A DNA stretch of 40,422 bases, from positions 1 to 40,422 of IMG/VR virus record IMGVR_UViG_3300008952_000113; one strand, 5' to 3'. The stretch is from a virus. The notes beneath the pieces were generated by a model. It saw only the letters and a list, made by a program, of their open reading frames with translations, did not search any database and was not told where the DNA came from. A program made the position numbers and the translations under genes. Shown here one piece after another: positions 1 to 40,422 of the stretch; within the stretch, counting starts at the first letter, position 1; each line of letters starts with the position of its first letter.

Positions 1-165
1 GAACATCTCGTTGCCGTCGCGATCCACTCCGAGCCTCTGTTGGTTGAGTTTTTCCAACTCCTCATAAAAGGGGGCGGATGGTGTCATGATTTTTTTTCTT
101 CTTCTCGTTTTTTTCCCGAAAATTAATCCCAGGATAGCTTCAAGGATTGTCATCAACAGCTTCAT
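1..165 (-). CDS. Small basic protein, 3' end cut by window edge
   Basis: An open frame of 55 codons runs from ATG at 165 off the left edge. The start is set by a strong GGAGGAG ribosome binding site 6 bases upstream. The N-terminus (MKLLMTILEAILGLIFGK) is a short hydrophobic helix, followed by a very basic stretch of Lys and Arg and then a polar region. This could be a single N-terminal membrane anchor or signal-like segment. The gene overlaps the end of the upstream gene by 26 bases, so the two are probably translated together. I do not recognise a family, and the C-terminus is outside the window. Confidence 0.6.
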   Translation of the reverse strand, partial: MKLLMTILEAILGLIFGKKTRRRKKIMTPSAPFYEELEKLNQQRLGVDRDGNEMF

Positions 166-559
166 GTTGTGTCTCCTCCGCTGGCAAATCGTTGTATGCC
201 GCGAGTTGGGCCATGGCGTCGTCCCAGTTTTCGATGTTTAGGTAGGGCTTGTACACTTCGGGATAGGATTCAATAAATGTTTGAATGATTTGTTTTCTCC
301 ATTCCCGCAAGTCATGTTCATCCTCGTTGCGGAGAACTTTGATCTTCTGCTCATCTATCCCGGTAAGCTCCATGGCCATGTAGCCAGCTTCCAAACTCAT
401 AATCATGCGGGTGTACATCTTTACTGTGAATGTGAGGATTTCATTTTCCACCACCTGCAAGAGATGGCTCTTCAATCCAAAGATAATTGCCAAGGCACTA
501 TACACCTTATGAAAAAAGATCCCTGCCAAAAACGCTATAACTATATATACCAATGTCAT
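140..559 (-). CDS. Hypothetical protein with N-terminal membrane segment
   Basis: This encodes 139 residues. ATG at 559 is preceded by GGAG at a good distance. Residues 1 to about 30 form a hydrophobic segment (VYIVIAFLAGIFF), then a helical region rich in Met and Glu, then an acidic C-terminal tail. It looks like a single-pass membrane protein with a cytoplasmic helical domain. It is the first gene downstream of a sigma-70-like promoter at 593 to 621. Its 3' end overlaps the next small gene, which also begins with a hydrophobic helix. No family is recognised; a lysis or membrane-associated role is possible but not shown. Confidence 0.6.
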   Translation of the reverse strand: MTLVYIVIAFLAGIFFHKVYSALAIIFGLKSHLLQVVENEILTFTVKMYTRMIMSLEAGYMAMELTGIDEQKIKVLRNEDEHDLREWRKQIIQTFIESYPEVYKPYLNIENWDDAMAQLAAYNDLPAEETQHEAVDDNP

Positions 560-575
560 ATTTCACTCCATACAA

Positions 576-616
576 AAAAACACTGCTCTGTCATTATACA
601 ACATAGCAGTGTTTTT
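576..616 (-). terminator. Intrinsic terminator with 12-bp perfect stem
   Basis: A perfect 12-base inverted repeat (AAAAACACTGCT at 576-587, AGCAGTGTTTTT at 605-616) with a 17-base loop lies 22 bases after the stop codon of the acidic protein gene. Read on the minus strand, the second arm runs into seven T residues, so it resembles a classical rho-independent terminator. Its loop holds the -10 box of a promoter on the same strand. Confidence 0.75.
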
Positions 617-621
617 GTAAA
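593..621 (-). promoter_or_regulatory. Sigma-70-like promoter TTTACA-N17-TATAAT
   Basis: On the minus strand TTTACA (621-616) is separated by 17 bases from TATAAT (598-593), one mismatch from consensus. It sits upstream of the 139-residue membrane protein gene. The -10 lies in the loop of the terminator at 576-616 and the expected transcription start falls in its second arm. Confidence 0.65.
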
Positions 622-638
622 GTGTTTTCGAATAAGTA

Positions 639-1412
639 TTACTTATTCAAGCGGCTGATTACTTTGGAAGTAATTTCAGCAACTAATGCGTCGACTGAGG
701 ATTTCTTTGATTTAGATTCGTTCTTAGTGTAATCTAGTGGGTCCTTGCCAGGTTTGGTCTTGGACTTATCCCCTCGCGAGGCACCGGTGAGTTTTGCACC
801 AGTCTCTTGCATCAAATCCTCTTCTTCTTCGGGTTCCGTCTCTTCAACGTCAACGGCACCATCCATGTCGAGGGTCGCCGCATCCAAGTCCATGGCTGCG
901 TCGGCTTCCAAGTCAGCTTCTTCTTCACCGCCACTGGTAGTAACCGTCACAATGTCGGATCCAGCAGCTTGGTTAATGAGAGCGGCCAAGTCGCCCAAAA
1001 TCTGTTCAGCACGAGTGGCGATATCGCCATCGGCTTCTGCAGTTTCAAGGTCGGCAGTGGCATCCATGACATCGGCTTCTGCATCACCCATGTCACGAGC
1101 TGCATCATCGGCGTCGTCATGAGCCTCGATGTCTTCAATTTCTTCTTCGTCGTCTTCGGTGACGGGGATGAGCCCTTCAGCCTTGACTTCTTCTTCAGTT
1201 ACACCTTTATCGGTGCTTTCTTCCACAGTTTCTGCTTCTTCAACAGATGCTGCTTCTTCAACAACTTCTTCGCCTTCTTTCACTTCATCTTCATTAACTT
1301 CTTCTTCCTCGTTCACTTGAGTCTCCAAGAAGGATTCTGAAAGTGGAGCGAGGTTAGCTAATCCCATGAAACGACGAACAGTTGATTCGTTTAAAAGTTT
1401 CTTGTTACTCAT
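639..1412 (-). CDS. Acidic low-complexity protein, possibly capsid core
   Basis: This encodes 257 residues, very rich in Glu, Asp and Ala. The first 30 residues are ordered and amphipathic (LLNESTVRRFMGLANL). They are followed by about 60 residues of Glu/Val-rich sequence, an Asp/Ala-rich helical middle, and a basic Lys/Ser-rich C-terminal tail with a short final helix. ATG at 1412 follows GAGGAG at a spacing of about 10. The composition is like that of prohead core or internal proteins of T4-type phages, but no family signature is certain. It is a monocistronic unit, with a terminator directly downstream. Upstream is a promoter element shared with the scaffold-like gene near 40 kb, which supports a structural, late-expressed role. 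This is inference. Confidence 0.6.
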   Translation of the reverse strand: MSNKKLLNESTVRRFMGLANLAPLSESFLETQVNEEEEVNEDEVKEGEEVVEEAASVEEAETVEESTDKGVTEEEVKAEGLIPVTEDDEEEIEDIEAHDDADDAARDMGDAEADVMDATADLETAEADGDIATRAEQILGDLAALINQAAGSDIVTVTTSGGEEEADLEADAAMDLDAATLDMDGAVDVEETEPEEEEDLMQETGAKLTGASRGDKSKTKPGKDPLDYTKNESKSKKSSVDALVAEITSKVISRLNK

Positions 1413-1476
1413 AGTATACTATCTCCTCTTGATGTTTAAATCGATTTTTTCAAGATTTACTCTGCAAACTGCAGAA

Positions 1477-1518
1477 TAACTCTTATAAATAGTGTGGGGC
1501 TTCGCAAAAACCCCTTTT
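1477..1518 (-). promoter_or_regulatory. Bipartite phage promoter element, copy 1
   Basis: On the minus strand the order is AAAAGGGG (1518-1511), 16 bases, CACTATTTATA (1494-1484), two bases, AGTTA (1481-1477). The same blocks with identical spacing occur at 40072-40113. The element lies between the stop of the sigma-like gene, which it overlaps, and the start of the acidic protein gene. It does not match the sigma-70 consensus. The block TATTTATA is the reverse complement of the T4 late box TATAAATA, not the box itself. Confidence 0.6.
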
Positions 1519-1807
1519 ATTTAGCCGAAAGCGGTTTTTCAATGCGTTTCTTCAATTTTTGCACAGCGGCCTTTTCTATTTGACACACGCGGACAAAACT
1601 TATGCGAAGTCTTTCGCCAACTTCTCTGAGGGTGAGACCTCCTTCATGCTTATCCACGGCCACCAAAGTGCAATTAAGATCGTCTTCGTAATCGATCCAA
1701 TGCTTGCAGTCTGAGTTGGGGCACGAAACTTTATTCTTCTTACATGACTTGACACAAGGGAGCTCCACACTTGGGGCGTCCAAAAATATATTAAAAAGAT
1801 CAGACAT
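1517..1807 (-). CDS. Small protein with sigma-70 region 4-like HTH and Cys cluster
   Basis: This encodes 96 residues from the second ATG of a GGAGGAGT-ATGATG start. The C-terminal half (LTLREVGERLRISFVRVCQIE, then a Lys-rich helix) matches the helix-turn-helix of sigma factor region 4.2, which normally reads the -35 element. The N-terminal half has cysteines in CVKSC and CPNSDC arrangements plus another Cys, a likely zinc site. It is far too short to be a full sigma factor: region 2, which binds the -10, is absent. It may be a DNA-binding regulator, a co-activator or one half of a split sigma factor. Its stop codon overlaps the phage-type promoter element at 1477-1518. It overlaps the upstream gene by 8 bases. 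Confidence 0.65.
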   Translation of the reverse strand: MSDLFNIFLDAPSVELPCVKSCKKNKVSCPNSDCKHWIDYEDDLNCTLVAVDKHEGGLTLREVGERLRISFVRVCQIEKAAVQKLKKRIEKPLSAK

Positions 1808-2165
1808 CATACTCCTCCAGCTCAATCAAGTCGAAGATGTTCTCAATATCTTCTGGGGAGAGTGCGAACCGACGGTCTACATCGTCTGCCTCTTCTCGTT
1901 CTTTCCTTATCATTTTTCTATTCCTTTTGTTATCAATTTGTTTATTCTCTTTATACTCCTCGATGAAAGCATTGATGTGTTTGTTATCTCCGATGAAGCC
2001 ATCAACCAAGGCTCGGAAAAATTCTGTCTTGGTTAATTTTTCATACTCCAATTTCATGATGAGATTCACATACACGGTGTCGGTGCTATCATAATAGAGT
2101 GTTGGGTATACCCGACGATTAAGTTGGCCATACTCTTCAATTTTTTCTCCCGGAATTTTAGGCAT
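1800..2165 (-). CDS. Hypothetical helical protein
   Basis: This encodes 121 residues. A short strand (YVNLIMKLEY) is followed by a helix (LTKTEFFRALVDGFI), an arrangement that resembles ribbon-helix-helix proteins. Then come a long charged Lys/Arg/Glu helix and an acidic C-terminus. The gene overlaps both neighbours by a few bases, which indicates translational coupling in one operon. I do not recognise a named family; a DNA-binding role is a guess from the strand-helix pattern and the basic region. Confidence 0.6.
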   Translation of the reverse strand: MPKIPGEKIEEYGQLNRRVYPTLYYDSTDTVYVNLIMKLEYEKLTKTEFFRALVDGFIGDNKHINAFIEEYKENKQIDNKRNRKMIRKEREEADDVDRRFALSPEDIENIFDLIELEEYDV

Positions 2166-2433
2166 TCTGTGTTGCCCGATCCCGAAGGCGTTTGTCGAAG
2201 TCCTTCACTACTTCCTGAGCTTTTGACCAGCAGTCGGGGCAATACAGGCGAACTGTTTCGGGGTCATGGCGCACGACCACGCTCCAGCTCATCACCTGTT
2301 CTCTATTCTGGCGGTCGAACGGCTCCTCGCATGCGAGGCATTCTTCGGGCAACTGATCAAAGAGGCCCAACTTTTCCTTCACATCCTTTTGGATTTGTTT
2401 GTGTTTCTTTTTGTTCTTTAGTTTCCTAACCAT
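2158..2433 (-). CDS. Small zinc-binding protein, two CxxC motifs
   Basis: This encodes 91 residues. A basic N-terminus is followed by CLAC and, about 30 residues later, CPDC, a four-cysteine zinc ribbon arrangement. A charged C-terminal helix follows. The start at 2433 lies just after the methyltransferase gene and the 3' end overlaps the next gene by 8 bases. No enzymatic motif is visible. It is most likely a structural zinc protein that binds nucleic acid or protein; the function is unknown. Confidence 0.6.
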   Translation of the reverse strand: MVRKLKNKKKHKQIQKDVKEKLGLFDQLPEECLACEEPFDRQNREQVMSWSVVVRHDPETVRLYCPDCWSKAQEVVKDFDKRLRDRATQNA

Positions 2434-2441
2434 GTGCTCTC

Positions 2442-2918
2442 CTACATTGCTGACAGCAGCGGTGTGGTTGGGGCGCCTGATTCTGACGTGCCGAAGATGA
2501 CCACCGCAGATGGGAAGGGTGCAGAATTCGTTCCGCCGCCAAACTTGAGGCGCCCCTTTATCAGCCTAATCTCATCGGCCTTCATCACATAGTCGTGCCA
2601 ATACCTCGTGTCGGTACGGGCAGGGATTAACATTACGACGACGGTGCCCTTCGTCTGAGCTGCTTCGTATGCCTTCTTCACCCACAAGCCAATGACTCGG
2701 CCATAGGGGGGATTGACAAAAGCCGTGTGGCCTGACCAATCTTGAGCCAGACCATCGTCATCGGTGGTAAAATACTTAGAGCACACCGCGTTGTGGCTCT
2801 GAGCGCAGGGATCTAGATTAAAAGAGAACTCTTTATCCAGTTCCTGAAAGAAGGTGCGTGGCGTGGACCACTCCAGACTCTTGCTACTAAACAGTGCTTC
2901 CATATCATGCTTTCTCAT
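2442..2918 (-). CDS. Phage DNA N6-adenine methyltransferase (Dam family)
   Basis: This encodes 158 residues from ATG at 2918, which has GGAG six bases upstream; the frame is open further upstream, but that part lies over dUTPase. It has the features of the phage DNA N-6-adenine-methyltransferase family (Pfam Dam, PF05869). These are an N-terminal STPRTFFQELDKEFSFNLDPCA segment seen in parts as TPRTFF and LDPCA, the catalytic NPPYGR motif near residue 75, LIPARTDT, and a late GRLKFGG segment. Such enzymes methylate adenine with S-adenosylmethionine, usually to protect phage DNA from host restriction. It overlaps dUTPase by 14 bases, which suggests co-translation. Confidence 0.85.
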   Translation of the reverse strand: MRKHDMEALFSSKSLEWSTPRTFFQELDKEFSFNLDPCAQSHNAVCSKYFTTDDDGLAQDWSGHTAFVNPPYGRVIGLWVKKAYEAAQTKGTVVVMLIPARTDTRYWHDYVMKADEIRLIKGRLKFGGGTNSAPFPSAVVIFGTSESGAPTTPLLSAM

Positions 2919-3405
2919 TCTTGTCTCCGTCGGTTGAACCAAGAGCACCTGCGCCTCGGTCGCTAATTGTGATGGGATACCAGTTGTAAAGGTTGCCTGT
3001 GTTGGTCTCCAACGCTCGGAAGTGAACGACTGGAACCATGACCGCTTGGGCAATCTTATCCTTTGGGATAATTGTCTGGGCCTTCTTGCCAATGTTATGA
3101 AGGTTGACGAACACCTCTCCGTCGTACCCGCTGTCCACTACGCAGGCCCCAACGATGAGGCTGCGCTTGGCTGCAATACTGGATCGGTTTTTGATCTCAA
3201 TCATATATCCATGAGGGACGCCAAACCGATAGCCCGTGGCCAGTAGCTTGCTCTCTCCCGGCTCAATGACAATCGAATCTTTGTCGGGGTGAGGAAGGAA
3301 GCCTTCCGGGTCTGGGTTGAAGTACAGGTCTAAGCCTGCGTCTGATGGGTTGGCCCGCTCTGGTGGTTGGGCGCTGTCTCTTACTCTGTAAAATTCTAGA
3401 ATCAT
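2905..3405 (-). CDS. dut: dUTP diphosphatase (dUTPase)
   Basis: This encodes 166 residues, the usual size for a trimeric dUTPase. The five conserved motifs can be seen: DAGLDL (22-27), NRSS (73-76), VVDSGYDGEV (89-98), KIAQAV (117-122) and DRGAGALGST (149-158). The last is a variant of the usual glycine-rich RGxGGFGST motif. The enzyme hydrolyses dUTP to dUMP and diphosphate, which keeps uracil out of phage DNA and supplies dUMP. The start at 3405 follows AAGGAG. It sits with RNR and DNA polymerase in the nucleotide-metabolism region. Confidence 0.93.
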   Translation of the reverse strand: MILEFYRVRDSAQPPERANPSDAGLDLYFNPDPEGFLPHPDKDSIVIEPGESKLLATGYRFGVPHGYMIEIKNRSSIAAKRSLIVGACVVDSGYDGEVFVNLHNIGKKAQTIIPKDKIAQAVMVPVVHFRALETNTGNLYNWYPITISDRGAGALGSTDGDKNEKA

Positions 3406-3415
3406 ATTATTCTCC

Positions 3416-3652
3416 TTAATTGATTTCTGTCTTCTCTAATCCCCGAAGCATCATCCAATTCAAAACATCGAATGGGCCGCCGTAGGTAACGATAACGTCA
3501 TATTCGCTATCTTTGTATTTCTCGTTTAGTTCGTCACAGGCAGCTTCGGTTTCTTCGGCACTCCGAAGGGTGCGTCGCTCCTGGATCTTGAGCTTCGTGT
3601 TGTGTATCACCACAACTGAATTAAATTTTCTTTTCTTCTTCTCTCCCGTCAT
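3416..3652 (-). CDS. Hypothetical small protein
   Basis: This encodes 78 residues with a basic N-terminus, a predicted beta strand (SVVVIHN), a charged helix, another strand (YDVIVTYGG) and a final helix, so it is probably a small alpha/beta domain. It overlaps the end of the DnaE-type polymerase gene by four bases (ATGA-type junction) and is therefore likely translated with it. No family is recognised. A role as a polymerase accessory would rest only on its position. Confidence 0.55.
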   Translation of the reverse strand: MTGEKKKRKFNSVVVIHNTKLKIQERRTLRSAEETEAACDELNEKYKDSEYDVIVTYGGPFDVLNWMMLRGLEKTEIN

Positions 3653-6600
3653 CCTAAAACCCTGAAGTTATGATATATGCTGCGTGTGGAGAATCCCCAC
3701 TGCTCGCTGAAATCTAACTTCGCCATATAAGGTCGGTTGATTTGAATTCTATCTCTGTGTTCTTTAACTCCCCAGCACTTGATGTGTGTGAGGACGCTGT
3801 TCTCATCCACGACCTCGATAACCCAATAGGTCTTGTCGTTTTTGGTCTTTCGTGCCGTCACTTTCCGTGGGACAAACCACACCAAGTTCAAGTCGGGGTC
3901 GTAGTCTGAAATTGCTGGGACGCAATATTCCTTTAATCTTTGTTGGATGGGCTCATCAACGACAAGATGGATTGGAAACACGCCAGTTAAGCTGGCCAGA
4001 TATTCAATCTTCTCCTCGATGGCAAAGTCTCCCTCTGGCGCATACATCTCAATGTTTTCTTCTAAGTCCTTCTCTTTCCGGGGGCGTTCGACTGCCACCG
4101 CTGACCAGTAATGTTTAAGACCAGTGAACCGATCATCCATCAAGCAATTCAATGCTTGGCTTCTCACCAAGACATCCAAAGCTTTCTTGTTGAGCTTGCT
4201 GTATACCATGTCCTCGTTGAAAAGAAAGTCCTCAATTTTATGGAAAGGTCTGCCATTGTAGATTTGTTCAATTGCCGACTCACCAAGTCCCTTGATGGAA
4301 GTGAGGGGTTGAATGAGGGCGTTGCCATCATCCGAGATTTCCCATACCCTTCCAGACGTGTTGACGTTTAACTTCTCAATACCAAACCCCAAACTCTTTG
4401 CGACATTGATTGCGGCCTCTTTTCGCCCTTCGGGCTCTTTGTCGAGAAATGCTGCCATCCATTCAACTGGATAATAGTTGAGCAGATGAGCACACTGATA
4501 AGATAGTGTAGCGTAAGAAACCGCATGTGATGCGTTGAAGCCATAACCTGAGAAGAATTCCATTTTCTCCCACAGTTCCATTGCTTGTTGCTCAGTAATT
4601 CCCTTGTCGACACATCCGTCAACAAACTTTAGTCGGATCTTTTCTAGTTCTTTGGCGCCTTTGCCTGTTCCTTTTTTAGTTAATAGCTTGCGAAGGGCAT
4701 TGCCCTCGTCCAAAGATATATCACGACCAAGTTTGTGGGCTAGCAAAGCCAGCTGTTCTTGGAAAATAATGAAGCCATAAGTTTCCTCAAGACACTCTTT
4801 GATGACTGGATGGACATATTCAATTTCTTCTGGGTTTTTTATTGCCTTCGCATAACGCTTGGCAACACCTGCAGACAGCGGGCCCGGTCGATAGATCGCA
4901 GTGATGGCTGACAGATCTGCAAGACTTGTGGGCTTCGTATCTTTGCAGAATTTTTGTGCCCCATCTTGAGTGAATTGAAAAACGCCAGCCCATTTTCCTT
5001 TATGGAAGATGTTCTTCCACACTTTCTGATCACCAAAGTCAATCGTATCTGGGTGAAGGTGTTCCTCGTAATACGCTTTCACCTGTGCGAAAGTTGGCTC
5101 CGGTATATCATGCTTCCTTATTAAGATGTGACGTATCGCTCCCTCAATCATGCGAAGTGAAGCGAGTCCCAAGATATCAAACTTAATAAAGCCCATGGGT
5201 TCCAAGTGACGAACGTTCTGTCCCTCGCTCCACGGTGTCTGCCGGACGCCACCGGATGATATGAGGGGCATGTGATGGTCGAGGTTCTCGCCCACCAAAA
5301 TTCCACCAGCGTGGCGTGAACAGCTTCGAGTACTCCCAAAGATTCTCAACACATGCGTCTTTACTTGAGGGTATTTGTTCAAGAAAGCCTTGAGACTATC
5401 TGAATATTCTAATACCTCTTCAAAGGTTGGGGCGTATACACCTGCAGCAATTCCATTAGCTTCCTTCGCTCTGGGTGTTGCCTCGTGGATCATCTTACTT
5501 GTGACACCATTGGCCTCAGCGAAGTCGATGTTGTAAAATTTGGAGATGTCTTTGATGAGTGATCTCAATTGGAGAGTGTTCCAGTTAGAGATGGGAACCA
5601 CAACGTTGTCTCCCCATTCCTTAATGAACATATCTTTTAGTTCCATCGGATCGGCCACATCATAATCAATATCAGGGTAGTCTACTGTATCCTTCCGTAA
5701 GAATCTCTCGAACTGAAGGTTGTATTTGATGGGATCAATTTGAGTAATGTTAAGACAGTAGGCGATGAGCGAACCTGCGGCTGAACCTCGTCCTGCGCCT
5801 ACAAGCTGGGCCTCTTGTGCCTTGTCTGAAATGGCCCTCATAGTCAAAAAGTATTTACTAAAACCTCTGGAGCTGATAACATCAAACTCTTGTTCAATTC
5901 TCTCCTCGTAATTTTTCTTTCCGGTGAGGCCACGCTTTGCAAGACCGTCGCGGGTGAAGTCCATCAAAGCGTCGTCTGCAGTCACACCTTCTGGCACAAC
6001 GAAATCAGGAAGTCGCACCGTGTTGTCGGGAAAGAAAGACTCAATCTTTTCGTGGGCAATTTCATACGTTCGCTCGATGCTGTCCAAGATTAATTGCTCA
6101 TCATACTCCACGCCTTTGGGGAAGAGTGGTGTGTCCTTCTCCCGATAAATCCAATTGTCTGGCTGAGAGTATTTGCGATATGCTTCGAGCATCTCATCAC
6201 CGTTCTTGGGGTATAGTTCGCACCGAGTCTCATCGATAGTGTCGGGCAGCGTTGCCTCAGTGAGTCCCTTACCAAGCCAGCCCAATTTCTTATATAGTTC
6301 GCGGTCCTTCCATGACGCTTTGTCTGGGTAGTGGCTGTCCGAAGTCGAGACAAGTTGAATGTCCAACTCTTCGCACACTTTAATTACAAATTTGTTTATG
6401 GCGTGTTGGTCGGGAATTGCATTCCACTGAACTTCTCCGTAAAAATTATCTCCGAAGATTTCTTTGAATCTGGTGGCTGTCTTTTTCATCTCCTCGTAGA
6501 CGGCCTCTTCGCCCTGTTCACGCTTGGCCCAATAGTTACTTGCAAAGGCGCCGCCCATACAGGCACTACAAACAATCAACCCCTCGCCATATTTCTCCAA

Positions 6601-7113
6601 CATCTCAAAGTCAATGCGTGGGTATCGATAAAAATTTTCGGGAGTATAAGAATCAGAGATCATTTTGAAGAGGTTGTTTAACCCCGCCTGACTAGAAACC
6701 AGCAAAACAAGATGACTGCGGCGAGACAGAATATCTTTAACAGCACTTTTGCTTTCTTCTTCATCCTCTACCGTGGTCCCAGTTGCCTCCGCTAATCCTT
6801 TAGCCTTCTTCTTATCTAGTTCGGCCAATTGCTTTTCTTCGTGCCATTCCTCCAAAGAAGGCACAAAATATGCCTCGCACCCATAGATCGGCTTAAAGTC
6901 CTTGCCATTCGCCTGCATTTCCTTCGCGTGGAGAACCTGATACGCAAGGCCATTCATGTTCCCATGATCGGTGAGGGCCAAGGCATCCATGCCATTTTGA
7001 TAGGCTGAGTCCATGTGTTCTTGTGGATAGCCGAGTGCATCGAATGGCGAACCTGCCACGCTGTGGGCATGAAGCCCGACGTACTTTACTTTAGAATCTT
7101 CTCGTTCGCTCAT
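3649..7113 (-). CDS. dnaE: DNA polymerase III alpha subunit (DnaE-type, PHP domain)
   Basis: This encodes 1154 residues, close to the normal length of bacterial DnaE. The N-terminus carries a PHP domain with LHAHS (about 14-18) and LTDHGNMNG (about 43-51). The family C palm has the catalytic PDIDYD motif near residue 480, preceded by GAGRGSAAGSL. Further on are YGFNASHAVSYA (family C fingers region), a helix-hairpin-helix-like IKGLGESAIEQI near 900, and a C-terminal OB-fold-like segment (ARKTKNDKTYWVIEVVD). It should be the main replicative polymerase, acting with the DnaB-type helicase and gp32-like SSB in the window. T4-type phages normally encode a family B polymerase, so a DnaE-type enzyme beside a T4-like virion module is unusual. 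No sliding clamp or loader is seen here. Confidence 0.93.
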   Translation of the reverse strand: MSEREDSKVKYVGLHAHSVAGSPFDALGYPQEHMDSAYQNGMDALALTDHGNMNGLAYQVLHAKEMQANGKDFKPIYGCEAYFVPSLEEWHEEKQLAELDKKKAKGLAEATGTTVEDEEESKSAVKDILSRRSHLVLLVSSQAGLNNLFKMISDSYTPENFYRYPRIDFEMLEKYGEGLIVCSACMGGAFASNYWAKREQGEEAVYEEMKKTATRFKEIFGDNFYGEVQWNAIPDQHAINKFVIKVCEELDIQLVSTSDSHYPDKASWKDRELYKKLGWLGKGLTEATLPDTIDETRCELYPKNGDEMLEAYRKYSQPDNWIYREKDTPLFPKGVEYDEQLILDSIERTYEIAHEKIESFFPDNTVRLPDFVVPEGVTADDALMDFTRDGLAKRGLTGKKNYEERIEQEFDVISSRGFSKYFLTMRAISDKAQEAQLVGAGRGSAAGSLIAYCLNITQIDPIKYNLQFERFLRKDTVDYPDIDYDVADPMELKDMFIKEWGDNVVVPISNWNTLQLRSLIKDISKFYNIDFAEANGVTSKMIHEATPRAKEANGIAAGVYAPTFEEVLEYSDSLKAFLNKYPQVKTHVLRIFGSTRSCSRHAGGILVGENLDHHMPLISSGGVRQTPWSEGQNVRHLEPMGFIKFDILGLASLRMIEGAIRHILIRKHDIPEPTFAQVKAYYEEHLHPDTIDFGDQKVWKNIFHKGKWAGVFQFTQDGAQKFCKDTKPTSLADLSAITAIYRPGPLSAGVAKRYAKAIKNPEEIEYVHPVIKECLEETYGFIIFQEQLALLAHKLGRDISLDEGNALRKLLTKKGTGKGAKELEKIRLKFVDGCVDKGITEQQAMELWEKMEFFSGYGFNASHAVSYATLSYQCAHLLNYYPVEWMAAFLDKEPEGRKEAAINVAKSLGFGIEKLNVNTSGRVWEISDDGNALIQPLTSIKGLGESAIEQIYNGRPFHKIEDFLFNEDMVYSKLNKKALDVLVRSQALNCLMDDRFTGLKHYWSAVAVERPRKEKDLEENIEMYAPEGDFAIEEKIEYLASLTGVFPIHLVVDEPIQQRLKEYCVPAISDYDPDLNLVWFVPRKVTARKTKNDKTYWVIEVVDENSVLTHIKCWGVKEHRDRIQINRPYMAKLDFSEQWGFSTRSIYHNFRVLG

Positions 7114-7116
7114 AAT

Positions 7117-7350
7117 CTAACCTATTTTCCTTAAATGATAGTTTGCAATATTAAAACGTTGGCCGGCCATATAAATAACCGTGGAGTTCCAGAGGGGATC
7201 GGTCCCCACTACAATACCAACCTCCTTCGTTGGTTGGCGCACATAATCAAGAGGAGTGACCACCTCCACTAAATCTCCAGGCTCAAGTTTCAGCTCCGAC
7301 GAGTCGGTAAGATCTTTGAGCCATTCGCTTTTGAAATGTGACAACTCCAT
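7117..7350 (-). CDS. Hypothetical small beta-rich protein
   Basis: This encodes 77 residues. A short N-terminal helix is followed by an all-beta segment (PGDLVEVVTPLDY, EVGIVVGTDPLW) that looks like a small SH3-like or KOW-like barrel. ATG at 7350 has AAGGA upstream and overlaps the end of the previous gene by 68 bases. It lies directly before dnaE, three bases from that gene's start codon. Function is unknown. A promoter at 7464-7491 could transcribe it together with dnaE. Confidence 0.6.
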   Translation of the reverse strand: MELSHFKSEWLKDLTDSSELKLEPGDLVEVVTPLDYVRQPTKEVGIVVGTDPLWNSTVIYMAGQRFNIANYHLRKIG

Positions 7351-8179
7351 TCGCTACTTCCTTATGTTTTTCAACTTGGTCTTCTGAGCCAAGGTAGTTC
7401 TTATAATTTTCCCAAGTGTCAATCTGGTGATACCAAGGGACTGAAATTTGTTTCGGTTCATCCATTATAACAGATTTAAATATTTCGTCAAGTCCTGTTT
7501 TATATTTTCTTACTTCCCGCCGAGCATAGACAAACACATCGCGGTCAAAAGTGAAGGCAGTGTGCAGCCCATCGGCCACTGACTTGTCGTCGTGGGTAAT
7601 TATATAAGAACTATCGGAGCGCAGCATGTGGCGCTTCGTTCGTAGCACATCCGCATCATAAATTCCGTAGGGAAAGGAGACAAAATATTTATCAGGGATC
7701 ACCCACTTGGATACTCGGAACGACATCCGAAAGGAGGTGATGGCTCCGACCAGTGCGCTCCAGCCCAAACTCTCTCTGCGCTCAAAGTCAATTGGCTTGA
7801 GCTTCACATAATAGATGGGTATGCGACGGATATGATCCTTCATTTTAGAGCGCGGGTTGCCAGCTATCCTGTCAATCTCAACGGGATCGAAGATCCAATC
7901 CCCCAAGCGATGGCGGAGGAGTGGTGTGGTTCCTTCTTTGCATACAATCCAAATGGTGTTGACGCCAGCACAGGCACACTCGTAGACAGCATGTTCAACT
8001 GCTAGATAGTCCTGGCCGACAGGCATCAGCGAGTCGTGCCATGGCATATCAAAGTCTAGCTTCGCACCAGTGACAGGGACGACACCAGCAAGGTGAAAGT
8101 CGCCGACTGCATACTTTCCCTTCTTAGACTTCCGCTTGTCGCGAAGGATTCTGACTCCCTCTAACTTTTCTTCTTCCAC
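7283..8179 (-). CDS. Possible nucleotidyltransferase-like protein
   Basis: This encodes 298 residues from a GTG at 8179 with AGGAAG upstream. Around residues 50 to 80 the segment LMPVGQDYLAVEHAVYECAC, then AGVNTIWIV, resembles the N-terminal part of sugar-nucleotide pyrophosphorylases and related GT-A-fold nucleotidyltransferases, where a PVGxxPLLEHxI helix leads to a strand. The canonical catalytic Gly-rich and Asp motifs are not clear, so activity is uncertain. The C-terminal half is rich in Arg and aromatic residues. The 5' end overlaps the upstream gene by 56 bases. A near-perfect sigma-70 promoter (8211-8239) lies just upstream. Confidence 0.6.
   Translation of the reverse strand: MEEEKLEGVRILRDKRKSKKGKYAVGDFHLAGVVPVTGAKLDFDMPWHDSLMPVGQDYLAVEHAVYECACAGVNTIWIVCKEGTTPLLRHRLGDWIFDPVEIDRIAGNPRSKMKDHIRRIPIYYVKLKPIDFERRESLGWSALVGAITSFRMSFRVSKWVIPDKYFVSFPYGIYDADVLRTKRHMLRSDSSYIITHDDKSVADGLHTAFTFDRDVFVYARREVRKYKTGLDEIFKSVIMDEPKQISVPWYHQIDTWENYKNYLGSEDQVEKHKEVANGVVTFQKRMAQRSYRLVGAET
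7464..7491 (-). promoter_or_regulatory. Sigma-70-like promoter TTGACG-N16-TATAAT
   Basis: On the minus strand TTGACG (7491-7486) is followed after 16 bases by TATAAT (7469-7464), one mismatch from consensus. It lies inside the coding sequence of the nucleotidyltransferase-like gene. It would drive the 77-residue protein gene and the DnaE-type polymerase gene. Confidence 0.55.
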
Positions 8180-8975
8180 TTGGACTTCCTAAAAATTGTT
8201 CTAGATACTTAGTATAACGCAATGGGTCATCATTGTCAAGATCATTTATGAATTTAATTGTATCTGTATCGTCGTATTCGTTCTTGTGAAGAATGTAGGT
8301 CTCCCTGAGAATTGTATCTATCTTCAGAGAAAGATACGCTGGCTTGCCAGTGGTGGCTTGCGTACCGTTCTTCGAACCTTTCATCCCCGCGTTTTTCATC
8401 ATCTCCCTCGACTTTAAAAGAACATATGATTCAGAATAGTCGATACTCTTTAGCTGCTCTTCCGTCATGAAGGAGAGTGCACACGCATCTTTCCGAGAGG
8501 CCCTCTGACCAGTGATTCGCAGGTTGGGGTAGAACAAGATCCTTTTTACAAAATCGCTGTCCTTATCCTCAATATAATCATAGGGGTGGTTGCCGCCGCG
8601 ATATACATTGATCCAATCCAACACCAGATATTCTCTCTTAGCTTCCCGCTTGGGGATGGGAAGGCCCTCGATGCCAAGGTCATCGATTACATGAAGCACA
8701 TCATAAGAAAACGTTACCATCCTAGAATTTTTGGTGAAACATTTTATCTCCTGCGCTTCTTGGTCAACCCGCATTGAGGCAATTTTATCGGACATTGGGA
8801 GCTGGCCAGCGAGTGACAAGACAAACGACAAATGTTCCCACTTAGCAACGCACTTATAGCGAAAGAAGTGGGGTTGTTGGGGAAGGCATAGTATGGGATA
8901 CCCCTTTGCATACGCAAAAGAAAGGGCCTCTAACGAGCCCCCTACCACTATGTTTTTATATGTGAGGTTTTTCAA
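8124..8975 (-). CDS. Hypothetical protein, Rossmann-like N-terminus
   Basis: This encodes 283 residues, with a start assigned to TTG at 8975 because no good ATG lies near; the exact start is uncertain. The N-terminus (KNIVVGGSLEALSFAYAKGYPIL) looks like a nucleotide-binding beta-alpha-beta unit: a hydrophobic strand, a GGS turn and a helix. Later parts are charged and aromatic with no catalytic motif that I can name. It overlaps the membrane protein gene upstream by four bases and the next gene by 56 bases. The three unknown genes here (7117-8975) form a tight cluster and may work together. Confidence 0.55.
   Translation of the reverse strand: MKNLTYKNIVVGGSLEALSFAYAKGYPILCLPQQPHFFRYKCVAKWEHLSFVLSLAGQLPMSDKIASMRVDQEAQEIKCFTKNSRMVTFSYDVLHVIDDLGIEGLPIPKREAKREYLVLDWINVYRGGNHPYDYIEDKDSDFVKRILFYPNLRITGQRASRKDACALSFMTEEQLKSIDYSESYVLLKSREMMKNAGMKGSKNGTQATTGKPAYLSLKIDTILRETYILHKNEYDDTDTIKFINDLDNDDPLRYTKYLEQFLGSPSGRRKVRGSQNPSRQAEV
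8211..8239 (-). promoter_or_regulatory. Sigma-70-like promoter TTGACA-N17-TATACT
   Basis: On the minus strand a perfect TTGACA (8239-8234) and TATACT (8216-8211) are 17 bases apart. The expected start is near 8204, about 25 bases before the GTG start of the nucleotidyltransferase-like gene. It lies inside the upstream coding sequence. Confidence 0.6.
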
Positions 8976-9238
8976 AACAAACTCATCTTTCTGAGGAGTG
9001 GGTCGATAATCTCAAACAAAATTCTCCAGAACCCAACAAAGAAATTTATGCCGACGTTGATGAGAGACCCGAAGGAATCTATCACTCCGGCGAGGGCGTT
9101 ATAAACTAGATCAGTGGTGTTGGGGTTGAACCCGATCATGCAGAGAAGTACAGCTGGAAAACATATGGTTGCCAGGAATAGAAAGGCTCTCCAAAGGCGA
9201 TGCGCCAGTGAAGAAATATTTCTCGATGTTGAACCCAT
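8972..9238 (-). CDS. Small membrane protein
   Basis: This encodes 88 residues if it begins at ATG 9238, or 98 residues if it begins at TTG 9268. Two or three hydrophobic stretches are visible: AFLFLATICFPAVLLCMIGF near the N-terminus, a middle segment (YNALAGVIDSFGSLINVGINFFVGFW), and a shorter C-terminal one. It is therefore an integral membrane protein with a basic N-terminal region. Neither start has a close ribosome binding site. An AGGAG lies upstream of a perfect hairpin at 9267-9285, which might bring it nearer to the start. Its size and topology would fit a holin-like protein, but no lysis partner is next to it. Confidence 0.5.
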   Translation of the reverse strand: MGSTSRNISSLAHRLWRAFLFLATICFPAVLLCMIGFNPNTTDLVYNALAGVIDSFGSLINVGINFFVGFWRILFEIIDPLLRKMSLF

Positions 9239-9266
9239 AGTCGGTCTAGCAAATCTCGCAAAACCC

Positions 9267-9285
9267 AATTCGTTTAGAACGAATT
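9267..9285 (-). promoter_or_regulatory. Perfect 8-bp hairpin between co-chaperonin and membrane protein genes
   Basis: AATTCGTT and AACGAATT flank a three-base loop. On the minus strand the hairpin follows AGGAG directly and is followed by GGGTTTTG. It may be a weak terminator of the GroES-like gene or may control translation of the membrane protein by placing the ribosome site. Confidence 0.4.
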
Positions 9286-9296
9286 CTCCTACGCTA

Positions 9297-9575
9297 TTAG
9301 AGCTTTACTTCACACAACACATAATTTGCTTGAAGTAAGTAGTGAGTAACTCCGTCAAGAGAAACTTCCCTCACCATATTCGGCTCTGCAACCACCAGAG
9401 AGCCTTCGGAGATCTCATTTTTAACAGACTCATGAACGCTCAAGACCCTGGCAATTACATAATCTTTCTTCTTCTGGTAGTCGATTGGCAGGAGAACGTG
9501 GTGGCGCGATTCGGCCTCCTCGTTCTCCTCCACCAACTCTACCAGAAGATGCTTGTTCTTGGGGAAGATTTTCAT
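9297..9575 (-). CDS. GroES-like co-chaperonin candidate
   Basis: This encodes 92 residues, the size of a GroES/Hsp10 subunit. The pattern fits the family: an N-terminal strand (KNKHLLVELVEENEEAE), then a disordered mobile-loop-like region (SRHHVLLPIDYQKKKD), a strand (YVIARVLSV), a GS-VV turn (SEGSLVVAEPNMV) and a final strand ending near YVLCEVKL. In T4, gp31 replaces host GroES so that GroEL can fold the large capsid protein gp23. The presence of a gp23-type capsid gene in this window makes the same role plausible. The start overlaps the stop of the upstream gene (TAATG). Similarity is by pattern only. Confidence 0.6.
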   Translation of the reverse strand: MKIFPKNKHLLVELVEENEEAESRHHVLLPIDYQKKKDYVIARVLSVHESVKNEISEGSLVVAEPNMVREVSLDGVTHYLLQANYVLCEVKL

Positions 9576-9844
9576 TAAACGCCCCGACCAACAGTCTCGT
9601 AGAAATCCATCAACTGATCTAAGTCCACATCGTCCTTGATCATCTTATAGGCTTTCATGGCCATCTTCACTTCTTCTTTACTGAGCCATCCGTTCTCAAC
9701 ATAATTTTGCTTGAGAGCTTTCTTCTGCTCCTTGAAGGGCTCAATGGCTTCCTCGATTGTCGCCACCGACTTAATGTAATCGACGATGCGCTCTTCCTTT
9801 TTAACTTCTGGCTCTTGGTTTGTATTATCAATAGCTAATTTCAT
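9575..9844 (-). CDS. Hypothetical helical protein
   Basis: This encodes 89 residues from ATG at 9844, which has AAAGGAG at a good distance; the open frame extends further upstream but overlaps the RNR coding end. It is almost wholly helical and charged: a Lys/Glu-rich N-terminus, a helix (YIKSVATIEEAIEPFKEQKKALKQNYV) given here in outline, a WLSKEEVK segment and an acidic end. The helix-pair layout resembles small DUF2312/GapR-type DNA-binding proteins, but the resemblance is weak. It is tightly coupled to the GroES-like gene (TAATG overlap) and follows RNR by 11 bases. Confidence 0.6.
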   Translation of the reverse strand: MKLAIDNTNQEPEVKKEERIVDYIKSVATIEEAIEPFKEQKKALKQNYVENGWLSKEEVKMAMKAYKMIKDDVDLDQLMDFYETVGRGV

Positions 9845-9855
9845 TTCTTTCTCCT

Positions 9856-12276
9856 TTAGCCGCACTTGGCGAACCCGCAATGGGAACAAGTGACACACCC
9901 GTCCTGATAGACCAGACCATCTGATCCACAGCTTGGGCACATTTTATCTGTGGCTTTTTCGCCATCAGCAATGCATTTTTTCAACACCCTTGACACTACC
10001 TTGTTGAAGGATGTGAAGTCGGTATCTTGATCTTTCTGCATCTGCTCCACAACAAACTTCACGCTTGCACCGTGGCGCAGAGAGAGCGAGATCATACGAG
10101 TCATAATCGCATTATTAGGATTATCAAACATACTAACGATATCGTTCACAACCATCTCGTCTTCCTCTGTTTCTCCCAAGACCAAATCATAAATTGATCT
10201 GGTTGTCTTGCGAGGGTGTTTGGTTATTGTACCATAGTTATATTTTTTTGGCAAGGTAATTTTTGAGGAAAGACCTGCGAATAACTCATAAGGTTTACCG
10301 TCCAAGAGACCCAAGAGAACAATCCACTTCTCACCCTGAATGGTGGGGCGGTGGATTTCGCATTTCATAATCTCTGGTCGGCTAGCGGCGTCTCTCTGTG
10401 GGAAAGAGGTGTCCTCCTCTGGAGCTGCGACCAGGACGCCAGTTCGTGAACCATCAACGTAGACTGTAATTCCCTTGAGGCCGCGTTTCCAACCCTCCTT
10501 ATACAGTTCACCCACCACGTCGGGCGGTGTTCCTTTTGGGAGGTTGATGGTTGAAGAGATGGCGTGGTCAATGTGCTTTTGGATTGTTTCCTGAACTTTA
10601 ATACGGCGCATCCAATCAATTTGATCTGATTCTACAAAGAAGGCGGGTAATTTACTGCCTCTTCCCTTGCCAACAACACTCAAATAGTCTTGAATATTTT
10701 TATGAAACACCTTATATTCCTGCCACTTATCTCCCACATCGTCAACAAAATCTACTTTGGTTTTGGTGTCGTTGTGGCTAATCTTGCGGCGGCGTATATA
10801 AAAATTACGGAACACGGGCTCTAACCCAGAGCTGGTCTGGCTCAAGATAGAAACGGAACCAGTCGGGGCATTCGTAAGAATGGAGATATTTCTCCTGCCA
10901 TATTTTTTTATGAGCCTTCGAATGCTTTGGGGGAGAGATTTGATAAAGGCGTTGTTCTTCTCAGTTTCCCAATCAAAGTCAGGGAAAGCTCCCCGCTCTT
11001 TGGCCAAGTTGCATGACTCACGGTAAGCCTCGACCTTGAGGGTTTCATATATCTTGTCGATGATCTCAATGGCCTTGTCGCTATCATAACGCAAGCGGAG
11101 GGAGGCAAGGGCATCTGCTAGGCCATGAGTTCCTAGTCCAGTTCGTCGCCCCCCTTCGGCTGCCTTACGGAGCTTCATCCATAAGACCTGTTCATCGGAA
11201 GTATCGCACGACTCCATAATCGCCATAATCTTTTCTATCTCCAGCTCCACCAGATCGTCGGAGAGCCGCATGGCAGTCCGCACCGTGTCCCCAAAGTCAT
11301 CGAAGTCAAAAGATGCTTGTTTCGTGAAGGGGCCACTCACAAAGTTTTTAAGGTTCACTGAAATCAAGCGGCAACTATCATAAGCGGAGAGGGGAATCTC
11401 AGCGCAAGGGTTGGTGCAGATGGTTTTGTAGGCATCATATTCGTGAGCTGGCAAGTTCTTCGTGATGTTATCCCACATCAAGATGCCGGGTTCAGCGGTG
11501 GCTGTGGCCGACTCTACAATCTTATCCCATAACTCCTTAGCTTTAATTTCTTTGGTTATCTTGGGGTTAAGAGAACCCACAGGAAATTGCAACGTAAAGG
11601 TCTCATCGTTTTCGACGGCCTCCATAAAGCTATCGCTTATCTTGACCGACACATTTGCGCCCGTCACCTTGGTTAAGTCGCGCTTCATCGCAACAAAGCT
11701 TTCAATATCGGGATGGCGGATGTCCATCGTGATCATCAGCGCGCCGCGTCTACCGTTCTGGCCAACCATGCGGCACACATATGAATAGAAGTCAGCAAAA
11801 GACCAAGCACCTGTGGTGGTTCCTGCACTGTTGCTGACAGGTGCGCCTTCAGGTCGGAGTTCTGATATGTCTAGTCCGACCCCACAACGACGCTTAAAGA
11901 GGTTGGCAAGATCTTTGCCTGAGTCAATGATAGAGGAAATATTATCTAATGGTGAGTCCACCACTACACAATTTGAAAGAGAGGCATTTACAAAATTGTT
12001 GCCGATGCCATACATGGGTGATCCCTGCGGGACGATCTTCTTGAAACCTTTGAGGTGATCGAATATCTGCTTCTCTGAGAGCTTCTTCTGTCCAAACTTC
12101 TCTTCTATCCTGGCAAATTCCTTGGTGAGTCTAAGGTGCATATCATTCGGATTCTTCTCATGAAACTCACCCTCCTTGTCTCGAAGAGCGTACTTTGTAA
12201 TAAATACATTGGTCGCTAAATCATCACCTTCAAAATATTCTTTTGTCTCTCTCGTCACGGTATCAACTTTTGGCAT
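9856..12276 (-). CDS. nrdJ: Class II (B12-dependent) ribonucleotide reductase
   Basis: This encodes 806 residues from ATG at 12276, which is preceded by GGGAGGAG; an upstream in-frame ATG lacks such a site. Features of the large RNR subunit are visible: NASLSNCVVV near residues 105-115 (first active-site Cys), NPCAEIPL (NPCxEI signature), and PTGSVSIL late in the barrel. The C-terminus carries a CPSCGSDG...CVTCSHCGFAKC zinc-ribbon/redox tail typical of NrdJ. There is no neighbouring small radical subunit, which agrees with an adenosylcobalamin-dependent enzyme. It reduces ribonucleotides to deoxyribonucleotides for phage DNA synthesis. It follows the helicase gene closely. Confidence 0.93.
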   Translation of the reverse strand: MPKVDTVTRETKEYFEGDDLATNVFITKYALRDKEGEFHEKNPNDMHLRLTKEFARIEEKFGQKKLSEKQIFDHLKGFKKIVPQGSPMYGIGNNFVNASLSNCVVVDSPLDNISSIIDSGKDLANLFKRRCGVGLDISELRPEGAPVSNSAGTTTGAWSFADFYSYVCRMVGQNGRRGALMITMDIRHPDIESFVAMKRDLTKVTGANVSVKISDSFMEAVENDETFTLQFPVGSLNPKITKEIKAKELWDKIVESATATAEPGILMWDNITKNLPAHEYDAYKTICTNPCAEIPLSAYDSCRLISVNLKNFVSGPFTKQASFDFDDFGDTVRTAMRLSDDLVELEIEKIMAIMESCDTSDEQVLWMKLRKAAEGGRRTGLGTHGLADALASLRLRYDSDKAIEIIDKIYETLKVEAYRESCNLAKERGAFPDFDWETEKNNAFIKSLPQSIRRLIKKYGRRNISILTNAPTGSVSILSQTSSGLEPVFRNFYIRRRKISHNDTKTKVDFVDDVGDKWQEYKVFHKNIQDYLSVVGKGRGSKLPAFFVESDQIDWMRRIKVQETIQKHIDHAISSTINLPKGTPPDVVGELYKEGWKRGLKGITVYVDGSRTGVLVAAPEEDTSFPQRDAASRPEIMKCEIHRPTIQGEKWIVLLGLLDGKPYELFAGLSSKITLPKKYNYGTITKHPRKTTRSIYDLVLGETEEDEMVVNDIVSMFDNPNNAIMTRMISLSLRHGASVKFVVEQMQKDQDTDFTSFNKVVSRVLKKCIADGEKATDKMCPSCGSDGLVYQDGCVTCSHCGFAKCG

Positions 12277-12298
12277 ATCGGCTCCTCCCTTTCCCATC

Positions 12299-13675
12299 TT
12301 ACACCCGTTTTTTATCTTCTTTAAATTCTTTATACTTTTCTTGTAGTTTTTCTTTTTGTTCCTTCGCCGTTATCAGTGCAATGGATGACGGTGTGTCACC
12401 CTGATATGGCAGGACCTTCAAGTCTATATTCTTTGTGTTCATATGCATCGGGTAAACCAGACCGTCTGGGCCATTGCGGTTCTTGGCCACAAACATACGA
12501 GCTGTGTTCGACACCTTGTCATCGATGGTTCGAGAAATGGAGCAGATAAAGTCTGCGACGAAACATTTATTGAAAGCTTCGCTGATCGATTCCATGGTGA
12601 TCACTTCGGCATTGAGACCTGAACGGTTGGTTTGGGAGGCTGTCCACAGGGGACATTCATACTCCTGAGCAATTCCTCTCAGTTCCTCGTAGATCGATTC
12701 CAACTCATTTCTCTTTTCTTTCTGGGCAGCTACAGGTCTGAGGAGGTCTCCATAGTCCATGATGATCATATCAATTGGAACCTCCCGCTTTCGCAATTTT
12801 TCGAGATGGGCTCTCAAGGTCTGTGTCGATGCCGACTTTGTTGGGTACTCTTTAATTATAAGTCCGCCAGACATATCTTTAATCTTTTCGTAAATTTCAT
12901 CTTTAAGGCCATGCAGTGCGTTAAGGCCAAAACCTGTGATACATGCATCATAGCGATTGCCGATGACCGTATCCTGCAGTTCTAATGTGTAGTGAATGAC
13001 ATTGCACCCCTGCTTGATGGCTTGTGCTCCGAGGTGAACGAGAGCCATTGATTTTCCGGCGCCTGTCGGCGCTACAACAACGCCAAGTTCGCCCTTTCCC
13101 AAGCCGCCGTGGATGATGTTATCAATTTCTTTCCACCCAGTGGTAACTGGGGTTCGGGCCTTGAGCTCAAAACGCTTCTCGAAGTCTAAAATATAATCGT
13201 AACCAAAGTCAGTGTCGGTTCCAAGCTTCAAGGCGTCGTCAAGGGTGCTCTTGATCTTCTCAAAGGAGTTATCCTTCAGTAACTCAACACTCTTAAGCAT
13301 CGCCTCTTTCAGCTTTTGTTTCTTGCAGAACTCCAGAGCATGTTCTTTGACATATTCTGCATCCTTAACATCCTCTTCGTTGGTTCTAACTCTGGCGAAG
13401 AAATCTCTGACTTGCTTCTTTACAAGTTCGTTCTCATCTTCCAGTTCAGTTCGGAGGATGGTCTCTACAATAGATTTGGTTGGGTGCGTTCCATACTTGG
13501 TTTTGTAGGTAAAAATTTTCTCATTAAAAATTTGGAGATACTTGGTTTCAAAAAACCCTATATCCATCACTTCGCTGATCTGATCAGAAAACTGGCGGTC
13601 TTCCAAGACAAGCCTTGTAAGCTTTTCCTGAAAGGACTTGCCATAGTGGGCAAAACTTGCTACTTCCTTTTGCAT
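12299..13675 (-). CDS. dnaB: Replicative DNA helicase (DnaB/T4 gp41-like)
   Basis: This encodes 458 residues. An N-terminal helical domain (about 1-160) precedes a RecA-type ATPase core with Walker A APTGAGKS (202-209), a catalytic-type Glu after HYTLELQD, Walker B MIIMDYGDLL (303-312), and a sensor-like WTASQTNRSG. The C-terminal tail is charged. It should be the hexameric helicase that unwinds DNA ahead of the phage polymerase. Its start (GAGGG, then TTAAATG) lies immediately after the stop of the 5' nuclease gene. Whether a primase is encoded cannot be seen here. Confidence 0.9.
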   Translation of the reverse strand: MQKEVASFAHYGKSFQEKLTRLVLEDRQFSDQISEVMDIGFFETKYLQIFNEKIFTYKTKYGTHPTKSIVETILRTELEDENELVKKQVRDFFARVRTNEEDVKDAEYVKEHALEFCKKQKLKEAMLKSVELLKDNSFEKIKSTLDDALKLGTDTDFGYDYILDFEKRFELKARTPVTTGWKEIDNIIHGGLGKGELGVVVAPTGAGKSMALVHLGAQAIKQGCNVIHYTLELQDTVIGNRYDACITGFGLNALHGLKDEIYEKIKDMSGGLIIKEYPTKSASTQTLRAHLEKLRKREVPIDMIIMDYGDLLRPVAAQKEKRNELESIYEELRGIAQEYECPLWTASQTNRSGLNAEVITMESISEAFNKCFVADFICSISRTIDDKVSNTARMFVAKNRNGPDGLVYPMHMNTKNIDLKVLPYQGDTPSSIALITAKEQKEKLQEKYKEFKEDKKRV

Positions 13676-14659
13676 TTAACCCTCTACTGAGTATCGTTTC
13701 ATGAGTGAATAAAGTGTATCCCAATTACCTGCGCCGAAGCCGTCCTTGATCATCATCGTCACAACCTCGGTCTTATTGAAAGACATATCCATCTCCTCAA
13801 TGGCGCTGCGGATATACGCAAGGCTCTGGAAGGGGATGTTAGGTGAAGATAATTGCATCATATTATAATTCGTCAGGACTAAATCTTTGCTCTCTAATAT
13901 CTTATCATATATTTTTGGTTTGCCAAGGTTTTTCTCACATTCCTCGAAAATATCTTGGAGCATGTACTCTTTGCTCTCCTTCAGGAAAGGGAACCGCTTG
14001 GCCACAGTCTTGAGGCCGACGCCATCGACGCCTTTCAAGTTGTCTGATTTGTCGCCCTCAAGGGCACGAGCGATGACGAAATTTATTGGGTGAATGTTAT
14101 AGGTCTCAAGGAGATCTTTTTCTCGAACGACCTCTTTCTTTCCTTTTTCCCTCGGACGCCAGATGACAGTCTTATTTATGTCACCGTCGGCGCCGACGCA
14201 TTGGTAAAAGTCTTTGTCGCTTGAGACGATGATCTTCAGCCAATCATCAAAGTTGTCCATTTGGTTGACGTAGGAGATAATGTCGTCTGCCTCGCAGCCA
14301 TCAACGCGGATCTGGTGGATTGGCATTGAATTTATATAGTCGATGGTTCGTTCATATTGCCAAGAGCGATTTGCCATCTCCTGTTCTTCGGTGAGAAGAT
14401 CGCGCACCATGCGGTTAAGTCGCACTGGTTTGCGCCCAGACTTATATCCTTTGACAATTTTTCTTTTGCGGATGCTACCACCTTCGCCGTCCCACACAAC
14501 AACAATCTTGTCGGGCTTGACTTCTCTGGCAACCTTCTGTAAAGACGCGAGAAAACCCTTGCAGCCACCGATGGGATCACCATTGGTTGAGATGCTAGGG
14601 TTGGCATTATAATTCCGCATGTAGATGTTTAAGCCATCTACAATCAATAATCTTTTCAT
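13676..14659 (-). CDS. 5'-3' exonuclease / flap endonuclease (FEN, T4 RNase H type)
   Basis: This encodes 327 residues. The acidic metal-binding motifs of the FEN family are in order: IVDGLNIY (Asp near 8), VVWDGEGGSIRK (about 53-64), GCEADDIISY (about 121-130), VSSDKDFYQ (about 145-153), and the helix-three-turn-helix ALEGDKSDNLKGVDGVG (about 198-214). Such enzymes remove RNA primers and 5' flaps. In cells the activity belongs to the N-terminus of DNA polymerase I. Here it is separate from the family A polymerase encoded at 17.7-18.9 kb. The start has GGAGG five bases upstream. Confidence 0.9.
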   Translation of the reverse strand: MKRLLIVDGLNIYMRNYNANPSISTNGDPIGGCKGFLASLQKVAREVKPDKIVVVWDGEGGSIRKRKIVKGYKSGRKPVRLNRMVRDLLTEEQEMANRSWQYERTIDYINSMPIHQIRVDGCEADDIISYVNQMDNFDDWLKIIVSSDKDFYQCVGADGDINKTVIWRPREKGKKEVVREKDLLETYNIHPINFVIARALEGDKSDNLKGVDGVGLKTVAKRFPFLKESKEYMLQDIFEECEKNLGKPKIYDKILESKDLVLTNYNMMQLSSPNIPFQSLAYIRSAIEEMDMSFNKTEVVTMMIKDGFGAGNWDTLYSLMKRYSVEG

Positions 14660-14670
14660 GTAAACCTCCG

Positions 14671-15807
14671 CTACTGTGTTTCGTCAGCATCGAGGTCATA
14701 AAAATCAGAGGCAGTTCCATCGCGGTTGGCGAATTTCAAGACAACTTCTTTTTCGAAGATGTCCATAGCGGTGGCGCGGAAGGTCTCATCCTGCATCTTA
14801 TCGAGCCACATCTTTGATTGAAACTTTTCTTCTTTGCCATCTGAGTGAATGAGGGTATACCATGCTCCGGCGTTCTTGACTCGATCTGATCCTTTGATGG
14901 CCTCAAAGATTCCTTCATCATTCTGAATTCTCACTTCGTCTCCCCACAAAATTTTGAAGAAACACTCCCGGCCTTCTGATCCGAAGCGAGACTTTTTAAT
15001 CTTTGCCTTCACTTCGGAACCGATGCGGAAGCCGTTATCGTCCAGTATATAAGATGCCTTGGATTTGCGGCCTGTGAGGTAGATACGCAGGGATGCTGCG
15101 TATTGCATGCTCTTGCCTCCGGGGGTCACAAACGGATCAATCATCGCTGAGACATGATCTCCGGGGCGGGGGATGTTTGTTTTTAATTGGTTCAACACCA
15201 AGAAGGTGCTGTTGGTCTCATTCAGTGGAATGGTAAGTTTCTGCATCGCTTTGGAAAGGATACGAGCTTTGAGGGCCATTGTCTCTTGCGGGTTAAACGT
15301 GCCTGAATTGTCAGATTCCGTGGGCGTATTTGCAAGGCTATCCCATATAAATAAGACGTTTTCGTTTCCTTCGGTGAGAACTGTCTCGATGGTCTCAAGC
15401 ATGTTCTCAACGGAAGTGGGTGTAACTCTCAGAAAATTTTCTTCATCTACTCCCGCTTTTCTTAGGAACTCAAAGTCCATGGCAGCTTCCGAATCAAAGT
15501 AGATAACACTGATCCCTTTAGTTGTGGCGTTGGCTGCAACCTGTGCAGCCATGTAAGACTTGCCGGATGCTTCAAGGCCAGCAATTTCTGTAATTCTGCC
15601 AACGGGAATACCAGCCACTTGACCTCGGCAAATGATGCCGTCCAGCCATGTGCAGCCCGTTGGGATCCAGTCGGACACTTCGGAAGGGTTGGTGTCCGTC
15701 ATCGTGTGGGCAACAGTCATGCCCATCCTCTTGTTAAGAACCGTTGCGATTCCCTTGACGCCAAGTTTCCCCGGCTTTGATTTGATGTGTTTTAAATTTG
15801 TTGCCAC
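14671..15807 (-). CDS. uvsX: RecA/UvsX-type recombinase
   Basis: This encodes 378 residues from a GTG at 15807 with GAGG seven bases upstream. It has the RecA core: Walker A GLEASGKS (77-84), DSEAAMD (about 105-111), Walker B VLFIWDS (151-157) and an LNQLKTN segment followed by PGG (L2-type region). An acidic C-terminal tail is present, as in many RecA proteins. It should form filaments on single-stranded DNA and drive strand exchange for recombination-dependent replication and repair, with the gp32-like SSB encoded just upstream. The tRNA gene lies 23 bases before the start. Confidence 0.92.
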   Translation of the reverse strand: MATNLKHIKSKPGKLGVKGIATVLNKRMGMTVAHTMTDTNPSEVSDWIPTGCTWLDGIICRGQVAGIPVGRITEIAGLEASGKSYMAAQVAANATTKGISVIYFDSEAAMDFEFLRKAGVDEENFLRVTPTSVENMLETIETVLTEGNENVLFIWDSLANTPTESDNSGTFNPQETMALKARILSKAMQKLTIPLNETNSTFLVLNQLKTNIPRPGDHVSAMIDPFVTPGGKSMQYAASLRIYLTGRKSKASYILDDNGFRIGSEVKAKIKKSRFGSEGRECFFKILWGDEVRIQNDEGIFEAIKGSDRVKNAGAWYTLIHSDGKEEKFQSKMWLDKMQDETFRATAMDIFEKEVVLKFANRDGTASDFYDLDADETQ

Positions 15808-15830
15808 TGATTTACCTCATGTTTGAAAGA

Positions 15831-15906
<76 letters not shown>

Positions 15907-15944
15907 AAAAAAGATGGGCAGTTCCCTTTACCAACTTGCTGCCC
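15907..15944 (-). terminator. Terminator hairpin before the tRNA gene
   Basis: On the minus strand GGGCAG (15944-15939) pairs with CTGCCC (15921-15916) around a 17-base loop. It is followed by ATC and six T residues that end exactly at the first base of the tRNA. It could end transcripts from the SSB gene. Confidence 0.6.
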
Positions 15945-15993
15945 GTCAAGTGCGTGAGGAATATGTACACGCGCCCGGTTGAGGCAAAGGGAA
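15916..15993 (-). promoter_or_regulatory. Candidate attenuator with alternative stems after SSB gene
   Basis: An 11-bp pairing (TTCCCTTTGCC at 15993-15983 with GGTAAAGGGAA at 15932-15922, one G-U) uses the loop of the terminator hairpin. It encloses a smaller stem GCGTG/CACGC. When this long stem forms, the terminator hairpin could only form as a pseudoknot. The layout is that of an antiterminator/terminator switch which would control read-through from SSB into tRNA-Gly and uvsX. The function is inferred. Confidence 0.4.
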
Positions 15994-16001
15994 GAAATTA
16001 A

Positions 16002-16757
16002 TTAAGCATTCAACAAGTCATTAAATGATTTGTCAACACTTGACGCATTATCCTTCGAAGTATACTTCGCGGTTTCAGAAGAGTCTCCTTCCGCCGTTTC
16101 GTCGGAGGTGAGATACTCATCCAAGAACCCCTGAACATCAGACGTACTCTTCTTCTCGAAAAGAGAATCGATATCTGGAATGCTGTCCAAGATTTCCTTG
16201 CAAGCTTCGGGTGTTGCTTCGACGCAAACCGTAGAGGTAGAGCGTTTTGGCGTCAACTTCGTCTGCGGGAATGATTGACCTGCGGCCTTACCGTAGTGAA
16301 GGTCAAGGTCAGTTCCTGCTTCGATGTCAGTGATGTCCCCATACTCAGGGTTCAACACAAGGTTAAGCAAGGTTTCATAAGCCATCTTGCCATAGCCCCA
16401 AATTTTCACACCCAAGTTTTCTTCGCCACGAACCAATACGGGTGAGAAGAATCGCTGCCGAGCGGTAAGCTCTTTGGCCATCTTCACACTGTCGTCATCG
16501 CCTTCTTTATAAAGCTTTCGGGCGAAGTCGCAAACTGGGCACTCATCGCCAAAGTTCTTCTTGGGACACAAGAAGCCAGAATTGCTGCCGACATTGTAAT
16601 GGAAGTGGTAATCCTTGAAAGGATCGCCGTCTTTCGTTGTTATAATACGAATCGTTTGGTTCCCATCGGACGGACGCCAGAAGGCACTCGCACCGTTGCT
16701 CCCCTTAGATTGTAATTTGGTTAAACGCTCTCGCATTTTGCTCATATCAATTGCCAT
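16002..16757 (-). CDS. Single-stranded DNA-binding protein (T4 gp32-like)
   Basis: This encodes 251 residues from ATG at 16757 with AGGAG at a good distance; an in-frame upstream extension is not needed. The zinc site of gp32 is recognisable: His51, Cys64, Cys73, Cys76, nearly the same spacing as in T4 gp32 (H64, C77, C87, C90). The N-terminus is basic (residues 1-20) as expected for cooperative binding, and the C-terminus is an acidic, Ser-rich tail ending FNDLLNA. It covers single-stranded DNA during replication and recombination and should interact with UvsX. It has its own perfect sigma-70 promoter (16815-16843) and a possible attenuator after its stop. Confidence 0.85.
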   Translation of the reverse strand: MAIDMSKMRERLTKLQSKGSNGASAFWRPSDGNQTIRIITTKDGDPFKDYHFHYNVGSNSGFLCPKKNFGDECPVCDFARKLYKEGDDDSVKMAKELTARQRFFSPVLVRGEENLGVKIWGYGKMAYETLLNLVLNPEYGDITDIEAGTDLDLHYGKAAGQSFPQTKLTPKRSTSTVCVEATPEACKEILDSIPDIDSLFEKKSTSDVQGFLDEYLTSDETAEGDSSETAKYTSKDNASSVDKSFNDLLNA

Positions 16758-16814
16758 GTTTTTTCTCCTGTTAAAGTCACTAGGGCAAATTTCCCCTAAG
16801 TGCTGGTTTTTATT

Positions 16815-16843
16815 ATTATACCACAGATCACCTGTGCTGTCAA
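16815..16843 (-). promoter_or_regulatory. Perfect sigma-70 promoter TTGACA-N17-TATAAT
   Basis: On the minus strand TTGACA (16843-16838) and TATAAT (16820-16815) match the consensus at all 12 positions with the ideal 17-base spacer. It overlaps the stop codon of the FtsZ-like gene and should give strong early transcription of the gp32-like SSB gene, with a leader of about 50 bases. Confidence 0.85.
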
Positions 16844-17685
16844 GCACTTTGATCTCTTTTTTGTATCATCACTGAAGATTGTACACAAAAGACGTGTGGC
16901 TCCTCGTATGTGGTGGCATACACCCTATATGAAGTTCGTTGCTCTCCCTCTCGGTAAGAGTCTATTTTCTCTTTCAACTTTGAAAGAAGCTTGTTATCAT
17001 TCCTCAGTTCATCCTCATTGATCCCGCAATAATACATGCGCTCTCGAATGTCCTCCAGTTCAAAGAAACTCTTTTCGTCTTTAGTTTCCAGAGAAACCAG
17101 ACTAATAGTCATAATCCGTGAATAACCAATGCCCTCTGAATCAACACTGAGCACTGGTTGGGAATGTTCAAAATAATTTATAAGATTGAGAGAGGAAACA
17201 ATGTGTTCGTGGATAGCTTCCTCATACCCAATGATGGGAACTTCACCCATAGCCTCCTCAATCTTCTCAATATCAAACAAGAGAAGCTGACTGATTGCTC
17301 CCGAACGTGCATACTCCTGCAATACATTGAAAGCCATATTCTCCTGCAAGTGTGCGGCCTCGTTGAGCGAGGTTCGATCTGGCTGAACATACACTACAGT
17401 TACAGCCCAGGGTCGTGCGTGTTCCAGAATCCTAAGAGTGGTGGCCGAAATGATCTCGCCGCCGCTGACCAAGAAGATGGTTTTTCCCTTTAGGTCTTTA
17501 AAAAAATATTTCATGGACGGGCAATTCTTCTCGTATTTTTCGGGGTGATCTTCTTTTTTGATCCCGCGAGTGCGCTTGGATTTTTCCAAACCAACATTGA
17601 TCTTATAGACATCGTAGTTGTCGCGCTTGGCAAACTCGTCTGCCAATTTACAACCCATATCTCCTAGTCCAATAATGTTTATCAT
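16840..17685 (-). CDS. Degenerate FtsZ/tubulin-like protein
   Basis: This encodes 281 residues from ATG at 17685 with CAGGAG upstream. The N-terminus (INIIGLGDMGCKLADEF) resembles the first strand-loop-helix of FtsZ (T1). Near residues 70-90, TIFLVSGGEIISATTLRILE lies where FtsZ has the GGGTGTG signature (T4). It is followed by VTVVYVQPD (T5 strand) and a stretch resembling the FtsZ nucleotide-binding domain (LLLFDIEKI, IIGYEEAIHEHIVSSLNLI). The tubulin signature is degenerate and no catalytic T7 loop is evident, so GTPase activity is doubtful. A second beta-rich domain follows. The gene has its own promoter and sits between polymerase and SSB genes. A diverged Rossmann protein is the alternative. 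Confidence 0.55.
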   Translation of the reverse strand: MINIIGLGDMGCKLADEFAKRDNYDVYKINVGLEKSKRTRGIKKEDHPEKYEKNCPSMKYFFKDLKGKTIFLVSGGEIISATTLRILEHARPWAVTVVYVQPDRTSLNEAAHLQENMAFNVLQEYARSGAISQLLLFDIEKIEEAMGEVPIIGYEEAIHEHIVSSLNLINYFEHSQPVLSVDSEGIGYSRIMTISLVSLETKDEKSFFELEDIRERMYYCGINEDELRNDNKLLSKLKEKIDSYREGEQRTSYRVYATTYEEPHVFCVQSSVMIQKRDQSA

Positions 17686-17703
17686 GTGATCTCCTGCAGA
17701 TCT

Positions 17704-17732
17704 ATTATACACCCAATGGGCCTATATGTTAA
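17704..17732 (-). promoter_or_regulatory. Sigma-70-like promoter TTAACA-N17-TATAAT
   Basis: On the minus strand TTAACA (17732-17727) and TATAAT (17709-17704) are 17 bases apart, one mismatch from consensus. It overlaps the stop codon of the family A polymerase gene. The predicted start is only about 12 bases before the ATG of the FtsZ-like gene. Confidence 0.65.
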
Positions 17733-18930
17733 AGCGTTTCAGATCTCCGAAACTCTTTCCGACGTGTACTGAAGCCTGGAATTTTCCCATCTTCGTATTG
17801 GAAAAGATCTCCAAAATCTCTTTGATTTCATATCTTTCCTCGTCCAACAAATCAATCACCACCGAATCGTGGAGACAAAATTTAATAAAGCTTTTTTTAT
17901 TTTTAAGCAGATCTCTTAACACCAGCATACGATCAAATACCAGATCAGCTGTCGTGCTCTGCACCAGATAATTCAGAGCGTGATGATCGTCGGCATCCAG
18001 TTTTCGGCCAAATGGCGTCGTCACGATCCCGGCTTGGCGATCATAAAACTTACTTAGAACCTTTTCTTTTTCGTACAGCCGCGAAAGTTCTTCGCCAATA
18101 TCGGATGTCTTCGATCCATACAGCCACGATATTACGGACTTTTTTGCTTCTTCTCTCGATGTATTTAGAACGTCCGAGTTCCATTTATGAATATCCTCTT
18201 CTGGCTGTTCCTTTCCTGCGAGGGCAAGAAGGGTGCGAAGTTCTGCAGCGTTATAATCCAATTCCACAATCCAGTCATTCGTTGGTTGTATTATGCAACG
18301 AAAATCCTTATCCAAATTAAGTATGGGGAAGGATCCCTTTTTCACCGAAAGTCTGCCTGTCTTTGTTTTGAAGGCGTCATAAGATACAAAATCTGCCTTG
18401 CGTCCTTGGTTTAGATCCCTAACAAAGTCCCTCGCTCTTTTGTTGTGAATTTTTCGTTGTAGGGGGGCGACATTGAGCTTTATTTTTTGGTCTTCTATCT
18501 CCAATAGCATCTCGCTTAGGCTTCGCATGAAGTCATAATTTTGGGGTTTTTCTTGGGTGCTAAAAACATGTTTTATTATTTCTGTTTTGAGGTCACAATA
18601 CCTCAATAGATATTGTCTGGGGATCAGATCAAAGATGCAGTTGTCGAAGAGATTTACCTTGGCCTCTTTGAAAGAATTGCGATAAGCTTCCATTCTTTTC
18701 ATTATTGCCGCCCACTCTTCCTTAATGTGCGCGGGACACATCTCGGTGAGGTTCTTGCCTCCCGCATAAAAATATGCGAACTCTGCATCGGTGGCATCGA
18801 TTGAGTGCAGCGATGGCGTTGGGCGCCAAGTGTGGGTGAGCTCGCCGGGAATATTGTCGAAGTGCAATTCCCCATCGCAGAACACACCAACGCACTCCTT
18901 CTTGTCATCAAGGGTAGCGAAATATGTCAT
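17722..18930 (-). CDS. Compact family A DNA polymerase (Pol I palm/fingers only)
   Basis: This encodes 402 residues. The family A motifs are visible: motif A ELDYNAAELR (about 219-228), a motif B-like helix REEAKKSVISWLYG (about 260-273), then TTPFGRKL, NYLVQSTTADLV, and motif C CLHDSVVID (about 354-362). In motif C the usual HDE is HDS, but the catalytic Asp remains. Neither a 3'-5' exonuclease domain nor a 5' nuclease domain is present; the 5' nuclease is a separate gene at 13.7 kb. The protein is shorter than the Klenow fragment. It could fill gaps or process Okazaki fragments beside the DnaE-type replicase. Start ATG at 18930 follows GAGGA. Confidence 0.82.
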   Translation of the reverse strand: MTYFATLDDKKECVGVFCDGELHFDNIPGELTHTWRPTPSLHSIDATDAEFAYFYAGGKNLTEMCPAHIKEEWAAIMKRMEAYRNSFKEAKVNLFDNCIFDLIPRQYLLRYCDLKTEIIKHVFSTQEKPQNYDFMRSLSEMLLEIEDQKIKLNVAPLQRKIHNKRARDFVRDLNQGRKADFVSYDAFKTKTGRLSVKKGSFPILNLDKDFRCIIQPTNDWIVELDYNAAELRTLLALAGKEQPEEDIHKWNSDVLNTSREEAKKSVISWLYGSKTSDIGEELSRLYEKEKVLSKFYDRQAGIVTTPFGRKLDADDHHALNYLVQSTTADLVFDRMLVLRDLLKNKKSFIKFCLHDSVVIDLLDEERYEIKEILEIFSNTKMGKFQASVHVGKSFGDLKRFNI

Positions 18931-18941
18931 AAGTCCTCGTA

Positions 18942-20135
18942 TTAAAACTTAAAAGTGGGAGATTTCTGAGAATTAGAAACCTTGAGCGGATCAAACTTAC
19001 TATTAATATACATCAAAGCGTCCTCTGTGTCAAGGTATTTATTAAGTTCCACTGCTTCTTCCACAATATCGTCGAATTCTTTCTGAGAGGCGGTGGAGTT
19101 TACCTCCATGCCTTTGATAAAAGAATAGACCCGAAGCCAAAATGGATACCCCAAGGCTGAAATAAGTTCTGGGAGATTGGCATAGAGGGAGGGGTCAAAC
19201 ACAACTCGTTCTTTCAGGGTGTGTGATGTCTTTCCACTCTTATAGCATATTTCTGTGTACTTGCTTCCCACCGGAAAAACATCTGTATACATTACATTAA
19301 TCATCTTAACAATTTCAAAAAATTCTGCCACCAGCGGATTGAAATAAAGCTGTCGGAACATGTCCTTCATATTATAATATCCCCTCGCCTTCATATACTC
19401 TTTCATAGGAGTCGACGTTAAGTTGGCCACGAAGCGCCATGGAGCATGACGATCCAAAATGAACCCATGATTCTGAGCTTCTTGAAAGAAGGTTTGGAAA
19501 TTAGGATCTTCAAAGTATTTAGAGCAACTAATATAATCATTGCCATACTCCTCATCATTAAGATCAAATGCGAGGCCGGTTGTAAAGATGTCATTGTGGA
19601 GAGAGACAGCATACCGACCAAATGAAAGGGGAAAGGCGGGATTTATTTCGGCGGCGAAATCCAAAAAGGTGACAAGAAAGTTTCTAAAGTCAACCACGTC
19701 ATCAAACTTCGTTGCGGAATTTAATTTCTCTTGTAGAAACCTTTTCTGGATGGTTCCCAAGTAATCAACATATTCTCTTTTCCAGTTTTTGTCTGCTCTT
19801 TCCGAAAATCTTAGAACTCCATATGGGCCGCCGGACTGCATCGATCCGTTCGTAATTCTTTTCTTAATCTTATCGGACAAGTCCTTCAGGGCATCACCCA
19901 CAAAATCAAATGTATTGACTACACCATCGAAGGCTATCATCTTCTGAAGGTCTGGGACGGCAATCGCATTATCAAGATCAATCTTGCCATATAAATTCTT
20001 TTTCCGCAAATTAATTAAAACCAAGTTGGGATATACCTCTTTCATGGCGTTGGCATACCTTTCATACTGCAGCCTTTGCACATATGTGTATTTGGAATTT
20101 AAATCATTGTTCCCTTTGGGTTTAAAGTTAGCCAT
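18942..20135 (-). CDS. Hypothetical 397-residue protein
   Basis: The start is ATG at 20135, which overlaps the stop of the hub-like gene; a TTG six bases upstream is less likely. The protein is mainly helical and rich in Phe and Tyr, with several hydrophobic-aromatic stretches (FLVTFLDFAAEINPAFPLSFGRY, shown in part) but no membrane segment or catalytic motif that I can name. It lies at the border between baseplate genes and replication genes and is translationally coupled to the hub-like gene. It may be a late structural or assembly protein, but this rests on position only. Confidence 0.65.
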   Translation of the reverse strand: MANFKPKGNNDLNSKYTYVQRLQYERYANAMKEVYPNLVLINLRKKNLYGKIDLDNAIAVPDLQKMIAFDGVVNTFDFVGDALKDLSDKIKKRITNGSMQSGGPYGVLRFSERADKNWKREYVDYLGTIQKRFLQEKLNSATKFDDVVDFRNFLVTFLDFAAEINPAFPLSFGRYAVSLHNDIFTTGLAFDLNDEEYGNDYISCSKYFEDPNFQTFFQEAQNHGFILDRHAPWRFVANLTSTPMKEYMKARGYYNMKDMFRQLYFNPLVAEFFEIVKMINVMYTDVFPVGSKYTEICYKSGKTSHTLKERVVFDPSLYANLPELISALGYPFWLRVYSFIKGMEVNSTASQKEFDDIVEEAVELNKYLDTEDALMYINSKFDPLKVSNSQKSPTFKF

Positions 20136-23100
20136 CAGCAATCACCTTCTCTGGTGGTGCACCGTCATACTGAAATGCACAACTCAGGGTGGTCTCGAAT
20201 TTTCCTCCCTCAAAATGATTGCGAACCGAGGTAATCATATAATACCCCGACAAGCCCATGTCGCGCAGAACTTCGCGACTCCCATGAGCAGCAGGGTTTA
20301 TATAAACAATCTGGGTCGGGCGAAGAAATGGTGCACCAAAAAGAGTTACCTCCGCGTTATATATTCTCTTTCGATAAATGGGCCCCTTCTTTTGGGCGTC
20401 GATTGCTTCTAGAACTTTGGTCCTTTCAAATTCATCCCAAGTAACAACGCTCATTTTTATATCCTTTACCAAGCCGGCATCTTTTCCAGAGCGGAGGTGA
20501 TAAATGCCGTCTTGAAGATCCCTTCTATATTCCTTTAGGCTGCCTAGTCTATATGTTCTCGTGGGATTGTTCTCCCTACAAAATATGAAAAAATAACTCT
20601 GCTTAAGGTGGTCGTTGGATACTTTTTGGTGTTTATTCTGAGGGAGTGGGAAAAGGGGTGATGGGCCGAGTCTGAGATCTTCCAGAAAGAGAAGCCCCGA
20701 TGCGTCATCGCCAGCGGGAGATGTAGGGGGGGCGAACGGATTTCTTTGGATTATCTCTCCTGTGGAAAGGAAACGAAATGCATCCGCTTCTCCGGGATCG
20801 GCCGGCGCGTTGGCTGAAAAGGGAACTGTTATAAGATCCTTTACCTGGGTCGGGAGGATCATCGATGTAGCTTCCGCTTCCAGTGCAGAGATAATCAAGC
20901 TATTGATACTATCCGATATAAATCGCTTAAGAGGCATCGTCGCTTTGCCTGTGTTAATGATCTTCTCGCTCCACCAACTCTGGAACAGTCTAAAGGAAAT
21001 AGGAATATCCGCGATGTTCACAATGTAGGACTCTTCTTTTTCTTGCTCCTTTTCCGGTTCCGGCGGCGGAACCGATTCTAGCGATCCTAGAGGAACTACG
21101 CTATCGCCCCACTTGCCGCCGGGCCCGGATTGTCTTTCGACAATGCCCGAAGGGCCGTTGGGGTCGGTCGGGTAGCCGTCGGTCTCTGGGGTGAGGCCAT
21201 ATTCGTCTAGGTCGGGATACTGAATTTTTTCAGCGGCGATATCCTCTTTTAACAACTCCTCTGATTCTTCTTTTATTTTCGTTGGTGCATCGGCTTTTTG
21301 GTTTGAATGATCTGGGCAGTCCACCATTTTGTGAATGTCGTTTATGCTTATCTTCGGGGCGCCCTTAGTTTTTAGCGCGCCCGCCTGGGCCGTCGTAGAT
21401 TGACTAGCATTTGCTACAATTGTCATGGGCCCAAGGACGATTCTAGTATCAATGCCCTGGAACCCTTCTCCGGCTTTACTCTCTAAAACGGTGTTCAAGA
21501 GATCACCATAATAAAAATAAGGTATTGTATATGACTCTTCTTGAAAAAATGGACACGGTGTCGAACCAGAAAAGGCTGTATTATAATCATCAACAAAATC
21601 CGGGGCAGTAGTGATATCACAGGGGTTAACCCGTATGGCCTTCATTTTATTCTTTTGCAATAGGCTCCCGACAACATTTGTATAAAGCTTTCTCTTAATA
21701 TATTTCGTAGTGTAACGACGTTCGTATTCGGCGCCGGTAAGGTGAGGGTCGAGCTTCTCGATCTGTCGCTGGACTTGCTTGTCTAACTCCATATACCCCT
21801 GGTCCGTTATGTCTACTTGTAATTGTTCAGTGTTCGTCTGGCCAGCTGGTGGCGGCTGGCCTTTGCGGATGAGACCTGCATAATGTCGCCTTTTCCGAAG
21901 GTCCTCAAGTTGTTCAATTCCTGCGGCGCGGTCAAGAGCCAACTTCTTCATCTCCCGCATAAAGCGTTGACTCTTTTCACTTGGCAGTATATTCGCATCA
22001 TATACGTCCGAACTTGCTGCATCATGATGGCCCATGAAGTCTAAGTCAACAAAGAGACTTCCATCATCGTTCATAGAAAGAGAGAACGTGGTGTTGGTGA
22101 GTCTCAATGTGGCTTTTAGTGATTTAATGGACTCGGCGAGATCTTTGCCTGCTGGCCCTTTCCAGACTTGATTCTTAAGATCAATTGAATAATCCATAAC
22201 AACCTGACTTTGTAGCTGACTAGGGACAGCAAACACAGCGCCTTCTTTGTTGGCATCGGCGAGCTGCTCCTTGGTGATTTCAGGGAAAAAGATGTCTGTA
22301 AACCTATAGGAGATGCCTCCACTTTCTCTCTTCTTCAGCAAATCGTCAATTGTTTGGGCTCGTAGTCTCATTTTCGCTCGAATGTGTTTTTTGGAGGCGA
22401 ATTCGTTTTGGTTTCCCAATATATCCCAACCGAAACTCATAAGACCCACACCAGTGCTTGTTCCCAGTGTGAGTTTTTCAGGGCTGGATGGAAGCACTGG
22501 GAATTGTTCAAAATGATACTCCACCATGGTGGTTTTTAGTTCTTCTCTAACTGTTGCTGTGGTTGGAGTTGCTGTCGTGGATTCGCCTTCTTTTGGTCGC
22601 TTTCCTTGATTCTCGGTTGAGCTCTCCGGTGGCTGCTGCATGATGGGCTTATATACCCTCACCCTGGGGATAATCGCCGACAGGTGTACCGGCCTCAAAT
22701 CTTCAAAGAGGTGCGACATATCATTGCGCGAAGAAACAAGATTCGCCAAGTCCGGCATGGTGGGGCCCTTAACGTCAAGACAAGAAATTCTTCTATATAT
22801 ATTCCCCTTCCTTTTCTCTTTGTTTCTCAACATCAATTCGGGGAGGTGGAATAATAAAACGGCCTGCTCGCTCAGGATCTTTTCCTCTTCTTCCTGGGGT
22901 GCACTGCGTGACTTGGCGCGGTTGCGGGATGGGCCCATGGGGGAAGATTCTCCCTTGTATTTATTTTTATCGCTCAAGGATGCACCTAAACCAAAAGCCT
23001 TCAAGAATTCCGCTTCTTCGTCGTTGGGCTCTTGAGAAGCGCCTAAAATACTATCAGCTTTATCGCTGATGCGAGTGACGATACTGTCCAGGGTTATGCC

Positions 23101-23709
23101 TTCATCGAACATTTTTGGGTGTGTATTCGGATTAAATGATATATTTTGAAAAATTAGTGCTTCAAGGTCGGGAATATTGGCTATTTTTCTACTAAAGAGC
23201 GGGACGGGGCCAAAACCTTGGGCGGTATTATTTACAACATACCAGCCTTGTGGGACGGTCATCTTTGCGCCTTGCTCGAAGCCACTCAAGTCGGGGATTT
23301 TAACAGTTTCTGGAGGGTCGATCCAAATAGGAACCAATGGGTCGCCGGCATCCGTCGCCAAACCAGGGACGACAGGCTGGGAAGGGTCTCTTAGTTGCTC
23401 CTTTGTTTTGAAATTCTGGGCGCTTGGAGGGAGCAAAGCGTTGGGGCCAAATGGCTGAATAGTTGCGATTGGCTGACCTTGGGTGGTGTCGGGGAGTTTG
23501 CCGATGTTGTGTTGCAGCGGTGGCTGGTTTTGCGTTGAGTTGGTACTGGCGTTTAGGAAAAAAGAGCTTGCGGCGGCGGTGTTTGGGGCGCCCTGGAAAT
23601 ATCTAGTGTAAGACAGGTATGCGTCAAAGAGTAGCTTGGGGCTCTTCTCAATGTGGTCGGTGATGTATTTTGAAACTATATCATAGTAGGGGCTCTTCGT
23701 CTTTGTCAC
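20128..23709 (-). CDS. Large baseplate hub-like structural protein
   Basis: This encodes 1193 residues from a GTG at 23709. The N-terminal part (about 1-400) is Pro/Ser/Thr-rich and low in order. The middle carries long mixed alpha/beta segments and a Pro/Glu-rich linker near 900. The C-terminal 200 residues end in FLRPTQIVYINP, then GLSGYYMITSVRNHFEGGKFETTLS. This resembles the C-terminal domain of hub proteins of the gpD/gp27 type, in which a G-Y-x-I-x-x-V-x-H-x-F-x-G-G strand pair closes the ring. The position between the LysM protein and the end of the virion module agrees with a baseplate role. It is much longer than T4 gp27, so it may be a fusion of hub and other baseplate domains. Confidence 0.6.
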   Translation of the reverse strand: MTKTKSPYYDIVSKYITDHIEKSPKLLFDAYLSYTRYFQGAPNTAAASSFFLNASTNSTQNQPPLQHNIGKLPDTTQGQPIATIQPFGPNALLPPSAQNFKTKEQLRDPSQPVVPGLATDAGDPLVPIWIDPPETVKIPDLSGFEQGAKMTVPQGWYVVNNTAQGFGPVPLFSRKIANIPDLEALIFQNISFNPNTHPKMFDEGITLDSIVTRISDKADSILGASQEPNDEEAEFLKAFGLGASLSDKNKYKGESSPMGPSRNRAKSRSAPQEEEEKILSEQAVLLFHLPELMLRNKEKRKGNIYRRISCLDVKGPTMPDLANLVSSRNDMSHLFEDLRPVHLSAIIPRVRVYKPIMQQPPESSTENQGKRPKEGESTTATPTTATVREELKTTMVEYHFEQFPVLPSSPEKLTLGTSTGVGLMSFGWDILGNQNEFASKKHIRAKMRLRAQTIDDLLKKRESGGISYRFTDIFFPEITKEQLADANKEGAVFAVPSQLQSQVVMDYSIDLKNQVWKGPAGKDLAESIKSLKATLRLTNTTFSLSMNDDGSLFVDLDFMGHHDAASSDVYDANILPSEKSQRFMREMKKLALDRAAGIEQLEDLRKRRHYAGLIRKGQPPPAGQTNTEQLQVDITDQGYMELDKQVQRQIEKLDPHLTGAEYERRYTTKYIKRKLYTNVVGSLLQKNKMKAIRVNPCDITTAPDFVDDYNTAFSGSTPCPFFQEESYTIPYFYYGDLLNTVLESKAGEGFQGIDTRIVLGPMTIVANASQSTTAQAGALKTKGAPKISINDIHKMVDCPDHSNQKADAPTKIKEESEELLKEDIAAEKIQYPDLDEYGLTPETDGYPTDPNGPSGIVERQSGPGGKWGDSVVPLGSLESVPPPEPEKEQEKEESYIVNIADIPISFRLFQSWWSEKIINTGKATMPLKRFISDSINSLIISALEAEATSMILPTQVKDLITVPFSANAPADPGEADAFRFLSTGEIIQRNPFAPPTSPAGDDASGLLFLEDLRLGPSPLFPLPQNKHQKVSNDHLKQSYFFIFCRENNPTRTYRLGSLKEYRRDLQDGIYHLRSGKDAGLVKDIKMSVVTWDEFERTKVLEAIDAQKKGPIYRKRIYNAEVTLFGAPFLRPTQIVYINPAAHGSREVLRDMGLSGYYMITSVRNHFEGGKFETTLSCAFQYDGAPPEKVIADG

Positions 23710-23712
23710 AAC

Positions 23713-24051
23713 TTACATCCCCAATAGGCCGTACACTCTATCAAGAGGTTTGGGAACATAAACACCATCCCCAACCTTTAAGTGGCCCTCTGTCGGCGTT
23801 CCATTATACCAAGCAATGATCCACCATAAAGTTGAATCTCCATAATGCTCATCAGCCAATTTATATAATCTGTCACCGGTTGACCAGATGTGTAAAACAT
23901 TGTTTAGCGAACCAACTTCCTCAACGTCTGGTCTTCGTTTTCGGTTGGTAGCATATTGAGTAAGGGCTCCGGGGATGCCGCGCCTTGCTCGGAGCTTCTT
24001 ATAGAGAAGGGAATCATTAACTTTGATTCTTGAAGTTTTGTATCTGTCCAT
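23713..24051 (-). CDS. LysM-domain baseplate protein (gp53-like)
   Basis: This encodes 112 residues. A basic N-terminal half precedes a LysM-type domain (about 50-105): a strand after IWSTGDRLYKLA, DEHYGDSTLWWIIAWYN and a final GDGVYVPKP. Small LysM proteins are a regular part of contractile tail baseplates; T4 gp53 and the gpX-type proteins carry such a domain. It likely holds the hub to the tube or wedges. The start has AAGGAG. It lies between the junction-protein candidate and the hub-like gene, with seven or fewer bases to each. Confidence 0.75.
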   Translation of the reverse strand: MDRYKTSRIKVNDSLLYKKLRARRGIPGALTQYATNRKRRPDVEEVGSLNNVLHIWSTGDRLYKLADEHYGDSTLWWIIAWYNGTPTEGHLKVGDGVYVPKPLDRVYGLLGM

Positions 24052-24057
24052 AATATA

Positions 24058-24828
24058 TTACTCCTTCTTCTTTACCACGGCGCGGGGGAATGTTGAGTCG
24101 CCAGGATCATCGGGTTTCCAAAATTTCTTGTTCGTCCAGGAAAGGGGGTGCTCATGGGCGACATAGAATGAAAATGCAAGTTTAATTGTCTGAGGATATA
24201 GGATACCCGGCTCTGGGTCGAAGAGGCCCTGGTCTAAGTCGGGAGCATAAGTGAGCCCGTCAATGGAGCCCACCAATCCCTGCCTGATATCAGGGCTGCC
24301 GGTGCTGGCACCGTATTGGGCACTTTGAATGAGGTTGGCAAACTTTAATCTAAAGAGAGGGGCAGCTTTAATGGTGGCCGCGTTGTTTGGGGTGATTCGG
24401 GCCTTCGTGGTTTTGGCCGGTTTTTTTGGCTCCCCTTCAGCGGCGGCGGTGACATTGGTGTCCCCCGCACCTGAGACGGTTTGGTTAGATGAGGAATCTC
24501 CCATATCATCATAAGATGGGTAGAGCATGGACAAAAGCTTAGAGCACTTAGTCAAGTTATGTTGAGCTTCCTCAAGGCGATCCGCCACGACGTCCCAGCC
24601 CAAAGAAATAATTCTTTGAGTCCCCCTAAAACTTCTAATGGGGTCCATTCGGCCGAATGCCCTTTCTGTGCTCCACTCGCTGGAAAACTGATCTTCAAAT
24701 TGAGTGAGAAAGGCTTTGAATTTAACACTCTCGCCGGACGGCAGGTGTTGCAACTCTATGGAATATCCTTTCTTATCAAAAAGTTCATTCTCATATGGAT
24801 CGCCAAATTTATTTATCTCGTCTGCCAT
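24058..24828 (-). CDS. Tail-tube/baseplate junction protein candidate
   Basis: This encodes 256 residues. The N-terminal domain has a strand pattern with FSSEWSTERAFGRMDPIRSF, then RGTQRIISLGWDV. This motif (xxGRxDPIxxFxGTxRxISLxW) is common in tail tube-associated proteins of myoviruses. A low-complexity Ala/Lys linker (about 110-150) follows, then a second beta domain. It sits directly after the tape measure gene, where T4-type phages have gp48/gp54, the proteins that join the tube to the baseplate. The assignment is by position and pattern. Start ATG at 24828 follows the tape measure stop by three bases. Confidence 0.5.
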   Translation of the reverse strand: MADEINKFGDPYENELFDKKGYSIELQHLPSGESVKFKAFLTQFEDQFSSEWSTERAFGRMDPIRSFRGTQRIISLGWDVVADRLEEAQHNLTKCSKLLSMLYPSYDDMGDSSSNQTVSGAGDTNVTAAAEGEPKKPAKTTKARITPNNAATIKAAPLFRLKFANLIQSAQYGASTGSPDIRQGLVGSIDGLTYAPDLDQGLFDPEPGILYPQTIKLAFSFYVAHEHPLSWTNKKFWKPDDPGDSTFPRAVVKKKE

Positions 24829-24831
24829 TTA

Positions 24832-27105
24832 TTAATGTCCTGGGGTTGGGTGGGGGTGATAGTTGTCAAGGAGGGGATCGGATGTTTGGGCGGCTGCGGC
24901 GGAGGTGGGGCCTCCGGGTCGGTTAGCTGCGGCAGCTGCTAATTGTTCCATTGATCGTGCGGTGGATATATTTGCTGCAGCGTTTGCTTTTTGCAGCGGA
25001 GTCTCCTCGGATTTGGAAGTGAGTTGGTCTATCCATTTGCCGATGTTTCCACCTGCCCACCCTCCTGCGACTCCCAAGACACCGGAGGCAGCGCCGCCGG
25101 CTAGCAACGATGCACCGCCGGTGGGGATGGCTGAGATGCCAGCTGCGCCCCATCCTGCGACGCCTCCACCAACGGCACCAAGAGAACTAAGTGCTGCTTC
25201 CCAGGCCCCTATCTCACCTTGGTGGTATGCCCAGGCATTCATCGCTGGACCTGCCGCTAAACCAACACCGCCCAGAACTCTCGCCGCAACCGCAAATTTT
25301 GAGCCGGCATGAACAGCAAACTTGGCGGCTTTCGTAGCGTCCAACACCCCTTTTTCGGCGGCCGCCATTTGGGCCGGCGTTGTGGTCGGAGTATTTTTGG
25401 CCCACATTAGTGCACTCTCGGCTTGGGCCTTTGCGGCTAATAAGGTCGCGTGTTTCCCATGGCTTGCCCCTCTTGCCAGCTGGTACGCGCCGCCGCCCAA
25501 CAAGCCTGTGCCGGCGCCGGCGAGTTTTATTGCACCGAGGCCGGCAGCACCGACGCCGGCGATGCTCCCCACGGGGGGTATATACTTGGGAGCATTGTCC
25601 GCAATGTTTCTCAGGGAGTTCATAACCTCTGCACCAGCATCCCCAAACGCTTTAGCGCCGGCGCCCTTGAAAAAAGCCGCAATTGACTCCACTGCAGTCA
25701 TGGATCTTCTTGCAATCGATATCTCTGATTCACCCAGCCTCTCCATCTCTGCTTTAACTTGAGCGATACTCCACTTGCCGCTTATAAATTTCTTGAACAC
25801 ATCGGGCGTTACATTAAACGCAGAAGCGAATGCATCTAACTCGGCACCATAGATGGACGAAGCCTCTTTACCAGTTGCGCTGAACATGTTTCGCACCATC
25901 TTTAGGGCCTTGAGTGGCTCCCCTTCCGCATATGCTGCGCGCATGAGAGATATCGGCTCTGCAACTCCTCGACCAAGAAGGGAATTCAATTTAGCAGCGA
26001 ACTGTGCTGATCCTTCTATTGTTTTGAGGGAGTCAGTGAAGTCTAAAATGGAAGTTGTAGGGACAGCAAGACCTGCTGCAGCAGATGAGATTTTCAAAAA
26101 ATTCCTCTCTACGTCGCGACCATAAATAGCAAGCCTTGGGAGGGCCTCTTTGAAAGCGGCCATCATTTCGCCAGGAGATTTTTTCATGGCACGACCCATC
26201 TTAATAACATTACGCTCAATCTTAATTGCTTCTGTTCCGGTTTTTCCAAAGACCAAGTTCAGCTGGGCAAATGCTGTGGCACTATCAGCTACACCAACTC
26301 CAAACGTTTGCCATGTCGCAAAGGATTTACCAATGCTGCTAATGTGTGAGTCTGCCATTTGCATCGTGGGGAAGGCGGTGTGTAGTGCGTTAAGAGCCGA
26401 CGGCAGATCTGCATTAATTGCAATCATTGGCGCAAATGCCTTCGTCAGCTCAGGGCCCATTTGCTTTGCGCGGCCAGTCATTTTATTATAATTGGCCTTC
26501 ATATCCTCTATGCTGAACGCTGTCTTTATAGCCAGAGCAGCACTAACCTCGGCTGCCTTTATGATAAAAGAGGTTCCTATCTTTCCAGCTGAGAACGTGC
26601 TCGATATCTCTTTTTTAAATCTCTTTGCTTCTTCGCTATTATCTTTAAGGGCGTTTTTTAATTTAACGAAGCCGCCAAACATGTCTTTCTGGATGCCTAG
26701 AAAACCACTGGCGTTGGCTGCTAAACCACCAAGAACCTCAAGATTTTCTTTCTGGGCTTCAGTCTGCTTATCAAGTTCCTTGGTGCCTTTTTTGAGGGCT
26801 TTTTCTTTTTTCTTCTCAAGGGCGATTCGATCCTTGATGCTGTCTGCTTCTTCTGCTTTAATCTCAAGACTAACTGCTTCCAGTTCATTCTTAATTTTTA
26901 ATTGATCGATGCCCGCAGTAGTTACAGCAAGCTTGTTTTGTAGTTCAATTTGCTCTTCCTTAAGAAGTGCAATGCGGGCTTTGGATGCTTCTTCCTCTTT
27001 AGCCTCTGCGTCTGCCGTCTGCTGTCCAGTGGAAGTCGAAAATGTCGCAATTGCATCGTTAAGATCTTTAATTGCTTGCGTAAGTTTCTTTCGGTTTTGA
27101 CCCAT
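24832..27105 (-). CDS. Tail tape measure protein
   Basis: This encodes 757 residues. Residues 1 to about 140 are a long Lys/Glu/Ala coiled coil. The middle is helical, and about 510-545, 600-620 and 635-690 are Gly/Ala-rich hydrophobic segments (for example GVGAAGLGAIKLAGAGTGLL), typical of tape measure proteins that enter the host membrane. The C-terminus is a low-complexity Ala/Pro/His tail. It sets tail length and helps DNA delivery. At roughly 1.5 angstrom per residue the tail would be near 110 nm. It follows the tail tube, chaperone-like and small conserved genes, as expected. Confidence 0.82.
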   Translation of the reverse strand: MGQNRKKLTQAIKDLNDAIATFSTSTGQQTADAEAKEEEASKARIALLKEEQIELQNKLAVTTAGIDQLKIKNELEAVSLEIKAEEADSIKDRIALEKKKEKALKKGTKELDKQTEAQKENLEVLGGLAANASGFLGIQKDMFGGFVKLKNALKDNSEEAKRFKKEISSTFSAGKIGTSFIIKAAEVSAALAIKTAFSIEDMKANYNKMTGRAKQMGPELTKAFAPMIAINADLPSALNALHTAFPTMQMADSHISSIGKSFATWQTFGVGVADSATAFAQLNLVFGKTGTEAIKIERNVIKMGRAMKKSPGEMMAAFKEALPRLAIYGRDVERNFLKISSAAAGLAVPTTSILDFTDSLKTIEGSAQFAAKLNSLLGRGVAEPISLMRAAYAEGEPLKALKMVRNMFSATGKEASSIYGAELDAFASAFNVTPDVFKKFISGKWSIAQVKAEMERLGESEISIARRSMTAVESIAAFFKGAGAKAFGDAGAEVMNSLRNIADNAPKYIPPVGSIAGVGAAGLGAIKLAGAGTGLLGGGAYQLARGASHGKHATLLAAKAQAESALMWAKNTPTTTPAQMAAAEKGVLDATKAAKFAVHAGSKFAVAARVLGGVGLAAGPAMNAWAYHQGEIGAWEAALSSLGAVGGGVAGWGAAGISAIPTGGASLLAGGAASGVLGVAGGWAGGNIGKWIDQLTSKSEETPLQKANAAANISTARSMEQLAAAAANRPGGPTSAAAAQTSDPLLDNYHPHPTPGH

Positions 27106-27117
27106 TCACAAGACCCC

Positions 27118-27453
27118 CTATTTAAAAGGCCACTTAATGCCAGTTGATCTTTCAAACTTCTTGACTGCAGAGTCTAAAGAGTATTTGCTACGATATGTCT
27201 GAGGGTTGTCGAGGCCATACTTTTTATACTTTAGGAGATAGTCTTTTTCTTTTCCCAAAACTTTTGAGAAATCGCGGACTTGTGATTGGGTGCCTTTAAC
27301 GGTAACAGGAATAGATGCTCCGCCAAACATGCTTCCCATGATTTTTTCAATTGCCCACCCGAACATGCGAAGAAAACTCTCATCAAGTTCGCCTCGTGAC
27401 ATAGAATTCAAATCAATATCTATTTCTTGCAATTCGCCACTTGTGTCATTCAT
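27118..27453 (-). CDS. Small conserved tail-region protein
   Basis: This encodes 111 residues. The start at 27453 is preceded by GGAGG at seven bases. The protein has an acidic N-terminus, a helix containing RGELDESFLRMFGWAIEKIM, a short beta segment (IPVTVKGTQSQV), and a basic helical C-terminus. It lies between the gp26-like/chaperone reading frame and the tape measure gene, a place usually held by tail assembly factors. I do not recognise a named family. Confidence 0.65.
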   Translation of the reverse strand: MNDTSGELQEIDIDLNSMSRGELDESFLRMFGWAIEKIMGSMFGGASIPVTVKGTQSQVRDFSKVLGKEKDYLLKYKKYGLDNPQTYRSKYSLDSAVKKFERSTGIKWPFK

Positions 27454-27530
27454 CTTAAAGCCTCCATAAGAAGTTGTATTTCCATAGTAAATAGTCCCAA
27501 CACGAAAATAGAGAGAACTTATGGGTCACT

Positions 27531-27719
27531 CTATGATCTTCGCTTGGAAGATTGCGACATATTTTCGCTTTCTCTTTCTTTTTGTTCCACGAGCCTTTTA
27601 ATAAACCAGCGTCGTATTTTGATGGGAAGGGTGTATGCTTCAGCAAATGACCAATTTCCGTGATATTTTAAGACGAAAATCTCTTCATATACTGATTGGA
27701 TGTAATCATTGTCGAGGCC
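27531..27719 (-). CDS. Frameshift extension of the gp26-like protein
   Basis: A 62-codon open frame without a usable start codon continues from the T7 run at 27720-27726 to a TAG at 27531. It begins GLDNDYIQSVYEEIF and contains KYHGNW, LPIKIRRWF and a charged tail. If the ribosome moves +1 on the seven T residues (GAG TTT TTT T-GGC), the upstream protein would lose its last four residues and gain this extension, giving 351 residues in total. The coding-like composition and the lack of ATG, GTG or TTG near its beginning argue against separate translation. A one-base homopolymer error in the assembly would give the same picture. Confidence 0.6.
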   Translation of the reverse strand, partial: GLDNDYIQSVYEEIFVLKYHGNWSFAEAYTLPIKIRRWFIKRLVEQKERESENMSQSSKRRS

Positions 27720-28587
27720 AAAAAAACTCGGCAGTAACAGGAACCTCCAGGTCCTGTCGGTGATCGCAGCTAGAGCAATGAAATTCTTGAGTCATATCAA
27801 TGTTGGGGATCAATTCCACATATACGCTCCGCAAGAACTTGGAATCTAATGCTGGCATTACATCAACAAATTTTCCAATAAGGTCTCGATCCTCCACCCC
27901 GTCGACGCCCACAATAATGGCCTTAAGGGTATCGGTTAAAAAGGATTCTGGAAGACCTTTCTTTTCTTTCCTCTTGCGAAAAGTCTCAAGGTTTTCCTCG
28001 TCAACGCCGGTCATCAGTCTTATTTCCACTGCATGGCCGCTCTTCGGCAACGTAATAATAAACGTTCCCTTGTCCGTCACTTCCACGTTCTCAAGCTCGT
28101 TGTTCAAGTCTTCTGCGTTGTGGCCGGCTCCGATGATTTCAGCATCCAATAAATCAAATGAGAAGTCAGTTTCAATGCCGCATGCGGGGCATGGAAATTT
28201 TGTTTTATAGTCGGCTCCATAGCCTGAGATTCTTGCCGCAACGGTGATCGCATTGCGATCACCCACGAGAAGATCTCTAATTTGCACATTCTCATCAACA
28301 ATTAGACTTTCGAGAAGTCTATCGATTGTCACCCCCTTCTTGATCAGAGATTGTGATGCCAATATATCTTCCTCTTTGGCTGTCATATGTTTCATCTCAA
28401 TAGAATCAACCCCACATAGAGGATGGTTTTTGGGATAATATAAGCCACGAGAAGGAAGATCAACAAATTCCGTGGGAACTGTAAAATTTAATCCTGGGCT
28501 TTGTGGTGGTTGTGTATTTTCTTCTGGTAAATCATCAGCCGAGTTCGATGGTTTTCGAACCCTTGCTTTATTATTTCTTGATGACAT
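27706..28587 (-). CDS. gp26-like baseplate/tail assembly zinc protein
   Basis: This encodes 293 residues in the unshifted frame. An unordered Pro-rich N-terminus leads to VDLPSRGLYYPKNHPL (about 42-57), seen in the T4 gp26/T4_baseplate family. Two CxxC pairs follow: CPAC near residue 133 and CSSC near 270, so a zinc ribbon is likely. It lies between the tail tube and tape measure genes, the classic place for tail assembly chaperones. The frame ends four codons after a TTTTTTT run; a +1 shift there would enter the 62-codon extension at 27531-27719. Start ATG at 28587 follows GAGGTG. Confidence 0.7.
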   Translation of the reverse strand: MSSRNNKARVRKPSNSADDLPEENTQPPQSPGLNFTVPTEFVDLPSRGLYYPKNHPLCGVDSIEMKHMTAKEEDILASQSLIKKGVTIDRLLESLIVDENVQIRDLLVGDRNAITVAARISGYGADYKTKFPCPACGIETDFSFDLLDAEIIGAGHNAEDLNNELENVEVTDKGTFIITLPKSGHAVEIRLMTGVDEENLETFRKRKEKKGLPESFLTDTLKAIIVGVDGVEDRDLIGKFVDVMPALDSKFLRSVYVELIPNIDMTQEFHCSSCDHRQDLEVPVTAEFFWPRQ

Positions 28588-28620
28588 TAATCACCTCTTT
28601 CTTTCTAATTCTCTGAGTGT

Positions 28621-29190
28621 CTATGGCTTTGGAACAAAAAGTGATGGGCCAGTGACTCCGGAGAGTTCCGCCCAATCATACCTAAGTACTAATTCGATGG
28701 TGCTCAGGTCCTCAGATTCATAATCAAGCATACTAAAGTTGGCTTGTTGAATCCATGCATTTTTTAAGATCCACGTTTCGATTTCATCATTGGTAGTGTC
28801 GCCCAATTGTATGATTTTGACATCTCCCAATGCTTTGATGGCGGCCGCTTTATTGATCGTGGTTGTGTCGGTTGATGGACTTGATGGAATCTCATAGCCA
28901 GACTCTTTCAAAATCTGGGCCGTTGCTGCTGCAGCATCGGGATTGACGGGATCAACCAAAGTAATAGTTACATTTTCCCACTCCACTCTTCCCGGATAAT
29001 GGAAAGTGTGATTTATATATTTGTGTGCCGTTTCCGTCACAGAGAATTTTGGCTTGTCTGCTTTGGAAGCGAACCATGTGGCGTTACCGCCGCCATATCC
29101 CTCGCCTGATCGGGCTGCGATGCTGACTTTAAACCTATACGAACGTTTAGGATCTTGATTTGGGCTTGTCCAAAAATTTTCTACTGCCAT
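28621..29190 (-). CDS. Tail tube protein (T4 gp19-like)
   Basis: This encodes 189 residues. The all-beta pattern of the gp19 tube family is visible: N-terminal YRFKVSI, then KPKFSVTETAHKYINHTFHYPG, WENVTITLVD, a helix, and C-terminal NFSMLDYESEDLSTIELVLRYDWAEL. The subunits stack as hexamers to form the inner tube through which DNA passes. It follows the sheath gene directly and has ATGAGGAG upstream of its ATG. A short ACTATTTATG sequence upstream (near 29224) partly resembles the phage promoter element but lacks the second block. Confidence 0.88.
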   Translation of the reverse strand: MAVENFWTSPNQDPKRSYRFKVSIAARSGEGYGGGNATWFASKADKPKFSVTETAHKYINHTFHYPGRVEWENVTITLVDPVNPDAAAATAQILKESGYEIPSSPSTDTTTINKAAAIKALGDVKIIQLGDTTNDEIETWILKNAWIQQANFSMLDYESEDLSTIELVLRYDWAELSGVTGPSLFVPKP

Positions 29191-29242
29191 TTTTTAATTC
29201 TCCTCATGAGTCGGTTTCATACATAAATAGTCTCATTTTCCT

Positions 29243-32200
29243 TTAATCGTCAAAAGATGCTCCAGTTCTTTGAATAACAAAATCAATTGCAATAAATTCA
29301 ATAGATCGTGCTGGTTGCAAAAAGATTTTTGCATACATTATATTCCTATCAATAAGATCTGGAGTGGTCGTGGTTTTGTCAAGAACAATCTTATAGTCCG
29401 TGAGACCTAATTGGGACTGTACTTCCCTTAAAAACGGATCTGCTTGTGCGATAAACCTATTCCACGTTGCCTCGGTATTACTACCAAACAACAGCCTTGA
29501 CGAAATGTTAGAAATTCCTTTCTTAACATACAGCATCATTCTTCGGACGTTTACTCGGTCAAGAGCCGAAGGAGTGGCTTGGAGCGTCTTCTGCCCAAAG
29601 ATCACAATACCTTCTGCCGGGAATTTAGCGATTGGGTTCACATTGTTCTCGTAGAGTTTATCTCTCATCTTACGAGTCAAGTGTTCTCGAACACCAATCA
29701 CAGGGATACCCGCTGCTCCATCGGATAAGCCGCCGCGAGTAAATCCTGCTGGCGCAAACCATGGTGCTGACTTCTTGTCGGTGCTGGCGAAGGTGCCAAG
29801 AGCCGCGATAGAAGGGGGAACCCATAAAATCTTTCCAGATCCGAATTCATCCTTAGTTTGTACCCAAGGATAATAAGTGCATGCATAACTGTTATTTAGT
29901 GCGCGGGTTTTGAGGTCGCCAACAGTCGTATCAACCGATCCTACGCGGGAGGAAGCGGCATTATTGTTCTCATACTCAGTTTCATAGCCACCCTCTAAAT
30001 CAACAATCGCAAGAGCATCAGCGCGCTCTTCGCAAACATTCATCAAGTGGGTTGTTAGTGACGAGTTCGTCACACCAGGAACGGTGGCCAGATTAATGTC
30101 CACAACTTCTGGATCTGCTACAGTGTCAATCGCTCTCTTGACTGAATTAAATGCATAATCATTATATTCAGTTTTGCCGTCGGTTCGAGAGTTGGCGATG
30201 GGCTCTTTATCAAAAATATCAAACCCGTCAAATCCTCCAGCCAATGGTACGGTAAATTTATTAAATCCCGCGTCCAGCGTAAGATCATAGCCCCTTGCAG
30301 TTGTCCCATCTGGGTTTGCCAAGGATGGACCGCCTGCAGAGATAGAGTCTCCTGCATCGTACAATCCGGATGCATAATAGGCTTGATTTTCAACTCCATC
30401 TGAACCGGAGACGATTGCCACGTCGTCCAAAGTAAATGTAAAGCTTGCTGATTTTTCCACACTTGTCGGCATGTATCTTGATAAATCAATATAAGATCTC
30501 TCAAAGTTGCCATTTGATCTTTGGTCTGTAGTGAGACCAAAATAAGCAAGCGTTGGGTCACTGAATCCTCCGGTTGAAGAACTCACGCGAAGGGCCATCT
30601 TGGGGCCCTGGAAGTTGAATCCGAGTTCGCTCGTTCCAGCGTTGCCCGAAATAACTCCGGGACTTGCCACATGCGGAATGGTAGTGGACAAAATATCCGA
30701 TAATCCGGTGTCATCGTTAAGGGTTCCGGACGCATGTTGAAACGTTTGCGGGCCCTCAAATCCAAATGGCAGAAGCGAGGCATCTTGAGGGTATCCCATC
30801 GCAACATAAATATATCGTGATTGATTGTTATAATCGCCAAACTCAGTAAAGCGGCGCTCAGTGTCTGACCATGTGGCATATTTGTCACCAATCTTAACTG
30901 AAATAAAGTCCGCAGAATTTGGATCTAAGTTACAACCAGAGAAGGTCTCAAGGACTATCTTGTTTGCGTCGGTGTCACGACCATCGCGAACCTCCACAGT
31001 AAAGGTTCCATATTCATTAAAGTCTGGGTTTCGTGGTGCTGCAATATCTGTAATAGAAATCTTAACATTTGAATTTGCCCACTCGCCTGAATCTAGAGCT
31101 TTAAGTTGGAAAAGGGGATGGCTGTTGTCAGATAAATCCTTCTGACTTATAATCATACCAGTCTCTGCGGCTTGAGAGCCGACCTTTCTACTTGCGCCGC
31201 TGTTGATGCCTGCAATAAATGCTGCAGACCTTCCGGTGGCGGTGGCATCTGAGCCAGCGACATCATAAAGGTTTCTTTCAAAGGTTTCCCCCAAAAAGTA
31301 AGTCATCGAGGTATCAGAGGTCACGGGCCCAAGAAGGGTTGGATCAGTATTGAAGACTTTCCTGATGTGGAAATCGCTTCCCTTGTCAAAGTTGAAGGAG
31401 GCTGTCAATACAGAGCCAGAGGTTTCGTTTTCGATGATAGCCTTAAATTGGAAGTTGGGGCCATCGCTTTTAATTAATTCACAAGTGGATTCTACGTCAG
31501 TGCCTTCGGTGTTCTCTCCCTTGAGTCGGATCGATCCCTCGTTAAGATACCAAATGGCAGCCAAGGTTCCGGCGCCAACTGTATCATCGGCTCCCCCGCT
31601 GAAAAGTGTGTTCGCAGGAGAAGTTCCAGTGAGCGACGACGTGAGGCTGTAAAGATTCGCGTCCGCATCTTCTAGAACGGATGTTATGGTCACAGTAGCC
31701 GAAGAGTTGGGGCTGCCAGCTGGGCCAGTTGCAGTGGCGATGGCCGTGAAATCAGTTGATGCGGAAGCTGCAATAATCGCAACAATTGCATCAGCACTAG
31801 CTTTGGCAGTGCCACCCTTTGCGAACTTATTCGGAGCATCTGGTAATGAAGCTGTGCACGTAAAGGTGTAAGTGGAGGCTCCATCTAGAACTAGAGGATC
31901 GCCCTCCTCCATTGTATTATCATCAAGAGTTAATGTCGCAGTGGAACTAGCTGAGGCGGTGTAGTCGGCGACCCACAAACCCATTGCTCCACCGTTGGTG
32001 CCGCTGTCCACAGTAAGTGAAGTTTTTTCTGTCTCCCAACCCGCTTGGCCATCGGTGGTGGCTGCTCGGTTGTCCTCACCCAAGACGCGGACTACAGTTA
32101 AGGGGGTGCTGCTCTTGAGCCATGCTCGTGCGGCATAAGGGGCATACATTGTCGAGGTTCGGTTTCCGTCTCGCCAAATGTCTCCGCCTTCTCCGCCGGG

Positions 32201-32389
32201 TACAGGATTTCCAAAAAGTTCAACGAACTCCAAGAAAGAATTAACAGTAACGGGGCGCATTCCAGGGCCGCGCTGGGTGCGGCCAATGACGGCTGGACCT
32301 ACAGGGCCACCTTCCTTGGGAAGCTGAGATTGATCGATTTCTTTTAAGAAAACTCCGGGCGAAACAAAACGATACTTTTTAACTGACAT
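29243..32389 (-). CDS. Tail sheath protein (T4 gp18-like), enlarged
   Basis: This encodes 1048 residues from ATG at 32389, which has AAAGGAGA upstream; the open frame extends nine codons further without a ribosome site. The N-terminus (YRFVSPGVFLKEIDQS) and the stretch GPAVIGRTQRGPGMRPV are typical of contractile sheath proteins. The C-terminus (RNIMYAKIFLQPARSIEFIAIDFVI) is the conserved core that binds the tube. T4 gp18 has 659 residues, so about 390 extra residues are present. Much of this lies in a Ser/Thr/Ala/Gly-rich insertion at about 105-330 that looks like an added beta-sandwich exposed on the surface. Confidence 0.9.
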   Translation of the reverse strand: MSVKKYRFVSPGVFLKEIDQSQLPKEGGPVGPAVIGRTQRGPGMRPVTVNSFLEFVELFGNPVPGGEGGDIWRDGNRTSTMYAPYAARAWLKSSTPLTVVRVLGEDNRAATTDGQAGWETEKTSLTVDSGTNGGAMGLWVADYTASASSTATLTLDDNTMEEGDPLVLDGASTYTFTCTASLPDAPNKFAKGGTAKASADAIVAIIAASASTDFTAIATATGPAGSPNSSATVTITSVLEDADANLYSLTSSLTGTSPANTLFSGGADDTVGAGTLAAIWYLNEGSIRLKGENTEGTDVESTCELIKSDGPNFQFKAIIENETSGSVLTASFNFDKGSDFHIRKVFNTDPTLLGPVTSDTSMTYFLGETFERNLYDVAGSDATATGRSAAFIAGINSGASRKVGSQAAETGMIISQKDLSDNSHPLFQLKALDSGEWANSNVKISITDIAAPRNPDFNEYGTFTVEVRDGRDTDANKIVLETFSGCNLDPNSADFISVKIGDKYATWSDTERRFTEFGDYNNQSRYIYVAMGYPQDASLLPFGFEGPQTFQHASGTLNDDTGLSDILSTTIPHVASPGVISGNAGTSELGFNFQGPKMALRVSSSTGGFSDPTLAYFGLTTDQRSNGNFERSYIDLSRYMPTSVEKSASFTFTLDDVAIVSGSDGVENQAYYASGLYDAGDSISAGGPSLANPDGTTARGYDLTLDAGFNKFTVPLAGGFDGFDIFDKEPIANSRTDGKTEYNDYAFNSVKRAIDTVADPEVVDINLATVPGVTNSSLTTHLMNVCEERADALAIVDLEGGYETEYENNNAASSRVGSVDTTVGDLKTRALNNSYACTYYPWVQTKDEFGSGKILWVPPSIAALGTFASTDKKSAPWFAPAGFTRGGLSDGAAGIPVIGVREHLTRKMRDKLYENNVNPIAKFPAEGIVIFGQKTLQATPSALDRVNVRRMMLYVKKGISNISSRLLFGSNTEATWNRFIAQADPFLREVQSQLGLTDYKIVLDKTTTTPDLIDRNIMYAKIFLQPARSIEFIAIDFVIQRTGASFDD

Positions 32390-32519
32390 TGTGAAATCTC
32401 CTTTTTGACGACTCATCTCTAAAAATGAGCATTACAATACTATTATATACCATATTAATTAGTATTTAGGATTTTCAAAAGCCCAAAAAGTGTTTTTGCT
32501 GGCCAATAAAGCGGGTTTT
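32390..32519. other. Intergenic region before the sheath gene
   Basis: The 130 bases hold no gene. On the minus strand an AT-rich stretch (CCTAAATACTAATTAATATGG, seen in parts as CCTAAATA and TATATAATAG at 32439-32448) may contain a late promoter for the sheath gene. It lacks the AAAAGGGG block of the element seen at 1.5 and 40 kb. A weak inverted arrangement (AAAACCC/GGGCTTTT) after the upstream stop may be a poor terminator. Confidence 0.4.
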
Positions 32520-33338
32520 TTAAAGAAGGTCTAAATCATCCTCTCCCAACATGGTCCTTTCGCGGGGGATTTTTACCTCAACAGCATTCTCCCGGCGGAC
32601 AATAAATGGCTTCTCTTGGTTCGATCCCTGACCGATGAGATGAGCCAAAACTCGAATGTTAATTTCGGTCTCATACATGCGCTCTTCCTCACCCATATCT
32701 TCTACATTGCTTGTGGAAGTAAAATCTGAATCTACGAAAGCCTCATAGGTGTGACCTTCGTTATCTATCAAAAAGTGGTTTATATTCCCGGTCTTAGTCA
32801 TAAAAGGTTGTAGCAAATCATTCATTTGTTGTTGATATTCGGTGCGGATTTTTACAACATAACTTGCATTAATGGAGACGGGAAAGGGAATGGTTATTGT
32901 TTCATATACAATCTTTTCATTTTTCCTCGGAAAGTTTAGCTGGCCGGTTTGCTTGAAGGAATCAGCATTTGCAAAATTTGCTGTTTTTTTCTGGTTAATC
33001 ACTCTGGTAATTTCAAAGGCGCCTCCCTTGGCATCGGGATCGGGGGGAATGTTGGCCCATGCCACACCCTTTCGGGTCGGGTCTTTTTCAAAGCCGGCTC
33101 TTTCAAGCGAAAGCAGAGGCAGAATAAGGGCCCCTTCTTTATCTCTCATCTCTTTGCTGCGCTTAGATTGAAAGGCTCTTTCGGCCGAGACCCAAATGAC
33201 TGGCACCTTTTTGTACCCTCGATTGGTGGTTGTAAACAGATCCATTTCTTCGTCCAGCCACTTAAACAAGGCCATGTCAACATTCTCAATAGTTGAAGGC
33301 TCGAATGTAATTACTTCTCCATCTTTATCTCTTGTCAT
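32520..33338 (-). CDS. Tail terminator/sheath stabiliser (T4 gp15-like)
   Basis: This encodes 272 residues, the same length as T4 gp15. The N-terminal helix (LFKWLDEEMDLF) is followed by KKVPVIWVSAERAFQSKR and an LPLLSLERAGF strand. Near the middle, IVYETITIPFPVSINASYVVKIRTEYQ, quoted here only in part as PFPVSINASYVV, resembles the central strand of gp15. Then comes QQQMNDLLQPFM and a C-terminal beta region. gp15 caps the tail and joins it to the neck. It follows the gp14-like gene by an ATGA overlap, in the T4 gene order 13-14-15-18-19. Confidence 0.6.
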   Translation of the reverse strand: MTRDKDGEVITFEPSTIENVDMALFKWLDEEMDLFTTTNRGYKKVPVIWVSAERAFQSKRSKEMRDKEGALILPLLSLERAGFEKDPTRKGVAWANIPPDPDAKGGAFEITRVINQKKTANFANADSFKQTGQLNFPRKNEKIVYETITIPFPVSINASYVVKIRTEYQQQMNDLLQPFMTKTGNINHFLIDNEGHTYEAFVDSDFTSTSNVEDMGEEERMYETEINIRVLAHLIGQGSNQEKPFIVRRENAVEVKIPRERTMLGEDDLDLL

Positions 33339-35806
33339 TCATTTTCCTCGCTGCTCTCGTAGAAGTTACTTGCATGCCAAGTTCCCCCTTCGTTGAAATA
33401 ATACTTACCCTCATCAATAAAAACACCAACAGGTGAACTACCAGTATACTGTAGATAAATAGCACGTCCACCATAAGATGCCGAGTTTTGATCAAGGCCA
33501 GTCAGAATTGCGTGATCAGGCGCGTGGCGGGCGTCGAGGGTAAGAATATCATGCATATCAGGATAAACCCAATGTTGTGGCTCAGACGGCGGTTCGGTAT
33601 GAAAAAAGTGAGAAGGATGCCAAACCCCACCCTCATTAAAGTAAAACTTGCTTGAAATAGAAAATGGCACCACAGGGTCCTGTGCAACGTGCGACAAATA
33701 AAGAGTCTTTCCAGTGTAAGCAACAGGGTTGTTGGCGTATTCCTCAAGTAAAAGGCGATTGGGGCCATCGCCATCGTCGGCCATAGTAAAAATGCCAGAT
33801 CCCAGTGCCGCGACTGCGACGGTAGTTGTTCCCTCACCGCCCCCTGAAAATTCTAAATTAGCTATCTGCGTGTTGATGGAGTCAATCTGAGATTGGATTA
33901 CTCCTTCGGTAGTAGCAATCAACTCTGTAAGGCCATCGACGTTCGATGCAGCCACATAGGATGCGGTGGTAGCTGTGCCTTGAAACACCCCTCCTTCTGA
34001 TCCCGTACTAGATGCGAGATTAATAGTTTGCTGGAAGTCGTCGTCAGTGAAGAGGTCTTCTTGTGAAATTCCCGCGAGTTCCATGGCATAGGCAGCCCAC
34101 TGAGCTACAGTAATCTCGCTCAACGAATCAACCTGAAAATACTCCATTGCCATTTCGGGGGTCACGCCGAGTCCGACAAGGGTCGCGGGGACGATGTTGC
34201 CATTAATTGACTGTACGGAGATACCGCCGGAGTCTACTTGAAACCTGTTAGTGCCACCGAACCAGATCGAACCTGTGGCTACAAATATTTCTTTGAATTG
34301 CTTAGTGGCGGAGCCTAAATTATACACCTCATCCTCGTCAGGAAGTATATGGCCGGCCACTTGGAGAGACCCTGTGAACTGGTGGGTATCAGCTGAGAGG
34401 TTTCCAAAGCTCGTCGACCCAGAGACATCCAGAGATCCGGTAATGCCTGCGCTGCCGTCAAGTTGGCCATCCCAAGCACCACCGCCGCCTGAAGAATTGA
34501 TCGTTATTTCGTCGCTCGTGGAAGTGATAGTTATATTATCTCCTTCCGCCAGGGTCTTCATATTGAAATTGGCCCCTGTCTTATTTCTGAATACTCCTTC
34601 TCCACTCCCCACATTTGACATGGTATTGTCAACACCGTCGGGGGTTATGATGTTAGCATTTTCACATGCTGTAACTGAATCTAAATCAAAATCGCTGACG
34701 GTGCCTTCAACTTCAGAAAGACGAAAGGTGCCTTCCCTGGCGCGGATGCAGCTTGCCACTATCTCAAATTTCTCATCTATTTTCCCGAAAAGAAGCTTTG
34801 GTTGGCCGACAGTAATGATTTCATAAAGAATGCTGCCGTAAAGGACAAAATCTCCCTCACGAACAAAGAGGTTTTGATCCTCTGTCAATCTCCTTTTGTG
34901 AAATTTAACGTCGATGGCCGACTTCCTGTCGATACCATAGCTCGTTGTGGTGGTTTCACTACCTTTCCACTCAACGGCTGCGAAAACGTGGATGGGGGGC
35001 AGAAAAGTTTTATTAATCGCCTCTCCGTAAAGTTCGTGAAAGTCTGAATTCGGTACTGATATTGGGAAGTATACAACTTGCTGACCCACAACCCTTTCAA
35101 GAACTTCGTCATTAACTTGTTTTACCAAGTTTGATTCTTTTCTTCCTGTGAAAAGTGGAGGTGGGGGAGTTCCGGGTCTTTCATAGACCTCTCCGCAAGG
35201 CTGTTCGCCAGAACCTCCTGTACTCGTAGTGTCGCCCGTCAGCACCCTAATTTCTTCAATCGGATCGCATGCGGGGGGTGCAGTATATCGCGGATCGTCT
35301 TCTTCGGGGTCTGGATATGATTCTGATGGGAAAGATCCGTCTCTGGCGCGGACACATTGGGCTGAAATTTCCACCTTGGTGGCCACTTGGCCGAAAAGAA
35401 GTGTTGGTTGCGAGAGTTTCACAATCTCGTACTTCTGCTCTCCATATTGGATGAAGTCGCCTTCTCTGACAAATAGATTCTGGTCTTCGGTTAGGCGTCT
35501 TTTGTGAAAGTGAATCGTTACTTTGGATTGCTTATCAATCCCGAAGCCGGTGGTTGTCGTCTCTTCACCTTCCCACTCAGCGAGCACCTCAACGTGGATG
35601 GGAGGAAGGTAGGTTTTATTAATTGCTTCCCCATAAAGAGGGTGAAAGTCAGAGTGCTTAATACTAATCGGGTAATATAGGATTGAAGTCCCTATTACTC
35701 TTTCGATCACCTCGTCGGCAACCTGCTTTACAATATCTTTTTCTTTTTGCCCTGTAAATAGGGGAGGTGGTGGGGCTTCAGGTTGCTTCCACTGATTATC
35801 TGACAT
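33335..35806 (-). CDS. Neck protein with duplicated gp14-like domain fused to fibre-like domain
   Basis: This encodes 823 residues. Two copies of a ~148-residue domain (12-159 and 214-361) are about two-thirds identical by hand alignment and share HKRRLTEDQNLFVREGDF. The pattern GDFxxYGxxxYEIxxxxxPxLLFGQ resembles the C-terminal part of T4 neck protein gp14. After a linker, a beta-rich fibre-like stretch (ITGSLDVSGSTSFGN, YNLGSATKQFKEI) and a coiled-coil-like helix follow. Two short repeats (GKTLYLSHVA...YFNEGGVWHPSHFF and GRAIYLQYTG...YFNEGGTWHASNFY) end the protein. It may combine the neck and whisker (fibritin) functions. It overlaps the gp15-like gene by four bases. Confidence 0.6.
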   Translation of the reverse strand: MSDNQWKQPEAPPPPLFTGQKEKDIVKQVADEVIERVIGTSILYYPISIKHSDFHPLYGEAINKTYLPPIHVEVLAEWEGEETTTTGFGIDKQSKVTIHFHKRRLTEDQNLFVREGDFIQYGEQKYEIVKLSQPTLLFGQVATKVEISAQCVRARDGSFPSESYPDPEEDDPRYTAPPACDPIEEIRVLTGDTTSTGGSGEQPCGEVYERPGTPPPPLFTGRKESNLVKQVNDEVLERVVGQQVVYFPISVPNSDFHELYGEAINKTFLPPIHVFAAVEWKGSETTTTSYGIDRKSAIDVKFHKRRLTEDQNLFVREGDFVLYGSILYEIITVGQPKLLFGKIDEKFEIVASCIRAREGTFRLSEVEGTVSDFDLDSVTACENANIITPDGVDNTMSNVGSGEGVFRNKTGANFNMKTLAEGDNITITSTSDEITINSSGGGGAWDGQLDGSAGITGSLDVSGSTSFGNLSADTHQFTGSLQVAGHILPDEDEVYNLGSATKQFKEIFVATGSIWFGGTNRFQVDSGGISVQSINGNIVPATLVGLGVTPEMAMEYFQVDSLSEITVAQWAAYAMELAGISQEDLFTDDDFQQTINLASSTGSEGGVFQGTATTASYVAASNVDGLTELIATTEGVIQSQIDSINTQIANLEFSGGGEGTTTVAVAALGSGIFTMADDGDGPNRLLLEEYANNPVAYTGKTLYLSHVAQDPVVPFSISSKFYFNEGGVWHPSHFFHTEPPSEPQHWVYPDMHDILTLDARHAPDHAILTGLDQNSASYGGRAIYLQYTGSSPVGVFIDEGKYYFNEGGTWHASNFYESSEENE
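34724..35167 (-). repeat. Second copy of duplicated neck domain
   Basis: This codes residues 214-361 of the neck-fibre protein. It aligns without gaps with the first copy at 35330-35773, with an offset of 202 residues. Confidence 0.85.
35330..35773 (-). repeat. First copy of duplicated neck domain
   Basis: This codes residues 12-159 of the neck-fibre protein. It shares about 96 of 148 residues with the second copy (hand count), including a run of 18 identical residues. Confidence 0.85.
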
Positions 35807-35820
35807 CTATAAGAGCCCTC

Positions 35821-37086
35821 CTACCCCACAAAAATGAGCAAAGGGATTTTCTGTTGAATTTGATTAGCGTTTTCGACCAACTCTGCATCGCCAGCCATCA
35901 ACTGACCATATGTCATCTCATCCAAAACAGTCTTCAATTCTTCCCTGAGAGCGTTCTGTTCTTCTTTCGCCTGCGAAGCAAGTTCGGTACCATTCAGTGT
36001 CACTGAATCTCCAGGAATTGGAATACTGGCAAACTTTCCTCGAACGTGGCCCAGAGTTTCTTTGCTGAGTGCTAGACAGAACCTTCTAATCCACTGTTTA
36101 CCGATGGCATTAATATTCTCGTATGGTATATTGTCGAATGGTAGCGTATTCATGTTATTGATTCCATCAATGCCGATGTCTGCGCCAGAGGGGTTTTCCC
36201 AATTATTTCCTGGTATTGTGAATTCAAACCACATCTTATCAATATTATATACAGAAGGGCTTGGGAAGATCCTAATCTTATTATCTCTTAGTTCGTAAGA
36301 ACATTGCGAAGTTCGCGTATAAAGGGCATCTTCATAAGCCATCGCTTGGAGTTTGTTTTCCCAAACTGGCACCACTTGAAAAGTGCTATCATCTGCATAC
36401 TGACCATAGGACGTCAAGTTACCAATGACGTTTAAGCCACCCTGATATCCGAAAAAGCGCCACATGACTCGTGGGGTCTTATAGAATACTTTTTTAATTA
36501 AGATCTTTTTATCTCCGACAGAGCCGGTAAATGCGGATCCAGACACCAGCGATTGGGCCTCCACAATTGACTGAAGATCGTAATCTTGGACGAGATTCTC
36601 TATGCTAAAAGATGCCGAATAGATCGGGGTGCTTCCGCCCACATTCGCCTCTTGAGAAATACCGTCGGCGACGCGACGAGCATAGCCGTAATCAAATAGG
36701 GGGTATTTTAAGCTAACGTGCGTCCCGTCAAGAGACGTCTTTAATGAACCGCTCTCCATCTCTCCCCTGTGGTCAAACGTCCCTGTGGAGGCGCCCAGGA
36801 CGTCTGATAGGATGTTCTTGGACTGGTGGATGTTGACCAAATAAGAATATTCCAAGCACGACTCTTCGTAGGCTGCATAAACGCTCTCTTCTTTTATTTC
36901 GATATCGAGAACATCGCCGCCCAATTTCCTATAAGTATAGGTCACTTGGGAGACTGCGCCGGAAATGAATTCGTCAGATGAGTAGGCGTTCGTCGCCAAT
37001 GAGGATAGCACATTATCGTTCGTCCCCGTAACGGGCAAAACTGAAACACTGCTATTGCTTTTGGGGGTTAAAATCGGAGCTGCCAT
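35821..37086 (-). CDS. Neck protein (T4 gp13-like) candidate
   Basis: This encodes 421 residues. The N-terminal segment YTYRKLGGDVLDIEIKEES, followed by VYAAYEESCLEYSYLV, resembles the gp13-type pattern in which LRxLGxPVIxIEVxxxxxxxxIxxAxxxY begins the protein. The rest is beta-rich with a helical C-terminal region (LALSKETLGHVRGKFAS, then a helix with EEQNALREELKTVLDEM). gp13 and gp14 close the capsid vertex and hold the tail. It lies just after the capsid gene terminator and just before the gp14-like gene. Start ATG at 37086 follows GAGG. Confidence 0.6.
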   Translation of the reverse strand: MAAPILTPKSNSSVSVLPVTGTNDNVLSSLATNAYSSDEFISGAVSQVTYTYRKLGGDVLDIEIKEESVYAAYEESCLEYSYLVNIHQSKNILSDVLGASTGTFDHRGEMESGSLKTSLDGTHVSLKYPLFDYGYARRVADGISQEANVGGSTPIYSASFSIENLVQDYDLQSIVEAQSLVSGSAFTGSVGDKKILIKKVFYKTPRVMWRFFGYQGGLNVIGNLTSYGQYADDSTFQVVPVWENKLQAMAYEDALYTRTSQCSYELRDNKIRIFPSPSVYNIDKMWFEFTIPGNNWENPSGADIGIDGINNMNTLPFDNIPYENINAIGKQWIRRFCLALSKETLGHVRGKFASIPIPGDSVTLNGTELASQAKEEQNALREELKTVLDEMTYGQLMAGDAELVENANQIQQKIPLLIFVG

Positions 37087-37155
37087 GCAAAGTACCTCGT
37101 AAGATTATAATTCACTTAGTAAGTAGTTTATTTATTGACTAAATGCAGAACAAAT

Positions 37156-37184
37156 AAAGAACCCGCCACAAAGGGCGGGTCTTT
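37156..37184 (-). terminator. Terminator after the major capsid gene
   Basis: On the minus strand AAAGACCCGCC pairs with GGCGGG-T-TCTTT (one bulged T) around a short loop, and is followed by ATTTGTTC. It lies 25 bases after the capsid gene stop. It probably ends the highly expressed scaffold-capsid transcript. Confidence 0.75.
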
Positions 37185-37208
37185 ATTATACTAATTGTTG
37201 GTTACTGA

Positions 37209-38930
37209 TTAGCCGAGCAAATCTTCAACCACAACCAAGCCATACATGTCAGGACGAACCATCTTCTTAGCATAGCGAGTCATCACACCCTTTCTGGGTA
37301 CGAAGTCTTCGGGGCCGAAGATAGTCGGAGTGACTTGCAGTGGCACATATGGTGAGTAAACATATCCACTTTCGAGGAAGTTACTACCTTTACGTCCAAC
37401 TAACAGCAAGTTACGGGGGAAGTAAGGATCAACCAAAACGTCCCATTTGCCACTCAAAGTACCGACAGTTACGGTTCCTGCAGAACCTTTGTCATCATCA
37501 TGAGTTACCTTAGCTCGGAAGCCTGCGGTGAATTCAAGAATGTTGGCAACTTCAGGAGAAGTAACGATGAACGTCGCTCCGCCACGCAATACTTTGCGGT
37601 GGATCTGAGCTGACACGTCGTTGACGGTTTCGAGAAGGGTCTCATACCATTCGGAAACCGTACCCGTGAAGTCACCTTCACCGGATGGCAATGCAGCGCC
37701 TGTTCCACGATCCAAGAATTTGCCAGGACGACGGCTCCAGTAATAGGTGCTAGCTTTAGCGCCTTTTACTAAGTCGTTCAGGATTTCCTGATCAATTTCG
37801 AGAGCAATTTGTTCGGACAGAATGCTTGTCAATTCAACTTCGGCATCGAGGTTGTGATAAGCGTTCAAGTCTTGACCCAATTCAGGGCTCCACTTTGCTT
37901 TCAACTTTTTGGTAACTGCGGTCACAGCAACACTGTCGACTTTGATGTCGATTTCAGGAATATATCCCACAGCTTCACCAGCAAAGTCGCCAGCGTCGGG
38001 CTCTTCGCCTGCACCTTCAAGTCCCCATGGATCACCACCGACGATTGAGCCTAATGCTCCACCTTCGTTAAATTGATCCTTTAGAGGATATTGTAGAGCC
38101 ACCTGAACATCATTCACATCGTCAGTGGTTCCCAACAATGTAAGTGTCAATGTTCCACGGGTTGCTGACAGTGGGTCAGTATCCAACTTGGTTAAGCGAC
38201 GAACAATGGTACTCCCGGAAAGGGTTCCTACCGTTGGTGAATCTGGTGTATTGATTGCAATCAAGTTCTCCAGATTGATGGAACCAGTCGTTGCGCTAAT
38301 ATCACATGATACCTGTTGAACATTGAGTGTTCCGTCCGCGAGGATATCGGCATCATAACGAATTGCTTTCTTTGCGTCTTCGCTCAAAGCAGATACGAGA
38401 GACGAAGTTGCAATGACAACACTACCAGTTGCAAGAGTGACAGCGACAGATCCTGTTGGGGAACTGTATCCACTTTGCAAGTTATAAAATCCACCACCAT
38501 CTTCGGTGATGTCAGTTACGCCATCAATAATTTCCTTGGCCACGGCTCCACCACCATATACGGAATCACCTGCGGTATCACCGAGGCGCGTATTGGTCAT
38601 GGTAAAATCCATGAAGAAAATCAAGCCAGATGGCAAGCTCATGGGTTGTACGGAAACTAATTCATTGGCAATCAATCCACCGAACACACGACGGACGATA
38701 GGGAATGCAACAGCTGCAAATCCTTCGACATCGCCTGCGGCCATGGATGATGCTTCACGAAGAAGCTCTTTTGCTTGGTTTTCGAGTAAGCGACTCATAT
38801 AATTTTTATCACGGTCAGTTGACAGTCCCTCTAAAAGTCCAGTTTGCTCCCACTTATTAAGCAGAGCAGTACCTTCCTTCGCGAGATCGCGATCAACAAT
38901 ACCTTCAGTTAAACGTTCTAAAACAGACAT
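37209..38930 (-). CDS. Major capsid protein (T4 gp23-like)
   Basis: This encodes 573 residues. The segment FAAVAFPIVRRVFGGLIANE, followed by LVSVQPMSLPSGLIFFMDF (about 70-110), is the gp23 signature around VRRxxPxLIAxxxxGVQPMxxPTGxIF. In T4 the precursor is cut shortly before this region; here residues near 60-70 contain Glu-Gly that could serve. The C-terminal half has the HK97-fold core (IDQEILNDLVKGAKA, GATFIVTSPEVANILE, LLVGRKGSN, PTIFGPEDF). It builds the head. The start has AAAGGAG. A scaffold-like gene precedes it and a terminator follows. Confidence 0.92.
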   Translation of the reverse strand: MSVLERLTEGIVDRDLAKEGTALLNKWEQTGLLEGLSTDRDKNYMSRLLENQAKELLREASSMAAGDVEGFAAVAFPIVRRVFGGLIANELVSVQPMSLPSGLIFFMDFTMTNTRLGDTAGDSVYGGGAVAKEIIDGVTDITEDGGGFYNLQSGYSSPTGSVAVTLATGSVVIATSSLVSALSEDAKKAIRYDADILADGTLNVQQVSCDISATTGSINLENLIAINTPDSPTVGTLSGSTIVRRLTKLDTDPLSATRGTLTLTLLGTTDDVNDVQVALQYPLKDQFNEGGALGSIVGGDPWGLEGAGEEPDAGDFAGEAVGYIPEIDIKVDSVAVTAVTKKLKAKWSPELGQDLNAYHNLDAEVELTSILSEQIALEIDQEILNDLVKGAKASTYYWSRRPGKFLDRGTGAALPSGEGDFTGTVSEWYETLLETVNDVSAQIHRKVLRGGATFIVTSPEVANILEFTAGFRAKVTHDDDKGSAGTVTVGTLSGKWDVLVDPYFPRNLLLVGRKGSNFLESGYVYSPYVPLQVTPTIFGPEDFVPRKGVMTRYAKKMVRPDMYGLVVVEDLLG

Positions 38931-38955
38931 TTTTAGAATCTCCTTTTGTAGTTAG

Positions 38956-40014
38956 TTATTTGATCCCCGCCAACAGCTTCCAGCGGTCTTCATGGGGATT
39001 AATAAGTTTTGGTTCTTTTCGTCGAGGCATTCTCTTCGACGTATTGTTGCTAACTACTTCGCTTAGTGATTCAGGTCGTCCTTGCCTCTTTGTGGACACC
39101 ACTGTGCTTTGAAGTGTTTCGAATACAGTCTTTGCATGCTCAACTGACTTTGTTTCGTGAAGTGCCTCGACAGCAATTTGCATCTGTCGCTCATTCAGGG
39201 AGTCGGACTTTAATACTTCATTAGTATAAAGCAGTTTAGCATTTTGGAGACTGAGATTCTCCAACGTCGTTGCGAGCTTCTGAATATTCTTCTTCTGCTC
39301 TCTCATTCCGGATAGCAATTTTTTGTTATCCGCTTTGAAATTATCGTTTTGCACTTGGAGGGCTTTGATAGTTTCTAAAAGTTCGTTTGTTTTGCCGGTA
39401 ATCTTACTGAAGTCGATTGATTCAGTTACAGGTTCTTTTTCTTCCTGTATTTCTTCCTGTATTTCTTCCTGTATTTCTTCTTCCTCGGAAATTTCCTCGG
39501 CTTCTTCCAGTGAAACCTCTTCAACAGTTTCATTTTCTTCGAGGTTTTCTTTCTCTCCAAGCAGTTCGGCAATGACGGAAGCAATGTCATCTTCTTCCAG
39601 TTTTAAATCTAGGTCTTCCTCTTTTTCGCCTTCGGGGGGAATGAGGGCTGCCAGTGGTTCGGTCGGCTCTTGCTCCGACGGGAGAGGGGTTGGCTCTTCT
39701 TGAGCGATGGCAACAAGGCCATCTAGATCGAGCTTTACCATCTTCTCGGAATCGGGGCATGCACATACATTTTCGCCGTCGCCAAATGCAGGGTGCAGAT
39801 CCATTGCAGTCGGATCTTCAACGCTGACGTCAATGGCATTATCTAGGTCAGCGAGGTCAGCGTCCAACTCTTCATCTTCAGCTTCGAGAATACTCTCCAT
39901 CACCTTCTTGACTTCCGGCGCGTACTTTTCAACGATTTCCGTCTCTGCGCTCTTAAGGGCCGCTTCTTTAAGGGCCTTTGCATCAATAATTGCTTGTTCT
40001 AACATTCGTGACAT
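38956..40014 (-). CDS. Prohead core/scaffold-like acidic protein (gp22-like position)
   Basis: This encodes 352 residues from ATG at 40014 with GGGAG seven bases upstream. The N-terminal 50 residues are an amphipathic helix (LEQAIIDAKALKEAALKSAE). The middle (about 50-200) is a highly acidic Glu-rich region, including three perfect IQEE repeats. A long coiled coil (about 205-290) follows, then a basic C-terminus with KRMPRRKEPKL and ending WKLLAGIK. This composition and the place directly before the capsid gene fit the scaffold gp22 of T4-type phages. No protease (gp21) is seen in the window. It is transcribed from the phage-type element at 40072-40113. Confidence 0.72.
   Translation of the reverse strand: MSRMLEQAIIDAKALKEAALKSAETEIVEKYAPEVKKVMESILEAEDEELDADLADLDNAIDVSVEDPTAMDLHPAFGDGENVCACPDSEKMVKLDLDGLVAIAQEEPTPLPSEQEPTEPLAALIPPEGEKEEDLDLKLEEDDIASVIAELLGEKENLEENETVEEVSLEEAEEISEEEEIQEEIQEEIQEEKEPVTESIDFSKITGKTNELLETIKALQVQNDNFKADNKKLLSGMREQKKNIQKLATTLENLSLQNAKLLYTNEVLKSDSLNERQMQIAVEALHETKSVEHAKTVFETLQSTVVSTKRQGRPESLSEVVSNNTSKRMPRRKEPKLINPHEDRWKLLAGIK
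39439..39474 (-). repeat. Three perfect 12-bp tandem repeats in scaffold gene
   Basis: The unit TTCTTCCTGTAT (plus strand) is repeated three times without change and encodes IQEE repeats. Such in-frame repeats in an acidic linker can change in number by slippage without breaking the protein. Confidence 0.9.
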
Positions 40015-40071
40015 TTGGCTACTCCCATTCTTGTGATTCAAAATCTTTGATATAAAGTCTATAGGGACTTC

Positions 40072-40113
40072 TAACTAATATAAATAGTGCTCACATCGCG
40101 TAAATCCCCTTTT
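40072..40113 (-). promoter_or_regulatory. Bipartite phage promoter element, copy 2
   Basis: On the minus strand the order is AAAAGGGG (40113-40106), 16 bases, CACTATTTATA (40089-40079), two bases, AGTTA (40076-40072). Blocks and spacing are identical to the copy at 1477-1518. It is located between the terminator of the glycine-rich gene and the scaffold-like gene, and should drive scaffold and capsid expression. Confidence 0.62.
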
Positions 40114-40193
40114 TTGCAAAAAAACCTGATTTTTAGAGAGATAGCCATGGGTTTTCCTGGGGAGTTACTATTTCTTTGTCTTCCTCGAAAGCA

Positions 40194-40219
40194 AAAGCAC
40201 CCTCCGAAGAGGGTGCTTT
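40194..40219 (-). terminator. Strong intrinsic terminator with UUCG loop
   Basis: A perfect 11-bp stem (AAAGCACCCTC with GAGGGTGCTTT) is closed on the minus strand by a C-UUCG-G tetraloop and is followed by TGCTTTC. It stands 42 bases after the stop codon of the glycine-rich gene and insulates the scaffold-capsid promoter from upstream transcription. Confidence 0.88.
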
Positions 40220-40260
40220 GAGTAATTCATTAAGTGATTAATTTATTAGATTACTGAGGA

Positions 40261-40422
40261 TTAGAAGTCTCCGGGGCCATCGCCGCCATCGCCGCCACCG
40301 TCGCCGCCGCCGCCGCCTGGGCCGCCGCCGTCGCCGCCTGGGTCGCCGCCGTCGCCGCCGCCGCCACCGCCACCGCCGCCGCCACCGCCGCCACCGCCGC
40401 CACCGCCGCCGCCTCCGGCGCC
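40261..40422 (-). CDS. C-terminal end of a glycine-rich protein (5' part outside window)
   Basis: The minus-strand frame that ends with TAA at 40261 encodes about 53 residues, mostly Gly with scattered Asp and Pro, ending in GDGPGDF. The DNA is a run of GGC, GGT and GAC codons, so it stands out from the rest of the window in GC content. Glycine-rich tails occur in phage adhesins and in some capsid-associated proteins. Nothing else of the gene is visible, so no function can be given. The terminator that follows shows that it ends a transcription unit. Confidence 0.6.
   Translation of the reverse strand, partial: GAGGGGGGGGGGGGGGGGGGGGGDGGDPGGDGGGPGGGGGDGGGDGGDGPGDF

Follow-up and report, generated by a model that had tools for sequence, protein, structure and literature searches.

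A predicted tubulin-fold protein lacking tubulin catalytic motifs in the replication module of mostly uncultured myoviruses

In a viral DNA record from IMG/VR (IMGVR_UViG_3300008952_000113; the whole 40,422-nucleotide stretch that was analysed is referred to here as the window), a gene lying between those for a small family A DNA polymerase and a gp32-like single-strand DNA-binding protein (SSB) very probably encodes a small protein of the tubulin/FtsZ fold, as predicted by a structural model. There is equally strong reason to regard the gene as a conserved component of a broad, diverse and mostly uncultured group of myoviruses, with a replication module ordered polA, small tubulin-fold gene, gp32, UvsX, exonuclease and DnaB. 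The role that we put first, because of this fixed place among replication genes, is that of a static tubulin-fold scaffold or regulator of phage replication with no GTPase-activating loop of its own; this is an inference made without function data, and we give it a probability of about 0.45.

The gene and its setting

The interval 16840-17732 consists of one minus-strand gene and its promoter (Table 1). The product, the small protein of what follows, begins MINIIGLGDMG (translation of 17685..16840), and has VSGGEIISATTL at residues 73-84 and VTVVYV at residues 95-100. The list of open reading frames offers an alternative GTG start at 17712, but the ATG at 17685 is preferred because the relatives start at the same MIN(I/V) and AGGAG stands 5 bases before it. 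A reading made earlier from the sequence alone had pointed to GLGDMG, an SGGEIISATT loop, VTVVYV, the polymerase and SSB neighbours and the promoter; all are present, on the minus strand, which that reading had not given.

Table 1. Positions in the window of the small tubulin-fold gene, its parts and its neighbours
Feature	Position	Strand	Basis and remarks
Small tubulin-fold protein, CDS	16840..17685	minus	ATG 17685, stop at 16840, 281 aa plus stop; translation, start in relatives, predicted fold
Probable ribosome binding site, AGGAG	17691..17695	minus	Read from sequence
Sigma-70-like promoter, TTAACA-17-TATAAT	17704..17732	minus	Sequence scan; first hexamer overlaps last codons of the upstream polymerase gene
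T1 loop GLGDMG, residues 6-11	17653..17670	minus	GxGxxG nucleotide-loop motif kept; translation and 89-member motif count
T4-loop equivalent SGGEIIS, residues 74-80	17446..17466	minus	In place of GGGTGTG; motif count and model (strand 69-74, helix from 78)
QEYARSG, residues 123-129	17299..17319	minus	Most conserved block of the family, end of long helix 109-128; alignment of 89 rows
T7/H8-equivalent region, residues 174-190	17116..17166	minus	No catalytic NxDxx[DE], no H8 in model; motif count and DSSP of model
Upstream neighbour, small family A DNA polymerase, 402 aa	17722..18930	minus	PF00476 E 7e-12; phrog_17
Downstream neighbour, gp32-like single-strand DNA-binding protein	16002..16757	minus	PF08804 E 1e-14; phrog_1192; searched as 16002-16769, with four additional residues

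Past the gp32-like gene, the window continues with UvsX, a 5'-3' exonuclease, DnaB helicase and ribonucleotide reductase, and further along it encodes a Gp23 capsid protein and a tail sheath, from which the record is seen to be a 40-kb fragment of a myovirus. A second polymerase gene on this fragment, at 3649-7113 (minus), codes for a DNA polymerase III alpha subunit.

The promoter, TTAACA-N17-TATAAT, matches the consensus at 11 of 12 positions. It is not special by count, since the region has six promoter-like sites and shuffled sequences have 5.4 +/- 2.7. The same promoter is shared by seven members of the subclade to which the window belongs (the window, L003, L004, L005, L007, L008 and L017). 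Across the family, TATAAT was found in only 12 of 88 upstream regions (5.1 expected), and a promoter score of at least 10 out of 12 in nine of the 88 (1.4 expected); we therefore rejected the idea of a family-wide regulatory signal, conservation being confined to that subclade. A second sigma-70 site, TTGACA-17-TATAAT, lies ahead of the gp32-like gene (16843-16815, minus), with 12 of 12 consensus matches and a TG preceding its second hexamer.

The predicted fold

An AlphaFold2 model built from 89 relatives reached a pLDDT of 92.8 and a pTM of 0.91. It meets the criterion for the two-domain tubulin fold (a Rossmann-like GTPase domain, a long core helix H7 and a second alpha/beta domain), its elements running S1-H1-S2, S4-H4-S5-H5-S6-H6-H7, followed by a small sheet domain that has a single main helix (the element names are our own assignments). 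By our reading, FtsZ has two helices that the model lacks, H8 and the one between S7 and S8. The C-terminal domain is shortened; the last strand occupies residues 264-271 and the chain ends at 281.

When the good model was compared with known structures by VIA-align, all 50 rows listed were tubulin, FtsZ, TubZ or CetZ chains (Z 20.7-23.6, 257-276 residues aligned), headed by CetZ (3zid_B: Z 23.6, 258 residues, 3.2 A, 13% identity) and including TubZ (Z 22.5) and Aquifex FtsZ (Z 22.1). Foldseek likewise listed 50 rows made up entirely of tubulin/FtsZ/TubZ/CetZ chains (FtsZ at 1e-10), and against predicted viral proteins it gave an 'FtsZ Cell division GTPase' of an uncultured Caudovirales phage (5e-10). 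A weaker model made from ten sequences (pLDDT 61.5) produced the same answer, all 50 of its listed VIA-align rows being tubulin-superfamily chains. The sequence-only reading had proposed an FtsZ/tubulin-like fold, to be refuted by a plain Rossmann structure without a tubulin match; that outcome was tested for and did not occur, so that the proposal is supported.

Sequence comparisons did not add to this. Searches of PDB sequences with phmmer and with profiles found no tubulin; the window protein matched neither PF00091 at E<=1 nor TIGR00065 (the FtsZ equivalog) at E<=0.1, and PF00091 matched one of 89 family members (E 0.001). Profile-profile comparison with FtsZ gave an E value of 0.083 and a score of 20.0, and one of 60 column-shuffled controls reached 26.4; hhalign was never significant against E. 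coli FtsZ, a 21-sequence bacterial FtsZ alignment, two PhuZs or the second phage tubulin discussed below. Common descent is thus not shown by sequence, and it is the predicted structure alone that supports kinship. In Pfam, the window protein hit nothing but NAD_binding_2 (E 0.0025) and F420_oxidored, both under their cut-offs and spanning residues 2-98 only; across the 89 members the commonest weak hit was TrkA_N, in five.

Nucleotide-binding motifs lost and kept

The T1 motif [GA]xGxxG is present in 72 of 89 members, and 16 have A for the last G. The T4 signature G[GSA]G[TS]G and the catalytic T7 motif [NQS]xDxx[DE] are found in none of the 89; nine have some DxxD/E in the T7 stretch, none of them in the context of the motif. 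The suggestion, made before these counts, that the signature glycines had been partly lost thus holds for T4. Candidate guanine contacts, for which the superfamily has N after strand S6 and an aromatic residue and N/D in helix H7, could be placed only through the non-significant hhalign mapping, on which N is present at column 139 in 64/89 members and at column 159 in 71/89, and Y at column 154 in 80/89, the window protein having I139, H159 and Y154. In the QEYARSG block, Q123, R127 and S128 are invariant in the 89 rows, and from the topology of the fold we infer that the end of the helix bearing this block should face the T7 side.

Because the T4 signature and catalytic T7 are lost throughout the family and H8 is absent from the model, the protein is not expected to set off GTP hydrolysis in an adjacent subunit, nor can it, for want of T7, complete a neighbour's catalytic site. 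The catalytic-aspartate mutant D190A of PhuZ, although inactive and not dynamic, still polymerises with GTP (PMC4244570), so that a tubulin unable to hydrolyse GTP need not have lost the ability to assemble.

A conserved family in a fixed place

Relatives of the small protein were found by tblastn in 11 and then 13 viral contigs. To these were added contigs gathered through the neighbouring SSB and polymerase (80 each), whose open reading frames were searched with a profile: 170 matched the family profile among 184 loci, many of which are overlapping stretches of the same contigs. There were 108 distinct near-full-length sequences, with identities to the window protein from 24% upwards (median 33%). 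Wherever both flanks could be seen, the gene lay between them on the same strand, in 61/61 contigs of the gp32-found set and 72/72 of the polymerase-found set (the two sets overlap and share contigs).

In each set of 80 the gene was missing from six contigs. Those in the polymerase set end within the polymerase gene or at most about 90 bases past it, and those in the gp32 set have little upstream DNA. The longest such stretch, the 1261 bases of L035, matches at 98.7% identity a gene inserted after the small tubulin gene in L008. As far as can be checked, it is likely that the contigs without the gene are simply cut off before reaching it. Among eight long records searched, five had a single copy; the other three were one bacterial genome and Mel-JY01 and LR756508, which are phages with a similar replication module but without the small protein (no profile match at E<=1). 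No relative was found by tblastn with three family members among 50,697 named-phage records, nor in a single scan of genome contigs from bacteria and archaea. A profile match in Flavobacterium phage immuto (E 0.009 over 60 residues of a gene annotated as a phosphoesterase) was rejected as chance; the polA-SSB slot of this phage is filled by two other genes.

Insertions occur within the polA-tubulin-gp32 interval. In the closest relative, a 553-residue open reading frame that by eye resembles a GHKL-type ATPase lies between the polymerase and small tubulin genes (L107:6150-7960); an open reading frame like an HNH endonuclease, again by eye, lies ahead of a gp32-like gene (L091:1-884); and other contigs bear other insertions.

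Selection and divergence

In all 27 pairs of 80-99.5% identity pN/pS was 0.04-0.17, which identifies a working gene under purifying selection. The description of the gene as a degenerate or diverged copy in the sequence-only reading needs qualifying: what the profile search that it had recommended revealed is a conserved family, not decay. Comparing each of four neighbouring genes with its counterpart in the window gave the lowest identity for the small protein at 69 of 72 distinct loci. This faster evolution fits a host-facing protein at least as well as a scaffold. There is also a local effect: nucleotide identity to the closest relative (L014) is only 70% in 17100-17399, inside the gene, and 85-99% in the flanking 300-base steps, and the synonymous distance to the closest relative over the small gene is 1.12 (vs 0.16 for the SSB and 0.28 for the polymerase). 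Exchange of a gene segment is the likely cause.

A second, canonical phage tubulin

When eight records of the group were searched with PF00091, a single canonical tubulin came out above the cut-off (L300:1297-2448, on contig IMGVR_UViG_3300025131_000007), a protein of 383 aa with GGGGGTGSS at T4 and a T7-like FDSKD, encoded beside an SMC/SbcC-like gene. It was found in 66 viral contig loci (L300 and 65 further, L308-L372) at 81-100% identity, and keeps GGGTG and FD[SG]KD in 14/14; among named phages it gave only a weak match, to gene 138 of Bacillus phage G.

By profile searches, six records encode both tubulins (G005, G048, which is cut at the contig end, G049, G050, G059 and G060), and the small one alone was found in six long records (G002, G003, G004, G006, G046 and G047; 155-191 kb) and in the 40-kb window. 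In a quick tree of the small protein (in which L088, L001 and L005 stand for G005, G003 and G002), the six double records all belong to a single 20-row fork (support 100), and the six small-only records lie outside it. Of 11 records chosen for their canonical tubulin, three have the small protein; the other eight may be fragments.

Comparison with known systems

Nucleus-forming jumbo phages and a few partition systems are the known sources of phage tubulins. PhuZ/phage TubZ of phiKZ and 201phi2-1 resemble the small protein in being phage-encoded tubulin folds of under 330 aa, but PhuZ matches TubZ_C_2 (PF22334; E 1e-37 to 1e-41), with PF00091 just below cut-off, whereas the window protein matches neither; conversely, the family profile found nothing in the phiKZ or 201phi2-1 genomes. 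PhuZ has a catalytic T7 aspartate and uses a C-terminal tail in polymerisation (PMC3678025, PMC4244570), and the small protein has neither; the extended tail with its acidic knuckle (PMC3678025) is absent from the model. With bacterial FtsZ the small protein shares the fold over 260-270 residues, the order of the nucleotide loops and the GxGxxG of T1, but it has no TIGR00065 match and no T4 or T7 motifs, and at 281 aa it has no C-terminal linker or tail. Archaeal CetZ gives the highest structural score but differs in its catalytic loops, and, as CetZ2 and TubZ come within about 1 Z unit of it, no special kinship with CetZ is indicated. The canonical tubulin belongs to the same phage group and superfamily, but its length, its above-cut-off PF00091 match and its intact GGGTG and FDSKD set it apart, as does its position by the SMC/SbcC-like gene, outside the polA-gp32 slot; profile comparison between it and the small family was not significant.

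To our knowledge, no PhuZ, phage TubZ or FtsZ lacks the catalytic motifs, and no phage tubulin is known that is not a GTPase. A search of the open-licence literature (titles and the starts of abstracts) returned known work on PhuZ and TubZ and no description of the small family. The small protein is neither a PhuZ (by Pfam domain, tail and profile) nor an FtsZ (by NCBIfam), and stands as a new variant within the tubulin fold.

Possible roles

In the scaffold reading, the small protein would be a static subunit of tubulin fold that holds or recruits the phage's replication proteins (SSB, polymerase) and possibly, within the subclade that has it, the canonical phage tubulin also; contact with the partner is proposed to be through the conserved QEYARSG patch. 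This reading, an inferred one, is weakened by resting on gene neighbourhood only, and by Mel-JY01 and LR756508, whose similar replication modules manage without the small protein. It competes with the two functions suggested by the sequence-only reading, an inactive binder of host FtsZ and an unusual filament protein, both of which stay possible. As a decoy, the protein might bind host FtsZ end-on and cap or poison the Z ring, so that the cell stays undivided during replication. A tubulin fold from which the hydrolysis-activating face (T7, H8) is missing would suit such an activity, and the fast divergence also speaks for it, low conservation relative to the neighbours and a diverged patch inside the gene being expected of a host-facing protein. 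However, no likeness to FtsZ in sequence has been shown at the interfaces, and wherever a contig shows both flanks the gene lies within the replication module, which is not a usual place for early host-takeover genes. Alternatively, the protein may form a non-dynamic filament of its own that positions or organises replicating phage DNA, as a static counterpart of PhuZ or TubZ. The whole tubulin fold is there, including both domains, its best structural matches are self-assembling proteins, and the GTPase-dead PhuZ mutant forms stable filaments (PMC4244570). Against this, T7 and H8, which make the lower longitudinal contact in known protofilaments, are missing, and there is no long C-terminal tail of the kind that PhuZ uses, the model ending ten residues past its last strand.

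Two further explanations seem weaker than these and than the scaffold. A partnership of two tubulins, in which the small protein nucleates, caps or spaces the canonical one, is suggested by the records encoding both, all in the one well-supported fork. It is nevertheless unlikely: two records of the window's subclade and four further ones (155-190 kb) have no canonical tubulin by PF00091 or by its profile, so that dependence of the small protein on it cannot be general, and 8/11 records chosen for the canonical tubulin show no small one (subject to the caveat about fragments). That the protein is an NAD- or nucleotide-binding Rossmann protein unrelated to tubulin, with AlphaFold having been drawn to the FtsZ fold, would agree with the weak NAD_binding_2 and F420_oxidored hits being the window protein's only ones, and with TrkA_N being the commonest weak hit in a family in which PF00091 matches 1/89; this is very improbable, because the whole two-domain chain aligns over 257-276 residues, not just its Rossmann half, and the Pfam hits cover only the part common to both folds.

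Significance

A tubulin fold without catalytic motifs appears to be a standing part of the replication module in diverse phages of about 190 kb and less, in a small family that curated sequence models miss, and this raises the question of what such a fold does for a virus when it is unable to cut GTP. A bolder reading, which we consider unlikely, is that a broad, non-jumbo and mostly uncultured myovirus group has a GTPase-stripped tubulin-fold replication protein to which part of the group has added a canonical tubulin, giving a two-component system in which the stripped protein nucleates, caps or anchors the dynamic one at replicating DNA. If true, such a two-component viral tubulin system would be a viral parallel to nucleating tubulins, and the subclade with the second, intact tubulin offers a natural pair for testing.

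Follow-up and report, generated by a model that had tools for sequence, protein, structure and literature searches.

Phage lambda makes two forms, gpG and gpGT, from one gene that precedes the tape measure gene, and the longer form carries a C domain that is encoded out of frame and reached by a -1 shift (PMC5009743). The same recoding review treats T4 as an exception to G-T frameshifting and regards the chaperone frameshift of the haloarchaeal myovirus HSTV-2 as 'very likely +1' (PMC5009743). As related by papers that cite it (PMC12846349, PMC10885494), the study of Vladimirov, Gautam and Davidson (2022, doi 10.1016/j.virol.2021.11.003) identifies gp26 and gp51 as tail assembly chaperones; several T4-like groups are reported to frameshift, with signals that one of these citing papers gives as -1. 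T4 itself uses two genes.

A further point of comparison is prfB (RF2), where a P-site YUU slips to UUU at CUU_U; there the A site holds a stop codon, and an SD element precedes the slip codon by 3 nt.

Here we describe a locus in a virus sequence of 40,422 nt (IMG/VR virus record IMGVR_UViG_3300008952_000113, positions 1-40,422; the whole of this stretch is called the window below). With T4 gp26/gp51 and their frameshifting relatives it shares the family (PF12322), a proposed pair of short and long chaperone forms and a poly-T signal, but its predicted shift is +1, at UUU_U/UUU_C, and it belongs to a separate deep clade. It is likened to lambda by arrangement, the predicted direction being opposite, and to HSTV-2 by a putative +1 shift in the tail chaperone gene of a myovirus. 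As in prfB, a P-site YUU would slip to UUU (some homologues carry CUU_UGG), but the A site holds UGG and the SD-like UGGAGGU lies 16 nt upstream. To judge from sequence comparison, a T4-type tail assembly chaperone is very probably extended to its long form, TAC-NC, by a programmed +1 slip on UUU_U, UUU_C or CUU_U. A preliminary description of this DNA, made from its letters and open reading frames, called a +1 shift on a T7 run uncommon and knew of none in gp26-type genes. According to the citing literature, frameshifting in such genes had already been reported for T4-like phages in 2022, though with -1 signals. A +1 slip on UUU in a gp26-type gene, and a sister clade shifting in the opposite direction at the same codons, were not found in the literature searched and look new.

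The gp26-like gene and its extension

The minus strand of the window carries a contractile-tail module, composed of a sheath-like protein, a tail tube protein, a gp26-like protein, a small ORF and a probable tape measure protein:

29243-32416, minus strand: probable tail sheath, 1057 aa, upstream neighbour (by position; a sheath is the equivalent neighbour in relatives)
28621-29190, minus strand: tail tube protein, upstream neighbour (PHROG 4542 tail tube, E 7.9e-25)
27706-28587, minus strand: gp26-like protein (T4_baseplate, PF12322, by profile match), 293 aa, proposed short form TAC-N
27743-27749, minus strand: conserved SD-like UGGAGGU, 16 nt upstream of the first TTT (-23 to -17), from its anti-SD pairing energy
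27720-27726, minus strand: slippery site TTT TTT T (codons TTT TTT TGG), with a proposed +1 slip at the second Phe codon (UUU to UUU), which precedes UGG, from the junction 9-mers
27709-27719, minus strand: two-frame overlap, 0-frame TGG CCT CGA CAA stop and +1-frame GGC CTC GAC..., from the +1 Gly-Leu and the CCT bias
27531-27719, minus strand: start-less +1-frame extension, 62 codons and stop, proposed C domain of TAC-NC (weakly DUF6760-like, three helices)
27118-27453, minus strand: 111-aa ORF between extension and tape measure, without Pfam or PHROG match
24832-27105, minus strand: probable tape measure protein, 757 aa (by position; without Pfam or PHROG match)

Elsewhere in the window, positions 33335-35806 encode an 823-aa protein whose N-terminal half holds two copies of a unit PPPLFTG..KE..., SDFH.LYGEAINKT.LPPIHV, and a tRNA-Gly gene (anticodon TCC) lies on the minus strand at 15831-15906.

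As first described, the gp26-like frame ends shortly after GAG TTT TTT TGG, its 3' end reading ...GCC GAG TTT TTT TGG CCT CGA CAA TGA. The extension begins in the +1 frame with GGC at 27719 and runs for 62 codons to a stop at 27531-27533. It is indeed start-less: ATG, GTG and TTG are absent between the upstream stop and extension codon 20, and none occurs before about codon 55, where the first Met stands. The +1 frame is already open for 22 codons upstream of the junction, and base composition gives an open stretch of 62 codons a chance of about 1.4%; by itself such a stretch is weak evidence, and it is homology that makes it decisive. Among the main ORFs of the window, TTT TTT T occurs in frame only at this T7 run.

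The gp26-like protein matches PF12322 (T4_baseplate) well above the cut-off (56.2 bits against 24.5, residues 62-290) and PHROG 150 (baseplate hub) with E 2.5e-16, and its AF2 model has a pLDDT of 89.7. Its N domain has no sequence relative in the PDB. The best three of 834 aligned PDB chains, all aligned on residues 25-132, were 3fgx, 3klu (the XkdN-like tail chaperone YqbN) and 2ob9 (HK97 tail assembly chaperone), with Z scores of 6.2, 5.7 and 5.1 over 79-88 residues, a modest similarity that is too low to stand alone. The extension is modelled as three helices (pLDDT 90.5). Its match to DUF6760 (PF20546; E 1.3e-4, 22.4 bits) falls under the cut-off of 27, so that it is not a member by profile, and it shows weak kinship to the C part of a bacterial fusion locus (L112) that does pass PF20546. 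A profile comparison with the C-terminus of T4 gp51 was not significant, though the two aligned at the expected place. DUF6760 was not named in the literature searched.

The gene thus lies between a tail tube, identified by PHROG 4542, and a tape measure identified in the window by position alone; in the phages immuto, SP-15 and LIS04 the gene after the extension is annotated as tape measure. The suspicion that the extension serves a long form of the tail chaperone is supported by the tail tube upstream, the conservation of the extension and the relatives' tape measure downstream. Homology to gp26/gp51, the place before the tape measure and the modest fold similarity together suggest a function in tail assembly as a chaperone.

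Conservation of the two-frame junction

Homologues were fetched with peptides or by tblastn of the gp26-like part, so that the junction itself was not selected for, and the census comprises 99 homologues with a readable junction from independent contigs and cultured phages. In every one of them (99/99) the two parts are split, nearly always at the same Phe-Phe codons, with the extension in the +1 frame. The junction 9-mer is TTTTTTTGG in 86, TTTCTTTGG in six and TTCTTTTGG in two; the remaining five junctions differ and belong to distant members (L009, L012, L013, L014 and L102). A further, more distant set of about 25 loci also keeps the extension at +1, mostly at TTT TTT CGT or TTC TTT CGT. 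The extension had been called protein-like on first reading, and this is borne out: its protein sequence is conserved across about 100 homologues, and it is under purifying selection (median pN/pS 0.195, 159 pairs). Used alone as a query, it retrieves its counterpart in Microcystis phage Mel-JY01 (E 4e-7), where this directly follows the gp26-like gene.

Public records treat this region unevenly. The extension is missed, truncated or given a doubtful start, as in SP15_046 of SP-15 (L014) and immuto35A_232 of immuto (L010); it is an unannotated gap in LIS04 (L013) and an overlapping ORF in Mel-JY01 (L008). One contig (L120) changes frame midway inside the extension, probably through a contig indel.

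These data bear on the main alternative raised at the outset, namely that the true sequence has six T residues and a single continuous frame. Homopolymer runs are error-prone, and the two parts are indeed fused in some bacterial loci. However, the same two-frame layout recurs in about 100 independent contigs and cultured phage genomes, including junctions that lack a T7 run (TTTCTTTGG), and the 0-frame end has a conserved WP and stop of its own; in 88 of the 99 the 0-frame ends at the sixth or seventh codon, counting from the first Phe. Because all homologues are two-framed, with a +1 extension and a conserved site, an assembly error can be regarded as excluded.

By the same reasoning it is very unlikely that the extension stands as a gene of its own, reached through termination-reinitiation or through a non-standard start immediately past the gp26-like stop. 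Such an organisation does exist among relatives: in a 595-kb jumbo phage (L011; LR756511, about 3760-3920) the extension is its own gene behind the gp26-like gene, with a TAATG-coupled ATG, a TAATG overlap also occurs in Pseudomonas phage Cygsa01 (L109), and many homologues carry an ATG at extension codon 7. Yet in 30 of the 99, the window included, no ATG, GTG or TTG lies between the upstream stop and extension codon 9. Natural fusions of the two parts also speak against a separate gene, as do the residues that directly follow the T run. In all 94 homologues with TGG, the +1 frame reads Gly-Leu right after the run, while the 0-frame residue after Trp varies between P, S, V, L and F. Where the latter is Pro, its codon is CCT in 87 of 87 cases, against a CCT background of 27%.

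Site, direction and upstream element

The fixed Gly-Leu, retained despite a variable 0-frame residue, implies that the +1 frame is already read at this point, and the predicted shift is thereby localised to TTT TTT T. In five homologues (L020, L090, L094, L099 and L102) the +1 frame has a stop one codon upstream of FF. The second slip codon is TTT in 92, CTT in six, CTA in one and TTC in none of the 99 (Phe elsewhere is 76% TTT), and a YUU followed by U permits P-site re-pairing one base forward. The preliminary description had placed a +1 shift on the T7 run. The +1 frame holds in 99 of 99 homologues, but the run is broken in some of them and is only 3-4 long in ten of the 99. The slip is therefore better seen as tRNA-Phe (or tRNA-Leu on CUU) moving off YUU onto UUY, and less well as something peculiar to a T7 run.

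The same variants weigh on two other routes to the extension frame. RNA polymerase can slip on T runs, and an mRNA with six U would join the two frames, but the ten homologues with short runs keep the same arrangement; the CTT and TTC variants, which break the run, make transcriptional slippage extremely improbable. A ribosomal -2 slip, as in phage Mu, would reach the same frame. On TTT TTT T, re-pairing of UUU two bases back is feasible, and SD-like elements are known for backward shifts, so that the upstream element might pull the ribosome back. We nonetheless consider -2 slippage decidedly unlikely: at TTC TTT TGG and TTC TTT CGT it would put the Phe-tRNA on UCU with a middle mismatch, whereas a +1 movement pairs perfectly. 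From these comparisons we infer for this junction that a shift occurs and that it is +1 rather than -2.

Neither of two familiar signal types describes the site. The canonical -1 signal (X XXY YYZ, here U UUU UUN, with a -1 extension) is absent, as the junction reads GAG TTT TTT TGG and the extension is at +1. The prfB arrangement is likewise absent, and the SD-like element, 16-19 nt upstream, is too far away for a prfB-type effect. This element is conserved beyond the amino-acid requirement: its anti-SD pairing energy is about -6.8 kcal/mol, against -3.3 kcal/mol in synonymous controls, and codon -7 is GAG rather than GAA by 51:3, with a background of 638:1159. As to other stimulators, RNA structure downstream gave no signal with simple shuffles (z about -0.2 just after the site, -0.99 in a longer window), an Rfam search gave no match at the junction, and the A site holds neither a stop nor a clearly rare codon (UGG is 11 per thousand in the window).

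In only four of the 99 members of the +1 clade does the codon before TTT TTT end in T, where 42.8 are expected. Asp codons at this position are GAC 46 times and GAT once, against 594:1223 elsewhere, and the lone GAT is followed by TTC; the bias persists when the set is thinned to below 72% identity (36:1). Because the homologues are related, the p value of 5e-21 overstates independence. The simplest reading is that the +1 clade avoids the -1 heptamer U_UUU_UUU.

In a distant subgroup that keeps the +1 extension (L135, L136, L138, L140, L141 and L145), the junction reads TTA/CTA TTT/TTC AAT CCC AGT. In these six loci CCC AGT is conserved and UUU is not, and the slip may have moved to CCC_A.

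A sister clade with the opposite frame

In cyanophage-type phages a homologous extension lies at -1; the junction is T-TTT-TTC in all 63 distinct sequences. Rhizobium and Aeromonas phages, and also L146-L151, likewise have it at -1. The scan of this clade used a single protein as query, the alignment being too divergent. The extensions of the two clades are homologous (hhalign E 1.4e-7), and so are their N domains, through FF (E 8e-13). In a tree of 74 N domains, a branch with 98% SH-aLRT separates the +1 from the -1 side; the tree is unrooted, and long branches meet there. In the -1 clade an SD-like GGAGG(G) is nearer by two codons, at about 9 nt from the heptamer. An SD spacing of about 9 nt stimulates -1 frameshifting in dnaX.

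Joined forms exist as well. In two bacterial tail-like loci (L112, L113) and a GC-rich one (L111), both parts form one ORF joined at the same FF, and the single ORF of L112 scores above the cut-off for PF12322 as well as for PF20546 (28.7 bits, cut-off 27). Bacterial contractile tail-like loci in which DUF6760 stands beside PF12322 have a related C domain, but as one ORF (L111-L113) or as a -1-frame ORF (L232), not at +1 as in the window. In L232, the last part of the PF12322-like gene is overlapped at TCGGGGGAATCATAG by the DUF6760 ORF (E 8e-15), which lies in the -1 frame and has no ATG, GTG or TTG before its conserved part; a G-run frameshift in such loci is possible.

Judging from these sequence patterns, the gp26-type chaperone probably falls into two deeply separated clades whose frameshifts at one Phe-Phe pair go in opposite directions, each clade being locked by synonymous choice against the other direction. 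On the cyanophage/T4 side the signal would be U_UUU_UUC for a -1 shift, the SD-like element preceding it by about 9 nt; on the side of the window it would be (not U)_UUU_UUU_UGG for a +1 shift, and there the SD-like element stands farther upstream by two codons.

How might the +1 slip yield two proteins? We envision that most ribosomes stop after ...EFFWPRQ and release the short form, TAC-N. In a fraction of ribosomes, the tRNA-Phe at the second Phe codon of UUU UUU UGG would re-pair from UUU to UUU one base forward, GGC would then be decoded in place of UGG, and translation of 62 codons would give the long form, TAC-NC (...EFF-GLDNDYIQSVYEEIF...). The short and long forms would bind the tape measure and the tail tube in tail assembly, as homology, synteny, a weak resemblance to the HK97-type chaperone fold and analogy to lambda G/GT suggest.

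For a long time T4 was counted as the exception to a nearly universal frameshift in tail chaperones. A large group of T4-type relatives, mostly environmental contigs, appears to frameshift +1 where sister lineages shift -1. If the two-clade reading is true, UUU_U/UUU_C would define a class of +1 programmed frameshifts that is independent of a stop codon, and the site of the window would offer such a case with a sense codon in the A site. The pair of clades would also constitute a natural experiment, in which the direction of the frameshift is set by the single base flanking UUUUUU on each side and by the SD spacing, and it would provide an annotation rule for a domain that public records truncate or miss, as in SP-15, immuto, LIS04 and Mel-JY01.
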